Shown here: piece by piece, positions 1-64,000 of the stretch
How the letters are laid out: every line of letters begins with the position of its first letter
How positions within the stretch are numbered: position 1 is the first letter of the stretch
NCBI GenBank assembly: GCA_963555705.1
Contig: OY743170.1
Coordinates: 32,873,362-32,937,361, forward strand
Length of the DNA stretch: 64,000 nt
Direction: 5' to 3'
DNA from: Ligustrum vulgare
Taxonomy: Eukaryota > Streptophyta > Magnoliopsida > Lamiales > Oleaceae
Notes under the pieces: generated by a model
Told to the model about the DNA's origin: nothing
The model's input: the letters and a program-made list of their open reading frames with translations, nothing else
Database searches by the model: none
Position numbers and translations under genes: made by a program

Positions 1-185
1 GTTTTTTGAAATAAGAATTAAAATAAATGTAAAATAATTTTCAATACATGAACTAAGGATATTATTGAAAAAAAGAAAAGAATGTAAGGATAAAATAAGA
101 AATCAAAATATTCTCACTCATCTATACTTTTAAGATATAGTACGTAAAATGTGCGTTGCATGTCATATTGTAACATCATTGTGAC

Positions 186-245
<60 letters not shown>

Positions 246-1333
246 GAAAAATATATAGTTTGGATAAATAGGATGAAAATTGTTCAAATTTACCCAATAC
301 ACTATTGATCATTCAAAAGACACAATATATACCAAATTAGTTAGTGCCCAATTTCTGTTATCAAACTCAATTTGTTCTTAAATTTAATTAATTGAATTAT
401 TAAACTACAAACACGTTTTGATAAAATCTTCTATGAAGATATATAATTAATGACAAAATTTCATCATTGATAAAATATAATGGACACTCTTGACGTTTAA
501 CGTACATTTTTCAATCATGCATTTCAACAACTTTTATCAAAATATATTAAAAACGACTATATATAATGTATATTATTATCACATAGAATACTGAACTAGA
601 CTATATTAATAATTAAAATCTATATTATCATAAGGATAATGTTTAATTCATATAAATTCCTCAACATTTATAAGGCCTACAACATTTTGAAATATCAAAA
701 TAATAGGATGAAAAAATATTGGAGGTGAAACTTAAAATTTTTCTACTTGAGATTGTAAATTTAAAATATTTACATACTTAATCCCCAAACTATATTAAAT
801 TTGTCAATATTTCAATATTCAAATAAAATAAGTCTAACGCCTATACAATAAAGAACATTCATACTTTTAGTACTTTTATTGTAACACAATTATTAATTTT
901 TAACTTTAATTTTTTATTTTAAATTTTACACATTTCTTACTAATGCATTTGTTAATAATCAAACGAGATACAAAGGTAAAATCAATAAAATTTTGATCAA
1001 TTGGTGTTTGTAATTCTATTAATAGGACTCTGTTAAATCCTAATATTCTCTCCTATATCGTTCAAAAATGTCACCATATTTCCCTTAGCAACTTGTTGAA
1101 GAATACTAACAGAACTCATTGGAACCAAAAGTTTCTTATTATCCTATATTTGCACGTGAATAGGTAACTTGAAGTTATCTTGAGGTGAGAGGAGATTATA
1201 AAATCTACTTAAAACAACGTATCACTATTTAAGTAAGTGTCCTTGTTCATTTGTCACAAATTTATCCTTCCCAAAACACTATTCTTCTAAAAAATTAACT
1301 TATTCGCTCGCCGCTGCTACGGGAATCGCTTTA
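1..1333. other. AT-rich intergenic DNA
   Basis: I see no gene, RNA gene or clear transposon end here. The stretch is strongly AT-rich with many short A and T runs. The only structured piece is the trinucleotide microsatellite listed separately. Confidence 0.6.
187..245. repeat. (TTA)n microsatellite
   Basis: About twenty uninterrupted TTA units. Reading it as poly-Asn on the minus strand is an artefact of the repeat. Such a tract is likely length-polymorphic. Confidence 0.97.
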
Positions 1334-1452
1334 GCCTCTGTTTGTTAAAAAATATGTTTTTTTTATGTTTTCTAGGTAAAATGTGTGGTTAAAAAGTGAT
1401 TTGGGGAATTGTGTAGAAAAAAAACATATTTAAAAACATGTTTGCCAAACAC
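1334..1452. mobile_element. Short MITE-like element, copy 1 of a dispersed family
   Basis: The left end reads GCCTCTGTTTG after a TTA; the right end, reverse complemented, reads GTGTTTGGCAAACATG. The interior has the family words GGTAAAATGTGTGGTTAAAAA. The same pattern recurs at 21438, 23770, 37000, 42789, 46990 and 48375. No exact target duplication is visible, so the ends are approximate. Confidence 0.5.
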
Positions 1453-2445
1453 ATTCTTATCTTTCTTTTCCTCTGGCTACTAAGATGTTTCAGTTCGCCA
1501 TGTTATCTCTTGCCAACCCATGGATTCAACTGCAGTTCGAAAGATTGCCCTATTCGGGAATCTCCGGATCTAAGCTTATTTTCAACTCCCCGAGGATATT
1601 TCAATTCCAGAACGCTTTTATTTATGATAGATAATGATGGTTAAGCAAGGATGTAAGCAAAATAATTTTATGAATGAGACTACGGGTAATAATTTAACAT
1701 GGAGAATTTTTTGAGCTCCGTAATTCTCTTTTCTTAATTATAAAATTTCAGTTTATTTATTTATTTTTTGTGTATTAACTTGTAGGTGAATGGAACATTA
1801 AGAATTTCTTTCTCATCTCTTAATTGTAAAAGTTTAGTTTTTATTTCTTGTAAATTAATGAAAAGGGATTAATATGTATGGTATTAATAAGTACAAAAGG
1901 GTATTATTGGCTATAAAGAGAGAAATATAAGGATAAAATATGAAATCAAGTGTTTCTCCCCTATCCACACTTTTAATATAAATTGTAGAAGATTATAGAT
2001 GTAGATGTAGATAGATTGTAGATGTAGATGTAGAAGATGTAGATATGCAATTAATATTTAGTGAAATTGAAACGCAAGAAAATTGGATAATTTATTTATT
2101 GTCATGAAGCGTAGTGTAAGGAAAGTAATTAATCTCCATCAAATAATGTATTCATAACATAGTTTATTTGCAAATTATAACCTTTAAGAAAACTAATAAT
2201 GGTAATTTAAGTTTTATTAAAACTATCACGTCTTCAATTTTCAACACCGCCAACATAAGATTAATTATTTGTACCCTTAAGTGAATATAAAATAACTTCC
2301 AACTTATATCTCCTCACATAGTGGCTTCCAAAAATTTGAACTTACGAAATTATTAGAATTTGTAATCATATTTTGGCATAACATTATTCACTCACATATA
2401 TAAGTTTATTCAGATTATTGGGATATTGGAGATCCAATCTAGAGT
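1453..2445. other. Intergenic DNA with a short GATGTA minisatellite
   Basis: No gene is supported. A 68-codon open frame at 1438-1644 overlaps the MITE-like sequence and shows no recognisable domain. At 1991-2045 there is a small imperfect array of GATGTA/GATGTAGA words. Confidence 0.5.
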
Positions 2446-2855
2446 TGTGCATATTGTGGCGTTTCATTTTGGTATAAGGAGAGAACTAGAAAGCATTATA
2501 ATACATCGAAGCCAAAAGTTCTCTTTGTGTGGTATGCAAGGAAAATTAGAGCTACCAAAGATGCATGATCCTCCATAGGTCCTAAATGATTTACTACATG
2601 GTTTAAGCCGAAAGAGCAAACATTTCCTTGAGAACATTCAACTATACAGTACAATGTTTTCTTTTATGTCCATGGGGGGGAAAGATTGATTTAAGTATAA
2701 ATAAAGGAAAATGAGCTCCTATATTTCGGATGCATGGTCAAAATTATCACATGATTGGAAGTTTATTGCCTCCCGAAGGTTGCCCACCGAAGTTTTCCCA
2801 GCTCTATATTTATGATACAGATAATGAAGCGTCGAATAGAATACAAGCTGTCTGG
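2446..2855 (+). pseudogene. Helitron Rep/helicase N-terminal relic
   Basis: Three-frame reading gives pieces in the order of the N-terminal Helitron helicase-like region: a CAYCG zinc-ligand start, SLCGMQGKLELP, FSFMSMGGK, then IFRMHGQNYHMIGSLLPPEG, and a LYIYDTDNEASNRI segment. Plant Helitron replicase-helicases have exactly this series of motifs. The frame is broken by at least two shifts and by stop codons after HDPP and NKGK. The rolling-circle Rep tyrosines and the helicase domain are absent. It is therefore a decayed fragment of an autonomous Helitron, not a gene. Confidence rests on the long ordered motif match; exact ends are uncertain. Confidence 0.8.
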
Positions 2856-3182
2856 TAAGTCTCGTATGTGTTTATTTCTTCAGTTTACAAATTTGTTAGG
2901 TTTGGCAACAACAATTAAGAGAAATAAAACTAGTTACAAAGTGTTTAACACTTGACTGCTCACGATTCACCAACATCCACTAGGTTCAAGAACTTCCAAA
3001 GATTTGCTTCCCACTACTAAATTTTGAACCACTCGGGAGTCAAAAATTCAGTGATATAAAACATTATTGCTTCACTATTGTTTTCACATCAAAATTCTCC
3101 TACTTTAAGAAACAAAAATTTACTTGGCACTAACATAGAAACATTCTCAATAACCAATCCATATCATTTCACCACAAGCACA

Positions 3183-3239
3183 GGAGTACCACTCTTCTTT
3201 TGTAGCGTAAAATCGAAACCCTGTTGGCGTTTCCTCCAT
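3183..3239 (-). pseudogene. NAC-domain gene start, truncated relic
   Basis: An ATG on the minus strand at 3239 opens MEETPTGFRFYATKEEW. NAC transcription factors begin with a very similar block (PPGFRF[HY]PTDEEL in subdomain A). Here the Pro of PTDEE is Ala and the frame runs into unrelated sequence after about 19 residues, so subdomains B to E are missing. Upstream on the same strand lies a plausible 5' UTR with the microsatellite at 3280-3367, and then the Copia insertion at 3436. The match is short but covers the most conserved start of the family. It could be a broken first exon or a captured fragment. Confidence 0.45.
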
Positions 3240-3279
3240 TTTTTTCTTCTGTTTTGCGACTACATTACACAAGTCTTGG

Positions 3280-3364
<85 letters not shown>

Positions 3365-3367
3365 TAT
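3280..3367. repeat. Compound (TG)n(TA)n(CA)n microsatellite
   Basis: A run of TG units passes into a long TA run and then CA units, making a near-perfect inverted repeat that could extrude as a hairpin. It lies between the NAC-like ATG and the Copia insertion. Confidence 0.97.
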
Positions 3368-3435
3368 AATTGTGTATGTTGGGGCAGTGGGAGTAGCTGA
3401 GTGAAAGGGGAAAATCTGAAAAGGATTCTAGATGG

Positions 3436-4102
3436 TGTTGAAAATGTGATGTAGGAAAATGAAGAAAACAATAGAAAAAACAACAAAATAGATGAAAAAA
3501 ATAAGAAGGTTCAAACACGTAGAACGTTGTCCTCAAACTATATTTGCTCCCACCGAGATTCAAGTTTTCTTTTGGGATTATAGCAAATAGGTTTGTAGGA
3601 TTAATCAAGCATTTTTCAAGTTCAAACAAAGCAAAATAAGAACTTGAACCTTAAAACAAGAACACTTGAATATGGAATGAAAGCGGAATAATTTGGATAT
3701 TAATCTTGACTCAAAATGTTTCAAAAGGTGAATTGGAATGAAGTATAATCACATATTTATAGATATCCAAGCACCAATTATGAATTGGTGCCAACTCTTC
3801 ATGGAAAGATGCATTAAATCTGTAAAAGGTACCAAAATCAAATTTAAATAAACCAACTTAACGGTCAAATTATTGCACCGTGCGATTGCGCGGTTCAAAA
3901 CTATGCGGTCGCGTGGTTATAGCATTTAATCACACATCAAAAATTGACGTGTGATCGCATGGAATATGTACCATGCAGTTGCATGGTATTCCGAATTTTG
4001 GCCACCTTTTCTCATTTCCATTTCTCTCCAATTTCATTCCTTATTTTATCAATAATTATTTTGAACAATACATATATACGAACAATACATATCTATCTAA
4101 CA
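3436..4102 (-). repeat. 3' LTR of the Copia element
   Basis: It aligns along its length to 11798-12402. It contains an extra segment around 3890-3955 that is missing from the other LTR, and a duplicated AACAATACATAT word at its right end. On the minus strand it is preceded by a weak purine-rich tract (about 4103-4113). Confidence 0.92.
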
Positions 4103-4635
4103 ATCCTCCACTGTTCAAAATGTATTTTGATAAAATTTTCAATACTTATGCGTAAGGATTAGATATCTTTCGATTTGAATCTATACATAGCGTGATCAAT
4201 CACATGGTATCTTTGAAATCCTAGGTAGCATAAAAGCTTTGAACCTATTATTCCTTTGTAACGAAACCATTGAGATCACACACACAAGTATCATTGTGTT
4301 CTATGTTTACAACTCACTTAGCACTTTTATGGCCTTGTGCTCATCCAATTCATGAACTTTTAAGAGATAAACTTCAACTCTCTATCGAGACGACACATCT
4401 CTTAGTTCATATAGGTAAAGTTCTTTCAGTATCTATGTCATATTTACAGATACTTGATCCTATCGATCTAAACTTTATTAAAAGTTATAAACTTAGCCCT
4501 CCTTTCTGTGACAACCAACACTTATCTTGATAAGTGTTGAATATTATCCACTTATTGAATGATTTGTTTTTACCTTTTGAACCTAAAATGTACTTTTTAG
4601 TAAGTTTAGGTAGGGTTGCCATCATTGATGGATCT

Positions 4636-6115
4636 TTAAGTAAGAAGTTTTAACCCCATCCTACTCGAAGTGGTCCTCACTAATTCTTTAGTAAGTGGTT
4701 TTGTTAGTGGATCCACTAAATTATCATTTGATTTTACATAAGTGATTGAAATTGTTCCATCTTTGATCAATTTCCTTACATAGTCGTGTCTTAGACTTAT
4801 ATGTCTAGACTTTCTATTGAATACTTCAGTGTATGTTCTAGCTAAAGTGGTTTGACTATCACATAGTATTGGAATAGAATTTAAATCTTTATCTCCTATT
4901 GGAATCTCATACAAGAATTTAAATTCTTATCTCCTATTGGAATTTCATACAAGAGATCCCTTAGCCACTCAGCTTCTTTTCCGACCTTTGCCAATGCTAC
5001 AAATTCGGATTCCATTGTTGAGTGTGTTATACATGTTTGTTTCTCGGATCTCCATGAGATTGCTACTCCTCCAAGAGTAAACACCCAACCTAAGGTGGAT
5101 TTATTCTCACCTGTACTAGATATCCAACTTGCATTGGTAAATCCTTCTAGGATTGCCGGAAACCGGGAATATTGGAGACCTATATCTTTGGTTTTCTTTA
5201 AATAACCAAGAACACGTCCAATTGCCTTCCAATGTTCCTTACTTGGGTTACTAGTAAACCTACTAAGTTTACTAACCACAAATGCTATATCCGGTCTAGT
5301 GCATTGGACCGCATACATCAGAGATCCAATAGCACTTGCAAATTCAAGTTGTGCTATTGATATTCCATCATTTTTTACAAGTTTAATACTTGCATCAAAT
5401 GGGGTGTTTGCTTCTTTAATGTTCAAATGTTTAAACTTATCAATCACATTCTCAATTTAATGTGTTTGATTAAGCATAAAATCCTCTCTTGCGACCTTGA
5501 TACCTAATATGGTATTCACTTATCTTTCATTTTAAATGTGGAAGATAGAAACTTTTTTGTTTCATTTATGCCTTTAATATGATTACTTCTAATCAACATA
5601 TCATCCACATAAAGGAATATAATCACAACATGTTTTTCATGTTCCTTCGAATATAAGCACTTATCAACACTATTGTATTTGAATCCAAATGACATAATTT
5701 CAAAATCGAATTTCTCATGCCATTTTTTCGGTACCTGTTTTAAACCATATAACGATTTAACTATTTTGCATATTTTCTTTTCATTTCCGAGGAAAAAAAA
5801 ATCTTCAGGTTGTTCCATATAAACCTCCTCATCGAGGTCCCCATTTAAGAAAGCTGTTTTAACATCCATTTGATGTATGTGCAAATTATGAATGGAAGCT
5901 AAGGAAAACATTATTCTTATAGATTTAATGCATGCCACGGGTGCATATGTATCAAAATAATCTATTCCTTCCTTTTGTTGATAACCTTTGGCTACTAGTC
6001 GGGCTTTAAAGGTATTAAGAGTACCATCTGCGTTGAACTTCTTTCTAAATACCCATTTACATCCTATATGTTTAGAGCCATTTTGTAGATCAACAAGTTC
6101 TCAAGTATTGTTAGA
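4636..6115 (-). pseudogene. Copia reverse transcriptase and RNase H, broken
   Basis: Minus-strand pieces read QMDVKTAFLNGDL and then YVDDM (the RT catalytic box), followed by [15 protein letters not shown] and the RNase H region with [10 protein letters not shown] and the terminal KSNDNLVDPLTKPL block. All are diagnostic of Ty1/Copia. The RNase H entry motif, normally G[YF]TDADW, reads GFTNASW here, so the acidic residues are lost. A short tandem duplication at about 4896-4945 repeats a YEIPIGDK segment and breaks the frame. There is a further break near 5450-5515. It cannot encode a functional polymerase. Confidence 0.92.
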
Positions 6116-6139
6116 CATTATTGAATTCATTTCATCTTT

Positions 6140-7542
6140 TCAAAAATTACTATCTGTTGATGACATAGCCTCTTTATAAGTTTTAGGATCCGTTTCGGTT
6201 TGAAGAACATATGGTAATATTCTTATGAAACTCTTTGTATCTCCTTCAATAAGATAAAGAGAAAAAAGTTGAGAGTCAGTTTCGTTCGGTCCTAATACTT
6301 TTTCTTTTCGAGTTCTTTTGATTCTATGAAGTTCATTAGGATCGTCAACATCTTTAGAGGATGTTTCTCCAAATGTTTTTGTAGAATTTTGAATCACTTT
6401 ATTTGATTCCACAACATTATTATCCGAAGATAAAGAATCCTCAAAGAACTCTACTTCGCGTGACTCAATTATCACATTGGCCTCCAAATTCAATAATCGA
6501 TATGCTTTACTATTTGAAGCATATCCAACAAATACACATTTGATCCCTGTTGGACCAAGTTTTGTTCGTTTTGGATCGGTGTTTTTGCAATAAGCAAGAC
6601 ACCCCCACACTTTGAAGTAACCAATATTTGGTTTTCTTCCTTTCCATAATTCATATGGAGATACTCTTGTAAATTTAGAAGGAACTCTATTTAATATATG
6701 ACATGCACTAAGTAATGCTTCACCCCAAATAAATGGAAATTTAGAATATAACAACATTGCATTAATCATTTCAACAAGTGTCCTATTTTTTCTTTCCGCC
6801 AAACCATTTTGTTCGGGTGTTCTAGGTGCACTACGTTGATGAATTATGTCATGTTGTTCATAAAATAAGTTAAAATCACTAGAGAATTTTTATTTTCTTA
6901 TTTAAGTGATTTTCAACTTCATTTTTATATGCTTTGAAAGTTTCAAGCCTCATCCTTATGTTTTAATAAATAAACATAAGTAAATCTAGAACAATCATCA
7001 ATAAATGTTATGAAATATCTATTTCCTCCTCTTGTTAACATACCATTTAATTCACATATGTCGGTATGCACAAGATCTAATAAATGAGTTGTTCTAGTTA
7101 CACTATGAAAATGTTTCTTAATCATCTTAGATTCTACACAAGTTTTGCATTTATAAACTTTGTTTTCATCATAAGATATTAAGTCACTCATTTTCATTGT
7201 TTTCATAGTATTATTGCCTATATGTCCTAATCGACCATGTCACAAAGTAAAAGAGTCAAACATATAAGTGGAATTTACTTTATTCATATTATTATTGTCA
7301 ACGATATATAATTTGACCATTCCATCACTAGAATAGCCATTTCCAACAAAGATCCCATTACGTGATAATACAAGTTTACCAGATTCATAAATACTTTTGA
7401 TTCCGGGTTTTCCCAAAAAATCACAACTAACTAAGTTTCTATTCATGTCCGTAATATGGAATACATTAGTAAAAGCAACGATTTTTCTAGATGTGAAGAT
7501 GATATCTATACTTCCTTTTCCAACCACTTTGGAGCGGCCTTC
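6140..7542 (-). pseudogene. Copia protease tail, pre-integrase and integrase, broken
   Basis: From high to low coordinate: a segment with VVGKGSIDIIF and NRNLVSCDFLGKPG (end of protease/GAG-pre-integrase), then CKTCVESKM and LVHTDICELNG with FITFIDDCSRF (integrase core), then AERKNRTLVEM and FIWGEALLSACHILNRVP (integrase end). This is the normal Copia order. Frames are interrupted near 7207-7240 and 6803-6942. The upstream end at 7542 is the insertion point of the nested LTR element. Confidence 0.9.
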
Positions 7543-7547
7543 ATTAC

Positions 7548-8377
7548 TGACGCGATCCCACTCAGGAATCTCGACAAAAAAATGCGGAATAAATGACACA
7601 ATAATAGGAAAGATCCATATTCAGCCAAAACACAAGAAACAAGACATGAAACGATAAATAAAAGATAGGATTGACGATAGGACCTGGACCCGACAATCAC
7701 GACGCGAAGATTTGACGATGCAGATTGAAGATCCAAAGTTTTCGAAACTCCACAAGGACTTGTCAATTTCCTTGTTAAGTTTCTAGTTGGAAAGCCACAA
7801 ATATCTCACAATATTTTATAAGTTCAATTGGTTGTTCTTGAAGAACACACAAAGGAAATCCTCAACCTTTCAAAGAGAACACTCTCTATTTCATTCAATA
7901 ATATCAAAGTCAATGTTTACAATGATTGAAAAATGATAACATAAACTAAAAACGGACTAAACCTAACCCTAGCCGCTAAAAGGTTCCAAATATAATTATT
8001 AAATAAATAAAATGGAAATTAAATGAAAACTCTCGAAAATCTGGACCGCTGGTCAATTACGGCCGTAAAAGATATACTTACGACCGTGAGTATGATTTTG
8101 TATGCTGGTTATGGCCGTGACGAAGTTGCTTACGGCCGTTAGTATGGTTTTCCCTGAATTCTTCTTTTTTGCTGAGAGAGACTTACGGTCGTGAGAACCG
8201 TTGATTACGGCTGTAAGAGTTCTATTGGTCTCCAAACTTCGATCCTTCAACTTGGTTTGAATCGTTCGTCTTCTCTGCTCGACTCCAACATGAAACTTGC
8301 TCCATTTCGCACATAGATCACTGTCATATTGTCGATAGATCAACTTCTCCTTTCGATGCCTATTTTGTATCATATCA
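7548..8377 (-). repeat. 3' LTR of the nested element
   Basis: It starts TGACGCGATCCC and ends CATATCA on the plus strand. It contains several ACGGCCGTAA-like palindromic words, also present in its partner at 10155-10977. Confidence 0.92.
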
Positions 8378-8648
8378 TCCCCCCTCTCTTGGAAAAGATT
8401 TGACCTCGAATTTAGAACTAGCTCAATCCTCTTGCAACTTCTGGTTTTGTTAGCTCTTAGGGCTTCTCAATTGTGCAAATGAATTTCTTCCCTATTTTAA
8501 GCTCATAATTTGACTTAGGCTCCTGGAAAACAGATTTAATAGAACTAGGGAGGGGTGTGTTAGTGGGAGTAAGTGCAAATAAACTCATTTTTATGGTGGA
8601 CTCTCCTTTTTTTTCCTTTCTGCACTCAATCTCCCCTTTTTCTGAGGT

Positions 8649-9742
8649 TTAAATCTCAACCCTCTTTTCGTTATTTTTCACTCCCTCTCCTTTTTCTGAA
8701 GTCGTGGCCTCAACTCTCTTTTCTTTAATTTCCACTCCCTCTCCTTTTTCTGAAGTTGTGGACTCAACTCTTTTATTTTTCCCCTCAAACTCACTTTTCA
8801 CTTTCAATTGGTCCTCTAGGGCTTGCGCAGGAGATAGTGGAACTAGAGTAAACTTCTTCCCACCTTTCATAAGACTGTATCTATTCGTATACCCATCATG
8901 TAGCACTTCCCTTTCATGTTTCCATGGTCTCCCCAACAATATGTGACTAATCTGCATATGCACTACATCACACAGTACCTCATCAGAATATCTACCAAGA
9001 GAAAAAGTCACCAAACCTTGTTTATTAACCTTAATTTCATGTGACTCAGTCAACCACTGCAATTTATATGGCTTTGGATGCTTCAATAAAGGTGATCCCA
9101 ATTTTTCCACCAACATTGTACTAACTACATTAGTACAACTCCCCCCATCAATCACTACAAACCTTATCATTCACTAAGCATCTAGTGCAAAAAATATTAT
9201 CCCTCCGTTCATCCACATCATCCACAACATCCACCTTACACTTAAGGCTACGAGATCGTCCATTAAAAAGTGATTCATCCACAACATTTCTCAATTTATC
9301 ATTATCACAAACATCTTTCACATCCCATCTAACTTTTTTATGTGGACATTCAAGTGTAATGTGACCCCAATCCAAACATTTAAAACACTTAACATTTCTA
9401 TCCCTAAGAGGCTTGGACTTGAAATTATAGTTACATTTGGTTGTTGGTTCAACCATCCTCTTTGGAGTATGATCACTACTCCCCTGCTTTGGCCTCCTTT
9501 CTCCTCAATGGCCTTTCATCAACCCCATCTCCTCCCCTAGTATTGGATTCACGTCTCTTATCCCTCCTATCTCTAGAATCCACTTGAGATTGCTCCTTTT
9601 GCCATCCTGCTTCTCTTTCATCCATCCTAGCCAAGAATTTATCCCATTGTGCCTCCATTGATTTAATCAATTTAATTTTCTGTTCGGAACTCATTGATGA
9701 AGATGATGAATATTTTCCCCTATGAGACATCTTTAATAGCAA
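8649..9742 (-). pseudogene. Gag zinc knuckle and aspartic protease of the nested element
   Basis: Starting from an ATG at 9742 the first piece is a basic, charged gag-like N-terminus. The second (9148-9456) contains a CCHC knuckle, CFKCLDWGHITLEC. The third (8649-9170) contains VIDGGSCTN, HILLGRPW and a following basic tail, the pattern of Gypsy retropepsins. The three lie in different frames, so the original gag-protease polyprotein is broken by shifts. The central retrotransposon-gag domain is missing. Near 8650-8775 there is a short imperfect repeat encoding EKGEGV units. Confidence 0.85.
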
Positions 9743-10154
9743 GAAAAAGAGATAAAATTCCTCACAAAATTTATCACTCGTGTATCATTCAAAATCCCAT
9801 TTTTAATATCACCCAAGAACTTTTCAAGGATTACAGATAAGGAATTTTATGGAAGACACAAATAAAACAGGAATTGAGAAATTTTCGGAATATTCAAATT
9901 TTTTTTGGGTAATTTTCGGATATATATTTTTTAATCCGAAATTTGATTATGAACACAACAAAACAAACGGAACTGAATTCGGATAAGAATTGACTAAAAT
10001 AAACAAGTATGCATTTTTTGTGTGATTTTTAATGGATCAAAATAAGGGAAACTAGACTGGCACGAAGAATAAGAAAAACAAGAAAAATCAAGAGAAACAA
10101 GAAAAAGTCAATAAATACCAAGAACTGAATCTAGATCCAAGTTCTGATACCAAA

Positions 10155-10977
10155 TAACACGATCCCACTCGGGAATCACGACAAAAAAACGTGGAATAAA
10201 CGACATAATAATAGGAAAGATCCAAATTCAGCCAAAACACAGGAAACAAGACATGAAATGATAAATAAAATGTAGGATTAACGATAGGACCTTGACCCGA
10301 CAATCACGACGCGAAGATTCGACGATACGGATTGAAGATCCAAAGTTTTCGAAGCGCGACAAGGACTTGTCAATTTCCTTGATAAGTTTCTGGTTGGAAC
10401 GCCACAAATATCTCACAATATTTGATAAGTTCAATTGGTTGTTCTTGAAGAACACACAAAGGGAATCCTCAACATTTCAAAGAGAACACTCTCTATTTCA
10501 TTCAATAATATCAAAGTTAATGTTTACAATGATTGAAAAATGATAATATAAACTAAAAACGGGCTAAACCTAACCCTAGCCGCTAAAAGGTTCCAAATAT
10601 AATTATTAAATAAAAAAAATGGAAATTAAATGAAAACTCGCAAAAATCTGGACCACCGGTCAATTACGGCCGTAAAAGATATACTTACGGCCGTAAGTAT
10701 GATTTTGTATACTGGTTATGGCCGTGACGAAGTTGCTTACGGTCGTAAGTATGGTTTTCCCTGAATTCTTCTTTTTCGCTTGAGAGAGCCTTACAACCAT
10801 TAGAACCGATGATTACGGCCGTAAGAGTTCTACTGGTCTCCAAACTTAAGACTCGGTTTGAACCGTTCATCTTCTCAGCTCGACTCCAACATGGAACTTG
10901 CTCTGTTTTGCATGTAGATCACTGTCATATTTCTAATAGATCGAATTCTCATTCGATGCCTATTTTGGATCACATCA
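10155..10977 (-). repeat. 5' LTR of the nested element
   Basis: It is homologous to 7548-8377; the first base pair has changed from TG to TA. It ends CACATCA and is followed by the ATTAC target copy. Confidence 0.92.
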
Positions 10978-10982
10978 ATTAC

Positions 10983-11777
10983 CCATTTGTATTTCATGTT
11001 CATCTTACAAGTCATGGTAAGTTTTAAACAAAGACTTATCATAACACACATGTATGATAGCACAAGTGTCATACCACCATCCTTTGAGTGTTTGGTCTTC
11101 TCAATAGCATTTGTTTTTGATTTGGCATCATAAAAATTTTCATTCTTGTTCCTCATTCTTGATTCTTCTTCAATGCGTAGATGCTTTTGTAGTCGTTCCA
11201 AAGTAAAACCTTAGGAGTTATGAAGAATCTTCTTCCGGTATCCTTTCCAAGCACTTGGAAGTTTGGCAATAATTGCCCCCACTTGAAAGGATTTCAAGAG
11301 TTCTATTTTGACCGCTTTTAATTTGTTGACAAGTACTTGTAATTCATGTACTTGAGGAAGAATAGGAATATTGTCCAAAAATTTAAAATCAAAATATTTT
11401 ATGATTAAAAATTTCTTGGTACCTTCTTCTTCCGCCTTGTATTTTTTTTCCAACTCGTTCCAAATATCTCTTTCTGAAGAAGTGTTGATGTAGAGATCGT
11501 ATAACTGGTCCGACAAAGCATTCAAAATATGTCCACGACATATTAATTCATCCTCTTGTCTTTTCTTCCTTCCGTCCCTTATTGCTTCCGTGTCCCTCTC
11601 CACTGGTTCCTCTAAAGGTTCCAAATCCGGATCCAAAATGTAGAAGATCTTCAATGCGGTAAGTAGGAATTTTAACTTGTCTTGCCAACGCGTGAAGTTT
11701 GTTCCATCAAATCTACCGAGCCTCACAAGATCTTAGTTCATCAATTTGATAGTTGCAAAAGTTGTTTCATTCAACAT
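10983..11777 (-). pseudogene. Copia GAG and start of protease, broken
   Basis: A minus-strand ATG at 11777 opens a GAG of the UBN2 type; an in-frame TAA occurs at 11733-11735, and then VRLGRFDGTNFTRWQDKLKF continues. A second stop precedes the ERLQKHLRIEEE segment. The CCHC knuckle expected next is missing. The protease begins GWWYDTCAIIHVC, where the active-site D[ST]GA reads DTCA, a Gly to Cys change. The nested element interrupts just after QMGN. Confidence 0.88.
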
Positions 11778-11797
11778 GGAAAAATATAGTTTGAGAT

Positions 11798-12402
11798 TGT
11801 TGAAAATGTGATGTAGGAGAATGAAGAAAACAATAGAAAAAACAACAAAATAGATGAAGAAAAGAAGAAGGCTCAAACACGTAGAACGCTGTCCTCAAAC
11901 TAGATTTGCTCCCACCGGGATTCAAGTTTGCTTTTGGGATTATATCAAATAGGTTTGTAGGATTAATCAAGCCTTTTCAAATTCAAATAAAGCAAAATAA
12001 GAACTCGAAACTTAAAACAAGAACACTTGAATAAGGAATGAAAGAGGAATAATTTGGATATCAATCTTGACTCAAAATGTTTCAAAAGGTGATTTGGAAT
12101 GAAGTATAATCACCTATTTATAGATATCCAAGCACCAATTATGAATTGCTACCAACTCTTCATGGAAAGATGCATTAAATCTCTAAAAGGTACCAAAATC
12201 AAATTCAAATAAACCAACTTAACGGTCAAATTATTGCACTGTGCGACCGCGCGGTTCAAGACCGTGTGATCGCATGGAATATGTACCATGCAGTCGCATG
12301 GTATTCCAGAATTTTGGCCACCTTTTCTCATTTTCATTTCTTTCCAATTCCATTCCTTCTTTTTATCAATAATTATTTTGAACAATACATATATATCTAA
12401 CA
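11798..12402 (-). repeat. 5' LTR of the Copia element
   Basis: It is the partner of 3436-4102 and is followed by GATGG, the target duplication. The adjacent internal sequence does not show a clear tRNA primer site, which fits its age. Confidence 0.93.
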
Positions 12403-12407
12403 GATGG

Positions 12408-13335
12408 AAACTTTCACAATGTGAGTGGAAAAGCAAAATTCAATGACGGTTGTCTTGGTGAAGAAAGCAAACTCCAATGGTGGTGGATGACTAAGCGTCA
12501 ATTTCGGATACCTGATTTTGGCAATATGTTTCATATTTTTAAAATAGCTTATGTTTAAAAATAAGCCCCTTAAAATTTTGTATTTATGTACTTAACCTTT
12601 TTCCGGCAGCCCAGAGAATAAATCAGGTTTGTGGTTGATATCTCTATTATTCTTTCTTTTTATAATTAAATAAAGGGTATATGTGTATATGTCTTGTGGT
12701 GTACCTATAGAAACTATATTTTATTACTGGTAATAATATAATGCGGTGTAATTAGTAAAATTTGTAATGGTAATATATTTGGGCTTTTTTTAATTTGCTT
12801 TTAATTTTTTCTCACAAATAACAGAGTCGTGCAAGTGCATCATTGTTCATTGGGTGAGTTTTCATGTTTCCATTTCATCTTCTTCAATCTTCATTGATAA
12901 CTGATCAGATGCTTGATGATTGAAGCATGCATTTCCAGAAGCAGGCTAGCAAGATGATGCTTTAAAATTATGAGTATGCAAGACATGGAAGGTGAGTCAT
13001 GCCAGAGTATTGTTGCATCATCTTTTGTTAGACCTTGCTTAAGCCTTTGGTCGGTGGCCAAAGGGCCGCCATTATTTTTAAAGTTTTGTGTTTTTTAGGT
13101 AAAATTTGTGGTTAAGAGATGGTTTCGAAAAATGTGTGGTTAAAAAAATGGTATTGAAAATTGTAATGATTATAATTTTTATTATAATCACCGCAGTTGA
13201 ACACGTGCTAAATTTTTTAGTATGCCCCTGATCCTTGTGGTTTTGAATATATTTCTCTTTCATGTGGTGATAGTGCATCATTTGGTCAAGCATGCTGGAG
13301 ATTTTTTTTGTTTGAGAGAATGAGCCAATTACTTA
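12408..13335. other. Intergenic DNA between the Copia and Harbinger elements
   Basis: No gene is supported. The first part would be the original upstream flank of the NAC-like fragment before Copia inserted. Around 13090-13170 the words GGTAAAATTTGTGGTTAAGA and GTGTGGTTAAAAA recall the small MITE family seen elsewhere, but no ends can be fixed. Confidence 0.5.
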
Positions 13336-13551
13336 GGCCCTATTCTCTTTGCCGTTTTCGAGTCATTTTTAGTTTTTAGTTTTTGAAAATATTAAAAACG
13401 TGTTCACTTACCCATTTTAAAAAACGAGTTTTTCAAAATAAATAAATAACAAAGGAAATCCAAAATGAGATTTTCTCATTTTGGACGTTTCCTGTAAAAA
13501 AATGTTCAAAACGAGGGGATTACCAAAACACTTTGTTTCGTAAAAAATGGC

Positions 13552-14990
13552 TGTTGATATATGATTATTCATGTATATATATTTTTATTATAACAAACAA
13601 AATATCTTGTATTACTAATGGTTTCAATTCTTGAGTTTTATCATATATATGTCATTTGAAAATTTCGAGACCTAAATCGTCATCCATTGAAGTACAAAGC
13701 AATCAAAAAGAGATTTGAAGTGAACAAGATTTTCGAAGACCGAAGACTAAAGCTTTAGAAGATTTGTACTGAAAAATTTCAACTCATTTGTAAAGGTATC
13801 GACTTCAATTTTTAGGAAATTCATAAAGCTCAAAGTATTTTTCATAAAATCATTACTTGCATAAAAATGATTTTTAAAATCACAACGTGAAATAAATTTT
13901 GGAAAAATGAACTTTTTGATATAAAAATAAAAATTCCAAAATTTACTATTTCAGTTGACCGAAAGTATCCTGATCGACCGAAAGTATCTGCTTAGCCGAA
14001 ATTCTAACGGTTTAAAATTTCTCAAAGGCTACAATATTTCGGTCGACCGAAAGTGCCGGAGCTTGATTTTCTTGATCTATAAATAGCCAATCTCTTGCAT
14101 TCAATTTTACTAACCGCTAGAGCAATTAAGAGAGCAATATTCACTTGAAAAATCATTGAGCTTACTAGATTTTATTATTTTAAAGTAATTTTTGATCGAT
14201 CAAAATCATTTACATATTTTTATCAAGAGTTCAACATTGAAGAAAACTCACTACTCTCATTTTATTCTTGATCTTTGATTGGGTTCTTCATTACCAAACA
14301 CTTATATTGAAGTGTATATCTCTCTTCATACTTAAATAGTATTATTTGAAAAGAGAGATCATTGGTTGAAAAACTTTGATTCAAGCAAAACTATTTCATA
14401 TCATTTATCAAAGTTTTCACGAACACTTGAGCTTTAAATATTTACTATCTATTGAAGTGTTATCCTAAAACTCTCAAGATACTTGAATTGATCATATCAT
14501 TTGTTAAGACAGTTTATTCAATTGTAAAATTCTCATTTGTATTTTGTTTATGGTTTCGAGATCTTTGTGAAAACTCGATTGTAAATGATAGGTGCTCCTT
14601 GTTGAAAAGTCATCTAAGGATAAGTGCTCCTTGTTGTAAGTCACTTAAGGAATCGATACTCCTTATTGTAAGTTATCAATATAGTAGATTTGACATTGCT
14701 CGTGATAGAGAACTCGGAAATGGAGGACGTATATCACTTTGGTTGATTGAACCTCCTAAAATCATCGTTTGTACTCTCTTATCCCTTTTTACTTACTTCC
14801 ATTGCACTAGTATTTATTTCATTATTTCATAACTGTGCAATATCTTTATTTAGTAACATTTGGTATATTGTCTAAGTTCTGTTTCATTACCTTGATAAGT
14901 TTAGTGCTCCTAATTATTTATTGTCCATAATTGATTAATTGTATCAAACTTAAGAGTATTCATCGAAAAAAGTTTTGCAAAACATCTTAC
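13552..14990 (+). mobile_element. Copia-type LTR fragment inside the Harbinger element
   Basis: This stretch aligns, in opposite orientation, with the degraded LTR at 34331-36814. Shared landmarks are the repeated 'gtgctccttgttgtaagtca' words near 14590-14680, the ATTTCGGTCGACCGAAAG-type words near 13950-14060, and the TATCGAAAAA word near 14965. A TATAAATAG box at about 14080 fits an LTR promoter. It starts TGTTGATAT, but I found no target duplication, so the right end is approximate. The 126-codon frame at 14452-14832 is part of the LTR, not a gene. Confidence 0.55.
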
Positions 14991-16400
14991 AATCCATCCA
15001 TCTCTCACGCCTCCTTCCATCCATCTCTCTCATGCCGCCTCAAAGCTGCGATTGCTGAAGGTCTCTACCTTCCGTCTCTTCCGCATTCGGCCGTCCATCC
15101 TACCGATCATCCCACCGCTAACTAAGTTCCATCCACGACTTTCCTGTGTTTTGATTTCTTTCGTTTTTTCTTTAATTTCATTCTGATTTCTACATTTTGT
15201 TCTCTTTTTAAGAAGTTGAGTTTTTTTGTAACAATATTTTGTTGAATCACTTCCTCCTCGAGCGATGACAATGGGGAGGGCTGGCCATGTTGACTCCCTT
15301 AGACTACTAGCCCATGGCTGATTATAACTACCAAATAGAAGAGGAAATGGTGGGTGTTAGAAGGAGAGGCGTAGAAGATGTTTGTGGAGGTATGCCAAAA
15401 GTTGATGGGCTGTGTCAACTCTTGACGCAAAAATAGGAGGTTTTGCATACATGTAGGAAACTAATTGAATGGAATATGATGAAAAGAACTGAAATTAGAT
15501 AATGACTTTTCAACCCACATTTATTGGTAATTAAATAATCTTTTTTTATATATAAAAAAACTTGGTCAAAATACGTTGACAGAGGCAATTTATGTGATAT
15601 ACATATTACACTAATTTGTTTCAATAAAGAATTCACCTTCCCTAAATTATTATGCTTACGACTTAAACACTGGTAAGAAAAGGAATCAGCTATTTTGCCA
15701 TTTTTACAAGGGAGACTTTCGGTGCTTGGATTGCTTTATTTTTGAGGATTTAATCTGTAGACATAGTGGTAAGGTTATGTTAGAATGAAGAGTGAGTATA
15801 ATCTGGGGTTTTGTTGGAAAGAGAATGAAAAGATTGTTTTTGCCATGATTTGAGATGAAAGAAAGGGGCAATGAGCAGGGATGGAGATCACTGTGTGGAG
15901 AAAGAGACGCTCTAAAAATAGAACTATTATATAATTTTTTTTTTTATGAAATAACGATTGATTGAGTGCGTTCCGTAATAAAAAATTTAAGTGTAAATGC
16001 ACTAAAAATAGAATTATGATAGTAATTTTCATTTATGTAATTGTTTTTTGAAAGGAAACCGTAATCAAGAACAATAGTCCGAATAAGGTTATGATTATCA
16101 TGGCATTTTGTTTCTTTTTATCTTCTATCATGGTGAAAAATTATGCATCAAATCAAAAATATTCTAAGAATAAAATAGATGATAAATGTGGCTTCATTTC
16201 TACCATTGTGGGTGTGAGTCTTATGACAAGCTTGTAACAAATTCTTAACAGGCCTTCTTTCTACTGCTGTTCATTTGTTTATCTTGGCTCGATAACTTAT
16301 GATATATTTTTTCCTCTTTCTGGTGGTGGGATTTTCAACTCTTAACCATTATATGTGAATCATTCTGATTATTTCCTCAAAATCTCTACAAACATAAACT

Positions 16401-17403
16401 ATGGGAGGTCATGGAGGTAGAACCAAGGAACCAATGGCATGGTCCCATGAGAATGAGCATGCCTTCTTCGCAGTTCTTTATGATCGTGAGAAGTCATGGC
16501 TACTCTAGACGTCCACTTTCACGAAAGACGAATGGAGTAGGATCAATCAAGCTATGATCGAAAAAACAAAAATGGATTATGACATTAATAGATTTAAGGG
16601 AAAGTGGAACCGCTTGCGGTCTGTTCACCGAATGTTCTCTGACCTACTGGGTCATACAGGGGTAACATGAGATCCCAATATCAATCAAGTAATTGCTGCT
16701 GAGGAAGTGTAAATACACTTTTACACTGTAAACTTTTGTAATTACAACTGTAAATGTTAGCATTCTATTATTTCGTAGGTTTTTACATGGTACACATTTT
16801 GAAATATTTATCCTCATGTAGATTAACAAGGAGACCTATAGGATTTTTAGGAAGGAAGGATGAAAGCATTATGAGACTCTAGGGGAAATTATTAGCGGGA
16901 CCACAGCTACTGGGGGCTTAAGCAATGCTTCCACTCAAATTCCTCCAACATCAGATGATGAAAGAGAATTGGAGGATGCTTTCTTGACTGGAGGAGTATA
17001 TATCCATGTGGGGAATGATGATGGCATAGATGACAGTACTAAGACTCGTCGACGTGAAGAGATTGGAACAAGTGGTGGACGACGACGGAAGGAACCAAAG
17101 GTTAGTAAGTCTGATAAGCTTGAAGCGTGCATGACCCAATTTTCTTCTACTATGAGCATGAGGAGTGAAGAAAATGAACTGGGAAAGCTATATCTGCAAG
17201 AAAAGCTCGCAAAGTTACAAGGAAAACTGGGGATTCCATCAGATAGTGAAGCAACTAGTCTCGATCCTTATTCAACTGGTATGGACATTGTGTCCAACCA
17301 GATGTACGCTAAAGCTATAACCAAATTTAAGGATCCAGATTTCAGGATGTTATTTGCGAAGATGTTGGAATGTAGGAGGGGACCAGTATTAGAACTTGTT
17401 TAA
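16401..17403 (+). pseudogene. Harbinger ORF1, Myb/SANT-like DNA-binding protein, broken
   Basis: From ATG 16401 the product begins with a glycine-rich stretch and then a Myb/SANT-like region with WSHENEHAFF, FTKDEWSRINQAM, KGKWNRL and GVT*DPN. After an apparent intron (about 16705-16820) it continues as NKETYRIFRKEG and then the acidic-basic C-terminus that is open from 16969 to 17403. In PIF/Harbinger elements this protein binds the ends with the transposase. Three stops break it: TAG at 16506-16508, a TGA where Trp is normal (after GVT), and another TGA after FRKEG. Confidence 0.82.
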
Positions 17404-17665
17404 GTTCAATGTTCGGGGTGGAGAGTATTTTTTGGACTGTTGTTATTCTCTTATCTTTATGTATTGTTGGATTTTATTGTTGGATTGTTCTTTTCATTAA
17501 ATATACATACTGTTGTTGGACTACCAATGTTTCTCTTTATGCAGTACTGGATGGTATCGTTTGGTTTGATATGTGAAGCGCGTAATATAATGAAATGTAT
17601 GTTCATTGTTGTTTGTTCATAATATGACTTTCTCATTGTCATTATAATCATGTGTTCCATACAGG

Positions 17666-18870
17666 ATGTCTATTAACGATGACTCAGAGTCAAGTGACGA
17701 TGATGAAATATTCACAGAGGAGTTCGACGTCGTTATGGAGGAGTTGCTGATGTTGAACATATTTATTGACAGTGAGAATACTCTACTCAGGAGGAGACAA
17801 TTTCGGACATCTATGCTTACTAGTAAAATGTACATAATGAAAATCTTGAACGGCCATCCAGATATTTTTCATCAATTTTTTAGCATGCAGAAACATGTCT
17901 TCTTAAACTTTTGTGACACTTTGAAGGAGAGGGGGTTGCTACTAGATGGTAAAAAAGTGATCGTCAAGGAGCGGGTGGCCATGTTCCTTATGATTGTGGA
18001 GGCATACAACACGGTTTAGTATCATAGGGGATACAATTCATAAATGGTTTAAGTGTGTGTTACGGGTTGTTTGTGCATTTGGGATGGAGATAATATGCCA
18101 GATAAGCCGAAATAGTGTGCATGAGAAGATTTTACAAAAATATCCATACTTAAAAGATTGCATAGGTGTGAAGATGGAATGCAAGTAGCAGCGTATGCGC
18201 CAGCTTCGAGGCAGATATCATTTCGTGGGAAGAAAATCAATGTCACACAAAAGGTGATGTAGACTTATGATTTTGATATGAAGTTTACTTTCGTTTATGC
18301 TGGATGGGAAGGTATTGCCAATGATTCGTGGGTTTTCATTGATGCGGTAACACTACCTTCAAACAACTTTCCAATGCCTTGAGGAGGTAAGACATCATAT
18401 TTTCATTGCTTTTATAAATAGTTTTTACGTTGTCAAAAAATATTTAATCATTTCATTTTTTTGACAGACCACTTTTACCTTGTGGACTCCGGTTACCCTA
18501 ATATGCCTGATTTTCTTGCTCTGTATCGAGGACGTTGATACCATCTCCGTGATTATGTAGGCCATGGAAGGCCACGTGGAAAGGAAGAACTCTTCAACTA
18601 TAGATACTCCTTATGTCGTAACATTATTGAACGTTACATTAGAGTTTTATAGGCTAGATTTCCTATCTTGAAGTATTTTACCAATTACCCGCTAACAAGG
18701 CAAAGACAAATTCCAACCGTATGCTGCGCAATACATAATTTCATTCTCCAGGAGCATGCTCTAGACAGATTGTTCACCGAGTACTCAGTAGAGAACATGA
18801 TATTCCCAGAAGGGCCCGAGTCTAGTGAAGCTCAAGATGCTATACAATTTGATGCTAGTCAAACAGGTTA
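17666..18870 (+). pseudogene. Harbinger DDE transposase, broken
   Basis: ATG 17666 opens an acidic N-terminus followed by HQFFSMQKHVFLNFCDTL and KERVAMFLMIVEA, the helix-rich N-terminal part of HARBI1-type nucleases. The frame then shifts at about 18010. Further pieces include IGDTIHKWFKCVL, DGMQVAAYAPASRQISFRGK (first catalytic Asp region, normally AIDGTHV), NDSWVF (second Asp), YLVDSGYPNMPDFLALYRG, and the C-terminal RFPILKYF and CCAIHNFI blocks. A segment near 18385-18465 looks like an intron. Stops near 18270, 18380, 18540 and 18650 make it non-functional. Confidence 0.88.
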
Positions 18871-19455
18871 AATGGTACAAGTCAGAGATAACATAGCTAC
18901 GCAAATGTGGAATGAGTATTCCAGGAGACGCGCTTAAATGCATTAAAATATTTTGTTTTTTGAATTAACTTTTTTTGTATAATCAGCGAATTGTGCTCGT
19001 TTTGCCCATTTCATGAATTTCTTCTCATGTTTTTCCTCTATGTATTACTGGTGTATGTTATTTTTTAATCCATAGACAATGGCTCGATGTTGTTACAATT
19101 GAACTACTCTCAATATATGAAGTAATGTATATTATATATTTTATATTTCAAGTTTTATTAATTACTAGAGTAACAAAATGTTTGTTGAATAGAAAACTGG
19201 CTGATATGTTGACATTAAAATTAATGTAAGTCAACAAATCAACCATTTTTGTACGTATAAAATATCACAAAATAATTATATCAGAAAATTACAAAGTAAA
19301 TACATTTTTCAGTTTTCTATTTTTGAAAACAGTTTTTCAAAATCACAAAAAGAACATGTTTTCAGCAAACCCAAAACAAACACCTAAAATAGGAAACTCA
19401 AAACAAAACTCAAAACTCAAAACTCAAAATCGAAATACAAAGAGAATGGCCCTTA

Positions 19456-20200
19456 AGTTTTGAAGTTCCAAATTGAGTTCAGAACACTTGTACAGGGGTG
19501 AATCTTGTTAAAATTTCACAATTATGTACTGGATATAATGAATGTGTCATTGTCAAATTTTTCGTCTAATACATGTTTTCGAGCCAAAGTTGAAGTTCAA
19601 AACAGGAAGAATTTTCGAGGCCGCTGCAGCCCCGAATGTCGACCAGAAGAATGAAGTATTAGTTGATGCACTCTAGAAAGAGCTCTTCCCAGTCGAGATG
19701 TCTAGGGAAACTGTATTGGTATCAACAACTATAACAATGGTGGCCCTAAAACCGGAAACTGTATTGGTATCAACAACTATAACAATGGTGGCCCTAAAAC
19801 CGGAAATGATCGGCCAACTTTGAATAACTTGTTTCTACGTGCTATACACTATGTTGCTACAATTTGAAAACTAACTACTCCATTGGTCCCACAAAGATAG
19901 ACTTACTTCGATTTTCATACATATTAAGAAAATATAATTAATATATGTTAGAATTATAAATTTACCTGCATTCTACTTAATATATCTATACATTAAATAA
20001 TAAGTTGTTCATATTTGTTGATAACAATGCATATTAAATAAGAGTATATTAGAATGTGAAGACATTAATATACTTTAAAAAAAAAATGGTCTATTTTTGT
20101 GGAACAAAATAGAAAAGAACTGTCTTGGTGAGATAGATGAAGTATATAACAAACATTTGATGCTCGTAAAGACAACATAATGATGCAAATCAACTTTGTT
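19456..20200. other. Intergenic DNA downstream of calmodulin
   Basis: No coding evidence. It contains the exact tandem duplication noted separately, and then AT-rich sequence that ends in the probable 3' UTR of calmodulin. Confidence 0.5.
19706..19801. repeat. 48-bp exact tandem duplication
   Basis: Two adjacent identical copies (19706-19753, 19754-19801), each containing GTATTGGTATCAACAAC and GGTGGCCCTAAAACC. The identity suggests a recent slippage or repair duplication. Confidence 0.93.
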
Positions 20201-20375
20201 GGATTAGTCTAGGCCATTGCGGAATTGACAAATTGCAAAAATAACTATCCTAAGAAAGAAATATTACATAAGCATTACAAACCATAAAGACATGAAATAA
20301 ATACTCGACCCTAATCATCAATTTTTATTTTTTTTTCCCTTATTTGTAATTCATAAATCTTTCTAGGGACATTAA
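20201..20375 (-). other. Probable 3' UTR of calmodulin
   Basis: AT-rich sequence directly after the stop codon at 20376-20378. No splice or coding signals; the polyadenylation site cannot be fixed from the sequence. Confidence 0.45.
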
Positions 20376-20981
<606 letters not shown>

Positions 20982-21120
20982 TTCTTCTCCTTAAAATCTT
21001 CTCTTCTATCGACCTTGAACAATTTTGCTTAATTTTTTTTATTTATGGAAGAAATGAGGTGGGTTCTCTCTCTTGACAAAAGAAGTTAGCCTAGTACATC
21101 TACGCGGAATGTATGTATCT

Positions 21121-21130
21121 GTATATATAG
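21121..21130 (-). promoter_or_regulatory. TATA box of the calmodulin gene
   Basis: The minus strand reads CTATATATAC about 140 bp upstream of the ATG. It is followed downstream by a pyrimidine/GA-rich leader with TCTCTCT runs, as is common for plant calmodulin 5' UTRs. Confidence 0.6.
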
Positions 21131-21437
21131 AGAGGGGAGAGGGATAGACAGACAGAGAGATCACTTTCGAACAAGAATGGTGAAAAAATTAATAAATGTT
21201 TGTCTTTGTGATGTCGTGTGTCCTGCGTGTAGGTACTGTGTGCGTTCTATACGGGAGATGATTGGTTTATCTATTTTTGTGCTTCCTAATTTCCAGCTCT
21301 GCCCTTCCTATCTCAAAACAAAGTCTTTTATTTTTTTTATTAAAATAAAGATAAAGATGTAAAACAGATTGAGCTCGGTTTTATGAAGATTAAAATTTTA
21401 AAATATTTTAATAAAAATTGATGTTGTTTGTTATTAA

Positions 21438-21615
21438 GCCCTTGTTTGATAAATCATCTTTCTCATAAAAAATACAATTTTTTCTACAGTAATTAATTTC
21501 AACAATCCAAAATAGTAAAGTTCACAATTTTTTACTTTTTAAACCAATTTTTAATCACACGGTTTCTCAAAAAAAAAAAAAAAAATCTCAAAAAGTATGT
21601 TTATCAAACACACAC
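21438..21615. mobile_element. Tourist-like MITE, 178 bp
   Basis: Inverted ends GCCCTTGTTTGATAAA and GTGTGTGTTTGATAAA are flanked by TAA on both sides (21435-21437, 21616-21618). The 3-bp TWA target and small size fit PIF/Harbinger-derived MITEs. It lies about 300 bp upstream of the calmodulin TATA box. Confidence 0.72.
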
Positions 21616-21618
21616 TAA

Positions 21619-23766
21619 AAAGATCTGAATTCAAAAATTATATGATTAAAATAAAATACTTTTGACTTAGACAAAAAATTTAATTTTAATTCATATGGAC
21701 ATAGGCTGTCACTAGTGGTGGAGGTGGAGCCAAAAATTTTGTTTAGTTCGGATAGATATAATCAATAAAAAAATTCCAGTTAGAATGGATTTTATTAAAA
21801 TAATTGTATTTTTTGAGTTGCAATTCAAAAGATGCAAAAAAGTCTAACTAATTTATTTATTTATTTTTTTTTTTTTGTCGAATCCAGTACGAATGGCTGA
21901 AAAAAAATAAATAAATAAATAAAGAAAAACTATTGAACATAGAGTGTCTATTCCTATTCAAAACCTCATTATTTAGCTATTCATAATAAATTAAGAGTAA
22001 TTATATGAAGATATTTTTTAGGGACGTTTTTAAATGATATTGTATCATGTCACACATTCATTGTGTTTATTTTTATCACTCAATAAACGTGTGACATATC
22101 ACAATATCACTTAAAAATTTCTCAAAAAAATGTCTCATTAGAATTATTGATAAATTAAACTGGACATGCTGACTCGTTTGCTTCATTTCATACAGTAGAC
22201 AACCCTTTATTTGTAGTCGATAAATTTTCTACACCTTTTTTTTTTTTTTTTTTTTTCTTCTTCTTCTTTATCAAGGTTAGAAATGTAAATAAATAAAGGA
22301 GTAATACTGATTACTGTATCTGAGATTAAAATATTGTTGAAATTGATCCAGGATTTGTTCTTTTTTGTTTGTGTGGCCCACGATTGAGTGAGGAAAGGCA
22401 GTTTTACGCGGTTCTCACGCGGTACTCTTAACTTTCACTAATTGCGTCCTGCCACGTAGGATCATTCATGACTATAATTCGAATCTCTCTACTCTTTCTC
22501 ATAAGTGGGCTAAATATTATGGACTCGGCTACGGACCATGGTTCTCGGAATTAAGGATTAATTAGACTTTACACTAATTTTTTCGATCCTGCTTAAATAA
22601 ATATATATTATTTAGAAATTATTTAAAAAAATATCAAATTCTATAAGAAAGTGTGTATTATTTGATTGACATCATTAATTATGAAACTTATTATCTAGGG
22701 ATGTAGTTACCATTTATTTAGGAGATTAAATTAGGAGTGTAATTATATTTAATTTAAAATCAATTAATAATATGAAAATTACAATTATTAAATTAGTTTA
22801 ATAATATGATAAATCATTTTCTAGATCGAATGTGATATTACGAGTTATGTAAGATAATTAAAATCACATGCAATTTACCATACCTCGAACTGACGTTACA
22901 TAAAATTCAATCGATAAAATCATATATCATCTTCTAAATTACATTCAATGTAATATTTTACAAATATTAAGTAATTGCATGGAATATAATATTACGAGCA
23001 ACCCCAGTACTTGTACTATATATTACATTCGTTGTAATATTACATTCAGTGATACTACATAACAACACTCTATGAGCCAAAATTATATTCACAATAACCT
23101 TTCAATGAGTTTAATTTCACTTTATCTACTATTATAAGCTCTGTAATGTAATTAAAAAATCGTCATTTTGTGATGCTAGATACACTGTAATGAAAATTTG
23201 TATTGCAATACATTACACGATATGTAATATTAGTAGCAACAATTTAATATTACATAAACATGACAGAGATTAATCAGTATACAAATATAGAAGGTGGTAG
23301 AGGTAGTCTTCAAAAAAAGAAACCTGTGACTAAATTTCAGAATATTTGAAATTTCATAATTTAATTAGATAAATAATTGGTAACAATTTTTCTTAATAAA
23401 AAGATTTTCGATTAATCTTGTCAATCAAATATTATATTCTCTCTCTTCAAAATTTGGTATTTTCTAAAGCTATGACAAGAAAATCCAATAATATTATGAA
23501 TAGTTTGAAGATCGAATATTTTTTAATTACAGTACATTACATTTAGGTAGTTACGTAATTTTTCCCCGAATCAAATATGGGCACTCAACAAAAATCTTGA
23601 ATTCGAGCCTGATACCTAAGGCTTGGGGTTGTATGGAAAGGCTCGTAGGTTTGAGATCAATGCATGAGCCGGCTTTTTATAAAATGATCCAGCTGCCAAT
23701 ATAGGGATTAATGGAAAAAATACATAAATACAAGACTTTGAATTTCACTTTTTAAAATTAAAAAAA
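21619..23766. other. AT-rich intergenic DNA
   Basis: No gene, no RNA gene. There is a pyrimidine run at about 22234-22270. At 21711 an isolated CACTAGTGG...GGAGCCAAAAATTTTG end resembles a common plant MITE terminus, but I found no partner end. Confidence 0.5.
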
Positions 23767-23769
23767 TTA

Positions 23770-23943
23770 GCTCTTGTTTGAGCCCCATTATTTCTCATCA
23801 AAATTTACCACTTTTTCTACAGTAATCAATCTCAACCATCCAAAAAGTCAAGTCCACAACTTTTCACTTTTCAAATCACTTTTTAACCATTAATTTTTCA
23901 AAACTCAATTTATAAATGAAAATAATGGGGCTCAAACAAGGGC
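23770..23943. mobile_element. Tourist-like MITE, 174 bp
   Basis: Terminal inverted repeats are nearly perfect over about 24 bp (GCTCTTGTTTGAGCCCCATT and its complement at the right). TTA target copies lie at 23767-23769 and 23944-23946. The interior words TTTTCTACAGTAATCAAT and CACTTTTTAACCAT match the copy at 21438. Confidence 0.85.
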
Positions 23944-24084
23944 TTAACATATTATTTTAAAAATCAGATATTTAATAATTAAAAATAAATATAATATTAT
24001 ATATAACATAAATATAATTATCTATTATATATTATATTAAAACTAATATTAAATTAAAAATTAAATTTTGACGTCACACATCAC

Positions 24085-25330
24085 TCACCCCGCCATCGCC
24101 CACCACCCCACCCCCACCACCACCCCCACCACGACCCACTCCACCCCAAAAATAAGTTTTTTTTTTCCTTGAGATGTTTTCCCACCCTTCCCCATCGCAC
24201 CTCACCTAAAATGATTTTTTTCTACTACTTTTCTACAACTTGTCCAAACCCTACCCTGCCACCCACCCCAACTCCACCCCACCTAAAATTAATTTTTTTC
24301 TTCTAATTTTCCTCACCTCATCCCACCCTACCCCGTCACAGACCCTACCCCACGCCGTCATAAATGATTTTTTTCTACTACGTTTTCACAACTCGCCTAG
24401 ACCCTACCCCGCCACCCACCCCACCTAACTCAAAATTAATTTTTTCTTCTAATTTTCCACACCCCCACCGACCCCTCCCCCGACCCTACCTTACCACCCA
24501 ACCACTCACCCAATCGATCCAACCCACTCCACCTAAAAATGATTTTTCTTCTTCTACTTTTCCACACTCCGCCCAGACCCTGCCTCCACAGCCCACCCCA
24601 ACCCTTTTTTCAAATTTTCCACACCCCCACCCACCCCTACCTTGCCACCCATCCAACAAACAGATCCCACCCCACCCCACCCAACACAACCGAAAAATGA
24701 TTTTTCTTTCTTCCAATTTTCCAAACCTACTCAGACACAACCCCACCCAAAAACAAATTTTTTCATCTAACTTTCTACACCCCGCCACCCACTTCACCCA
24801 AAAATGATTTTTTTTTTGTTCTACTTTCCACACCCCACCCACCCACCCACCCCGTCGCCGACCATACCTCGCCACCCATCCAACAAACTGATCCCACCCA
24901 CCCCACCCCACCCCACCCCACAAAAAATAATTTTTTTCTTCTACTTTTCTACACCTGGCCCGCCCAGACCTACCGTCGCCTCCCACCCCCACCCAAAAAT
25001 AATTTTTTTTCTTCTAATTTTTCCCACCCACCCACTCAGACCCAACCCCACCCAAAAATAAATTTTTTCTTCTAACTTCCTACACCCCACCCACCTCACC
25101 ACCCACTTCACCTAAAAATGATTTTTTTGTTCTACTTTCCACACCCAACCCAACCCCATCCACCACCCCACCCAAAAATAATTTTTTTCTTCTAATTTTT
25201 CACACCTCAACCCGACCCTACTCCGCCACCCACTCCACCCAAAAATGATTTTTTTCTTCTACTTTTCCACACCCCACCCACCCACCCACCCCACCGTCCC
25301 GTCCCATCCCATCCCACCCCACCCCACCCG
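24085..25330. repeat. C-rich degenerate tandem array
   Basis: More than a dozen diverged units, roughly 60-100 bp each. A unit has a C-rich part (CCACCCCACCC) followed by a core resembling AAAAATGATTTTTTTCTTCT and ACTTTTCCACACCCC. Long open frames on both strands here are a by-product of the biased composition and contain no domain. One strand is pyrimidine-rich for long runs. Confidence 0.85.
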
Positions 25331-25389
25331 AAAAGTCATAATTTATTCACAAATCATAATTATAAATTTAATCACAAATTTCATCGCAA

Positions 25390-27390
25390 CCCAATACATA
25401 CAAGTGTCAGTTGGTCACATAAAGCCACAGTTTGTGTGCGGTCACACAAGGTCACAGTTCGTTCGCACAAAGTCACAGTTTGGTCACATAAAGTCACAGT
25501 TGGTCACACAAGGTCACAGTTCGTTCACACAACATTGCAGTTTGGTCACATATGGTCACACAAAGTCACAGTTCGTTCGCACAAGGTCGCAATTTGATCA
25601 CACAAGGTCATAGTTATGTCACATAAAGTTTGTAACATATTATTTAATTCAACGGGTCACGTCCAATAATTACAAAGTCATAGTTGGTCATAATCTCTAA
25701 TATAATTGATCACATTTGTGATTAGAAAAGTCACGCAAAGTCAGGGTTGACACAAATCGAATAGTCACATTCTACTCATCACAAGTCACATAAAGTCACA
25801 ATTAGTCAAATGGTTGGTCAATATTTTTTTGTTATAATTACCAAATAATTAAATGACTTATTTTCTTGGTCATGATTATGTTCGGTCACACAAAGGCGCA
25901 ATTAGGTCAAAGGTCACAGTCCAGTAATATGAGGTCACATCCTCGTCCAATGGTCACACAATGTCATAGATGGTCACAGTGTCTAATATAATTGTTCACA
26001 ATTATTCATAGTTGGTCATATGCTATTTTTTTATTAGTCACAATTCTTAGTCACAATTAGTCAATATTTTGGTCAAAATAATTTGTCAAATTTGTGATCG
26101 ATAAAATTTTGTAACATATAAATTAATTAAACGGGTCACGTCCAATAGTCACACAAAGTCACCCGAGGGGGGGGGTCACAATCACCCATATAATTGGTTA
26201 TATATCTGAATAGAAGAGTCACACAAAGTCACAAGTGACACAAATCAAATGGTCACATTTCGTATTTCTCACAAGTCACAGTTAATCACAATTTAGTCAC
26301 ATATACAAATTTAATTGCAAATTTAACCCCGCACCCACCCCACCTCACCCCCACAAACTCACAGTTGGTCACACAAAGTCACAATTACAAATTTAGTAAC
26401 AAAATTTGCCCCACCCAACCTCATTCCATCTCCTGCACAAAATCAATTTTAATAATAATTACAATTTTAGACGCAAGTTTCACAATCACCATCACCCTCG
26501 ACTCCACCCACCCCAACCCAAAGTCAAAGTTGGTCACAAAAAAGTCATAATTTGGTCACAATTACAAATTTAGTAAAAAACTTCGCCATGCCTCATCTCC
26601 CACCCCACCCCATCCTACTTACAAAGTTACATTTGGTCACATCAAAGTCATACTTTAGTCACAATTACAAATTTAGTCTCAAATCTCACCCAAACCCACC
26701 CACCTACCCTCCAAGTAAAGTCACAGTTGGTCATAAAAGTCACATTTCAGTCAAAATTACAAATTTTACCTCACCTCACCTCACCCTGCCCCCATCCCAC
26801 CCTTCCTAACTCGCAAAGTCACAGTACGATCATAATTACAAATTTAGTTGTAAATCAAACGATCACATTCAATATTCATCACAAGTAGCACCAAGTCACA
26901 ATTAATCAATATTTTGATTACAATTACCTAATAAATTGGTCACATTTGAGACTAGAAAAGTCACACAAAGTCACAGTTGGCAATTAATCAATATTTTGAT
27001 CACGTTACCTAATAAACATGTCACAATCACTCATATATTGGTCACATTTGTGACGATAAATTTTTTTTAACATATAATTAATCGCAACTACAAATATAGT
27101 TACAATCAAATATTTTTAAATGCGTGTTATTTGTCGATCACAATCTACTTGTTTTTTTGGTCACAATTAATCAATATTTCAATCACAATTACCTAATAAT
27201 TTGTCACATTTGTGTTTAATCAAAACTTCTTAACATTAAATTAATTCAACGAGTCACGTCCAATGATAACACAGTCACGTTTGGTCGCAATCACTCATAT
27301 ATTAGTGACAACTTTTTACTAGAACTCGTCACAAGTTCACAAAGTAACAATTCATCAATATTTTAATCACGATACGTAATAATTGGTAAC
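25390..27390. repeat. GTCACA array with about 10-bp spacing
   Basis: About 2 kb densely packed with the hexamer GTCACA and close variants. In the best-preserved part (25414-25620) copies often lie 10 bp apart, for example 25414 and 25424, 25441 and 25451, 25483, 25493, 25503 and 25513. Larger units include GGTCACACAAAGTCACAGTT. The array decays to the right into CACAATTAC/AATATTTTGGTCA words. It has no protein-coding support. Confidence 0.85.
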
Positions 27391-27600
27391 AATCATCCAT
27401 AATTGGTCATAATTACCTAAAACACCATCAAATGGTATAAACCGCCACCAAAACCACCACCCACAACCATCAAAGCACGTCACCACGAACCATCCACCCC
27501 AGCCTACTCCTAACACAGAACCATTGAACCATTGAACCATCAACAACCACCACAGATCCACCACCACCACAATCACCACATATTACGACATTAAATTAAA
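27391..27600. repeat. ACC-rich tail of the array
   Basis: Low-complexity CCACCA/ACCATC-rich sequence, including the direct repeat GAACCATTGAACCATTGAAC. A similar ACC-rich end follows the related tract at 32390-32790. Confidence 0.55.
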
Positions 27601-27823
27601 TAAAACATTTTTCATCAATATATTTTAAGTGATTTTATTTTTCCCCCAAATCTTAAAAGTAAAATTATAAATCATTGCTAATTATTTAGACAATTAAGAG
27701 GAGGTGAAATTAATCTTTTGTTAGTATGAAAATGACAAGAATTTTGAATATCAATTCATTAATGACAAATGATAATTATAGTACATAAATTAATTTTCGA
27801 GTCTTTTTTATCAATTATGTTTT

Positions 27824-27933
27824 AAAAGGTGTAATTAACTTATCATTATCATAGTAACTTTTCTATAAAATTAACAATAAAAAGGTGCAATTAACTTATC
27901 ATTATCATAGTAACTTCTCTATAAAATTAACAA
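27824..27933. repeat. 55-bp tandem duplication
   Basis: Two adjacent copies (about 27824-27878 and 27879-27933) of a unit with GGTGTAATTAACTTATCATT and TCTATAAAATTAACAAT; they differ at only a few bases. Confidence 0.88.
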
Positions 27934-30093
27934 TCGACAACTCACATAATGAAATTAACAAATATTACATGAAAATGAAAAAAAAAAAAAAAAAATTCCC
28001 ACGCGTGTGAATAACCAAAATAAAAGTGTCAATTATGTTCGTATTGCTTATGAAGCCGAAAAATTAACTAAACTAAATTAAAATTAATCAAGTACGTTAA
28101 AAAAATAATATATTAAAAACTAAACTTATGTTGACATTTCTACATGTTACCAACTATTATTATGTTGGATCACTTTTTTACATAGACAATTTCACTAAAA
28201 ATAACTTATTCTTGGATAACATAGATTACATTTATCCGTTAAATTCTAACACGTGTCATAATTAATGAACAAATGTAAAAATAAAATAAAATAAAATAAA
28301 TAGAAATACTTCTGCTCAACTTTAATCATGCAGTTAAATTAACCTTTTAAGTTTATTAATATAATAGATCTTTAATTACTGCAAGTTTTTTAATTCCAAG
28401 AAATATTGAAATCATTGAAGACTTGCTCCGTTAATGCAGTTGACGAATGAAAATGAAAGTTTTATTAATTATACCAATTTGGAAGAGATTTTTTGGCCGA
28501 AAAATGTGTGTTTGTGTGTTTTTGACTGCTATGTTATTACTAGTATCGCACCTTGTGTTGCACAGAAGAATAATATGAAATGATTTTATTGTAAATATCA
28601 TTACAAAATAGGAAAAAATTGAACACATAATTTGCTTTGATTAATGATAGAAACTGTCAACGAATGCTCAAAATAGAAATAAAGTATAATTCTCATCAAT
28701 TTTGGAAAAATTCTTCAAATAATTCATTATTTGTACAATTTGTAGTTGCTCACACGCGTGTGATACACGAAAGTTGCTATAGACAAAACATATTTAAACA
28801 ATTGCTCAAATTTAAATATAATAATGCAATTTTTCAAATATATATTGTATAAAATAACTAAAAAATTTCGTCCAAATATTTTTGACTAACGTGAATAGAA
28901 ATAATAACCTTCAAAATATTATAATTTACATAAAATAAAGTAATTATAACAAATTAAATATATGCGGTCATATATATAAATAAATGTAAAAAATTAAGCA
29001 ATATTGACGATGCACAAAAGTGAAAATCAACCTCAAAATTTGTGGGTCACGAACGTGGAATTCAACTCAATAGATCCTTCGCATATTGAATAATTTTTTT
29101 TAATGCGTTGCATTTAATTAAACATAATTAAATGTACATTTAATTATTAATTGAATATAATCAAATGCATATTTAATTATATGTCAATAAAAAATTATTT
29201 TTGAAAATGTAAATAAAATATATATAGTGAGTCTTTTTGTCTATATATGTTAATAAAATTAAGAAATAAAGTTTCACCATTTTTTATGGCATATAATTAT
29301 TTTTTTAATATTTTAATAAAATTGTAAATCGTTGAATTGTTTTATCATCTTAACATGAAAACAGGCCAAAAAGAGGTGTAGGATAAATTTTTTGATATAA
29401 TTAGATTTTTAAGCATTAATTATTATTTTAAAGTGTTTTTCTAAAAAAATAATCATTAATTTTAATAAATATTGTCAAATTAATTGATCATTCTTTCTTC
29501 ATACGACAATTTCTTCTTTCTTCATACTGACAATTTCTTTGTTCATATTGTTACATTATTATTTTAACAAAAATTACCGATCGATCAATTTTTTAATACA
29601 AATTATATGAACTAATTGTTAAAATCTATAATACATTTTTGCATATTTTAGTTATTTAAATTTATAATGAAAAATAGAAAAATGAATTGAATCAGTAAAT
29701 AATTAAAAATAATATGAAAATGATGAATGAATTGAAGAAATCTTAAATTTGTAAAATTAACCCAACTTAATTGGATTTACTTTAAAATTCGTATAGTTAT
29801 TATTTATTTTAATTTGATGAGAAAAAACTAGAACATAAATTAATCGTCTATGACTAAAATGAATTTAGTTAACTAATTATAGATATTATTATAGGACTTA
29901 AATGATGTAATTTAAAATGAATTAGATATTGAGGAAAAATAAAATAAAATATAAAATAAAATTTTACTTTTAAGTTTTTATATGATTTTACGGACAATAT
30001 ATTTACAATTTGCTCTCACTTGTTAGCTGGACTTAAATGATATAATTTAAAATAAATTAGATATTGGGGAAAAATAAAAAATAAAACTTTAGC
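27934..30093. other. AT-rich intergenic DNA
   Basis: No gene is supported. It contains a probable Helitron 3' terminus at 28540 (listed separately). The small open frames at 28431-28852 have no domain. Confidence 0.5.
28540..28565 (-). mobile_element. Probable Helitron 3' terminus
   Basis: On the minus strand a small hairpin-like GTGCAACAC word is followed by GGTGCGATACTAGT, i.e. the CTAG end with T next to it, as in plant Helitrons. I could not place the matching 5' end. Confidence 0.4.
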
Positions 30094-30667
30094 TTTAATT
30101 TTTTATATGATTTTAAGGATAATATATTTACTATTTGCTCTCACTTGTTAGCTTGCATTAAATTTCTCAATATGATCTTTAATTTGACACCCATATTACA
30201 TATTTTTCGATTTCAGAATAATGCAATAATTATTAAAAGAAGAATAATAATAAAATAGAAAAAAATAACATTTTGATGTTATTAATAGCATAGCACGGAT
30301 GCCAATACAATTAATGACACATGTAAAATAATAATTGCTAAATACATGATTTTACGGATAATATATATTTTGATATGATTTACGGATAATATATTTACCT
30401 ATGATTTTACGGATAATATATTCTTTAATTTTTTATATGATTTTATGGATAATATATTTACAATTTGCTCTCACTTATTAGCTTGCATTAAACTTTTCAC
30501 TGTGATCTTTAATTTGACACCCATATTACATATGTTTCGATTTCAAAATAATACATTAATTATAAAAAGAATAATAATAAAATGGAAAAAATAACATTAT
30601 GATGTTATTGATAGCATATCACGGGTGTCAATCCAATTAATGGCACGTGTAAAATATTAATTGCTAA
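30094..30667. repeat. Imperfect direct repeat, about 245 bp twice
   Basis: 30094-30343 and 30424-30667 align throughout, sharing ATTTGCTCTCACTT, GATCTTTAATTTGACACCCA and a TAGCATA(G/T)CACGG word. A shorter third copy of the first part lies near 29965-30030. The origin is unknown; the CACGG(A/G)TG words recall Helitron or MITE ends. Confidence 0.75.
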
Positions 30668-30845
30668 AATATTTAATATACTATTTTTAGCAAAAAAGTT
30701 TCAAATTTAGAAAGGTTTTTTGGAGGGAAACTATGTGTGTATTTTTGATATATATATATATACTATTTTTTAATAAAAAAAATTCCAAATTTAAAAAGTC
30801 TTTTTGGCGGAAAATTACGTGTGTATTTTGGTGACGACTATTCTA

Positions 30846-30848
<3 letters not shown>

Positions 30849-30892
<44 letters not shown>
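30849..30892. repeat. (TA)n microsatellite
   Basis: Uninterrupted AT dinucleotides. Confidence 0.97.
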
Positions 30893-30895
<3 letters not shown>

Positions 30896-30989
30896 GATTA
30901 TATATACTTAAGATCTGGGATTTTATTTCCAAATTTAGCTTGTATTTATTAAAATAAATATATTTTATTAAATATCTAAGTTAATATCA

Positions 30990-32400
30990 CAATAACATAC
31001 ATTTATAGTCACAAATCACAAATTATGAAATTAATTGGTCACAGATTATTTTTTGATCACAAATCGTAATTTCTTTTATACATCATAATTATTTTCTCAA
31101 TCACAAATTACAAATTTTATATGTCACAATTTATTTATAAAGTCACAAATCACAAGTTTTATAGGTAAAAACTTATTTCAGAATTCAAATTTTTTTTATC
31201 GTTCACAATTATTTTTCGGTCACAAATCACAAATTTTATAGGTTAGCTTATTTCACAGATATAATTTATCAAATTACTTGGTCATGACTCATTTTTCGAT
31301 CAAATTATCAATTTAATTGGTTATAAACCACAAATTTTATGATCACAAATTATCAAATTAATTGACTTCGACTTATTTTTCGATCATAAATTATTATATT
31401 AAAATCAACAACTTAGCCCCTGTTCTCTTTGCTGTTTTGAGGTCGTTTTCTGTTTTTATTTTCGAAAACGCTAAAAACGCGTTCTCTTTACCATTTTTGA
31501 AAACGCATTTTGGAAAAAAAAAAAAAAAAAAAAATTGTACACAAAACGGAAAAGGCCCGAAACATCGTTTTGGGCGTTTTGTGTGTATTTCGACAAAAAA
31601 TGTCCAAAACGCGGAAAACGCGTTTTGGGAATTTTTTTTTTTTTTTTATAGAATTATCTTAACTTAGAACTAAGCTTAATATAAAGTTTTTATTTTTTTT
31701 ATTATTTTTTTTAGAATTATCATAGCTTTGAACTAAGCCTAAATAAAGAATTTTTTTTATTTTTTTTTTAGAATTATCCTAACTTGGAACTTAGTTTAAA
31801 TAAAGTTTTATTCAATTCAATATCAACATTACAAAAAAAAATTAAATGAGAATTCTTGTTGTTATATTTCAAAAAATGCAATGATAAATGGACTCTGGTG
31901 GTTTTGAAAGAACTTGCATTTTTTGGATTTTAATAGAAGTAGAGCTTTCTCAAGTCCCGAACCTGACCAAGCTGTGTTAATATAGACTCTTAATACTCAC
32001 ATTAGTGTGTTACATGTAACCATATTTTTAGTGTATTGTGAAAGGAAATTTGAATTGGAGTTAGTAGTATTCTGCAAGCAAATTAATTAAAAATAGTTTA
32101 AATAGTGTTCTGCAAAATTTCAAACAGAACGTGTTTTCCAGCTTTTCATTTTCAAAAACAGTTTTCAGAAATGACAAACCAAACGCGTTTTCAGCAAATT
32201 TGAAAACAAAAATGAAAACACAAAACACAAAACATTTTCGAAAATGAAAATACAAACAGAACGCCACCTTAATTTTCGGGTTAAAAGTCGCCAAATAAAT
32301 AGTCACAATTACCCTCACTAATGGTCACGGTCTACTTTTCATCTCCCCTCACTCATCTAAACCCCATCAATGTTGACGTCGTTAAAATCTTTGATCTATC
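30990..32400. repeat. Second GTCACA-type tract, split by a Harbinger-like insertion
   Basis: Degenerate GGTCACAAATCACAAATTTT words occur from 30990 to about 31410 and resume at 32293 (AGTCACAATTACCCTCAC). It resembles the worn right half of the 25390-27390 array. The sequence between 31416 and 32268 is an inserted transposon. Confidence 0.65.
31416..32268. mobile_element. Non-autonomous PIF/Harbinger element, 853 bp
   Basis: The ends GCCCCTGTTCTCTTTGC and GGTGGCGTTCTGTTTG (reverse complement) are related to the ends of the 13336-19452 element. TTA is duplicated at 31413-31415 and 32269-32271. Subterminal sequence is full of AAAACGC/GCGTTTT words on both sides. No transposase coding sequence is present. 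Confidence 0.82.
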
Positions 32401-32425
32401 ACCTCCACCAATTCACCACAACCAC

Positions 32426-32720
32426 TAGTGATGGCAACTGGGGCGGATTCGGTCCGGTCTCCCGACCCATGCCCCACCCCAGAAATTTTGGGGTGGGTCA
32501 CCATCGCCATCCCGTTTAATTTTTTTTTTTTTAATTTTTTCTTATTTATTTTTATTATTTAATTTAATTTGACAGGTTCGGGTTGGGGTGGCCAAACCCG
32601 CCCCCACCCCATCACTCGGTCGTGTCACAAAAACCCGTCCTACGGATAGGCGGGGCAGGTTTTTTTTTTGCCCCATTCTTGTTGGGTACACGTCGGATCG
32701 AATTTTTTTTGTCATCTCTA
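32426..32720. mobile_element. hAT-type MITE, 295 bp
   Basis: An exact 8-bp duplication ACAACCAC flanks it (32418-32425 and 32721-32728). The ends are TAGTGATGGCAAC and TAGAGATGACAAA (reverse complement). The interior is rich in GGGGCGG/CCCCACCCC words. An 8-bp target and TAG...GATG ends are as in hAT elements. Confidence 0.88.
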
Positions 32721-32728
32721 ACAACCAC

Positions 32729-34330
32729 CATTATAACTACCCACACTGCATGAAAAACACAACCACTTAGCACCACCACTAACTCACCGTGACCATTCTT
32801 CTCTGCCTATCTCTATTTTCCCTTTCAATTTCATGTCCTCTTTTTCCATAGAGGACCCGTTAACGATGAGGATCGAGTTAGGCTCTTCAAACTTTTATTA
32901 ATTTGAATTAATTTCACTTCATGTTTTTCTGGATTGATACATATGCATTTAATTAGTGTTTAGAAAATCGAAAATCGGTTCTGCCCGAAAAAGGCAACGG
33001 GTCAATGATCAGAATGTCAGATTGGAGTCGAACCAATTTTAATTAAAAATTAATAATTATTTCAATAATCACAAAATTTCGTAAAAAAAAAATATCTATT
33101 TTTAAAAATTTATAAATAAATGAAAAATATATTTAAAAAATGAACAAAATAATCTTAAAAGGAGTGAAAAAGGATAAAAGTAATATCATAATATAAAAAA
33201 ATGTTAACCTAGGAGCCAATAACCCTCAGTGTCCTATTGGACACTGCCCCTTTAGTTATATATATATAAATCAATTTTAAGATTTGGACAGAGTTGATCG
33301 GGTCGCGGTTAAACCGCTAAAAAACTCGGTTTCCAGTCCTATTTTTTATTAGGCAATTTTCTTGCTCAATCGAACCGATTTTTCGGCCGGTTCACTATTT
33401 TTTCGGTTGAACCAGCTAGTCCGGTTCAGTTTTCTAAATATTGATATAAATTCGATATTTTTTCCTTCTAATTTTGGAAATTTTAGCAGTTATAACCACC
33501 AGATTCCTCTCGATAGCTTTTCTAAACATTGATATAAATTCAATATTTTTTCCTTCTAAATTTGATATTTTTCTCCTTCTAATTTTAACAATTTTTGCAA
33601 TCATCCTCGTAGGAATGACGAGGAACGACGCAAAAGAGCTCACTGCGACTACATTTATATCTGATCAAACATACCTTCCTCCGGCAATCGAAGCACCGAT
33701 TCACTACAGCTTCAACTACACAACCTTTACTGAATTCGAATACTCTTTCTTCAAATCCTTACAGATCTAAACGAATTTAATTTCCTCTTGAACCGAAGAC
33801 CTCAAGGACGAGCTGGATCTAAATGACTTCTTAGATCCAGCAACCGCCATGACCATGGCAAATGCGAGGCAGTTGAGGTACCACAAAAGTATTTCTTTGT
33901 TCTTTAATGCAATCATTACAATTTATAAACCAATTTATAAATCACTTTTCAAATACACACATTTTCTATCTCCACTTGTGAACCACTCAATTTACCTCAA
34001 AAATATAAATAAGCAAATTTATAATTGTTATAGTGTTATTTAACAGAGCCTTACATAAATCATTGGCCGCATAAATTTTTCCTAGATCTTAGTGGTAGGT
34101 GCAGGACTTGGGATGGGAAAGACGAGAATATGAATGAATTAAGGTTTGAGGTGGGATGAGGTCGGTAGTTTAATTTTATAATATCTTTTGTAATAATAAA
34201 ATATTTATTAATAGATGTAAAATAGGTAATTAAAACCTAATTTTTGAAATGTAAAATTTGTAATCTTATTGTTGAAGTGTGATCTTTAAAAATAGGGTTC
34301 CATATAATTTTCCCTCAAAATTTATTCGAT
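32729..34330. other. Intergenic DNA
   Basis: No recognisable gene. There is a perfect 8-bp hairpin at 33227-33246 and a partial duplication of a TTGATATAAATTCGATATTT word (about 33440 and 33530). The open frame 33474-33770 has a hydrophobic stretch but no homology I recognise. Confidence 0.45.
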
Positions 34331-36814
34331 TGTTAGTCGAAGAGTTACTAATCAAGAGGGAGTGAAATTGTTTATATAAATTTTTCGATAAATCATCTCA
34401 AACTTAAAATCAATAAATATAAGTATAAATAATTATCTTAACAAAAGTAACTCTACTATGGATGTAGAGTGCTATAAAGATGAAAACTTAATTAATAAAG
34501 TATAACACTTAGAGATAATATTGCAGAATGTAAATTGACAAACTAGAGTAAGTGCAATGTAAATAAGTAAAAGAGAATAGATGAGGCAAATGATACTTTT
34601 AAGGATTTTCGATCCAACTACTTGATCTAAGTCTTTCGATACCAAGTTCTTCATCACGAGTAAGGTCTTTGTAATAAGTTTGATTGACTTAAAGGTGCAA
34701 TCGCAATATTGAGCATTTAAGGGACCTCAATATGACACTGGTAAGTTACAACAAGGGGAACCGATCCTTAACTGACTTACAACAAGGAGCACTCTATTGA
34801 AAAATGATATACTGAAATTAAATATCAATGGACTTAAGCCAACACCTCAATAAGTAGCAATTAATTAAGCTTGAGTGTTAGAGAAAAAATTTGATGCAAT
34901 AATAATGAAAGATCTTAATGCAATCAAACAAAAATTTTCAAATAATATAACCTCTTGTTAAATGATAGAATCAAGTTAATTACTAAGATATGATAACATT
35001 TGAATAATTAACAATACGTTAAGCTCAAAGTGTTTAGACATTAATGGAACTCTGATGAATCAAAATATCACGAAAAATATAATGCAATTACCCAAAGTTC
35101 TTCAATAAAAATTCTCTTGTTAAAAGACTAAAACAAATTTAGAAAAAATAAAGACTAATGCTTCAATTTCATGATTTGATGTGAAGATGTTGAAGAAGCG
35201 TGTGCCATGTAAAATCAAGGATCTTCACAAAAACTCTTTCAAAATTTTGCTAAGTTTGAAAAAAATAAATTTTGATCAATCAAAGTTTTCTAATCAAGAT
35301 TGTTGATATAGGAAAATTACGTCAAGGTCCAATCTGATATCTCTAAATAAAATGGACTTAGCCCGTTTGAGAAATCTTCAAAGCGGGCTAGGCCCATATC
35401 AGGTTTTCCATTGGATCAACGAATCTCAGTATACAAGTTCGACAGTCCGAAGTAAGAGTTTAGAACTTTCTCATGCAGAAGAATACTCCTAAGGTCGGTA
35501 AAAAGTTAACCTTAGTAAAAGCATGGGCTAAGGAGAGCTCTGCTTAGCACGAAGATTACTTACCTCAAAGCATGTGTGTTGCCTAGAGCCAAATAATTCA
35601 AACAATATCCCTGCAAAGACGGCTCCTACCATGCATATTTGCAGGGAATATTGTACTATTGGGCCCCACTAGAAGCATGGTTAAAACCTATTCAACAAGT
35701 TATAATCATTATTTGTATAGATTAGTGTGAAAATATCTATATTCAACTACAGTAAACCTTAAGTATTGTCCATAAATAGAAGGGTTTAACACATTGTAAG
35801 GTAGGCAAAATTAAGAATCAAGAACCATTACTATACTTCCAAAAACTCACGCATTTTCTCTCCCAAAATTTTGGTTATGCTATTATACGATTATAAAAAA
35901 ATTATATGATTGAAGTTGGCTAAAAAATTTCCGCATCTCCACCGCGATTTCTGACATCAACGAAGATAAATGAATATATTACAACTACGATTAATGGATT
36001 TTTCAATAAAAATCTTTCTTAAATATCATGTAAGTTGTTAAATTGAATGAGCAAGATATGGATATTTATAGAGAGCAAAATTGACAAATAGAAACTTTCG
36101 ATTGATCAGTACAGCCGATCGAAATATAGAATATAGCGGTTAAATATTTCGATTGTTAGACATTTGGTTGAACAACTTTTGGTCCACCGATAACTTTCGA
36201 TTGACCGTTAAATGCATGTTTTAGAAAATTTAGTTCATGTCAACTTGTGTCTTATACTTAAATCCATTTCATATTTTGAAACATAATATTTTTATGCAAG
36301 TGATGATTGATGTAAAACATTTAAAAGCAATATTGACTTGATAAAAATATTTTATGCAAATAATGAAATGTGTTTGATGCAAAAAATCATTTCCAAGCTC
36401 ATAGGAATTTATTGCTAATGATTGAGAGCGTTGTACATTTACATGTCTAATTAACTTAAACTTGATCTCTAATCTTGTAAGCTTGAATTCTTGATCTTCA
36501 TGTCATGCATTATATCTTGAATCTAGATTCTTTACTTCTATATTGATCTTGAATCCTTGCCATAATGGTTCAGGTCCTATTAGTATCCATGATACAAGTC
36601 GAATCCTAGATGCAGGAATATAAGAAGTTTACTTTGTTCTTCGCATTTTGTGTGCTTGATCATATAGTTTTGTTTTATATCTTTGAAAGACGATTTGAAC
36701 ATTGAATACTTTGAAGAATATCATTACATGAAACGCTTGAAGCACATTTGTTAACAACATAATATAATCTTTTTTTATGATCAAAATAATAAGGTTGAAG
36801 TTAACCACAGGTCA
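34331..36814 (-). mobile_element. Degraded Copia-type 3' LTR
   Basis: On the minus strand it starts TGACCTGTGGTTAAC, right after a purine-rich AAAATGGAGAAATTGC tract, and ends TTCGACTAACA. Near its end is a TTTCACTCCCTCTTG word, as is common in long Copia LTRs. It aligns with the LTR fragment at 13552-14990. A separate solo LTR with its own target duplication is inserted at 35301-35962. Without it the LTR is about 1.8 kb. No coding region remains beside it. Confidence 0.55.
35301..35962 (+). mobile_element. Solo LTR, 662 bp
   Basis: It starts TGTTGATATAGG and ends GACATCAACG, with an inverted TGTTGA/TCAACG end. It is flanked by a perfect AAGAT duplication (35296-35300 and 35963-35967). A CATAAATAGAAGGG promoter-like word lies near 35770. 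The sequence has no internal region or second LTR nearby, so it arose by LTR-LTR recombination. Superfamily unknown. Strand is inferred from the TATA-like word. Confidence 0.85.
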
Positions 36815-38030
36815 GCAATTTCTCCATTTTCTATTATGACAAACAACATAATTTAAAACGATAATATAAGCAATTAAAGCATAGGGAAATAATTGATAAG
36901 TTAAATTTCAGCATAAGTTCCCCGTTTCTTTTACAAACTAATGATTATTCTTTCAAAGTAAAAAGCGGCATAATCAAGAAAATAATATAATTCATTTAGG
37001 GCTCTATTCGATAAAACTGTAGCAATTATAGAATGAGTTATTTATGTTTTTGAGGTAAAATCTATGATTAAAAGTTGAAGAGAGAAAATATGTGGTTAAA
37101 AAGTGGTTTGAAAAATTGTGATGTTTATCATTTGGTTTATAAAATTGTAATGATTATGTTAAAGAACAGATGATACATTAGATTATCTATGGTCAAGCCC
37201 CAAGCCAACAAATCATCACATATTTTCCCCCTTTTGACATAAGCAAAAAGGTTGCATTTAGTATAAAAGTTTCATTTTTATATGATGGAATAGATTTGAA
37301 ATTGTAAATTTATAACCTTTTGATACTGTATATTTCGATACATGTATCGATACTTTTAGATTTGACAGCATTGCTAAGTTTGACTATTATTGGTGTAATA
37401 AACTAGGTATATAATTTTTCATTAATGATATTAAAATTACAGGTATAAATATATATGCTATAGAATAATATTTCTTATTTTCTATTATCTCAAGTCATTA
37501 TACCTAGTTTAATTTGTCATCTCCTGATTTGTACAAGTTTAAACTTAACATACATGTAAAATTAGTATAAAACTAAAAGCATACATATAACTGAATAAGA
37601 ATATCGATTCACCGAATTAAGATTATTGTTTCAAGTCAGAAAACTAAAAATTTGTTAATTTCAATACATAGTATCGATACATGGAAGTCAGTTAATATCC
37701 ATTAGTATTTGAAAATTAACGACAAAGTTCGTTAAACATAATTATCTCCAAGTATCGATACATTTATAAAAACAACATATAAAACATAATTTACATATAG
37801 TATTATTCTTTCATAGCCTATACGGGGTTTTTAAAATTGTCAAAATACAGTCCATATCTTATTCCAAACATAACTAACTACTTATTAGTAAATGTGTAAA
37901 AATCAATGTACACAAGTTCAAAAGCGTGAACAACATAATATTCTACTTTGATTTTAGTATACTCTTAGAAAGAAAGAGTCGGGTATTCTGGAGGGTAACT
38001 CCGGATTTCGGTTTCCATAATATACATATA
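36815..38030 (-). other. Relic of Copia 3' internal region and flank
   Basis: On the minus strand a GTCAAAAGGGGGAAAATATG word (about 37215-37240) and a GTTTGTCATAATAGAAAATG word (near 36830) resemble the non-coding sequence upstream of the 3' LTR in long Copia elements. A MITE-like copy lies at about 37000-37165. No coding sequence is visible. Confidence 0.4.
37000..37165. mobile_element. MITE-like copy of the dispersed family
   Basis: It has GGGCTCTATTCGATAAAA at the left and the family words GGTAAAATCTATGATTAAAA and TGTGGTTAAAAAGTGG inside. The right end is worn. Confidence 0.4.
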
Positions 38031-38045
38031 AGTCAGCCCAACATC

Positions 38046-41000
38046 TGAAAAAATAGGCTGTATCTTTAGATATTCCATTGACGGTGGGAGGAGATTTCAA
38101 TGCTATATCTCACACAGGAGAAAGAAGGGGAGGAAATGATTTACTCACAACTTCTATGAATGATTTCAACACAATGATGTAAACTAGCTGAAATGAGAAC
38201 TGAAGGGAGTTTCTTCACTTGGCACAAGAATCAGACATGGCAAAAACTAGATAGAGTTTTAATCAACGATGAATTTGCAATTTATCTTCCAAACGTTTTT
38301 GTTCAAGTTCTTAATAGTAACACATCAGATCACAGCCCAATTGTCATTATTCAGTCACTTGAACAAGCACAAATGAAACCTTCTTTCTAGTTTTTGAACA
38401 TGTGGTGTGAGCACGAGAACTTTAAAGAGATGATTCTTAAAAACTGCTAGACACCTTTAAATCCTTATTCCAGATGCTTGTATGGATTTATCTTCAAACT
38501 TAAAAGGCTAAAAACTTGTTTTAAGGACTGGAACAAACAAGTGTTTGGAAATATCTTCCAAAAACTTAAGCAAGTAGAGGAGAATGCAGACATACAAGGA
38601 ATTTTTTTTTTTTTTTTTGCTGAAAATCCTTCTCCGGAAAATAGATGTACAACATCTTTGGCATATGCACAAGTCAATAAACTCCTGGCTGTGGAAGAAT
38701 TGTATTGGAGACAAAAAAAATCTTGCATTAAATGGCATTCAGAATATGATAGAAACACTAGATTCTTCCATGCTAAAGTTCAGTCCAATAGATCCAGAAG
38801 CAAAATTGTTGGGATTACAAGAGGGATGGAAATTGGACTGAGGATATATAGGAGATTAGGGAAGATGTTGTTTCATTCTTCCAAGCACATTTTACTGCTG
38901 AGCCTACTACAAATGGAACTGATTTGCTGGAATGTATTCCAAAATTGGTAACTGAAGAAGACAACAAAAATTGACACAGACACAGTGAAGAGGAAATTAA
39001 ACAAGCATTATTTGATATTTATGTCAATAGCTGCGCTGGACCTGATGGATTTAATGGATACTTATCAAGAATGATGGAATATAATCAAGAAAGATCTTCA
39101 AGAAGCCATTGAGGAATTCTTTCAAGGTAGAGCCTTGCCAAATGGAGCTACAGTAACATCTATTATTTTGATCAGTAAGACTGAATCTCCTAGAAGTTGG
39201 AAAGAATATAGACCAATAAGTCTATGCAATGTGTTCAACATGATTATAACCAAGATTTTGAATAATAGACTTGCTACCATCTTACCTAAAATCATTTTCG
39301 AGAATCAAAGTGGTTTTGTTCAAGGAAGATGCATCTTATATAACGTCCTTTTGGCATAGGAAATGACCCAACAGTTGAACAGGAAAGTGAGAGGAGGAAA
39401 TATTATCCTGAAACTCGACATGGCTAAAGCATATGATAGAGTGTCTTGGTCTTTCCTTCTACAAGTCCTTTATCAGTTTGGGTTCAGTCATAATTGGATT
39501 GATTTGATTTCAAAGTGCATTCAAAATTGCAGGTTTTCTATTCTGATTAATGATAGAATTGGTTGGTTTCTTCCCATCTACTAGGGGACTAAGATAAGGG
39601 GACCCAATCTCCCCTAGTCTATTTATTCTCATGGCTAATAGTTTATTACGGGGGTTGAATCATTTATTTCAAAAATATAGTTCCTTAAGGTATGTTTATG
39701 GCGGAAGAACTATCATTTCTCATTTAAGCTTTGCAGATGATATTATTTTGTTCACCAATGGTCAAGTCTCATCCATTAAGAAAGTCATTGAGTTCTTGAA
39801 CTCAAATGAAGAAACATCATGTCAGCTTGTAAATACTAGCAAAAGCTCCTTCATCCTGGATAGAAGACATCAAACTCCAACAATTAAGCACTTGATAGGA
39901 TACCAAGAGGAAAAACTGCGAATTAAATATTTGGGATTTCTTTTGTTTGTAGGAAATAAAAAGCTATTCCAATACGTGACATTGATACAGAAGTTCAAGT
40001 CAATTTTAGGCAGTTGGGAGAACAAACTCTTATCTACCGGAGGAAGAATCATACTCATCAGACATGTTCTTCTATCTATGCCTATATTTTTACTGCAAAT
40101 TATGGACCCACCTAAAGGTATTTTTCATAAACTTAATGCAATGATGAATGGCTTCCTTTGGGGGTGATAAAGAATCCGGGAAAAAAGTCCATCGAGCAAG
40201 TTGGGAAAAGCCTTGCTATCCTACCAGTGAAGGTGGACTAGGATTTACAAGCCTGGAAGTGATGAGCAAATCTTTCGATTATAAACTATGGTGGAAGTTT
40301 AGATCCCAGAAGACTCTATGGAGAAGAATTTTGATGGAGAAATACAATCCTGAGGATCAGATTATATGCAATCTAATTAACAAAACTGGTTCTCCCATTT
40401 GGAAGAGATTAACAATAATCAGTAGAGAGGTTGAAGCGTAAATTGCTTGGTGGATTGGAAAGGCTGATATTAGCATTTGGCATGAAAGATGGATCAAATT
40501 GGTATACTTAGTTTGATCAATGAACCGGGTGCATTACAACAGGGTCAGGTGAAAGATTTCATTCTTAACGACTCTTGGAATGTCCATAAACTTCAAATGA
40601 TTTTACCTGAGTGGATCATTAAACAGATTCACGATATCCCTATTTCGTCTTCAGAGGATAAGATGTTTTGGATTGCAGATAAAACCAACAAATTTTCTAC
40701 TTCATCCTGTAGGGAGTTGATTAGAAGAAAGACTAATCTTCAACAGTCCATGAAGGTCATATGGAGTAAAGAAATGCCTATCAAAATTTCCTTTTTCATT
40801 TGGAAATTGTGGAAAGACTGGATCCCGGTGGAAGATATTTTGAAAAGAAAATTTGGATTCCAATTTACCTCGAAATGCCAATGTTGTTCATCAATTGTAA
40901 TAGTTGAACATGTGTTTCTCTCAGGCCCAGTTGCCATCCAGGTTTGGTCTCATTTTTTTTTTTCCAGAATTTGCAAGAAATTCCACATATTCATATCCTA

Positions 41001-42112
41001 GATGTCTTCATTATGCTTGGGTTTTATGTGGTAAGCAATTAAAACCTCCTTGGCTGCAAGTTCCCCTACTTGTTTTCTAGTTTTTGTGGATTGCTAGAAA
41101 CAAAGCTAAACATGAAGATAGAAGAATGTCAGCAGAGAGGATCATTAAAGTATTTTCGGGTACCATGGGGCTCATTGAAGGAATTCCTTCTAGTAGCACT
41201 CAACAAATAAATAAGACGCGGATCAGATTTTGGACAAAACCCGATACAAATCAAATTAAAATCAACATTGCTGGTGCTTATCAGAAGCATGCAACGGTGT
41301 ATGGTGGGATTTCTAGATCTGATTTCGGCGAAGTATTGTTTGGATTCAACGGGAAACTGGAGACAAGAACATGTAAAACAGAAGCAGTGATGCAAGCCTT
41401 TAAAAAAGCTGCTCAAATCTGTATTCAAAGGGACTTTCAGAACATTTTGTTTGAAGTAGATGACCACAATTCATATCTTGGCTGATCCATAATCATCAAT
41501 ACCCATGGGAAATCTGTTATCTTGTTGAAAAAGTACATATACTTCTCGGAAAACTCAGTAACTCAATCAGGCTTATACATCGAAATGTTAATAAATCAGC
41601 AGAAGAAATAGCCAAGAGCTGGTCGGATAATCACATAATCAAATACTTCACCAAAGAAGACTTACCCAGCAAGATCAATAGCATAATCAATCTGGAAGCT
41701 GAAGGTTTGCCATATATTGTTCATCATTAGCAAATTTCACAAAGGCTAAATCACTCCTTGAATATGTAGCATAGTAGCTTTAGTTGTTTTCTTAAAATGT
41801 AAGGGAGTTAGTAACTCATTGTTTACATTGTTAGTTGCAATTTTGTTTTGTGATTACATTGTTGTAATGTGCTTATATGGAGTAGTACTCCACATTAGCA
41901 CTTTTTCATCATTCATAGCTTGGTTATAATTTATCATCACATTTGTATTTAGGCATCAAATTTGGAGGTTTGACATTTTGTCCACCTCCTTTTAGGTGTT
42001 ATTTTGCTTTTATCTAATAAAATGGTGGGGGTATCTTAACCCTCCAAAAGAGTAGAGGTGGAGGCCTAAAAATCACACCGAAACTCTGTTTGGGACTTAC
42101 TAAAAAAAAAAA
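38046..42112 (+). mobile_element. L1-type LINE, 5'-truncated
   Basis: A 15-bp perfect target duplication, AGTCAGCCCAACATC, lies at 38031-38045 and 42113-42127. The right copy directly follows a poly(A) tail (42102-42112). Coding remnants on the plus strand run from the end of the endonuclease through reverse transcriptase, a zf-RVT region and RNase H. The 5' UTR, ORF1 and most of the endonuclease are absent, which is the usual result of incomplete target-primed reverse transcription. Confidence 0.95.
38075..41730 (+). pseudogene. LINE ORF2 remnants
   Basis: In order: VGGDFNAISHTGERRGGND and SDHSPIVI (endonuclease end); WKEYRPISLCNV, GFVQGRCILYNVLLA, LKLDMAKAYDRVSW and SFADDIILF (reverse transcriptase with FADD box); KISFFIWKLWKDWIP with a CQCC cluster (zf-RVT); then an RNase H region with KINIAGAYQKHATVYGGISR. 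The first RNase H Asp (normally NxDG) is Ala here. Many stops and shifts separate the pieces, for example near 38390, 38955, 39358, 39585 and 40165. Confidence 0.92.
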
Positions 42113-42127
42113 AGTCAGCCCAACATC

Positions 42128-43911
42128 GAATATTTTCGACCCGTTTGAGATTGCCGTGAAAATAGCGCGATCAAGCATCTGCAAATTTTAAAACATGAAT
42201 ACAAAGTATTCAACAAGTAACAAAATTTTCTTTTAAAAATATAGATTTCACGATGGCCCGTATTGCAAGTTAAGTGTGATACCGTGCGCGTAAGAATTCA
42301 AGCAAGACTTAAAATCCTAATACAAGCGTGTTATTTCACACGTATTTCGAGTAGGAGAACTTCACGTATATCAAGACAAGTGCCGTGGGGTGTAATCAGT
42401 GGCGGATCCAGGAGCGGCCAGTCGTGCACCGTGGACCGTTGACCGACGACCGTCAACTATCGAAATATCTTGTTGTTGAAACCCTGGTGGTAAATAATTG
42501 ATAAATGTTGAAAGCTCAATACATTGACTATTTCAATTGCGAATCCCAAGAGGATGAGAATCAAGATTAGAACATCAAAATTTATTATTTACAAAAAATT
42601 ACAAATTAAAAAATATAAAAATTACAAATCATAATTCAAAGCAATGCCATTAAAATCATTCTGAACTTATATATCAAAGTATCAAACTATAATTCATTCT
42701 TAAAATCAATTAAACATTCTAAAAATCATAAATCATCTATCAACCACAATTCATTCTGAAAATCAATTAAGCATTTTGAAAATCATAAGCCTCTGTTTGG
42801 AAAACCGTTTTAAAACAATATAATTCCACAAATCACTTTTTAACCACACATATTTTCTCTCTTCATTTTTCAACCACATATTTTACCAAATAAAATAAAA
42901 TAAAATAAAAGCATGTTTTTAAACATAAAACTCTTAACAAAGGCTCATCTATCAAACTATAAATTTGGATCAATTTAATAAGTCTCAAATCCATCCATTA
43001 AAAAATAAAAATCATCTACCAAATCATATATCAAACTATAAATTTGGACCAATTTAAAAAATAAATAAAAAATTGGACCAATTTAATAAAGTCCAAGTCC
43101 ATCCTTAAAAAAAAAAGGCCCAAAACTAAACATCAAGCCCAAAACTAAAACAAGTCTTCTTTTTCCCTAAATCACAACAGCAACCTGCACCTGCAAACGT
43201 CCGCTGGAGTCATCTTCTTCATAGGTTTTCTATATCTCAGCTGCTCAGTGCTTGGCAATGGTGAGATTTTCCTGTTCTTTCTGGGTATTGCCCTCAATTA
43301 ATCTGCAAACTCTATCTTGTTTCCCAAAAATTTCAAGTATTCGAAAAAAGAAAAAAAAATCTGAACGATGGCCGCCACCACCTACATCCATCATTGGGTG
43401 TAATGACAAGCGAGATAACATAATGATTGTAATAATGTAAGAAAATACTTAGCAAGACTCTTCAAGTTAAAATATCAAGGAAATTCGCACGAAATATCAT
43501 TTAAGACCAATTACAAGATTGCAGTATTACCTTATTTGGAACCTGAAATCAAGGAAAGAATAAAAAACCAAACTTTTATTTTATTCTAAAAAATGATGAA
43601 AGTATTAATGCATGTTCAGATCCTTGTTTTTCACGTATCGATATATGGGGAACTGCTTCTGCAATTGATCTTTGATTTTTGCACAATCTCTTTGTTTTTC
43701 TTTGATTTAACATTTCGAGATCACTGCAGAATAACTTAGAATGTTGAACATGACAAAAACATGACTTTTGTAATACTATAGATTAAGACTAGGAGCTACC
43801 TTTAAAAGTTGGAAACTTGAGAATTTTGATCTGAAGTTTCACACTTTTTTACAAACTTTTTAGTGGTTAATTATATTCATAATTCATGAATTAACCTTCT
43901 ATTTATAGTTC
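42128..43911. other. Intergenic DNA
   Basis: No gene is supported. A CAGTGGCGGATCCAGGA word at 42397 resembles a common plant MITE end, but the partner end was not found. One MITE-like copy lies at 42789-42944. Confidence 0.45.
42789..42944. mobile_element. MITE-like copy of the dispersed family
   Basis: The ends are GCCTCTGTTTGG and GCCTTTGTTAAGAG (reverse complement). The interior has CACTTTTTAACCACACAT and TCAACCACATATTTTACC, matching other copies. The right flank lacks an exact target copy. Confidence 0.6.
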
Positions 43912-45190
43912 AGATTTCGCTCAAAACATTAGATGGATCTGAAATGTACTCCTAAGAGTCAAAATTGGAAAGACATTGTGTATCCTTTACAATTTTTCTG
44001 GCAATTCCAATTTTTTCTTCTTCATTTCATCTTCTTTTTTCCACGTTTCTTCCTCAATTGTCGCGCTTTTCCATAAAACTCGTACTAAATGCACTGTTTT
44101 GTTTCGAAGCTTTTTAACTTTTTCATCAAGATTTGAACCGACTTTTCTTCAAGAGTTAAATTAGGTTGCACGTCATTTGGAATGTCGCTCAAAATGTGAG
44201 ATAGATCTGAAATGTATTTTCTAAGAGTCGAAATTGGAAAGCCATTGTGTATCCTTTGCAATTTTTCTGGCAATTCCAATTTGTATGCCACTTCACCAAC
44301 TCGTTCCAAAATAGGAAAATGACCAATATATCGTGGAGTTAACTTTCCTTTCTTTTCCAAATCTCAATAATCGTTTGATTGGTGAAATCTTCACAAATAC
44401 ATGATCGTCCACTGTGAATTCAAGTGGTCTTCTTCTTTTATACGAATAACTCTTTTGTTGATCTTGTGCTGTTTTTACATGAATTTTTATCTTTTCCACC
44501 ACCTTACCATTTCGTATAGCATATCAGAATTTATTAATGAAGGTTCTCCGATTTCATTCCAATTTAAAGGAGATTGACATTTTCTTCCATTTAAAGCTTC
44601 ATATGGTGGCACTTCTATAGATGCTTGATAGCTATTGTTATAAGAAAACTCAATCAAGGGTGGATAATGACCCCAGCTTTATTCAAAATATAACAAACAT
44701 GCTCTTAACATGTTTTCTAATGTATGAATTGTTCGTTCGGAGTGTCCATCGATTCATAGATGAAAGGCGGTACTAAAGTGTAACTTTGTTCCCAATTACT
44801 TGTGTATTTCTTGCTAAAATCGCGATAGAAACCGAAGATCACGATCTAAGGTGATAGTTAAAGGTAAACCATATATTCGAACAATTTCTTGAATGTATAG
44901 ATTAGCGAGTTGTTCCATTTTATAAGTCATCTTACTTGGAAGAAAAATAACAGATTTCGTAAGCCTATCCACAATTATTGAGATTGCATCGTATCCTTTA
45001 GATACCTTAGGTAAACCACTGACAAAAGCCATAGTAATTTTATCCCATTTTCATTCTGGTATGGGTAGTGGTTGTAAAGTACCCACTAGTCACCGATGTT
45101 CTGCTTTATTCATTGACAAGTCATACTTAGCAACAAAGTCAACAATCTCTTTTCTCATCGGCCACCAATATCGAGTTCGAATATTCTCAT
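43912..45190 (-). pseudogene. Gypsy (chromovirus-like) integrase fragment
   Basis: Minus-strand pieces read PMRKEIVDFVAKYD, then MAFVSGLPKVSKGYDAI with IIVDRLTKS (first Asp), ITLDRDLRF (second Asp), a SERTIHTLE word (Glu), and the C-terminal KLTPRYIGHFPILERVGEVA block. This is the integrase of plant Ty3/Gypsy elements. Frames are broken in several places. No RT, protease or LTR is visible next to it. About 100 bp near 44180-44285 is repeated at 43912-44020. Confidence 0.88.
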
Positions 45191-45648
45191 CTCAATGTGT
45201 AGTTTATAATGATATTTCCAGATCATAAAATCGATAATTGATGTAAACGTTATGGTTCGTTAAAGTTAGCTACTTAAAATTATTTTATTTTGATTTCTTT
45301 TCAAGTGACTGCTTTCTTCTTAATTTTTGGTACTTTTATTATAATCAAAATTGAACTTTTAATCTATCATTCTGAAATATTCACAATCTAGTTTCTCGTA
45401 TCATTATCGAAGCATAATATGATAAACTATAGCCAAAGTGAGGACTCGTCAAAATAGGCCATTTAAAACAAGTATTTCAAGATTTCCGACATTATTTACT
45501 AAATTTCGGACCACGTGTGCTAATCGAACACGTATCTACAATTTTCCATTTCGAACGACATTTCGAGCCCTACACGATGGTGGTCTCAAATAGTCAAGAC
45601 AAATAACTAAGAATTTACGCATCAAGAAACTATACGCGTAATTAGTTG

Positions 45649-45651
<3 letters not shown>

Positions 45652-45719
<68 letters not shown>
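45652..45719. repeat. (TA)n microsatellite
   Basis: About 68 bp of uninterrupted AT dinucleotides. Confidence 0.97.
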
Positions 45720-45721
<2 letters not shown>

Positions 45722-46338
45722 TGCATGTCAACACACATGTATATTTACATTAACTTAATTATCATTATTCTATCTAGTAGTTTACGAATTAACTTTCGTC
45801 TATCAATTTTTAACGTTTGGACAAATTCTTAGTTCCATTTTGAACTACATTTCGTATACTTCAATTCATATCTTCCCAATTGTGAAACCGATAAGCGGTT
45901 TATTTAACCGATAAAATTAATTAAAAATAATATTTATTATTCTTATTTATTTTTCGTTGACATTACGTCAACTAAATTAAAATTCGTATTTAATGTTGAA
46001 TAGGTCCGATTAAACAGGTCAAGTAAATTAAAATTTCTATTTGACTCTCAAGTGGGTCCCCTAATAATTTAAAATAATAATAGGACGAATTTTCGAGCAG
46101 TTACATTTTGTTATATACACTTGATGAAATATAAGGATAAAGCCTTTAATAAGTTTAATATATACAAAACTGTAATAGTGAGTTTTGAAAACGTGTCGTT
46201 AAAAAGTAAGACAAATTTAAAATTATGTGTAATCTATTTTATTAATAGAATATACGATTGAAAATGAATTTCGAAAAAATCGATTTTGGAATAAAGAGAG
46301 GTCAAACAAGAGCTAAATTCCTTGGAGCTAAATTGCCC

Positions 46339-46399
46339 AACACCAATGGTGGGTTGCCAAGTATTTAAATGGAAACACTTTGTAGCCCACCATTGGTGA
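46339..46399. repeat. Short inverted repeat
   Basis: CACCAATGGTGGGTTGCC and, after a loop of about 25 bp, TAGCCCACCATTGGTG form a stem of about 15 pairs. It may be a worn MITE or just a hairpin. Confidence 0.6.
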
Positions 46400-46989
46400 T
46401 CAGTAGTTCTTAAGTTGTTCATGATGAGTAACATATCAAAATTCATAAAGATTAATTCCACGAAATGGAGAATGGGCTTTTTTTCGAAAATGACATCCAA
46501 AATGGTTTTTTTTTTTCGTTAAAAAAAAATCATTTCTTGAGATAACATATTCTTTTTTCTTATTTTTTTGCTAACAATGCGTTTTACGTACACAATCATG
46601 ATCTGTTTCCCGTCACGGGTAACAGAAAAAAACCCATCTATTACAAGAACTCACATGTAGATTCTCATTTTTCTTGAGAACCTACTTGTGAATTCTTCTA
46701 ATACATGAGTTTTTGATCTTGTTGCTCGTTAGGGTAACAAATCAATTTCGTTTGCATACATTCTACTGCCTCTCTCCTCCACCACAATTTCTATCGTCAT
46801 TCACCACTTGTAATATCTTATGTTACACTATCACCATCGTATTTCACCCACTGTCTTGTTAACATCATCGCGGTAGAATCACAGGCAGCAACGAATTCCC
46901 CAAATTCAATTTATTATTTATTTTTAATTTCTTCTTGTAAAGATTTTTTCTTTTTTACTATTAACCAACTTTATATAAGCGTGTGTTAG

Positions 46990-47158
46990 GTCCCATTTTT
47001 TGAAAAAAATTGTGGTTAGTAATAGTATTTTGGGAAAATGTATGATTAAAAAATTTTGAAAAATAAAACATGATATGCTTGACTAAAATGGATAGTTGAG
47101 ATTAAGTATTGAATAAATTTTATTTTAAAAAAATGGGTACCAAACATGGACATTATAC
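46990..47158. mobile_element. MITE-like copy of the dispersed family
   Basis: It contains TTGTGGTTAGTAATAG, a TATGATTAAAAA word and GGATAGTTGAGATTAAG, which is the complement of the CTTAATCTCAACTATCC type found in this family. The ends are GGTCCCATTTTTTGAAAA and a GTCCATGTTTGG complement. Confidence 0.5.
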
Positions 47159-47180
47159 ACACTTTAATATATATCTTTTA

Positions 47181-48351
47181 TCTATATATAAAAGATTGAA
47201 TAATTGACATTATTCATTTAATTTTAATTACACACTATTCATCCAATTTAATTATTCATTCAACTGCAATTAATCACTATTTATCCAATTTATGCACTAT
47301 TCATCCAATTTAGGCACTATTCATCAAATTAAACACAATGCGAAAAATAATTGGATGCACTATTCATCCAATTAAACACTATGCGGGCATATTGCCTGTA
47401 TTTCCCATAAATTTAGGCATTATTCATCTAATTAAATGTGCAATTGGCATTATTCATCTAATTATAATTAAACAATATTCATCCTATTTAGGCACTATGC
47501 GGGCAAATTGCTCGAATTTCTCATCAATTTAGGCAATATTCAACTAATTAAACACTATGTGGGCAACAATTAGATGCACCATTCATCCAATTAGACATTA
47601 TGCGAGCAAATTGCCCGAATTTCTCATCAATTCAGACATTATTCATTCAATTAAATTTAGGCACTATTTATCTAATTAAACACTATGCGGGCAACAATTT
47701 GATTTAATGCACTATTCGGTCAATTGTCCAAATATTACATTGGACATCTTTTTGGAGACCTTATCATGTTCCTATTTTTATCGTTTTGTATTACTTATTT
47801 TTTTCGTTATGTTAATTATGAGTGTGCAAATAAAGTCGTAACAGCAATATTTTAATATTAATGTGAATACTTTTTTAAAAAAAAATATTGATGTGAAGTT
47901 TTCGCACAATACTTTGTTACACTATTTTCGAATTACTAAATTGTAGCAAAAAATTTAGTCATTTAAAACGATCCATTAGTAATGTATTTCATCTTTCATT
48001 AATTTTTTCTTTCGTTTTCGTTTTTGATTTGTCTCAAATTATAGGTTACTTTCTTTATTGAGATTATATTAATATCTTAATTTTTTAATATACTCCTATT
48101 TAATATACATTGTTATCAATACATATGAAATACTTATTATTTAATTAATGTAGGGGTATATTAGGTAAAATGTAAGCAAATTTATAGTTACAATATATAA
48201 TAAGGATAATTATGTTTTCTTAATCCGTGTAAAAATAGAAATGAGTTTATTTTTATAGGACAAGAGGAGTATCAAACAAGAAATCATTATTCAAAACTTT
48301 TCTGATAGAAAAATACTGGCAATATGTGTGCAACTCATGCATCAAAACTAG
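47181..48351 (+). mobile_element. Non-autonomous Helitron-like element
   Basis: It starts TCTATATATAAAAG right after an A and ends ATCAAAACTAG right before a T, as expected for Helitron insertion between A and T. A GTGTGCAACTCATGCAT word before the end is a worn form of the usual terminal hairpin. The first half (47220-47720) is a minisatellite of GGCACTATTCATCC/CACTATGCGGGCAA units. It has no coding sequence. Confidence 0.55.
47220..47725. repeat. Minisatellite in the Helitron-like element
   Basis: Interleaved imperfect copies of CACTATTCATCCAATTAAA, CACTATGCGGGCA and TTGCCCGAATTTCTCATC. Unit length varies (about 20-65 bp). Confidence 0.85.
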
Positions 48352-48374
48352 TAATATAATATTTTCCTATTCTA

Positions 48375-48516
48375 GCCTTCGTTTAGTACTTATTTATAAA
48401 GAACAAAATTTTTCGAATCACTTTTAATCACACATTTTTCCAAATAATTTTCAATGTTACCTTGAAATTATCACATTTCTTGTTTATAAACAAAAAAACT
48501 TTTATCAAACAAAGGC
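48375..48516. mobile_element. MITE-like copy of the dispersed family
   Basis: The ends GCCTTCGTTTAGTACTTATT and GCCTTTGTTTGATAAAAG (reverse complement) are mutual inverted repeats. The interior has CACTTTTAATCACACATTTT. It sits 24 bp after the Helitron-like end. Confidence 0.65.
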
Positions 48517-49339
48517 TAATCAAATTCATCGAATAAAATGTCTTAAAATAATTTATAAAACTTTCAATTAAAACGTACATATTATTTTTATTTCAAAAAT
48601 AATTTTTCAAAATAATAATAAATCAAATGTATGTTTTAAAATTTTAACTAGACCCTCAGATAGAGGGGGCCGAGTCGAGCTGCTCGGCCCATGGCTTCCT
48701 GTGCTCGGCACATCAAATAGACGAGCCGAGTCACGAGCTCGTTGAGAAGGAGCCTAGCCTAGGCTAGGCTCGTTTTGCAATGCTGAGCTCGGCTCGTTCG
48801 GCTTGTTATCTTTTTTATTTGTTTCCCCTCCCCCTCTTTTACGTTAATTAAGTTGGTATTCTGAATTCGGTAGTTAAAATACTTGAAGTCTTGAATATTA
48901 ATATATAAATTTGTAATTATTTATAACTTAATACGTAAAAAAGTAATGTTAATTGTAAGATTAGATAATAGATATTATAGATTGTTATTTGTTTGTTACT
49001 TGTTAATGTAACTTACTTGTTAGAATTAGAAGTGAATTAAAAAGATGTTCAAAATTTAATTAATCAATTATCCAATTATAATATGAAAAGACAAAAATTA
49101 AAATTGAGTAAATAAATTAAAATTTAAAAGTTTAAAAAATAAAACCCTCCTCCTTTTTTCGGGCTTGGGACCGGCTACTAAATTGAATAATTGAATTTTT
49201 AGCAGGCGAAGTTAAAATTGTACACGAACAATATGTTACGTGTATAATTTTTGTTTTGAAATCGAAATTGTATTTTATTTTATATAAAGAAATTAAAGTT
49301 TAAAGTTAAATATCATTTACCCTACTGCATGCAATTTCG

Positions 49340-49815
49340 GCATACTTATGTTTTATGTGTAAATTACTGTCTTTCCAATCTTTGACACACATTAATTCTT
49401 CCAAAATATCTTCTTTGAGTCGGTTCCTGACTTCTGACAAAACCCTTTTACCTGCATTAAAAGCAGACTCCGAAGCTACCGTGCTAACTGGAGTTGTTAG
49501 TAGATCTTTTGCTATGGCGGAAACAATCGGATATTATCGTTCGTTTATTCGCCAATAATGAAGTACATCAAATTATAAAGAATTAACAGCCTCCACATTT
49601 CTAACTAGATCTTGTCCAAAATAAATTTTCAATTCTCCAGGTATTCGAAGTGAACCTAATTTGTTACAACTAGTCAACGTACTGTAAGAAGAAGTGCCTT
49701 GTATTTGACTCATTTCTTCGATTAAATTGTATAATTCTACTTCATCGTCTTCAAGTTTAGTGTCACGTGATGGTGCAGATTGCGTATGAGTAACATTAGT
49801 TCCTAATCATGCTAC
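49340..49815 (-). pseudogene. hAT transposase, C-terminal dimerisation part
   Basis: The minus strand reads GELKIYFGQDLVRNVEAVNSL, YWRINE, YPIVSAIAKDLLTTPVSTVA and SESAFNAGKRVLSEVRNRL. This is the hAT C-terminal dimerisation domain (tPVSTVASESAFS...R). A stop follows VNSL and another follows RINER. It belongs to the same gene as 58690-60320, cut by the LTR element. Confidence 0.9.
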
Positions 49816-49821
49816 ATATAC

Positions 49822-51870
49822 TGTAGCGACCAAGAATTTTTACGCGATTAATAATTATTTTAATAGAAAATCGTGTCGCTACTATTTCACCCATTTTTAT
49901 TAAGTTAACGCCACGACGTATTCGTATAGCCAAGTCAAGAAATAATCGAGATCGTTCGATTTTAAATTAAATTCCGAATTTCTAAAAATATCTCCATTCT
50001 CTTGATTTAAAGTATATTAAGTCTAAGTACTTAATTCAATGTTATCCCAATATTTATTTGTACAAAAATTACTTTTATTATTTAAATTAAGAAAATATAT
50101 GCAAGCATGAGAGGTTCCATTATATGTAATCATGAAGAGCATAATATTTGTATAAATATGAAAAAATATATGAATGATTTATATACTCCATTATATATAA
50201 TCATGAAGAGCATAATATTTGTATAAATATGGAAAAGTATATGAATGATTGATAAGACTCCATTATATGTAATCATGAAGAGCATAATATTTGTATAAAT
50301 ATGAAAAAGTATATGAATGATTTATATACTCCATTATATATAATCATGAAGAGCATAATATTTGTATAAATATGGAAAAGTATATGAATGATTTATATAC
50401 TCCATTATATATAATCATGAAGAGCATAATATTTGTATAAATATGGAAAAGTATATGAATGATTGATAAGACTCCATTATATATAATCATGAAGAGCATA
50501 ATATTTGTATAAATATGGAAAAGTATATGAATGATTGATAAGACTCCATTATATATAATCATGAAGAGCATATTATTTGTATAAATATGGAAAAGTATAT
50601 GAATGGTGCTTTACTTTAAGAAAAGGATGTGTTAAAATTAATAGAATTGAATGATTATGTTTACAATATGCCAACTTTATACATCTATTTAAACCCATCT
50701 CTTTTACACACAACTCTACACATATACACTTATTTCCAATCTCTTGACAAAATCCACAAGTAAGAGAAATTCAAGGTGGTCAAGAAAGTTTTGGTCCATT
50801 TACTACTACACTTCATTTTAATCTTTTAAAAGGTAAGTATATCTTATGTTTTTATGAAAAGTAAGTATGTTTTTATGAAAGGTAAATACACCTTATGTTT
50901 TTATGAAAAGTAAGTATGTTTTTATGACAAGTAAGTATATCTTATGTTTTTATGAAAAGTAAGTATGTTTTTATGAAAGGTAAATACACCTTATGTTTTT
51001 ATGAAAAGTAAGTATGTTTTTATGACAAGTAAGTATATCTTATGTTTTTATGAAAAGTAAGTATGTTTTTATGAAAGGTAAATACACCTTATGTTTTTAT
51101 GAAAAGTAAGTATGTTTTTATGACAAGTAAGTATATCTTATGTTTTTATGAAAATGTTTGAATCATTGCTATGAAATCAATCTCACAAGATTGTTATGGG
51201 TTCCATATGATATGTTTATGATTATGCTAAGGGGACCGGAGTTTAGTAGCGCTACACATAAGAATTCTTGCCATTTAAGTTCGGTAAAATTCTTGTGTCT
51301 CCCTATGTTTATGAGTATTTCGATCCTATCCTATGTTATGATGAAAATGATCCATATGCTTTCAAAAGAAAATTTATGCTTGGTATACTTACTGGGATTT
51401 TATAAATCTCACTCCACGATATTTACCATTTTCAGATAATTGAAGGTTCGAGGCGGTCAACATGGAAGTGGCAAAAGTGGTTAAGATTGATGAGATAATT
51501 ATGTTGAACTTTATGTAAGAAAATTATGTTCTATTTTTATTCACAAATAAAATTATGGGATTCTAATTATTCTTTTGAATAATTTTACATTACTATTTAA
51601 GTCTCGATAATATGATATGAGTCACTTTTAGTGGCACTCGAATGGAAGAGTTCGAGGCGGTCAACATGGAAGTGGCAAAAGTGGTTAAGATTGATGAGAT
51701 AATTATGTTGAACTTTATGTAAGAAAATTATGTTCTATTTTTATTCACAAATAAAATTATGGGATTCTAATTATTCTTTTGAATAATTTTACATTACTAT
51801 TTAAGTCTCGATAATATGATATGAGTCACTTTTAGTGGCACTCGAATGGAAGAGAATTCGGGTCGTCACA
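49822..51870 (+). repeat. 5' LTR of the LARD-like element
   Basis: TGTAGCGACC...GGTCGTCACA. It contains three tandem arrays: seven units of 71-72 bp (about 50118-50606), about three units of 97 bp (50831-51150), and two units of 204 bp (51446-51649, 51650-51853). Confidence 0.95.
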
Positions 51871-51872
51871 GT

Positions 51873-51884
51873 TGGTATCAGAGC
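51873..51884 (+). promoter_or_regulatory. tRNA-Met primer binding site
   Basis: TGGTATCAGAGC two bases after the 5' LTR matches the complement of the initiator tRNA-Met 3' end used by many plant retrotransposons. Confidence 0.85.
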
Positions 51885-54148
51885 AAAGAGTTTTAAAAAC
51901 GATTCTGTAGATTTTTGAAATTTTATTTCTTTAAAAAAAAAATAATCACTATTCACGTGAACAGTAAAACGACGTGCTATTCATGATGAACAGTGAACGA
52001 AATCACTATTCATTATAAAAAAAAAAGTTGAATTTTCACATGTCAAGTATGGTTATGATTTTGAAAAGCATGATGAAATTTGATGTGCGAATTTCAAGGA
52101 CAAAATTCATTTTAAGCAAGGGAGTTTGTAATGTCCTGAAAATTTTATGGAATATAATTAGTTAGTGATATGATGTTTATATTGATGTCTTTGATAAATT
52201 TCTAGAAGTTCGGGGACTAAAGGAAAAATAAGATTTGACGATAAATTTTATTTGGGTTAAGTTATTAATTATTGATGGGGAGATAATTACTATATCGATA
52301 TTGGATTTGTTTTGAAGACTGTGATTAATTAGGAATTATGATTCAAGAAAATGTTGATTTGGATACAACCACATTAAATTATTGTTGATTAAAGGAAAAT
52401 AAGATTATATGAAATATTTTAACTCATCACTCTACTATGTCACTCTCCACGTATTGACTCCTCGAACCAGGTATGTTATATGCTTTGCAAGTCATTTACG
52501 ATTTTATTAAGACATGTTAAGTATGAAATCTTCATATGTTATGAATCTTTATGTGTTACACATAATATACATGTCAAGTATGATATAAATTGATAGAAGA
52601 CTCAATTTTTTTATTCTTTTCAATGTAGAATCATGAGACAGAGAGGATATTTATATGAATTTTGGTGCATATTAAGCTTAGTAAGATTGACTCAATTAGA
52701 AATTAAGTTGGGTTGTAACTTTTGCCCAAAATATATGGAATAATATATTAAACAAACAAAATTGATAATGAATTCGTACAATAATTTATCCCTTTATCAC
52801 TACCTTTGTGTAAAAACAAGGGAAAAACTGTGGATGGTTATTAGTACTTCCTCTTCAAGTTTCAATTTTCGGTTCAATAATTTATCCCTTTATCACTACC
52901 TTTGCTTAAAAGCAAGGAAAAACTGTGGATGATTATTGGTACCACTCTTCAAGTTTCAATTCTGAAAAAAAAAAAAAAAAAAAAAAAAAAATTCAGAAAG
53001 AAAAGAAAGAAAGAGAACGGGTGTTGAGCATAATGGGAATAATATGACTTAAGAATGATTTTCAAAATAATTGTTGTCCTCGAGTTTAGAAATGATAAAC
53101 CTTAAATGGACTTTGCATAATTGATTTTAGACATGGCATTAAGTATGAGAAGTCAACAGAAATGATTAGAAATATGTTCAGATTATCTATCATTTAGATT
53201 TAATGAGAAATAGCGAGCCAATTTTATGAATTTTTATGAGATGTTAAGATTATAAGTGATATGATTTTAATGAGACTTTTATGAGAAGCATTATGAAGTT
53301 AGAGATTTAAAGATTTGGTTATTGGGAATTAAGTAATGGATATTATGTTGAGTAAGTGAATTATGCCTCTATATTGAAGAGAAATTTATTATGAACTTTG
53401 GCCTTGTGATTAAATTTTGGGAATATGATTTATGACTTATAAATATAAGTATGAGTAATCTTTTGAGCCAATTAAGGTATTGAAGGAAGTGATATTGTGA
53501 TATTGACGACTATGATTTGAAATTTCTATGTTGAGGAATTATGAATTGATTTTTTGGAATATTTTTTTTATGATATTGAAGTTTGATGAAATTGTGGTCA
53601 ATTTTTAGATCGTTGTGATCAAATGTGGAATTATTTATTATTGTGAGTTATGAAGTATGCTTACGGTTTGAATAAGTCCAAATTTCAAAGGAAACTCCGC
53701 TTAGAATTTTATCGTTTGGAATTAAGAGCATAGTATGGTATGCAATCACTAAGAGAATTGAGGTTAGACATGCAAATTCATTTACATCACAAACGAGATT
53801 TAGTAGATGATAACAGAGATATTTATTATTTTCTCGTAAGGAGAACACACAAGAGTCACATTGGAAAGAAATACATGAAACACGCAAAATCAAAAGAAAG
53901 CAACATGGGAAATTCCTCAAATTGAGAGATGTGTTTCCGGAGTAGCCGTATCCTACCACCTCTGACCTTTTGAGGAAATAAAGAAACCTTCAAAGAGGTG
54001 TGTTTCGAGAGTAAGAATACTCCGTAATCTACCACCTGGAACCTTTGAGGTACACACAAGATTTAAACATTAAGGAAAATCCTAGGAAATTAGAAGGGTG
54101 TCTCGAGAGTAAGAATACTCCGTACTCTACCCCCACCTATTCTAAGAT
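51885..54148. other. Non-coding interior of the LARD-like element
   Basis: No gag or pol. Near 52100-52150 a run reading AAGGACAAAATTC...GGGAGTTTGTAATGTCCTG looks like the polypurine tract and LTR start of another Gypsy element. At 52781-52970 a unit of about 95 bp is duplicated (TTTATCCCTTTATCACTACC in both). A poly(A) run lies at 52965-52990. Confidence 0.6.
53932..54135. repeat. Three imperfect repeats beside the LOG 3' end
   Basis: Copies start near 53932, 53999 and 54099 with GTGTTTC[CG][GA]GAGTA and CCGTA.TCTACCACCT words; the second also has GAACCTTTGAGG. They lie directly downstream of the LOG stop codon on the minus strand. Confidence 0.7.
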
Positions 54149-54802
54149 TCATAAAGTTAAGTTTACATTAACCGGACTCCATTTTCGCTTGATTCCCCTT
54201 CCTTGCGACCAATCTATCTTAACCCCTGCTGGATCTTGTATTGAGATATATGACTGCAGCTTATCCAGTAGTTCATCAATAGTAGGAGCAGAAATAAGAA
54301 GCCTTCTGGAAAATGGAGAGATGAATCCCTGTTCCACAGCATAATCAAGAAAGGTTAACAAACCATCAAAGAAATTGTTAACATTCAGAAGCCCAATAGG
54401 CTTAGTATGGAGATCTAGTTGAGCCCACGAGGTAATGTTAAAGATTTCTTCTAAGGTACCAAAACCTCCGGGCAGGGCTATAAAGGCATCAGAACCATAT
54501 AGCATACAAGTTATGCGTTCATGGATGGATAAGGTTTGAACTTCATGCCCTCGTGTTTTGCCTGCAACATCTACCAAAGGGACATGTATGACACCGATTA
54601 CTTTTGATTTCTCTGCAAGAGCAGATTGGGAAACACAACCCATTAGACCACTGCTACCACCCCCATACACAAGAGTGATACCTTTTTCCCCCAGTTTCTT
54701 TCCAAGATCTACGGTCGCTTCTAGATAACTGAAGCCTTTCCCCACTTTTGATCCACAAAATACACAAATAGTTTTGATCTGTCGAAGTTTTGGTGCTTCC
54801 AT
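54149..54802 (-). CDS. LOG-family cytokinin riboside 5'-monophosphate phosphoribohydrolase, intronless
   Basis: An uninterrupted 217-residue ORF, the usual LOG length. Early residues IKTICVFCGS form the nucleotide-binding start. GGGSSGLMG (47-55) and PGGFGTLEE (111-119) are the diagnostic LOG boxes, the latter with the catalytic Glu. The C-terminal LISAPTIDELLDKL is also conserved. LOG enzymes remove ribose 5'-phosphate from cytokinin nucleotides to release active free bases in the cytosol. Plant LOG genes normally have several introns; this copy has none and lies antisense inside an LTR retrotransposon, so it looks like a retro-captured copy. All key motifs are intact. Whether it is expressed or active cannot be seen here. 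Confidence 0.9.
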   Translation of the reverse strand: MEAPKLRQIKTICVFCGSKVGKGFSYLEATVDLGKKLGEKGITLVYGGGSSGLMGCVSQSALAEKSKVIGVIHVPLVDVAGKTRGHEVQTLSIHERITCMLYGSDAFIALPGGFGTLEEIFNITSWAQLDLHTKPIGLLNVNNFFDGLLTFLDYAVEQGFISPFSRRLLISAPTIDELLDKLQSYISIQDPAGVKIDWSQGRGIKRKWSPVNVNLTL

Positions 54803-55098
54803 CTTTGATAGTATAGAAGAGAAAACTTACGAAGAAGATGTGATTTTGGGATGCCTGAACTATGAAATATGTTTGGCTATTTAAAGCCGAAAAAATTTAC
54901 TGTTTTTGATTGATTATGAAAAAGTAAAGATTTACTTTTGACAAAATCGGCCAACTTTTGACTGTTTTACCAAAGATATCACCTTTCGGTGATTTATTTC
55001 CAGCTTTATCAAAACTCGAGAAAGGAAAATATATTTTATTTCCAAAACGCGTGAAAGAAAACAGCAAAATATTTTAAATGTGTATCAAGAGATTTACC

Positions 55099-55698
55099 TT
55101 ATATCATTGTTGAACTGCCAGAAGCCTCATTTTGTAAAATAGACTGGCAAACAGGATCTTTTGCTATTATATTTTGGAGACTATAACGATTTTTGTCCTC
55201 GTTAAACTGAGCGTATAAGGAGAGAAGTTCACGTTGCACATAACCACTTGGGTGCGTCTCAAGAGTCAGTCGAATATCATCCAAAGACTCCTTACTCAGT
55301 CCACCCTTTATGAATTTGATTTTATCATCCCGATTAGTAGAAGAATATCTTACTGTTTTGCAACGAGTATCACAGTTCCAACGAGCACATTTGTAGCAAC
55401 CATTCAGCCTTTTTGCTCTTCGTTTCTTTGCGAAGGTGCTTTTGCCTAAACCAGGCATGTGCTTTGGAAATGTCATAGGTAATTCACCAGATAGTCGAAC
55501 CTTTGCTTCGATCAACCAGCGAACATCTTCTGAAACACCATGAGCCATCAGCAACCTCAATCTTTCGAGTCTTATTCGATAAATTTTCCTCAGATCATTC
55601 ATTGGAAGACTGGAATAATACTTGCGAATGTTTGTAAGAATGATATCCATGTTTTTGATGGATCTAACCTCTTCCCAGCATGAACTATTTAAAAGCAT
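55099..55698 (-). CDS. Unrecognised 199-residue basic Cys-cluster protein
   Basis: An intact ORF upstream of, and in the same direction as, the LOG copy, with 296 bp between them. The N-terminal half is rich in Arg/Leu helices (RKIYRIRLERLRLL, residues 37-50). A basic KKRRAKR stretch (91-97), possibly a nuclear signal, is followed by a Cys cluster C-x2-C-x4-C-x3-C (residues 101, 104, 109, 113) that could bind zinc. There is no signal peptide or membrane segment. I do not recognise the family; it is not a gag knuckle (no CCHC) or any pol domain. It may be a captured host gene or a gene peculiar to this retroelement. The start could also be the Met at residue 17. Confidence 0.65.
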   Translation of the reverse strand: MLLNSSCWEEVRSIKNMDIILTNIRKYYSSLPMNDLRKIYRIRLERLRLLMAHGVSEDVRWLIEAKVRLSGELPMTFPKHMPGLGKSTFAKKRRAKRLNGCYKCARWNCDTRCKTVRYSSTNRDDKIKFIKGGLSKESLDDIRLTLETHPSGYVQRELLSLYAQFNEDKNRYSLQNIIAKDPVCQSILQNEASGSSTMI

Positions 55699-56568
55699 TA
55701 AGGATCGGAGGGAATCCGCGTGATATTGATTCCAGCAAGAAAGCGCGGAATAGAATAATGGAAAAGAGGGAACAAGAGTTTATGCGCCGTTTACTTTCTT
55801 GATAAAAGGAAGATTTGATGATGACGGGATTTGAGATATGGAATATTTTCTTGGATTTTGGGTACTGATATTTTGATATAATAATCAAGGTATAGAAATA
55901 ATACGGGGATACGTGAAAGTGAAATAAGGACTGTATTGAATCAGGATTAATAAGTTTGTGCAAGTGAAAGGAATACCTTACGGGAAATGTTATGATATTT
56001 GAGTTAAGAATTTTAATTATTTGGGAGATATTTGTTTATTGAATTTTGCAGAAATTTTGGGTTACAAATATTGGAAAGATAAACTGATGATTATGTTGAT
56101 ATGTGAATAACATGTTTGGGTATATTACATAAAGAATATTCAGGTAATCGTTTTAATTATTTTGGGATATTTGGTGATAAGAAGAAATGACAAATTATTA
56201 TGGTATGATATGTTAGTAAAGATTTATTGAAATTTTAGAGATATTAATACGAATATTTGAGGTCACATGATACGATGATAAATGACAAGTTACATGAATA
56301 CTACAAGATATGATGAAATATCACATACGATTGGGAATTTTCATTTTGATTCAGAAGAATTTATGAGTAGACATATGTCTATTATTGATAGAAAAGTCCA
56401 TGTCTTAAGAAAACAAATTGATGCATTTAGTCAAAGTCCAGTGGGTTAAATATGGTTGGGTTAAATATGGTAGCGATGATGCTACATAAGAAGAAGAAGA
56501 AGAGATTCTGATTAAGTGTTCAGAAATCATAAGATCAAGTAAGATTAATTTCGAGGACGAAATTATTT
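55699..56568. other. Non-coding interior of the LARD-like element, 3' part
   Basis: AT-rich sequence with no recognisable domain. The 92-codon frame at 55685-55963 is hydrophobic low-complexity sequence and is not supported as a gene. It would hold any promoter of the two minus-strand ORFs. Confidence 0.5.
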
Positions 56569-56582
56569 TAAGGGGGGAAGTT
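56569..56582 (+). promoter_or_regulatory. Polypurine tract
   Basis: An AAGGGGGGAAG run directly before the 3' LTR, preceded by a CGAGGACGAAATT word typical of the 3' end of plant Gypsy internal regions. Confidence 0.8.
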
Positions 56583-58631
56583 TGTAGCGACCAAGAATTT
56601 TTACGCGATTAATAATTATTTTAATAGAAAATCGTGTCGTTACTATTTCACCCATTTTTATTAAGTTAACGCCACGACGTATTCGTATAGCCAAGTCAAG
56701 AAATAATCGAGATCGTTCGATTTTAAATTAAATTCCGAATTTCTAAAAATATCTCCATTCTCTTGATTTAAAGTATATTAAGTCTAAGTACTTAATTCAA
56801 TGTTATCCCAATATTTATTTGTACAAAAATTACTTTTATTATTTAAATTAAGAAAATATATGCAAGCATGAGAGGTTCCATTATATGTAATCATGAAGAG
56901 CATAATATTTGTATAAATATGGAAAAGTATATGAATGATTTATATACTCCATTATATATAATCATGAAGAGCATAATATTTGTATAAATATGGAAAAGTA
57001 TATGAATGATTGATAAGACTCCATTATATGTAATCATGAAGAGCATAATATTTGTATAAATATGAAAAAGTATATGAATGATTTATATACTCCATTATAT
57101 ATAATCATGAAGAGCATAATATTTGTATAAATATGGAAAAGTATATGAATGATTTATATACTCCATTATATATAATCATGAAGAGCATAATATTTGTATA
57201 AATATGGAAAAGTATATGAATGATTGATAAGACTCCATTATATATAATCATGAAGAGCATAATATTTGTATAAATATGGAAAAGTATATGAATGATTGAT
57301 AAGACTCCATTATATATAATCATGAAGAGCATATTATTTGTATAAATATGGAAAAGTATATGAATGGTGCTTTACTTTAAGAAAAGGATGTGTTAAAATT
57401 AATAGAATTGAATGATTATGTTTACAATATGCCAACTTTATACATCTATTTAAACCCATCTCTTTTACACACAACTCTACACATATACACTTATTTCCAA
57501 TCTCTTGACAAAATCCACAAGTAAGAGAAATTCAAGGTGGTCAAGAAAGTTTTGGTCCATTTACTACTACACTTCATTTTAATCTTTTAAAAGGTAAGTA
57601 TATCTTATGTTTTTATGAAAAGTAAGTATGTTTTTATGAAAGGTAAATACACCTTATGTTTTTATGAAAAGTAAGTATGTTTTTATGACAAGTAAGTATA
57701 TCTTATGTTTTTATGAAAAGTAAGTATGTTTTTATGAAAGGTAAATACACCTTATGTTTTTATGAAAAGTAAGTATGTTTTTATGACAAGTAAGTATATC
57801 TTATGTTTTTATGAAAAGTAAGTATGTTTTTATGAAAGGTAAATACACCTTATGTTTTTATGAAAAGTAAGTATGTTTTTATGACAAGTAAGTATATCTT
57901 ATGTTTTTATGAAAATGTTTGGATCATTGCTATGAAATCAATCTCACAAGATTGTTATGGGTTCCATATGATATGTTTATGATTATGCTAAGGGGACCGG
58001 AGTTTAGTAGCGCTACACATAAGAATTCTTGCCATTTAAGTTCGGTAAAATTCTTGTGTCTCCCTATGTTTATGAGTATTTCGATCCTATCCTATGTTAT
58101 GATGAAAATGATCCATATGCTTTCAAAAGAAAATTTATGCTTGGTATACTTACTGGGATTTTATAAATCTCACTCCACGATATTTACCATTTTCAGATAA
58201 TTGAAGGTTCGAGGCGGTCAACATGGAAGTGGCAAAAGTGGTTAAGATTGATGAGATAATTATGTTGAACTTTATGTAAGAAAATTATGTTCTATTTTTA
58301 TTCACAAATAAAATTATGGGATTCTAATTATTCTTTTGAATAATTTTACATTACTATTTAAGTCTCGATAATATGATATGAGTCACTTTTAGTGGCACTC
58401 GAATGGAAGAGTTCGAGGCGGTCAACATGGAAGTGGCAAAAGTGGTTAAGATTGATGAGATAATTATGTTGAACTTTATGTAAGAAAATTATGTTCTATT
58501 TTTATTCACAAATAAAATTATGGGATTCTAATTATTCTTTTGAATAATTTTACATTACTATTTAAGTCTCGATAATATGATATGAGTCACTTTTAGTGGC
58601 ACTCGAATGGAAGAGAATTCGGGTCGTCACA
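56583..58631 (+). repeat. 3' LTR of the LARD-like element
   Basis: It is the partner of 49822-51870, same length; differences seen by eye are one near 56640, two near 56923-56930 and one near 57914. It is followed by TATAC. Confidence 0.95.
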
Positions 58632-58689
58632 TATACAATGTACATGTTTACTGACGTGCTTTCTAATTATTATAAGTGATAGGTTTATC

Positions 58690-60320
58690 CAGAATCAAAG
58701 AGCTATTGATTTTTTAAACAAGAAGTTTCCTACCCTTTAAATTGAAATGTGGGTCCATTATGCATACTAAGGGAAATAACATAGGTAAATCTTCCCAATA
58801 TTTTCTAAATTTAATTTCCATAACAATTATCATATCAACAAAAAATGAGTCATGTCTATATCTATAAAAAGTTCTTGCAATAATATAAAGATGTTCAAGA
58901 ACTCTTAAACTAATTGGGTAATATACCCCAGATAATATGTTGGTTGAATCATAAAAACTTGTCAAATTTTTTTTCACTTTAAAAGCAGCTTCTCAATCTA
59001 ATTCTATTAATAGAGGGTCATTGTCATTCTTAAGTGGTCTATTGTTATAATACTCCATTATTATGTGTTCATATCCTTCACATGATTTAAGTAACAAGTA
59101 TGTAAAGTTCCATCTATGATTATGGCCTACGTCCGTGATAAATTTCTTAAGATCTAAACTGTATTGGGAACACATCTCGTCAAAATATTGTATTCTACTC
59201 GGTGATATAGTTATGTGCACTAATGCATCCCTAATTTTTTCCATTTGATCTTTAAAATGTCTAAGTCCATCTTGAACAATTAAATTTAAATTATGACATA
59301 CACATCTAACATGGAATAAAAAATCACCAAAATCTGGTTTAATAATTTTACATAACTTATCTACTACAGGCTTATTTACACTAGTATTATCGAAAGTAAA
59401 TGATCGAATTTTACTTTCGAACCCATATTCTCTAACAATCTGCAGTATAGCATTAAATATGTTGGTTGCGTTATGAGGAAATTCTAGAATTTTAAAAGCG
59501 ATAATTTTTTTATGCATAACCCCAAGTGGATCAATGTAGTGTGCAACAGCAATATATCCTTTTTTGTTAATACCTTCCTAAAGATCGGAAGTAAAAGAAA
59601 TAACACCACCATATTTATTTAAATCGACTATTAATTGCTTCTTAGTTTTTAGAAAATATTCTATTGTATCAGACGCAGAGTGTTTCGACTAATACTGGCG
59701 TACCTGGGTTGAAAAGAACGCTTGATGTATGTAACAAAGTGTTCGTTGTCCACTATGCTTAGCGGCAACTCCGCCCTCACAATGAATTGAACTATCCCAG
59801 TTCGATTCTCTTCTTCGAAATACATCTAATTTGAAAGTGTTCTAGATCTCGTTGCAGAACCACTAGCGGCCGATGAGCCAAATTGTAGTTGACTTTGATT
59901 CGATTCAACGAACCCGTGCTTGGTCTGACACCTGCGTTAGTGACGGTTGAGGTGTGAAGTACCAATGCCTTTTGCCCATGCCAATTGTTGTGCAAAATAT
60001 TTATACACAGCTTTGAACTCTTGTGTTCCTTCAATTATTTTTCCCGTTTGCGACCAATTTAAAGTGATCCCAACAAGTTGAAGTTGACTTCTTAATGTTT
60101 CTAACTTTTTGTTTCCCTCTTGCGTCGGGAATAGCGGGATCATTTTGTAAGATTTCAACATCCGCATCATCTTCAACATCCTCTAAGTAAATTGTTTGAT
60201 ATAATGCATCTTCTTCAATATTGTCCGGAATTGGTATGTTGTTGAGACCGGCAAATTCATTGTCAAACTGAGAGTCATGCCCTCCAAATCTAGGTGGTGG
60301 ACCATCGAGCAATTCATTAA
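58690..60320 (-). pseudogene. hAT transposase, N-terminal and central parts, broken
   Basis: A minus-strand acidic N-terminus (from 60312) leads to a BED zinc-finger region (STCWDHFKLV ... KGIGTSHLNRH) where the Cys pair expected in CKYC reads YKYF, so zinc binding is lost. The central RNase H-like part (58993-59517) includes IRSFTFDNTSVNKPVV (Asp region), HVRCVCHNLNLIVQDGL and KIRDALVHITISPSRIQ, diagnostic of hAT RICESLEEPER/Tam3-like transposases. Next comes IMDPHFNLKGRK. Frames are broken near 58980, 59580 and 59790. The C-terminus lies at 49340-49815. Confidence 0.9.
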
Positions 60321-61062
60321 CAATTCTTCAGGTACTGGGATCTATATGTTGAAAATTTGAAATAGAAAATGAAATGTGTGTAATTGTAATTGTAGTAGTA
60401 GAGTAGGACTAGAAGTAGTCAAATAGAATGGTTTGAAAATTGTGTGTGTATAACTGTATACTATAAATAAAATAATAATAATAATTGAATTAGAAATATA
60501 AATTTAATGACAAATTGAGAGACTGACTGAATGAGTATTACTATGTAGTGTTGTGTTGTGTAGAGACAAGTCGAGAGAGCTTGAGACTAAAAGTAAGTAT
60601 TAGAAGAGTTGAAAGAGGATTGAGATTGGTTTGGGAGTGGTGGTTTGATTGATAAAGTGAGTAAGTATTTATAGGAGAAGGAAAAAAAATTAAAAAAAAA
60701 TTATAAAAACAGGTAACGGTCACAAATGTGTGACTACCAACGTTCAGAATTTGTTTATTAATTTTTTTTTTTTTGACGAGCCGAGCTGCTCCCCGGCTCG
60801 TTAGCTTGTGGTTCCCTAGTCGCGATCGGCTCGGTTATTGACTCGCCATTTTGGCGAGTCGAGTCGAGGTCCCATCTCTATCCTTAGAATCGTAGATCGT
60901 AAGTTAAAAATCAAAACTGTGCAAAATAATGGGGCCTTACTTTTTGGTCATTTTTCACTTTTCATCATTCACTCACTCCTAACGCTAATCCAACGGTTAT
61001 TTATTTCTTTAACGCAATCCTTTTTATTTTTTTCTTTTTTTTCAAGAAATGCTTTACACCAA

Positions 61063-63390
61063 ATGCTGAAGAGACAGGAAAGTTCACTCTCGTCGTCTCG
61101 CCGGGAGACTCCGGTCACACCGCCTCCGCCAGAAACCCACCATGCAAAAGCCATTGGTTGCATGTCCGGCATTATTCATCTCATTTCCAAGTACCAAAAT
61201 CGGAACAAGCTCCTCACTTCTGGTTAGAAACCCCTCCTCTTTTCCACTCATTTTACTTTTGATTTTAATTTTTGACGCAGAGCATCACCTGAACAAACCA
61301 TTTTGAATTATTTTAATGATTATATATTGTTTTGTTTTTCTTTAATTTCTTTGTTATATTCTATTTAATTACCAAGAATATTTGGAACTGAAACGAAATC
61401 AAATTTATCCCATTTTTCAGGTAGAAAACAAGAAAAAGTTCCATTGTCAACTCCAAGAAATGCCAAAGCATCAATTCCAACTAAAGCTTTTCCTTCTACT
61501 GTCAAAGAAGACATAAAAGATTTATGCACTGAAACCCAAATTCTTGATTCGAAGGGATTGTCAAGCAATACTATACCAAGAAGTCCCACACTACCACCGG
61601 AGATCCGGCGATCAAATGACGGAAACTCCTCAGAAAATCGGAAAACACCATCTTTGGTGGCGCGGCTGATGGGATTGGAGGAAATTCTGGTAAAAAAGCC
61701 TGCATTGCACGAAGATCCAATTGTAGAGAATAGAAAAAAGATACTGCAAGCCCTGGAAAAATGCAATGCGGATTTGGAAGCGCTAAAGAAGATAATTAGG
61801 AGGGTGCAATCTTCTGATAAGCGTCTTCGGCCGCCACAGGAGGCTTGGAAGGGGGTTGGTAGTGGTGGAAATGAATATTCTATGGACGTAAAAAGTGAGG
61901 AGCTGAGTCCAGTCTGCGTGCTAGACGAGTTCACTCGTTCACCTTTGAGTAGCTTCTCCGAAGTACAATATAATGGTCAGTCCCTTTTCCAGTTCTTTGA
62001 TTACTTTTCTTTCTTTCTATAACCTAGTTTTTGCTAGAACTAAGGTCTGGTACTTACCATTAACATTAATTAAGGTTCAAATAATTAAGAAAATTCCACA
62101 GAACCGGAATTTCATAAGTACATGTTCTTGATATGCAGACAAAAAACTCTATTTGCCACAGCTTTATTCAAAATGTTTTAGCCCTCAAGTATTTATTCTG
62201 TTTGGCGTGGACAATGTCATTATATGTTACAGTTACACTACCTTATCCAGTACCAAAACGTATAAAATATTCTTATTCTTGATAAACGGTATTAATTTAA
62301 ATATAAAGAAAATCATTTACTTACATTTTATTTTGAGTAGACTCCTCACATGAAGACACCAAAAGCTTGATTTGGAAAGTTTTTGTTAACGAATAATGAT
62401 GAGCCTTGAAGACAAAATACATATAAACTTTCATTAATGCAACGATACTTGTAGGTTTACAATGAGGATTATAAAAAAATGAGGTGACAAGATTATGTGT
62501 GTTGATTTAAGGGTTGATGTGATGAGTAAAATGATAAATTGTGTCATGTATATATTATGTCAACCTCCTTATCAACTTTCAAATACACATGTAGCACATA
62601 AACTTTTTTAATCTTGACAAATATTAGTGAAAGATCATGCTTTAATTCAGAGATCTTTACTGTATTTATCAATATAATTAAGCTGATCGATATACTGCAT
62701 TTACCTATAAAAATAAATTATTTTTCCTTTTTTCTTGGGGGGTGGAGGGGGGTGGGTTGGCCTGGTGGGGTGGATACATAGTGACATTAATGATGCAGTC
62801 AAAAAAGATCCAAAGGTAACAAAAGTATTGCTTGTGGCCTTCTCTCCCTGCAATAACACTAAAGAAAAGAAGATACATCATTGTTATTGCTTTAGATGAC
62901 AAATTTGCTCCACTTTCTCAGATTTAGGGTCCATGCACCCACTTTCATCACCTTTACTTTTTCTTCCAAGATTAACACAAAATATATTTGTATGTTATTC
63001 TGTTTAGTCATGTTCAATTTTACGTATAAGTACGTACTGATTCTTAGTTTCTATTGTGTCGGGATAGTACGTACTACACATCAACGAAAACCCGGCTCAG
63101 CTAAGAAGCCCGGAGAAGACGACCACACAATTGTGTATCGATCTTTACTTCAAATAAGAAGAGAGGCGACAGTGTCACCTGGATGGATCACCAGGGCTAA
63201 GTTACAAAGCGTAGATGAAGTGTGCAGTGACATTGCATGGGGCGAAAAAAGAGAGGTTGGGAGAATAGGGTTAGTTTTGGAAGATTACATATGCAGAGAT
63301 CTGATTGAAGAGTTTGTTAAAGAGTTGATGAAATGTTGTTGCATGTATTCTCTCCCCTTTGAGGCTTGTAAGAGAAGGCTTTTATTCTAG
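61063..63390 (+). CDS. TRM/LONGIFOLIA-like protein with DUF4378-type C-terminus
   Basis: Probable exons are 61063-61222, 61421-61975 and 63068-63390, joined at GT-AG sites in matching phase, giving 345 residues. Exon 2 carries KTPSLVARLMGLEE, the RLMGLE box of TRM proteins. Exon 3 carries SVDEVCSDIAWGEKREVGRI and LVLEDYICRDLIEEFVKEL, a DUF4378-like end. TRM proteins bind microtubules and recruit TON1/phosphatase complexes that set division plane and cell elongation. The start was chosen as the first ATG that reads into the conserved GCMSGIIHLISKYQ region. An overlapping 6-codon upstream ORF starts at 61049. A 36-bp microexon at 62139-62174 would also keep phase, so exon 2-3 structure is less certain. 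It is shorter than most TRMs. Confidence 0.8.
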
Positions 63391-63783
63391 TCGATCATCT
63401 ACGTACGCGTGCATTTATGTAGGGCGAGTTTAATTAGAGGTGTTCTTTCCTTCTTTTTTTTCCTCGATTCTTTTAGTACTATCGAAATGTACTTATTAGA
63501 ATTTTAAAAAGAGGCATCTGAATATTTATGTTTTTTAGTACAAGATTTTGAGTTGTGTGACTGACACGTGATTTTAACCGTTTTAATTTATGTTTTCTAA
63601 CCATGATTGATTTGCAAGTGTAGCAGTAATGTGTTGGTTTCCAAGGTTTGAATGTTGAAATTAGTCCAAATCGCCTTTTATTTCATATTGTGAAATATAT
63701 TGATTATTATTTCAATGATTTAATAATATCTAATATTTAGTTGGATATCAAGTATCAACATATGTTCCAGTTTGAAATATATA
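63391..63783. other. 3' flank of the TRM-like gene
   Basis: AT-rich sequence, probably including the 3' UTR; no other gene is visible. Confidence 0.45.
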
Positions 63784-63812
63784 CTAGTTCCACCACCCGT
63801 GCGATGCACGAT
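63784..63812 (-). mobile_element. Helitron 3' terminus
   Basis: On the minus strand a perfect small hairpin CGTGC-ATC-GCACG is followed by GGTGGTGGAACTAG and then T, the CTRR-T end of plant Helitrons. The rest of the element would extend to higher coordinates, but another end-like sequence starts at 63901. Confidence 0.6.
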
Positions 63813-63900
63813 ATTAGATATATACAAAATAAATTAAACTTGTAAAGAAAAAATAAATTCTAAAATACAAAATATTCTTCATAAATCTATACATATTTAT

Positions 63901-64000
63901 TGTAACGACCCGGCTCCCTCGCTGGGGCCTTCTCCATGTCGCACTCGTGGTCTTTCCACTCACCCCTGGCTCCCTCGCTGGAGCCTTCTCCAGAAGTGGA
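63901..64000 (+). mobile_element. Possible start of an LTR element, cut by the window end
   Basis: It starts TGTAACGACCCGGC, like many Gypsy LTRs, and is suddenly GC-rich. It has a repeated GGCTCCCTCGCTGG..CCTTCTCC unit (63912 and 63969). Too little is present to confirm. Confidence 0.3.

What the first reader, a model, noticed from the sequence alone, without database searches (positions are those of the whole stretch)
49822..58631. Young LTR retrotransposon with no gag/pol carrying an intact LOG cytokinin-activation gene
Seen directly: two 2,049-bp LTRs with about four mismatches, a perfect TATAC target duplication, primer site and polypurine tract, and in between a full-length intronless LOG-type ORF in antisense. 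Known: LOG enzymes release active cytokinins, and plant LOG genes are normally multi-intron. Inference: a host LOG mRNA was captured by a LARD-type element that was mobilised recently, so an LTR element may be spreading a hormone-activation enzyme.
Basis: partly seen in the sequence, partly recalled or inferred. Interest (0 to 1): 0.88.

Follow-up and report, generated by a model that had tools for sequence, protein, structure and literature searches.

The report
Retrotransposon carrying hormone and virus-like genes
A mobile DNA element, part of whose sequence recurs exactly more than three thousand times in one plant genome, carries no replication genes of its own but an intact gene for an enzyme predicted to switch on the growth hormone cytokinin and a second intact gene resembling plant-virus proteins that block RNA silencing; genes of both kinds occur in other plants, so jumping DNA may be pushing its host's growth and defence switches.

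Summary
Confirmed: 49822-58631 is a young non-autonomous LTR retrotransposon (LTRs 4 differences in 2,049; TATAC duplication) with an intact, intronless, antisense LOG ORF and no gag/pol ORF. An exact 44-mer of the LOG active-site stretch occurs 3,451 times in the 1.385-Gb genome (reversed control 0); 4 of 5 further LTR pairs have their own, different duplications. Capture looks old: relatives of both proteins occur in rosids and asterids, four Orobanche gene models hold both domains, and the element LOG groups with LOGs of its type, apart from host LOG1/3 (unrooted). In diverged copies the zinc-finger ORF shows excess synonymous change (ratio 0.43, P=1e-4); loci picked by DNA do not (1.06). 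Of 120 listed relatives of the element LOG, 94 end in LxLxL, like TOPLESS-binding EAR motifs (host LOG1/3: 0 of 120); this copy's tail is degenerate. Best reading: an ancient antisense two-gene accessory module that likely weakens silencing and activates cytokinin. LOG in Citrus/Populus Gypsy elements was already reported; my searches found no report of the virus-like partner.

The parts
49817..49821 (.). target-site duplication, left copy TATAC
49822..51870 (+). 5' LTR, 2,049 bp, with internal direct repeats spaced about 71, 49 and 204 bp
   Evidence: 45 LTR matches, some partial, listed
51871..51890 (+). primer-binding site, begins GTTGGTATCAGAGC, tRNA-iMet type (type recalled)
54149..54802 (-). 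LOG-type ORF, 217 aa, intronless, PF03641; Arg96 and FIALPGGxGTLEE motif as in host LOGs; C-terminal basic patch plus degenerate VNVNLTL tail; His at near-invariant Pro73
54877..54885 (-). TATA-like TTTAAATAG, 83 nt before the LOG ATG; candidate antisense promoter
   Evidence: the 14-mer around it is present in 58 of 64 loci, the other 6 not resolved; promoter activity inferred
55099..55650 (-). NABP ORF from M17, 183 aa: N-terminal part predicted helical, AKKRRAKR basic motif, C-x2-C-x4-C-x3-C finger, DKIKFIKGGLSKES and LETHPSG motifs; PF05515 and PF01623
56570..56580 (+). polypurine tract; differs in one base from 32 of the 36 loci in which the junction was read
56583..58631 (+). 3' LTR, 4 differences from the 5' LTR
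58632..58636 (.). target-site duplication, right copy TATAC

Best explanation
The locus is one copy of a high-copy LTR retrotransposon family without gag/pol whose interior carries an antisense pair of intact genes, a LOG-type enzyme gene and a zinc-finger gene matching the plant-virus NABP family, which likely act as accessory genes that promote the element's spread by weakening RNA silencing and activating cytokinin. Shown: element anatomy, the exact recurrence of the LOG stretch, intact ORFs in nearly all copies scored or fetched, profile membership of both proteins, relatives of both in other eudicots, and excess synonymous change in the NABP ORF of diverged copies. Inferred: (1) the element is copied in trans by a partner, probably Ty3/Gypsy, that was not identified; (2) the pair is transcribed antisense from internal promoters, perhaps from the TATA-like box before LOG; (3) NABP binds RNA and suppresses silencing or reprograms transcription, as related viral proteins do; (4) LOG releases active cytokinin, and in relatives with the LxLxL tail also recruits or titrates TOPLESS corepressors; (5) both favour dividing, weakly silenced cells, where a new insertion can reach the germ line. 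The LOG part came from a plant-type LOG long ago, the NABP most likely from a flexivirus-like RNA virus; the order of the two gains is unknown.
For: Anatomy. The two antisense ORFs have GC 0.41 and 0.39 against 0.26-0.30 in the rest of the element. Copy number: 3,451 exact 44-mers, control 0; 290 distinct loci in the merged lists. Integrity: LOG 149 of 150 scored places without stop (9,445 candidates), NABP 150 of 150 (9,400 candidates); both lists hold the best-scoring places only. Of 64 fetched loci, LOG has 1 frameshift and no stop in the other 63; NABP matched in 63, 4 with a frameshift, no stop in the other 59. Different duplications in 4 of 5 further pairs. NABP identity: this ORF exceeds both Pfam cut-offs; 32 of 34 aligned proteins, this one included, hit PF05515 and 28 of 34 PF01623 at E 0.001; basic motif, finger, then a DK-x-x-F-x-K motif, the order published for GVA p10 (PMC9104223). 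Of the eight best viral fold hits six are named nucleic-acid-binding or silencing-suppressor proteins of plant viruses, one is a cherry mottle leaf virus 15-kDa protein, one unnamed; none significant. Linkage: four Orobanche models with both domains; contig-length coincidences 8 against 1.1 expected. Constraint: NABP observed/expected N/S 0.48 in the 30 loci picked by LOG score, 0.43 in 7 diverged ones picked out of these afterwards (each P 1e-4), 0.53 in all 64 (P 5e-4); alignable flanks of the 7 are 75-99% identical with many indels. Tree. Tail: 94/120 against 0/120. Viral CRP functions: passages of PMC12172455, PMC8742542, PMC9104223.
Against: No expression, enzyme or silencing data. No gag/pol partner was found. 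In the 30 loci picked by DNA similarity NABP N/S is 1.06 (15 variants), and the 10 NABP differences counted in the 4 LTR-picked copies are all nonsynonymous; LOG there shows 9 nonsynonymous and 3 synonymous in the 3 gap-free copies, as drift after a burst would give. LOG ratios of 0.10-0.15 come from loci chosen by LOG protein score; the DNA-picked set gives 0.44 on 12 variants. Three of the 7 diverged copies share a frameshift near the NABP C-terminus. In the three Orobanche double models that I read, the LOG part is shortened and the invariant Arg is absent, and two of the three have PGGYDT for PGGxGT. The viral fold hits are not significant (best E 0.18) and the NABP model is weak (pLDDT 66). 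Co-divergence of NABP and LOG over 9 putative pairs is not significant (r 0.25, p 0.17). IMG/VR gave no relative. This copy has His at near-invariant Pro73 of LOG and a degenerate tail.
Confidence: 0.5

Rival explanations
1. Neutral passengers: the pair does nothing and looks intact only because the family amplified very recently from few source copies.
For: The 40 scored copies are 100% identical as printed; N/S about 1 in the DNA-picked set, and only nonsynonymous NABP differences in the LTR-picked copies.
Against: Full-length relatives at 47-67% (NABP) and 49-92% (LOG) identity, with named sources in several eudicot families; excess synonymous change, and no frame-breaking indel after M17 in 4 of 7 diverged copies and one near the C-terminus in 3, while their flanks hold many indels.
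Confidence: 0.2
2. One reading: a recent capture of a host LOG mRNA by a LARD, with LOG the only cargo of interest.
For: Intronless ORF; a host-type LOG in the genome is split into at least five exons.
Against: 45-47% identity to six host LOG1/3 proteins, separate group in the tree, relatives in other eudicots, virus-like partner gene; LOG in Gypsy elements of Citrus and Populus already in print.
Confidence: 0.05
3. The antisense transcript rather than the proteins is what matters: it makes double-stranded RNA with the sense transcript and tunes the element's own copy number.
For: The review PMC7264820 allows this role for antisense ORFs; the pair is antisense to the LTRs.
Against: Protein-level conservation and excess synonymous change.
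Confidence: 0.15
4. The zinc-finger protein is not of viral origin: it derives from a retroelement nucleocapsid knuckle or converged on a basic-plus-finger layout.
For: The Pfam match covers only about 60 residues; fold matches are not significant.
Against: This ORF exceeds the cut-offs of two viral families; 32 and 28 of 34 aligned proteins hit them at E 0.001 and no other Pfam family was listed; shared third motif after the finger as in GVA p10.
Confidence: 0.2

Closest known systems
LOG (YgdH) domain in Gypsy elements of Citrus and Populus (Steinbauerova 2011, not held, not read; Alvarado-Marchena 2022, PMC9289625, abstract, passages and section 12 read)
   Same: LOG domain carried inside LTR retrotransposons of eudicots
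   Different: Those consensuses were found through reverse transcriptase; here a family without gag/pol whose LOG stretch recurs 3,451 times, with a virus-type partner ORF; neither that partner nor a LOG tail is mentioned in what I read of the paper
Antisense additional ORFs of Grande, RIRE2, Retand, PvRetro13 (review PMC7264820, parts 1-2 of 3 read; study PMC11963269, passages read)
   Same: ORFs antisense to the element, in many copies and several species; Grande gene23 has its own promoter and a nuclear product
   Different: The review reports no clear similarity to other proteins; the Retand study lists TRP28, SMC and a few other domains and only suggests an unknown virus as source; here both ORFs have recognisable relatives
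Carlavirus/vitivirus/mandarivirus NABP or cysteine-rich proteins (PF01623, PF05515)
   Same: Basic motif, zinc finger, then a DK-x-x-F-x-K-like motif; Pfam matches above cut-off
   Different: Conserved N- and C-terminal parts outside the Pfam match; no viral replicase, movement or coat gene seen in the element
Plant LOG1/3 cytokinin riboside 5'-monophosphate phosphoribohydrolases
   Same: PF03641, Arg96 and PGGxGTLEE motif
   Different: 45-47% identity, no introns, extra basic plus LxLxL-type tail in most listed relatives
Orchid Gypsy elements with AlkB m6A demethylase (PMC9289625, abstract)
   Same: LTR elements that keep an accessory enzyme; carlavirus replicases also hold a 2OG-Fe(II) oxygenase domain (PMC8742542, passage)
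   Different: Different enzyme, 25-kb elements found through reverse transcriptase; activity shown there, not here

Membership tests
LTR retrotransposon | paired LTRs, TG..CA ends, target duplication, PBS, PPT | tested here: met
LTR retrotransposon (autonomous) | gag and pol ORFs | tested here: not met
   no other stop-to-stop ORF of 130 aa or more inside the element; shorter frames listed were not searched against Pfam
LARD | large LTR element with non-coding interior (definition recalled) | tested here: not met
   two intact conserved ORFs
Ty3/Gypsy lineage | reverse transcriptase phylogeny | not testable with these tools
   no pol in the element; partner not found
LOG phosphoribohydrolase | PF03641 and PGGxGTxxE with catalytic Arg (catalytic role recalled) | tested here: met
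LOG phosphoribohydrolase | activity on cytokinin riboside monophosphates | not testable with these tools
   needs enzyme assay
Flexivirus NABP/CRP | basic motif plus zinc finger, PF05515/PF01623 above cut-off | tested here: met
   for this ORF; of 120 listed relatives 106 have the C-x2-C-x4-C-x3-C finger, 84 the basic motif, 108 the third motif, 67 all three
Flexivirus NABP/CRP | fold similarity to viral NABPs | tested here: inconclusive
   six of the top eight hits bear such names, best E 0.18
Flexivirus NABP/CRP | encoded 3' of coat protein in a viral genome | tested here: not met
   no other long ORF in the element
EAR-motif protein | LxLxL motif (here sought at the C-terminus) | tested here: not met
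   this copy reads VNVNLTL; 94 of 120 listed relatives have it, 0 of 120 host LOG1/3

The most novel reading that the evidence does not exclude
Plant LTR retrotransposons run a two-protein host-manipulation module: a silencing suppressor of RNA-virus ancestry and a nuclear, TOPLESS-binding cytokinin-activating enzyme, kept together by selection across eudicots for perhaps 100 million years, by which the element weakens silencing and drives cell division to get its copies into the germ line, much as pathogens use effectors.
Probability: 0.25. Interest if true: 0.93.

Novelty: new variant of a known kind. Interest (0 to 1): 0.8.

Why it matters
The function of antisense accessory ORFs in plant retrotransposons is an open question in the papers read, partly because such ORFs resembled little that is known. 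Here both ORFs have recognisable relatives with defined biochemistry, so function can be tested directly. It would also mean that a transposon family encodes many potential hormone-activating enzymes, and that proteins annotated in plant genomes as LOGL10-type LOGs may be transposon proteins.

Tried and rejected
Rejected: recent host-LOG capture. Rejected: NABP broken in a quarter of copies: 14 of 58 full-length loci have early stops when read from M1, but counted from M17 only L050 of those 14 keeps a frameshift; over 63 loci there are 4 frameshifts and no stop in the other 59. Papers: 10 searches. Those that held NABP or carlavirus terms (11, 19, 59, 60, 97) listed no report of a flexivirus-type NABP in an LTR retrotransposon, but searches show only 20 of 28, 20 of 29 and 20 of 61 papers; YgdH with retrotransposon gave PMC9289625 alone. 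No search combined LOG with the EAR motif, so I make no claim on that in print. Read: section 12, abstract and passages of PMC9289625; parts 1 and 2 of 3 of PMC7264820; passages of PMC11963269, PMC3136472, PMC8742542, PMC9104223, PMC12172455; listings otherwise. Steinbauerova 2011 was not held.
Full report
What is there. At a recalled plant rate of 1.3e-8 per site per year, 4/2049 is under 0.1 million years; the rate for this species is unknown. No ORF of gag/pol size lies inside. The two antisense ORFs have GC 0.41 and 0.39, the rest of the element 0.26-0.30.

The second ORF. The 600-bp ORF upstream of LOG matches Viral_NABP (PF05515, 5.9e-9) and Carla_C4 (PF01623, 9.7e-5), both above the curated cut-off. 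A search of 5.8 billion proteins gave 413 relatives at E up to 0.01 (476 candidates); in the 120 listed, the organisms named are Orobanche, Populus, Xanthoceras and Acer. Of 34 aligned proteins, this one included, 32 hit PF05515 and 28 PF01623. The commonest length is 182 aa (62 of 120), which puts the start at M17 (55650). The order basic motif, zinc finger, DK-x-x-F-x-K motif parallels the published GVA p10 (KRRRARR, C-X-C-X4-H-X4-C, HKLDRLRFVKEGRV; PMC9104223, passages); that paper adds that the third motif is not conserved in other vitiviruses. The AlphaFold model is weak (pLDDT 66). Of its eight best viral fold hits six are named nucleic-acid-binding or silencing-suppressor proteins of plant viruses, one is a cherry mottle leaf virus 15-kDa protein and one has no name, but the best E-value is 0.18.

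The family. The LTR has 45 listed matches (some partial), many 100% identical as printed and in pairs about 6.5 kb apart. The LOG-NABP stretch has 40 scored copies, all 100% as printed, of 1,507 candidates. LOG: 150 places scored of 9,445 candidates, 149 without stop; NABP: 150 of 9,400, none with a stop; these are the best-scoring places, so they say little about worn copies. The merged lists give 290 distinct loci and 15 neighbour pairs 5.7-7.1 kb apart, which fit tandem LTR-interior-LTR-interior arrays. An exact 44-mer over the LOG active-site stretch occurs 1,764 + 1,687 = 3,451 times, reversed control 0. If each hit is a whole element, that is roughly 23-29 Mb, about 2% of the genome (inference). 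Of five further LTR pairs, four have perfect and different 5-bp duplications; the pair at C13:35304896/35311437 has none.

Host LOG. A PGGYGT pattern, which the element (PGGFGT) lacks, had one hit in the genome and led to a host-type LOG at C10:8432300-8434700, matched in at least five pieces over about 1.55 kb. Element and host LOGs are 45-47% identical (six host proteins). In a tree of 40 LOGs, the 25 non-host rows, including Diospyros, Populus, Parasponia, Reevesia, Diplodiscus, Xanthoceras and Primulina, lie on one side of a 100/100 branch from 15 host LOGs. No outgroup was used, so this is a split, not a rooted clade, and that those 25 lie in LTR elements was not shown. Reevesia is a rosid, Orobanche and Diospyros are asterids. 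Arg96 and the FIALPGGxGTLEE motif are kept in the 27 aligned proteins, two of the motif's positions being nearly rather than fully invariant.

Linkage elsewhere. Four Orobanche gene models contain both the NABP and the LOG domain. In the three whose sequence I read (P0015, P0020, P0023) the LOG part is shortened and lacks the invariant Arg, and two have PGGYDT, so these look like worn or misjoined copies. Among 105 and 65 distinct contig length/source values typed from the two listings, 8 coincide, against 1.1 expected from 400 shifts; above 4 kb 2 against 0.0025. Divergences of NABP and LOG over nine putative pairs were not significantly correlated. I could not read DNA of these loci, so LTRs around them are not shown here; LOG in Gypsy consensuses of Citrus and Populus is in print (PMC9289625).

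Selection. I used 64 loci: 30 picked by DNA, 30 by LOG protein score, 4 by LTR. LOG is full-length in all 64 with one frameshift. NABP from M17 matched in 63; one locus gave no NABP match (L058 is absent from the list). Four have frameshifts (one internal, three at the same place near the C-terminus) and the other 59 have no stop. In seven diverged copies the NABP (read from M1) is 93-96% identical to the window, LOG 98.5-99.4%, the spacer 84-97%, LOG downstream 89-99%, and the alignable part of the NABP upstream region 75-87%, with many indels. NABP variants from M17: in these seven, 36 nonsynonymous and 32 synonymous against 46.7 and 17.8 expected, ratio 0.43, P 1e-4; in the 30 LOG-picked loci they were taken from, 0.48, P 1e-4; in all 64, 0.53, P 0.00045. 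The seven were chosen after the fact for their NABP divergence, and P treats variants as independent. Against this, the 30 DNA-picked loci give 1.06 (15 variants) and the four LTR-picked copies show 10 nonsynonymous and no synonymous NABP differences, as expected for drift after insertion. LOG's 0.10-0.15 is biased by selection on protein score; its DNA-picked value is 0.44 on 12 variants.

The LOG tail. Of the 120 listed relatives of the element LOG, 94 have LxLxL in the last 12 residues (91 of them after a basic run); 0 of 120 host LOG1/3 do; shuffled tails give 6.3. Many of the 120 are close relatives, so 94 is not 94 independent events. LxLxL is an EAR motif, and pathogen effectors with one bind TOPLESS (titles and abstract starts in the listing). 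This copy and its nearest relative read VNVNLTL, so the motif is degenerate here.

Mechanism. Related viral proteins are silencing suppressors, and one (chrysanthemum virus B p12) acts as a transcription factor inducing hyperplasia (PMC12172455, PMC8742542, passages). Solved relatives of the LOG ORF are named cytokinin riboside 5'-monophosphate phosphoribohydrolases. I therefore propose that the pair serves the element by weakening silencing and favouring dividing cells. A TATA-like box lies 83 nt before the LOG ATG; the 14-mer around it is present in 58 of 64 loci, the other six were not resolved because the short core also occurs elsewhere in these loci. All functional steps are inferred.

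Novelty. LOG inside Gypsy elements and antisense accessory ORFs are known. A flexivirus-type partner ORF did not appear in the papers that my searches listed (limits in Tried and rejected); the LOG tail was not searched for in print. The Retand study suggested an unknown virus as a source of antisense ORFs (PMC11963269); this is a concrete candidate case.

Noticed in passing
window 48600-49821 and 58632-60300, minus strand: The element seems to sit inside a degraded hAT-type transposase gene: the left flank reads ...TPVSTVASESAFNAGKRVLSEVRNRL (family recalled, the Pfam call failed), so no host-gene synteny was seen at this site.
   Followed up: partly
window 51446-51854 and 58207-58615: A unit of about 204 bp is duplicated in both LTRs of this copy; most LTR matches elsewhere align only up to position 1829 or less, as if they held one unit.
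   Followed up: partly
window 56570-56580; LOG residue 73: This copy differs from 32 of 36 loci in the polypurine tract and has His at a near-invariant Pro of LOG, so it is not typical of the family.
   Followed up: partly
G000:C1:45031728, C3:73856471, C17:4640281 and 12 more: 15 pairs of neighbouring copies 5.7-7.1 kb apart, suggesting tandem arrays that share LTRs.
   Followed up: partly
window 52090-52140: A second purine tract and TGTA start preceded by a sequence much like the one before the true 3' LTR (ATTTCAAGGACAAAATTCATTTTAAGCAAGGGAG), perhaps a relic of another element inside the left interior.
   Followed up: no
window 53925-54134: Three copies (60-100% alike) of a 43-bp repeat downstream of the LOG stop codon.
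   Followed up: no
P0125, P0181, P0222 (Diospyros and Populus LOGL10): Proteins named LOGL10 by annotators are among the 120 closest relatives of the element LOG, and the two placed in the tree (P0125, P0181) fall in its group; plant LOG gene surveys may be counting transposon proteins.
   Followed up: partly
window 4896-6889 minus; 39598-40167 plus; 20376-20786 minus: Open frames that look like Ty1/copia pol, a LINE reverse transcriptase and calmodulin (by eye, not searched).
   Followed up: no
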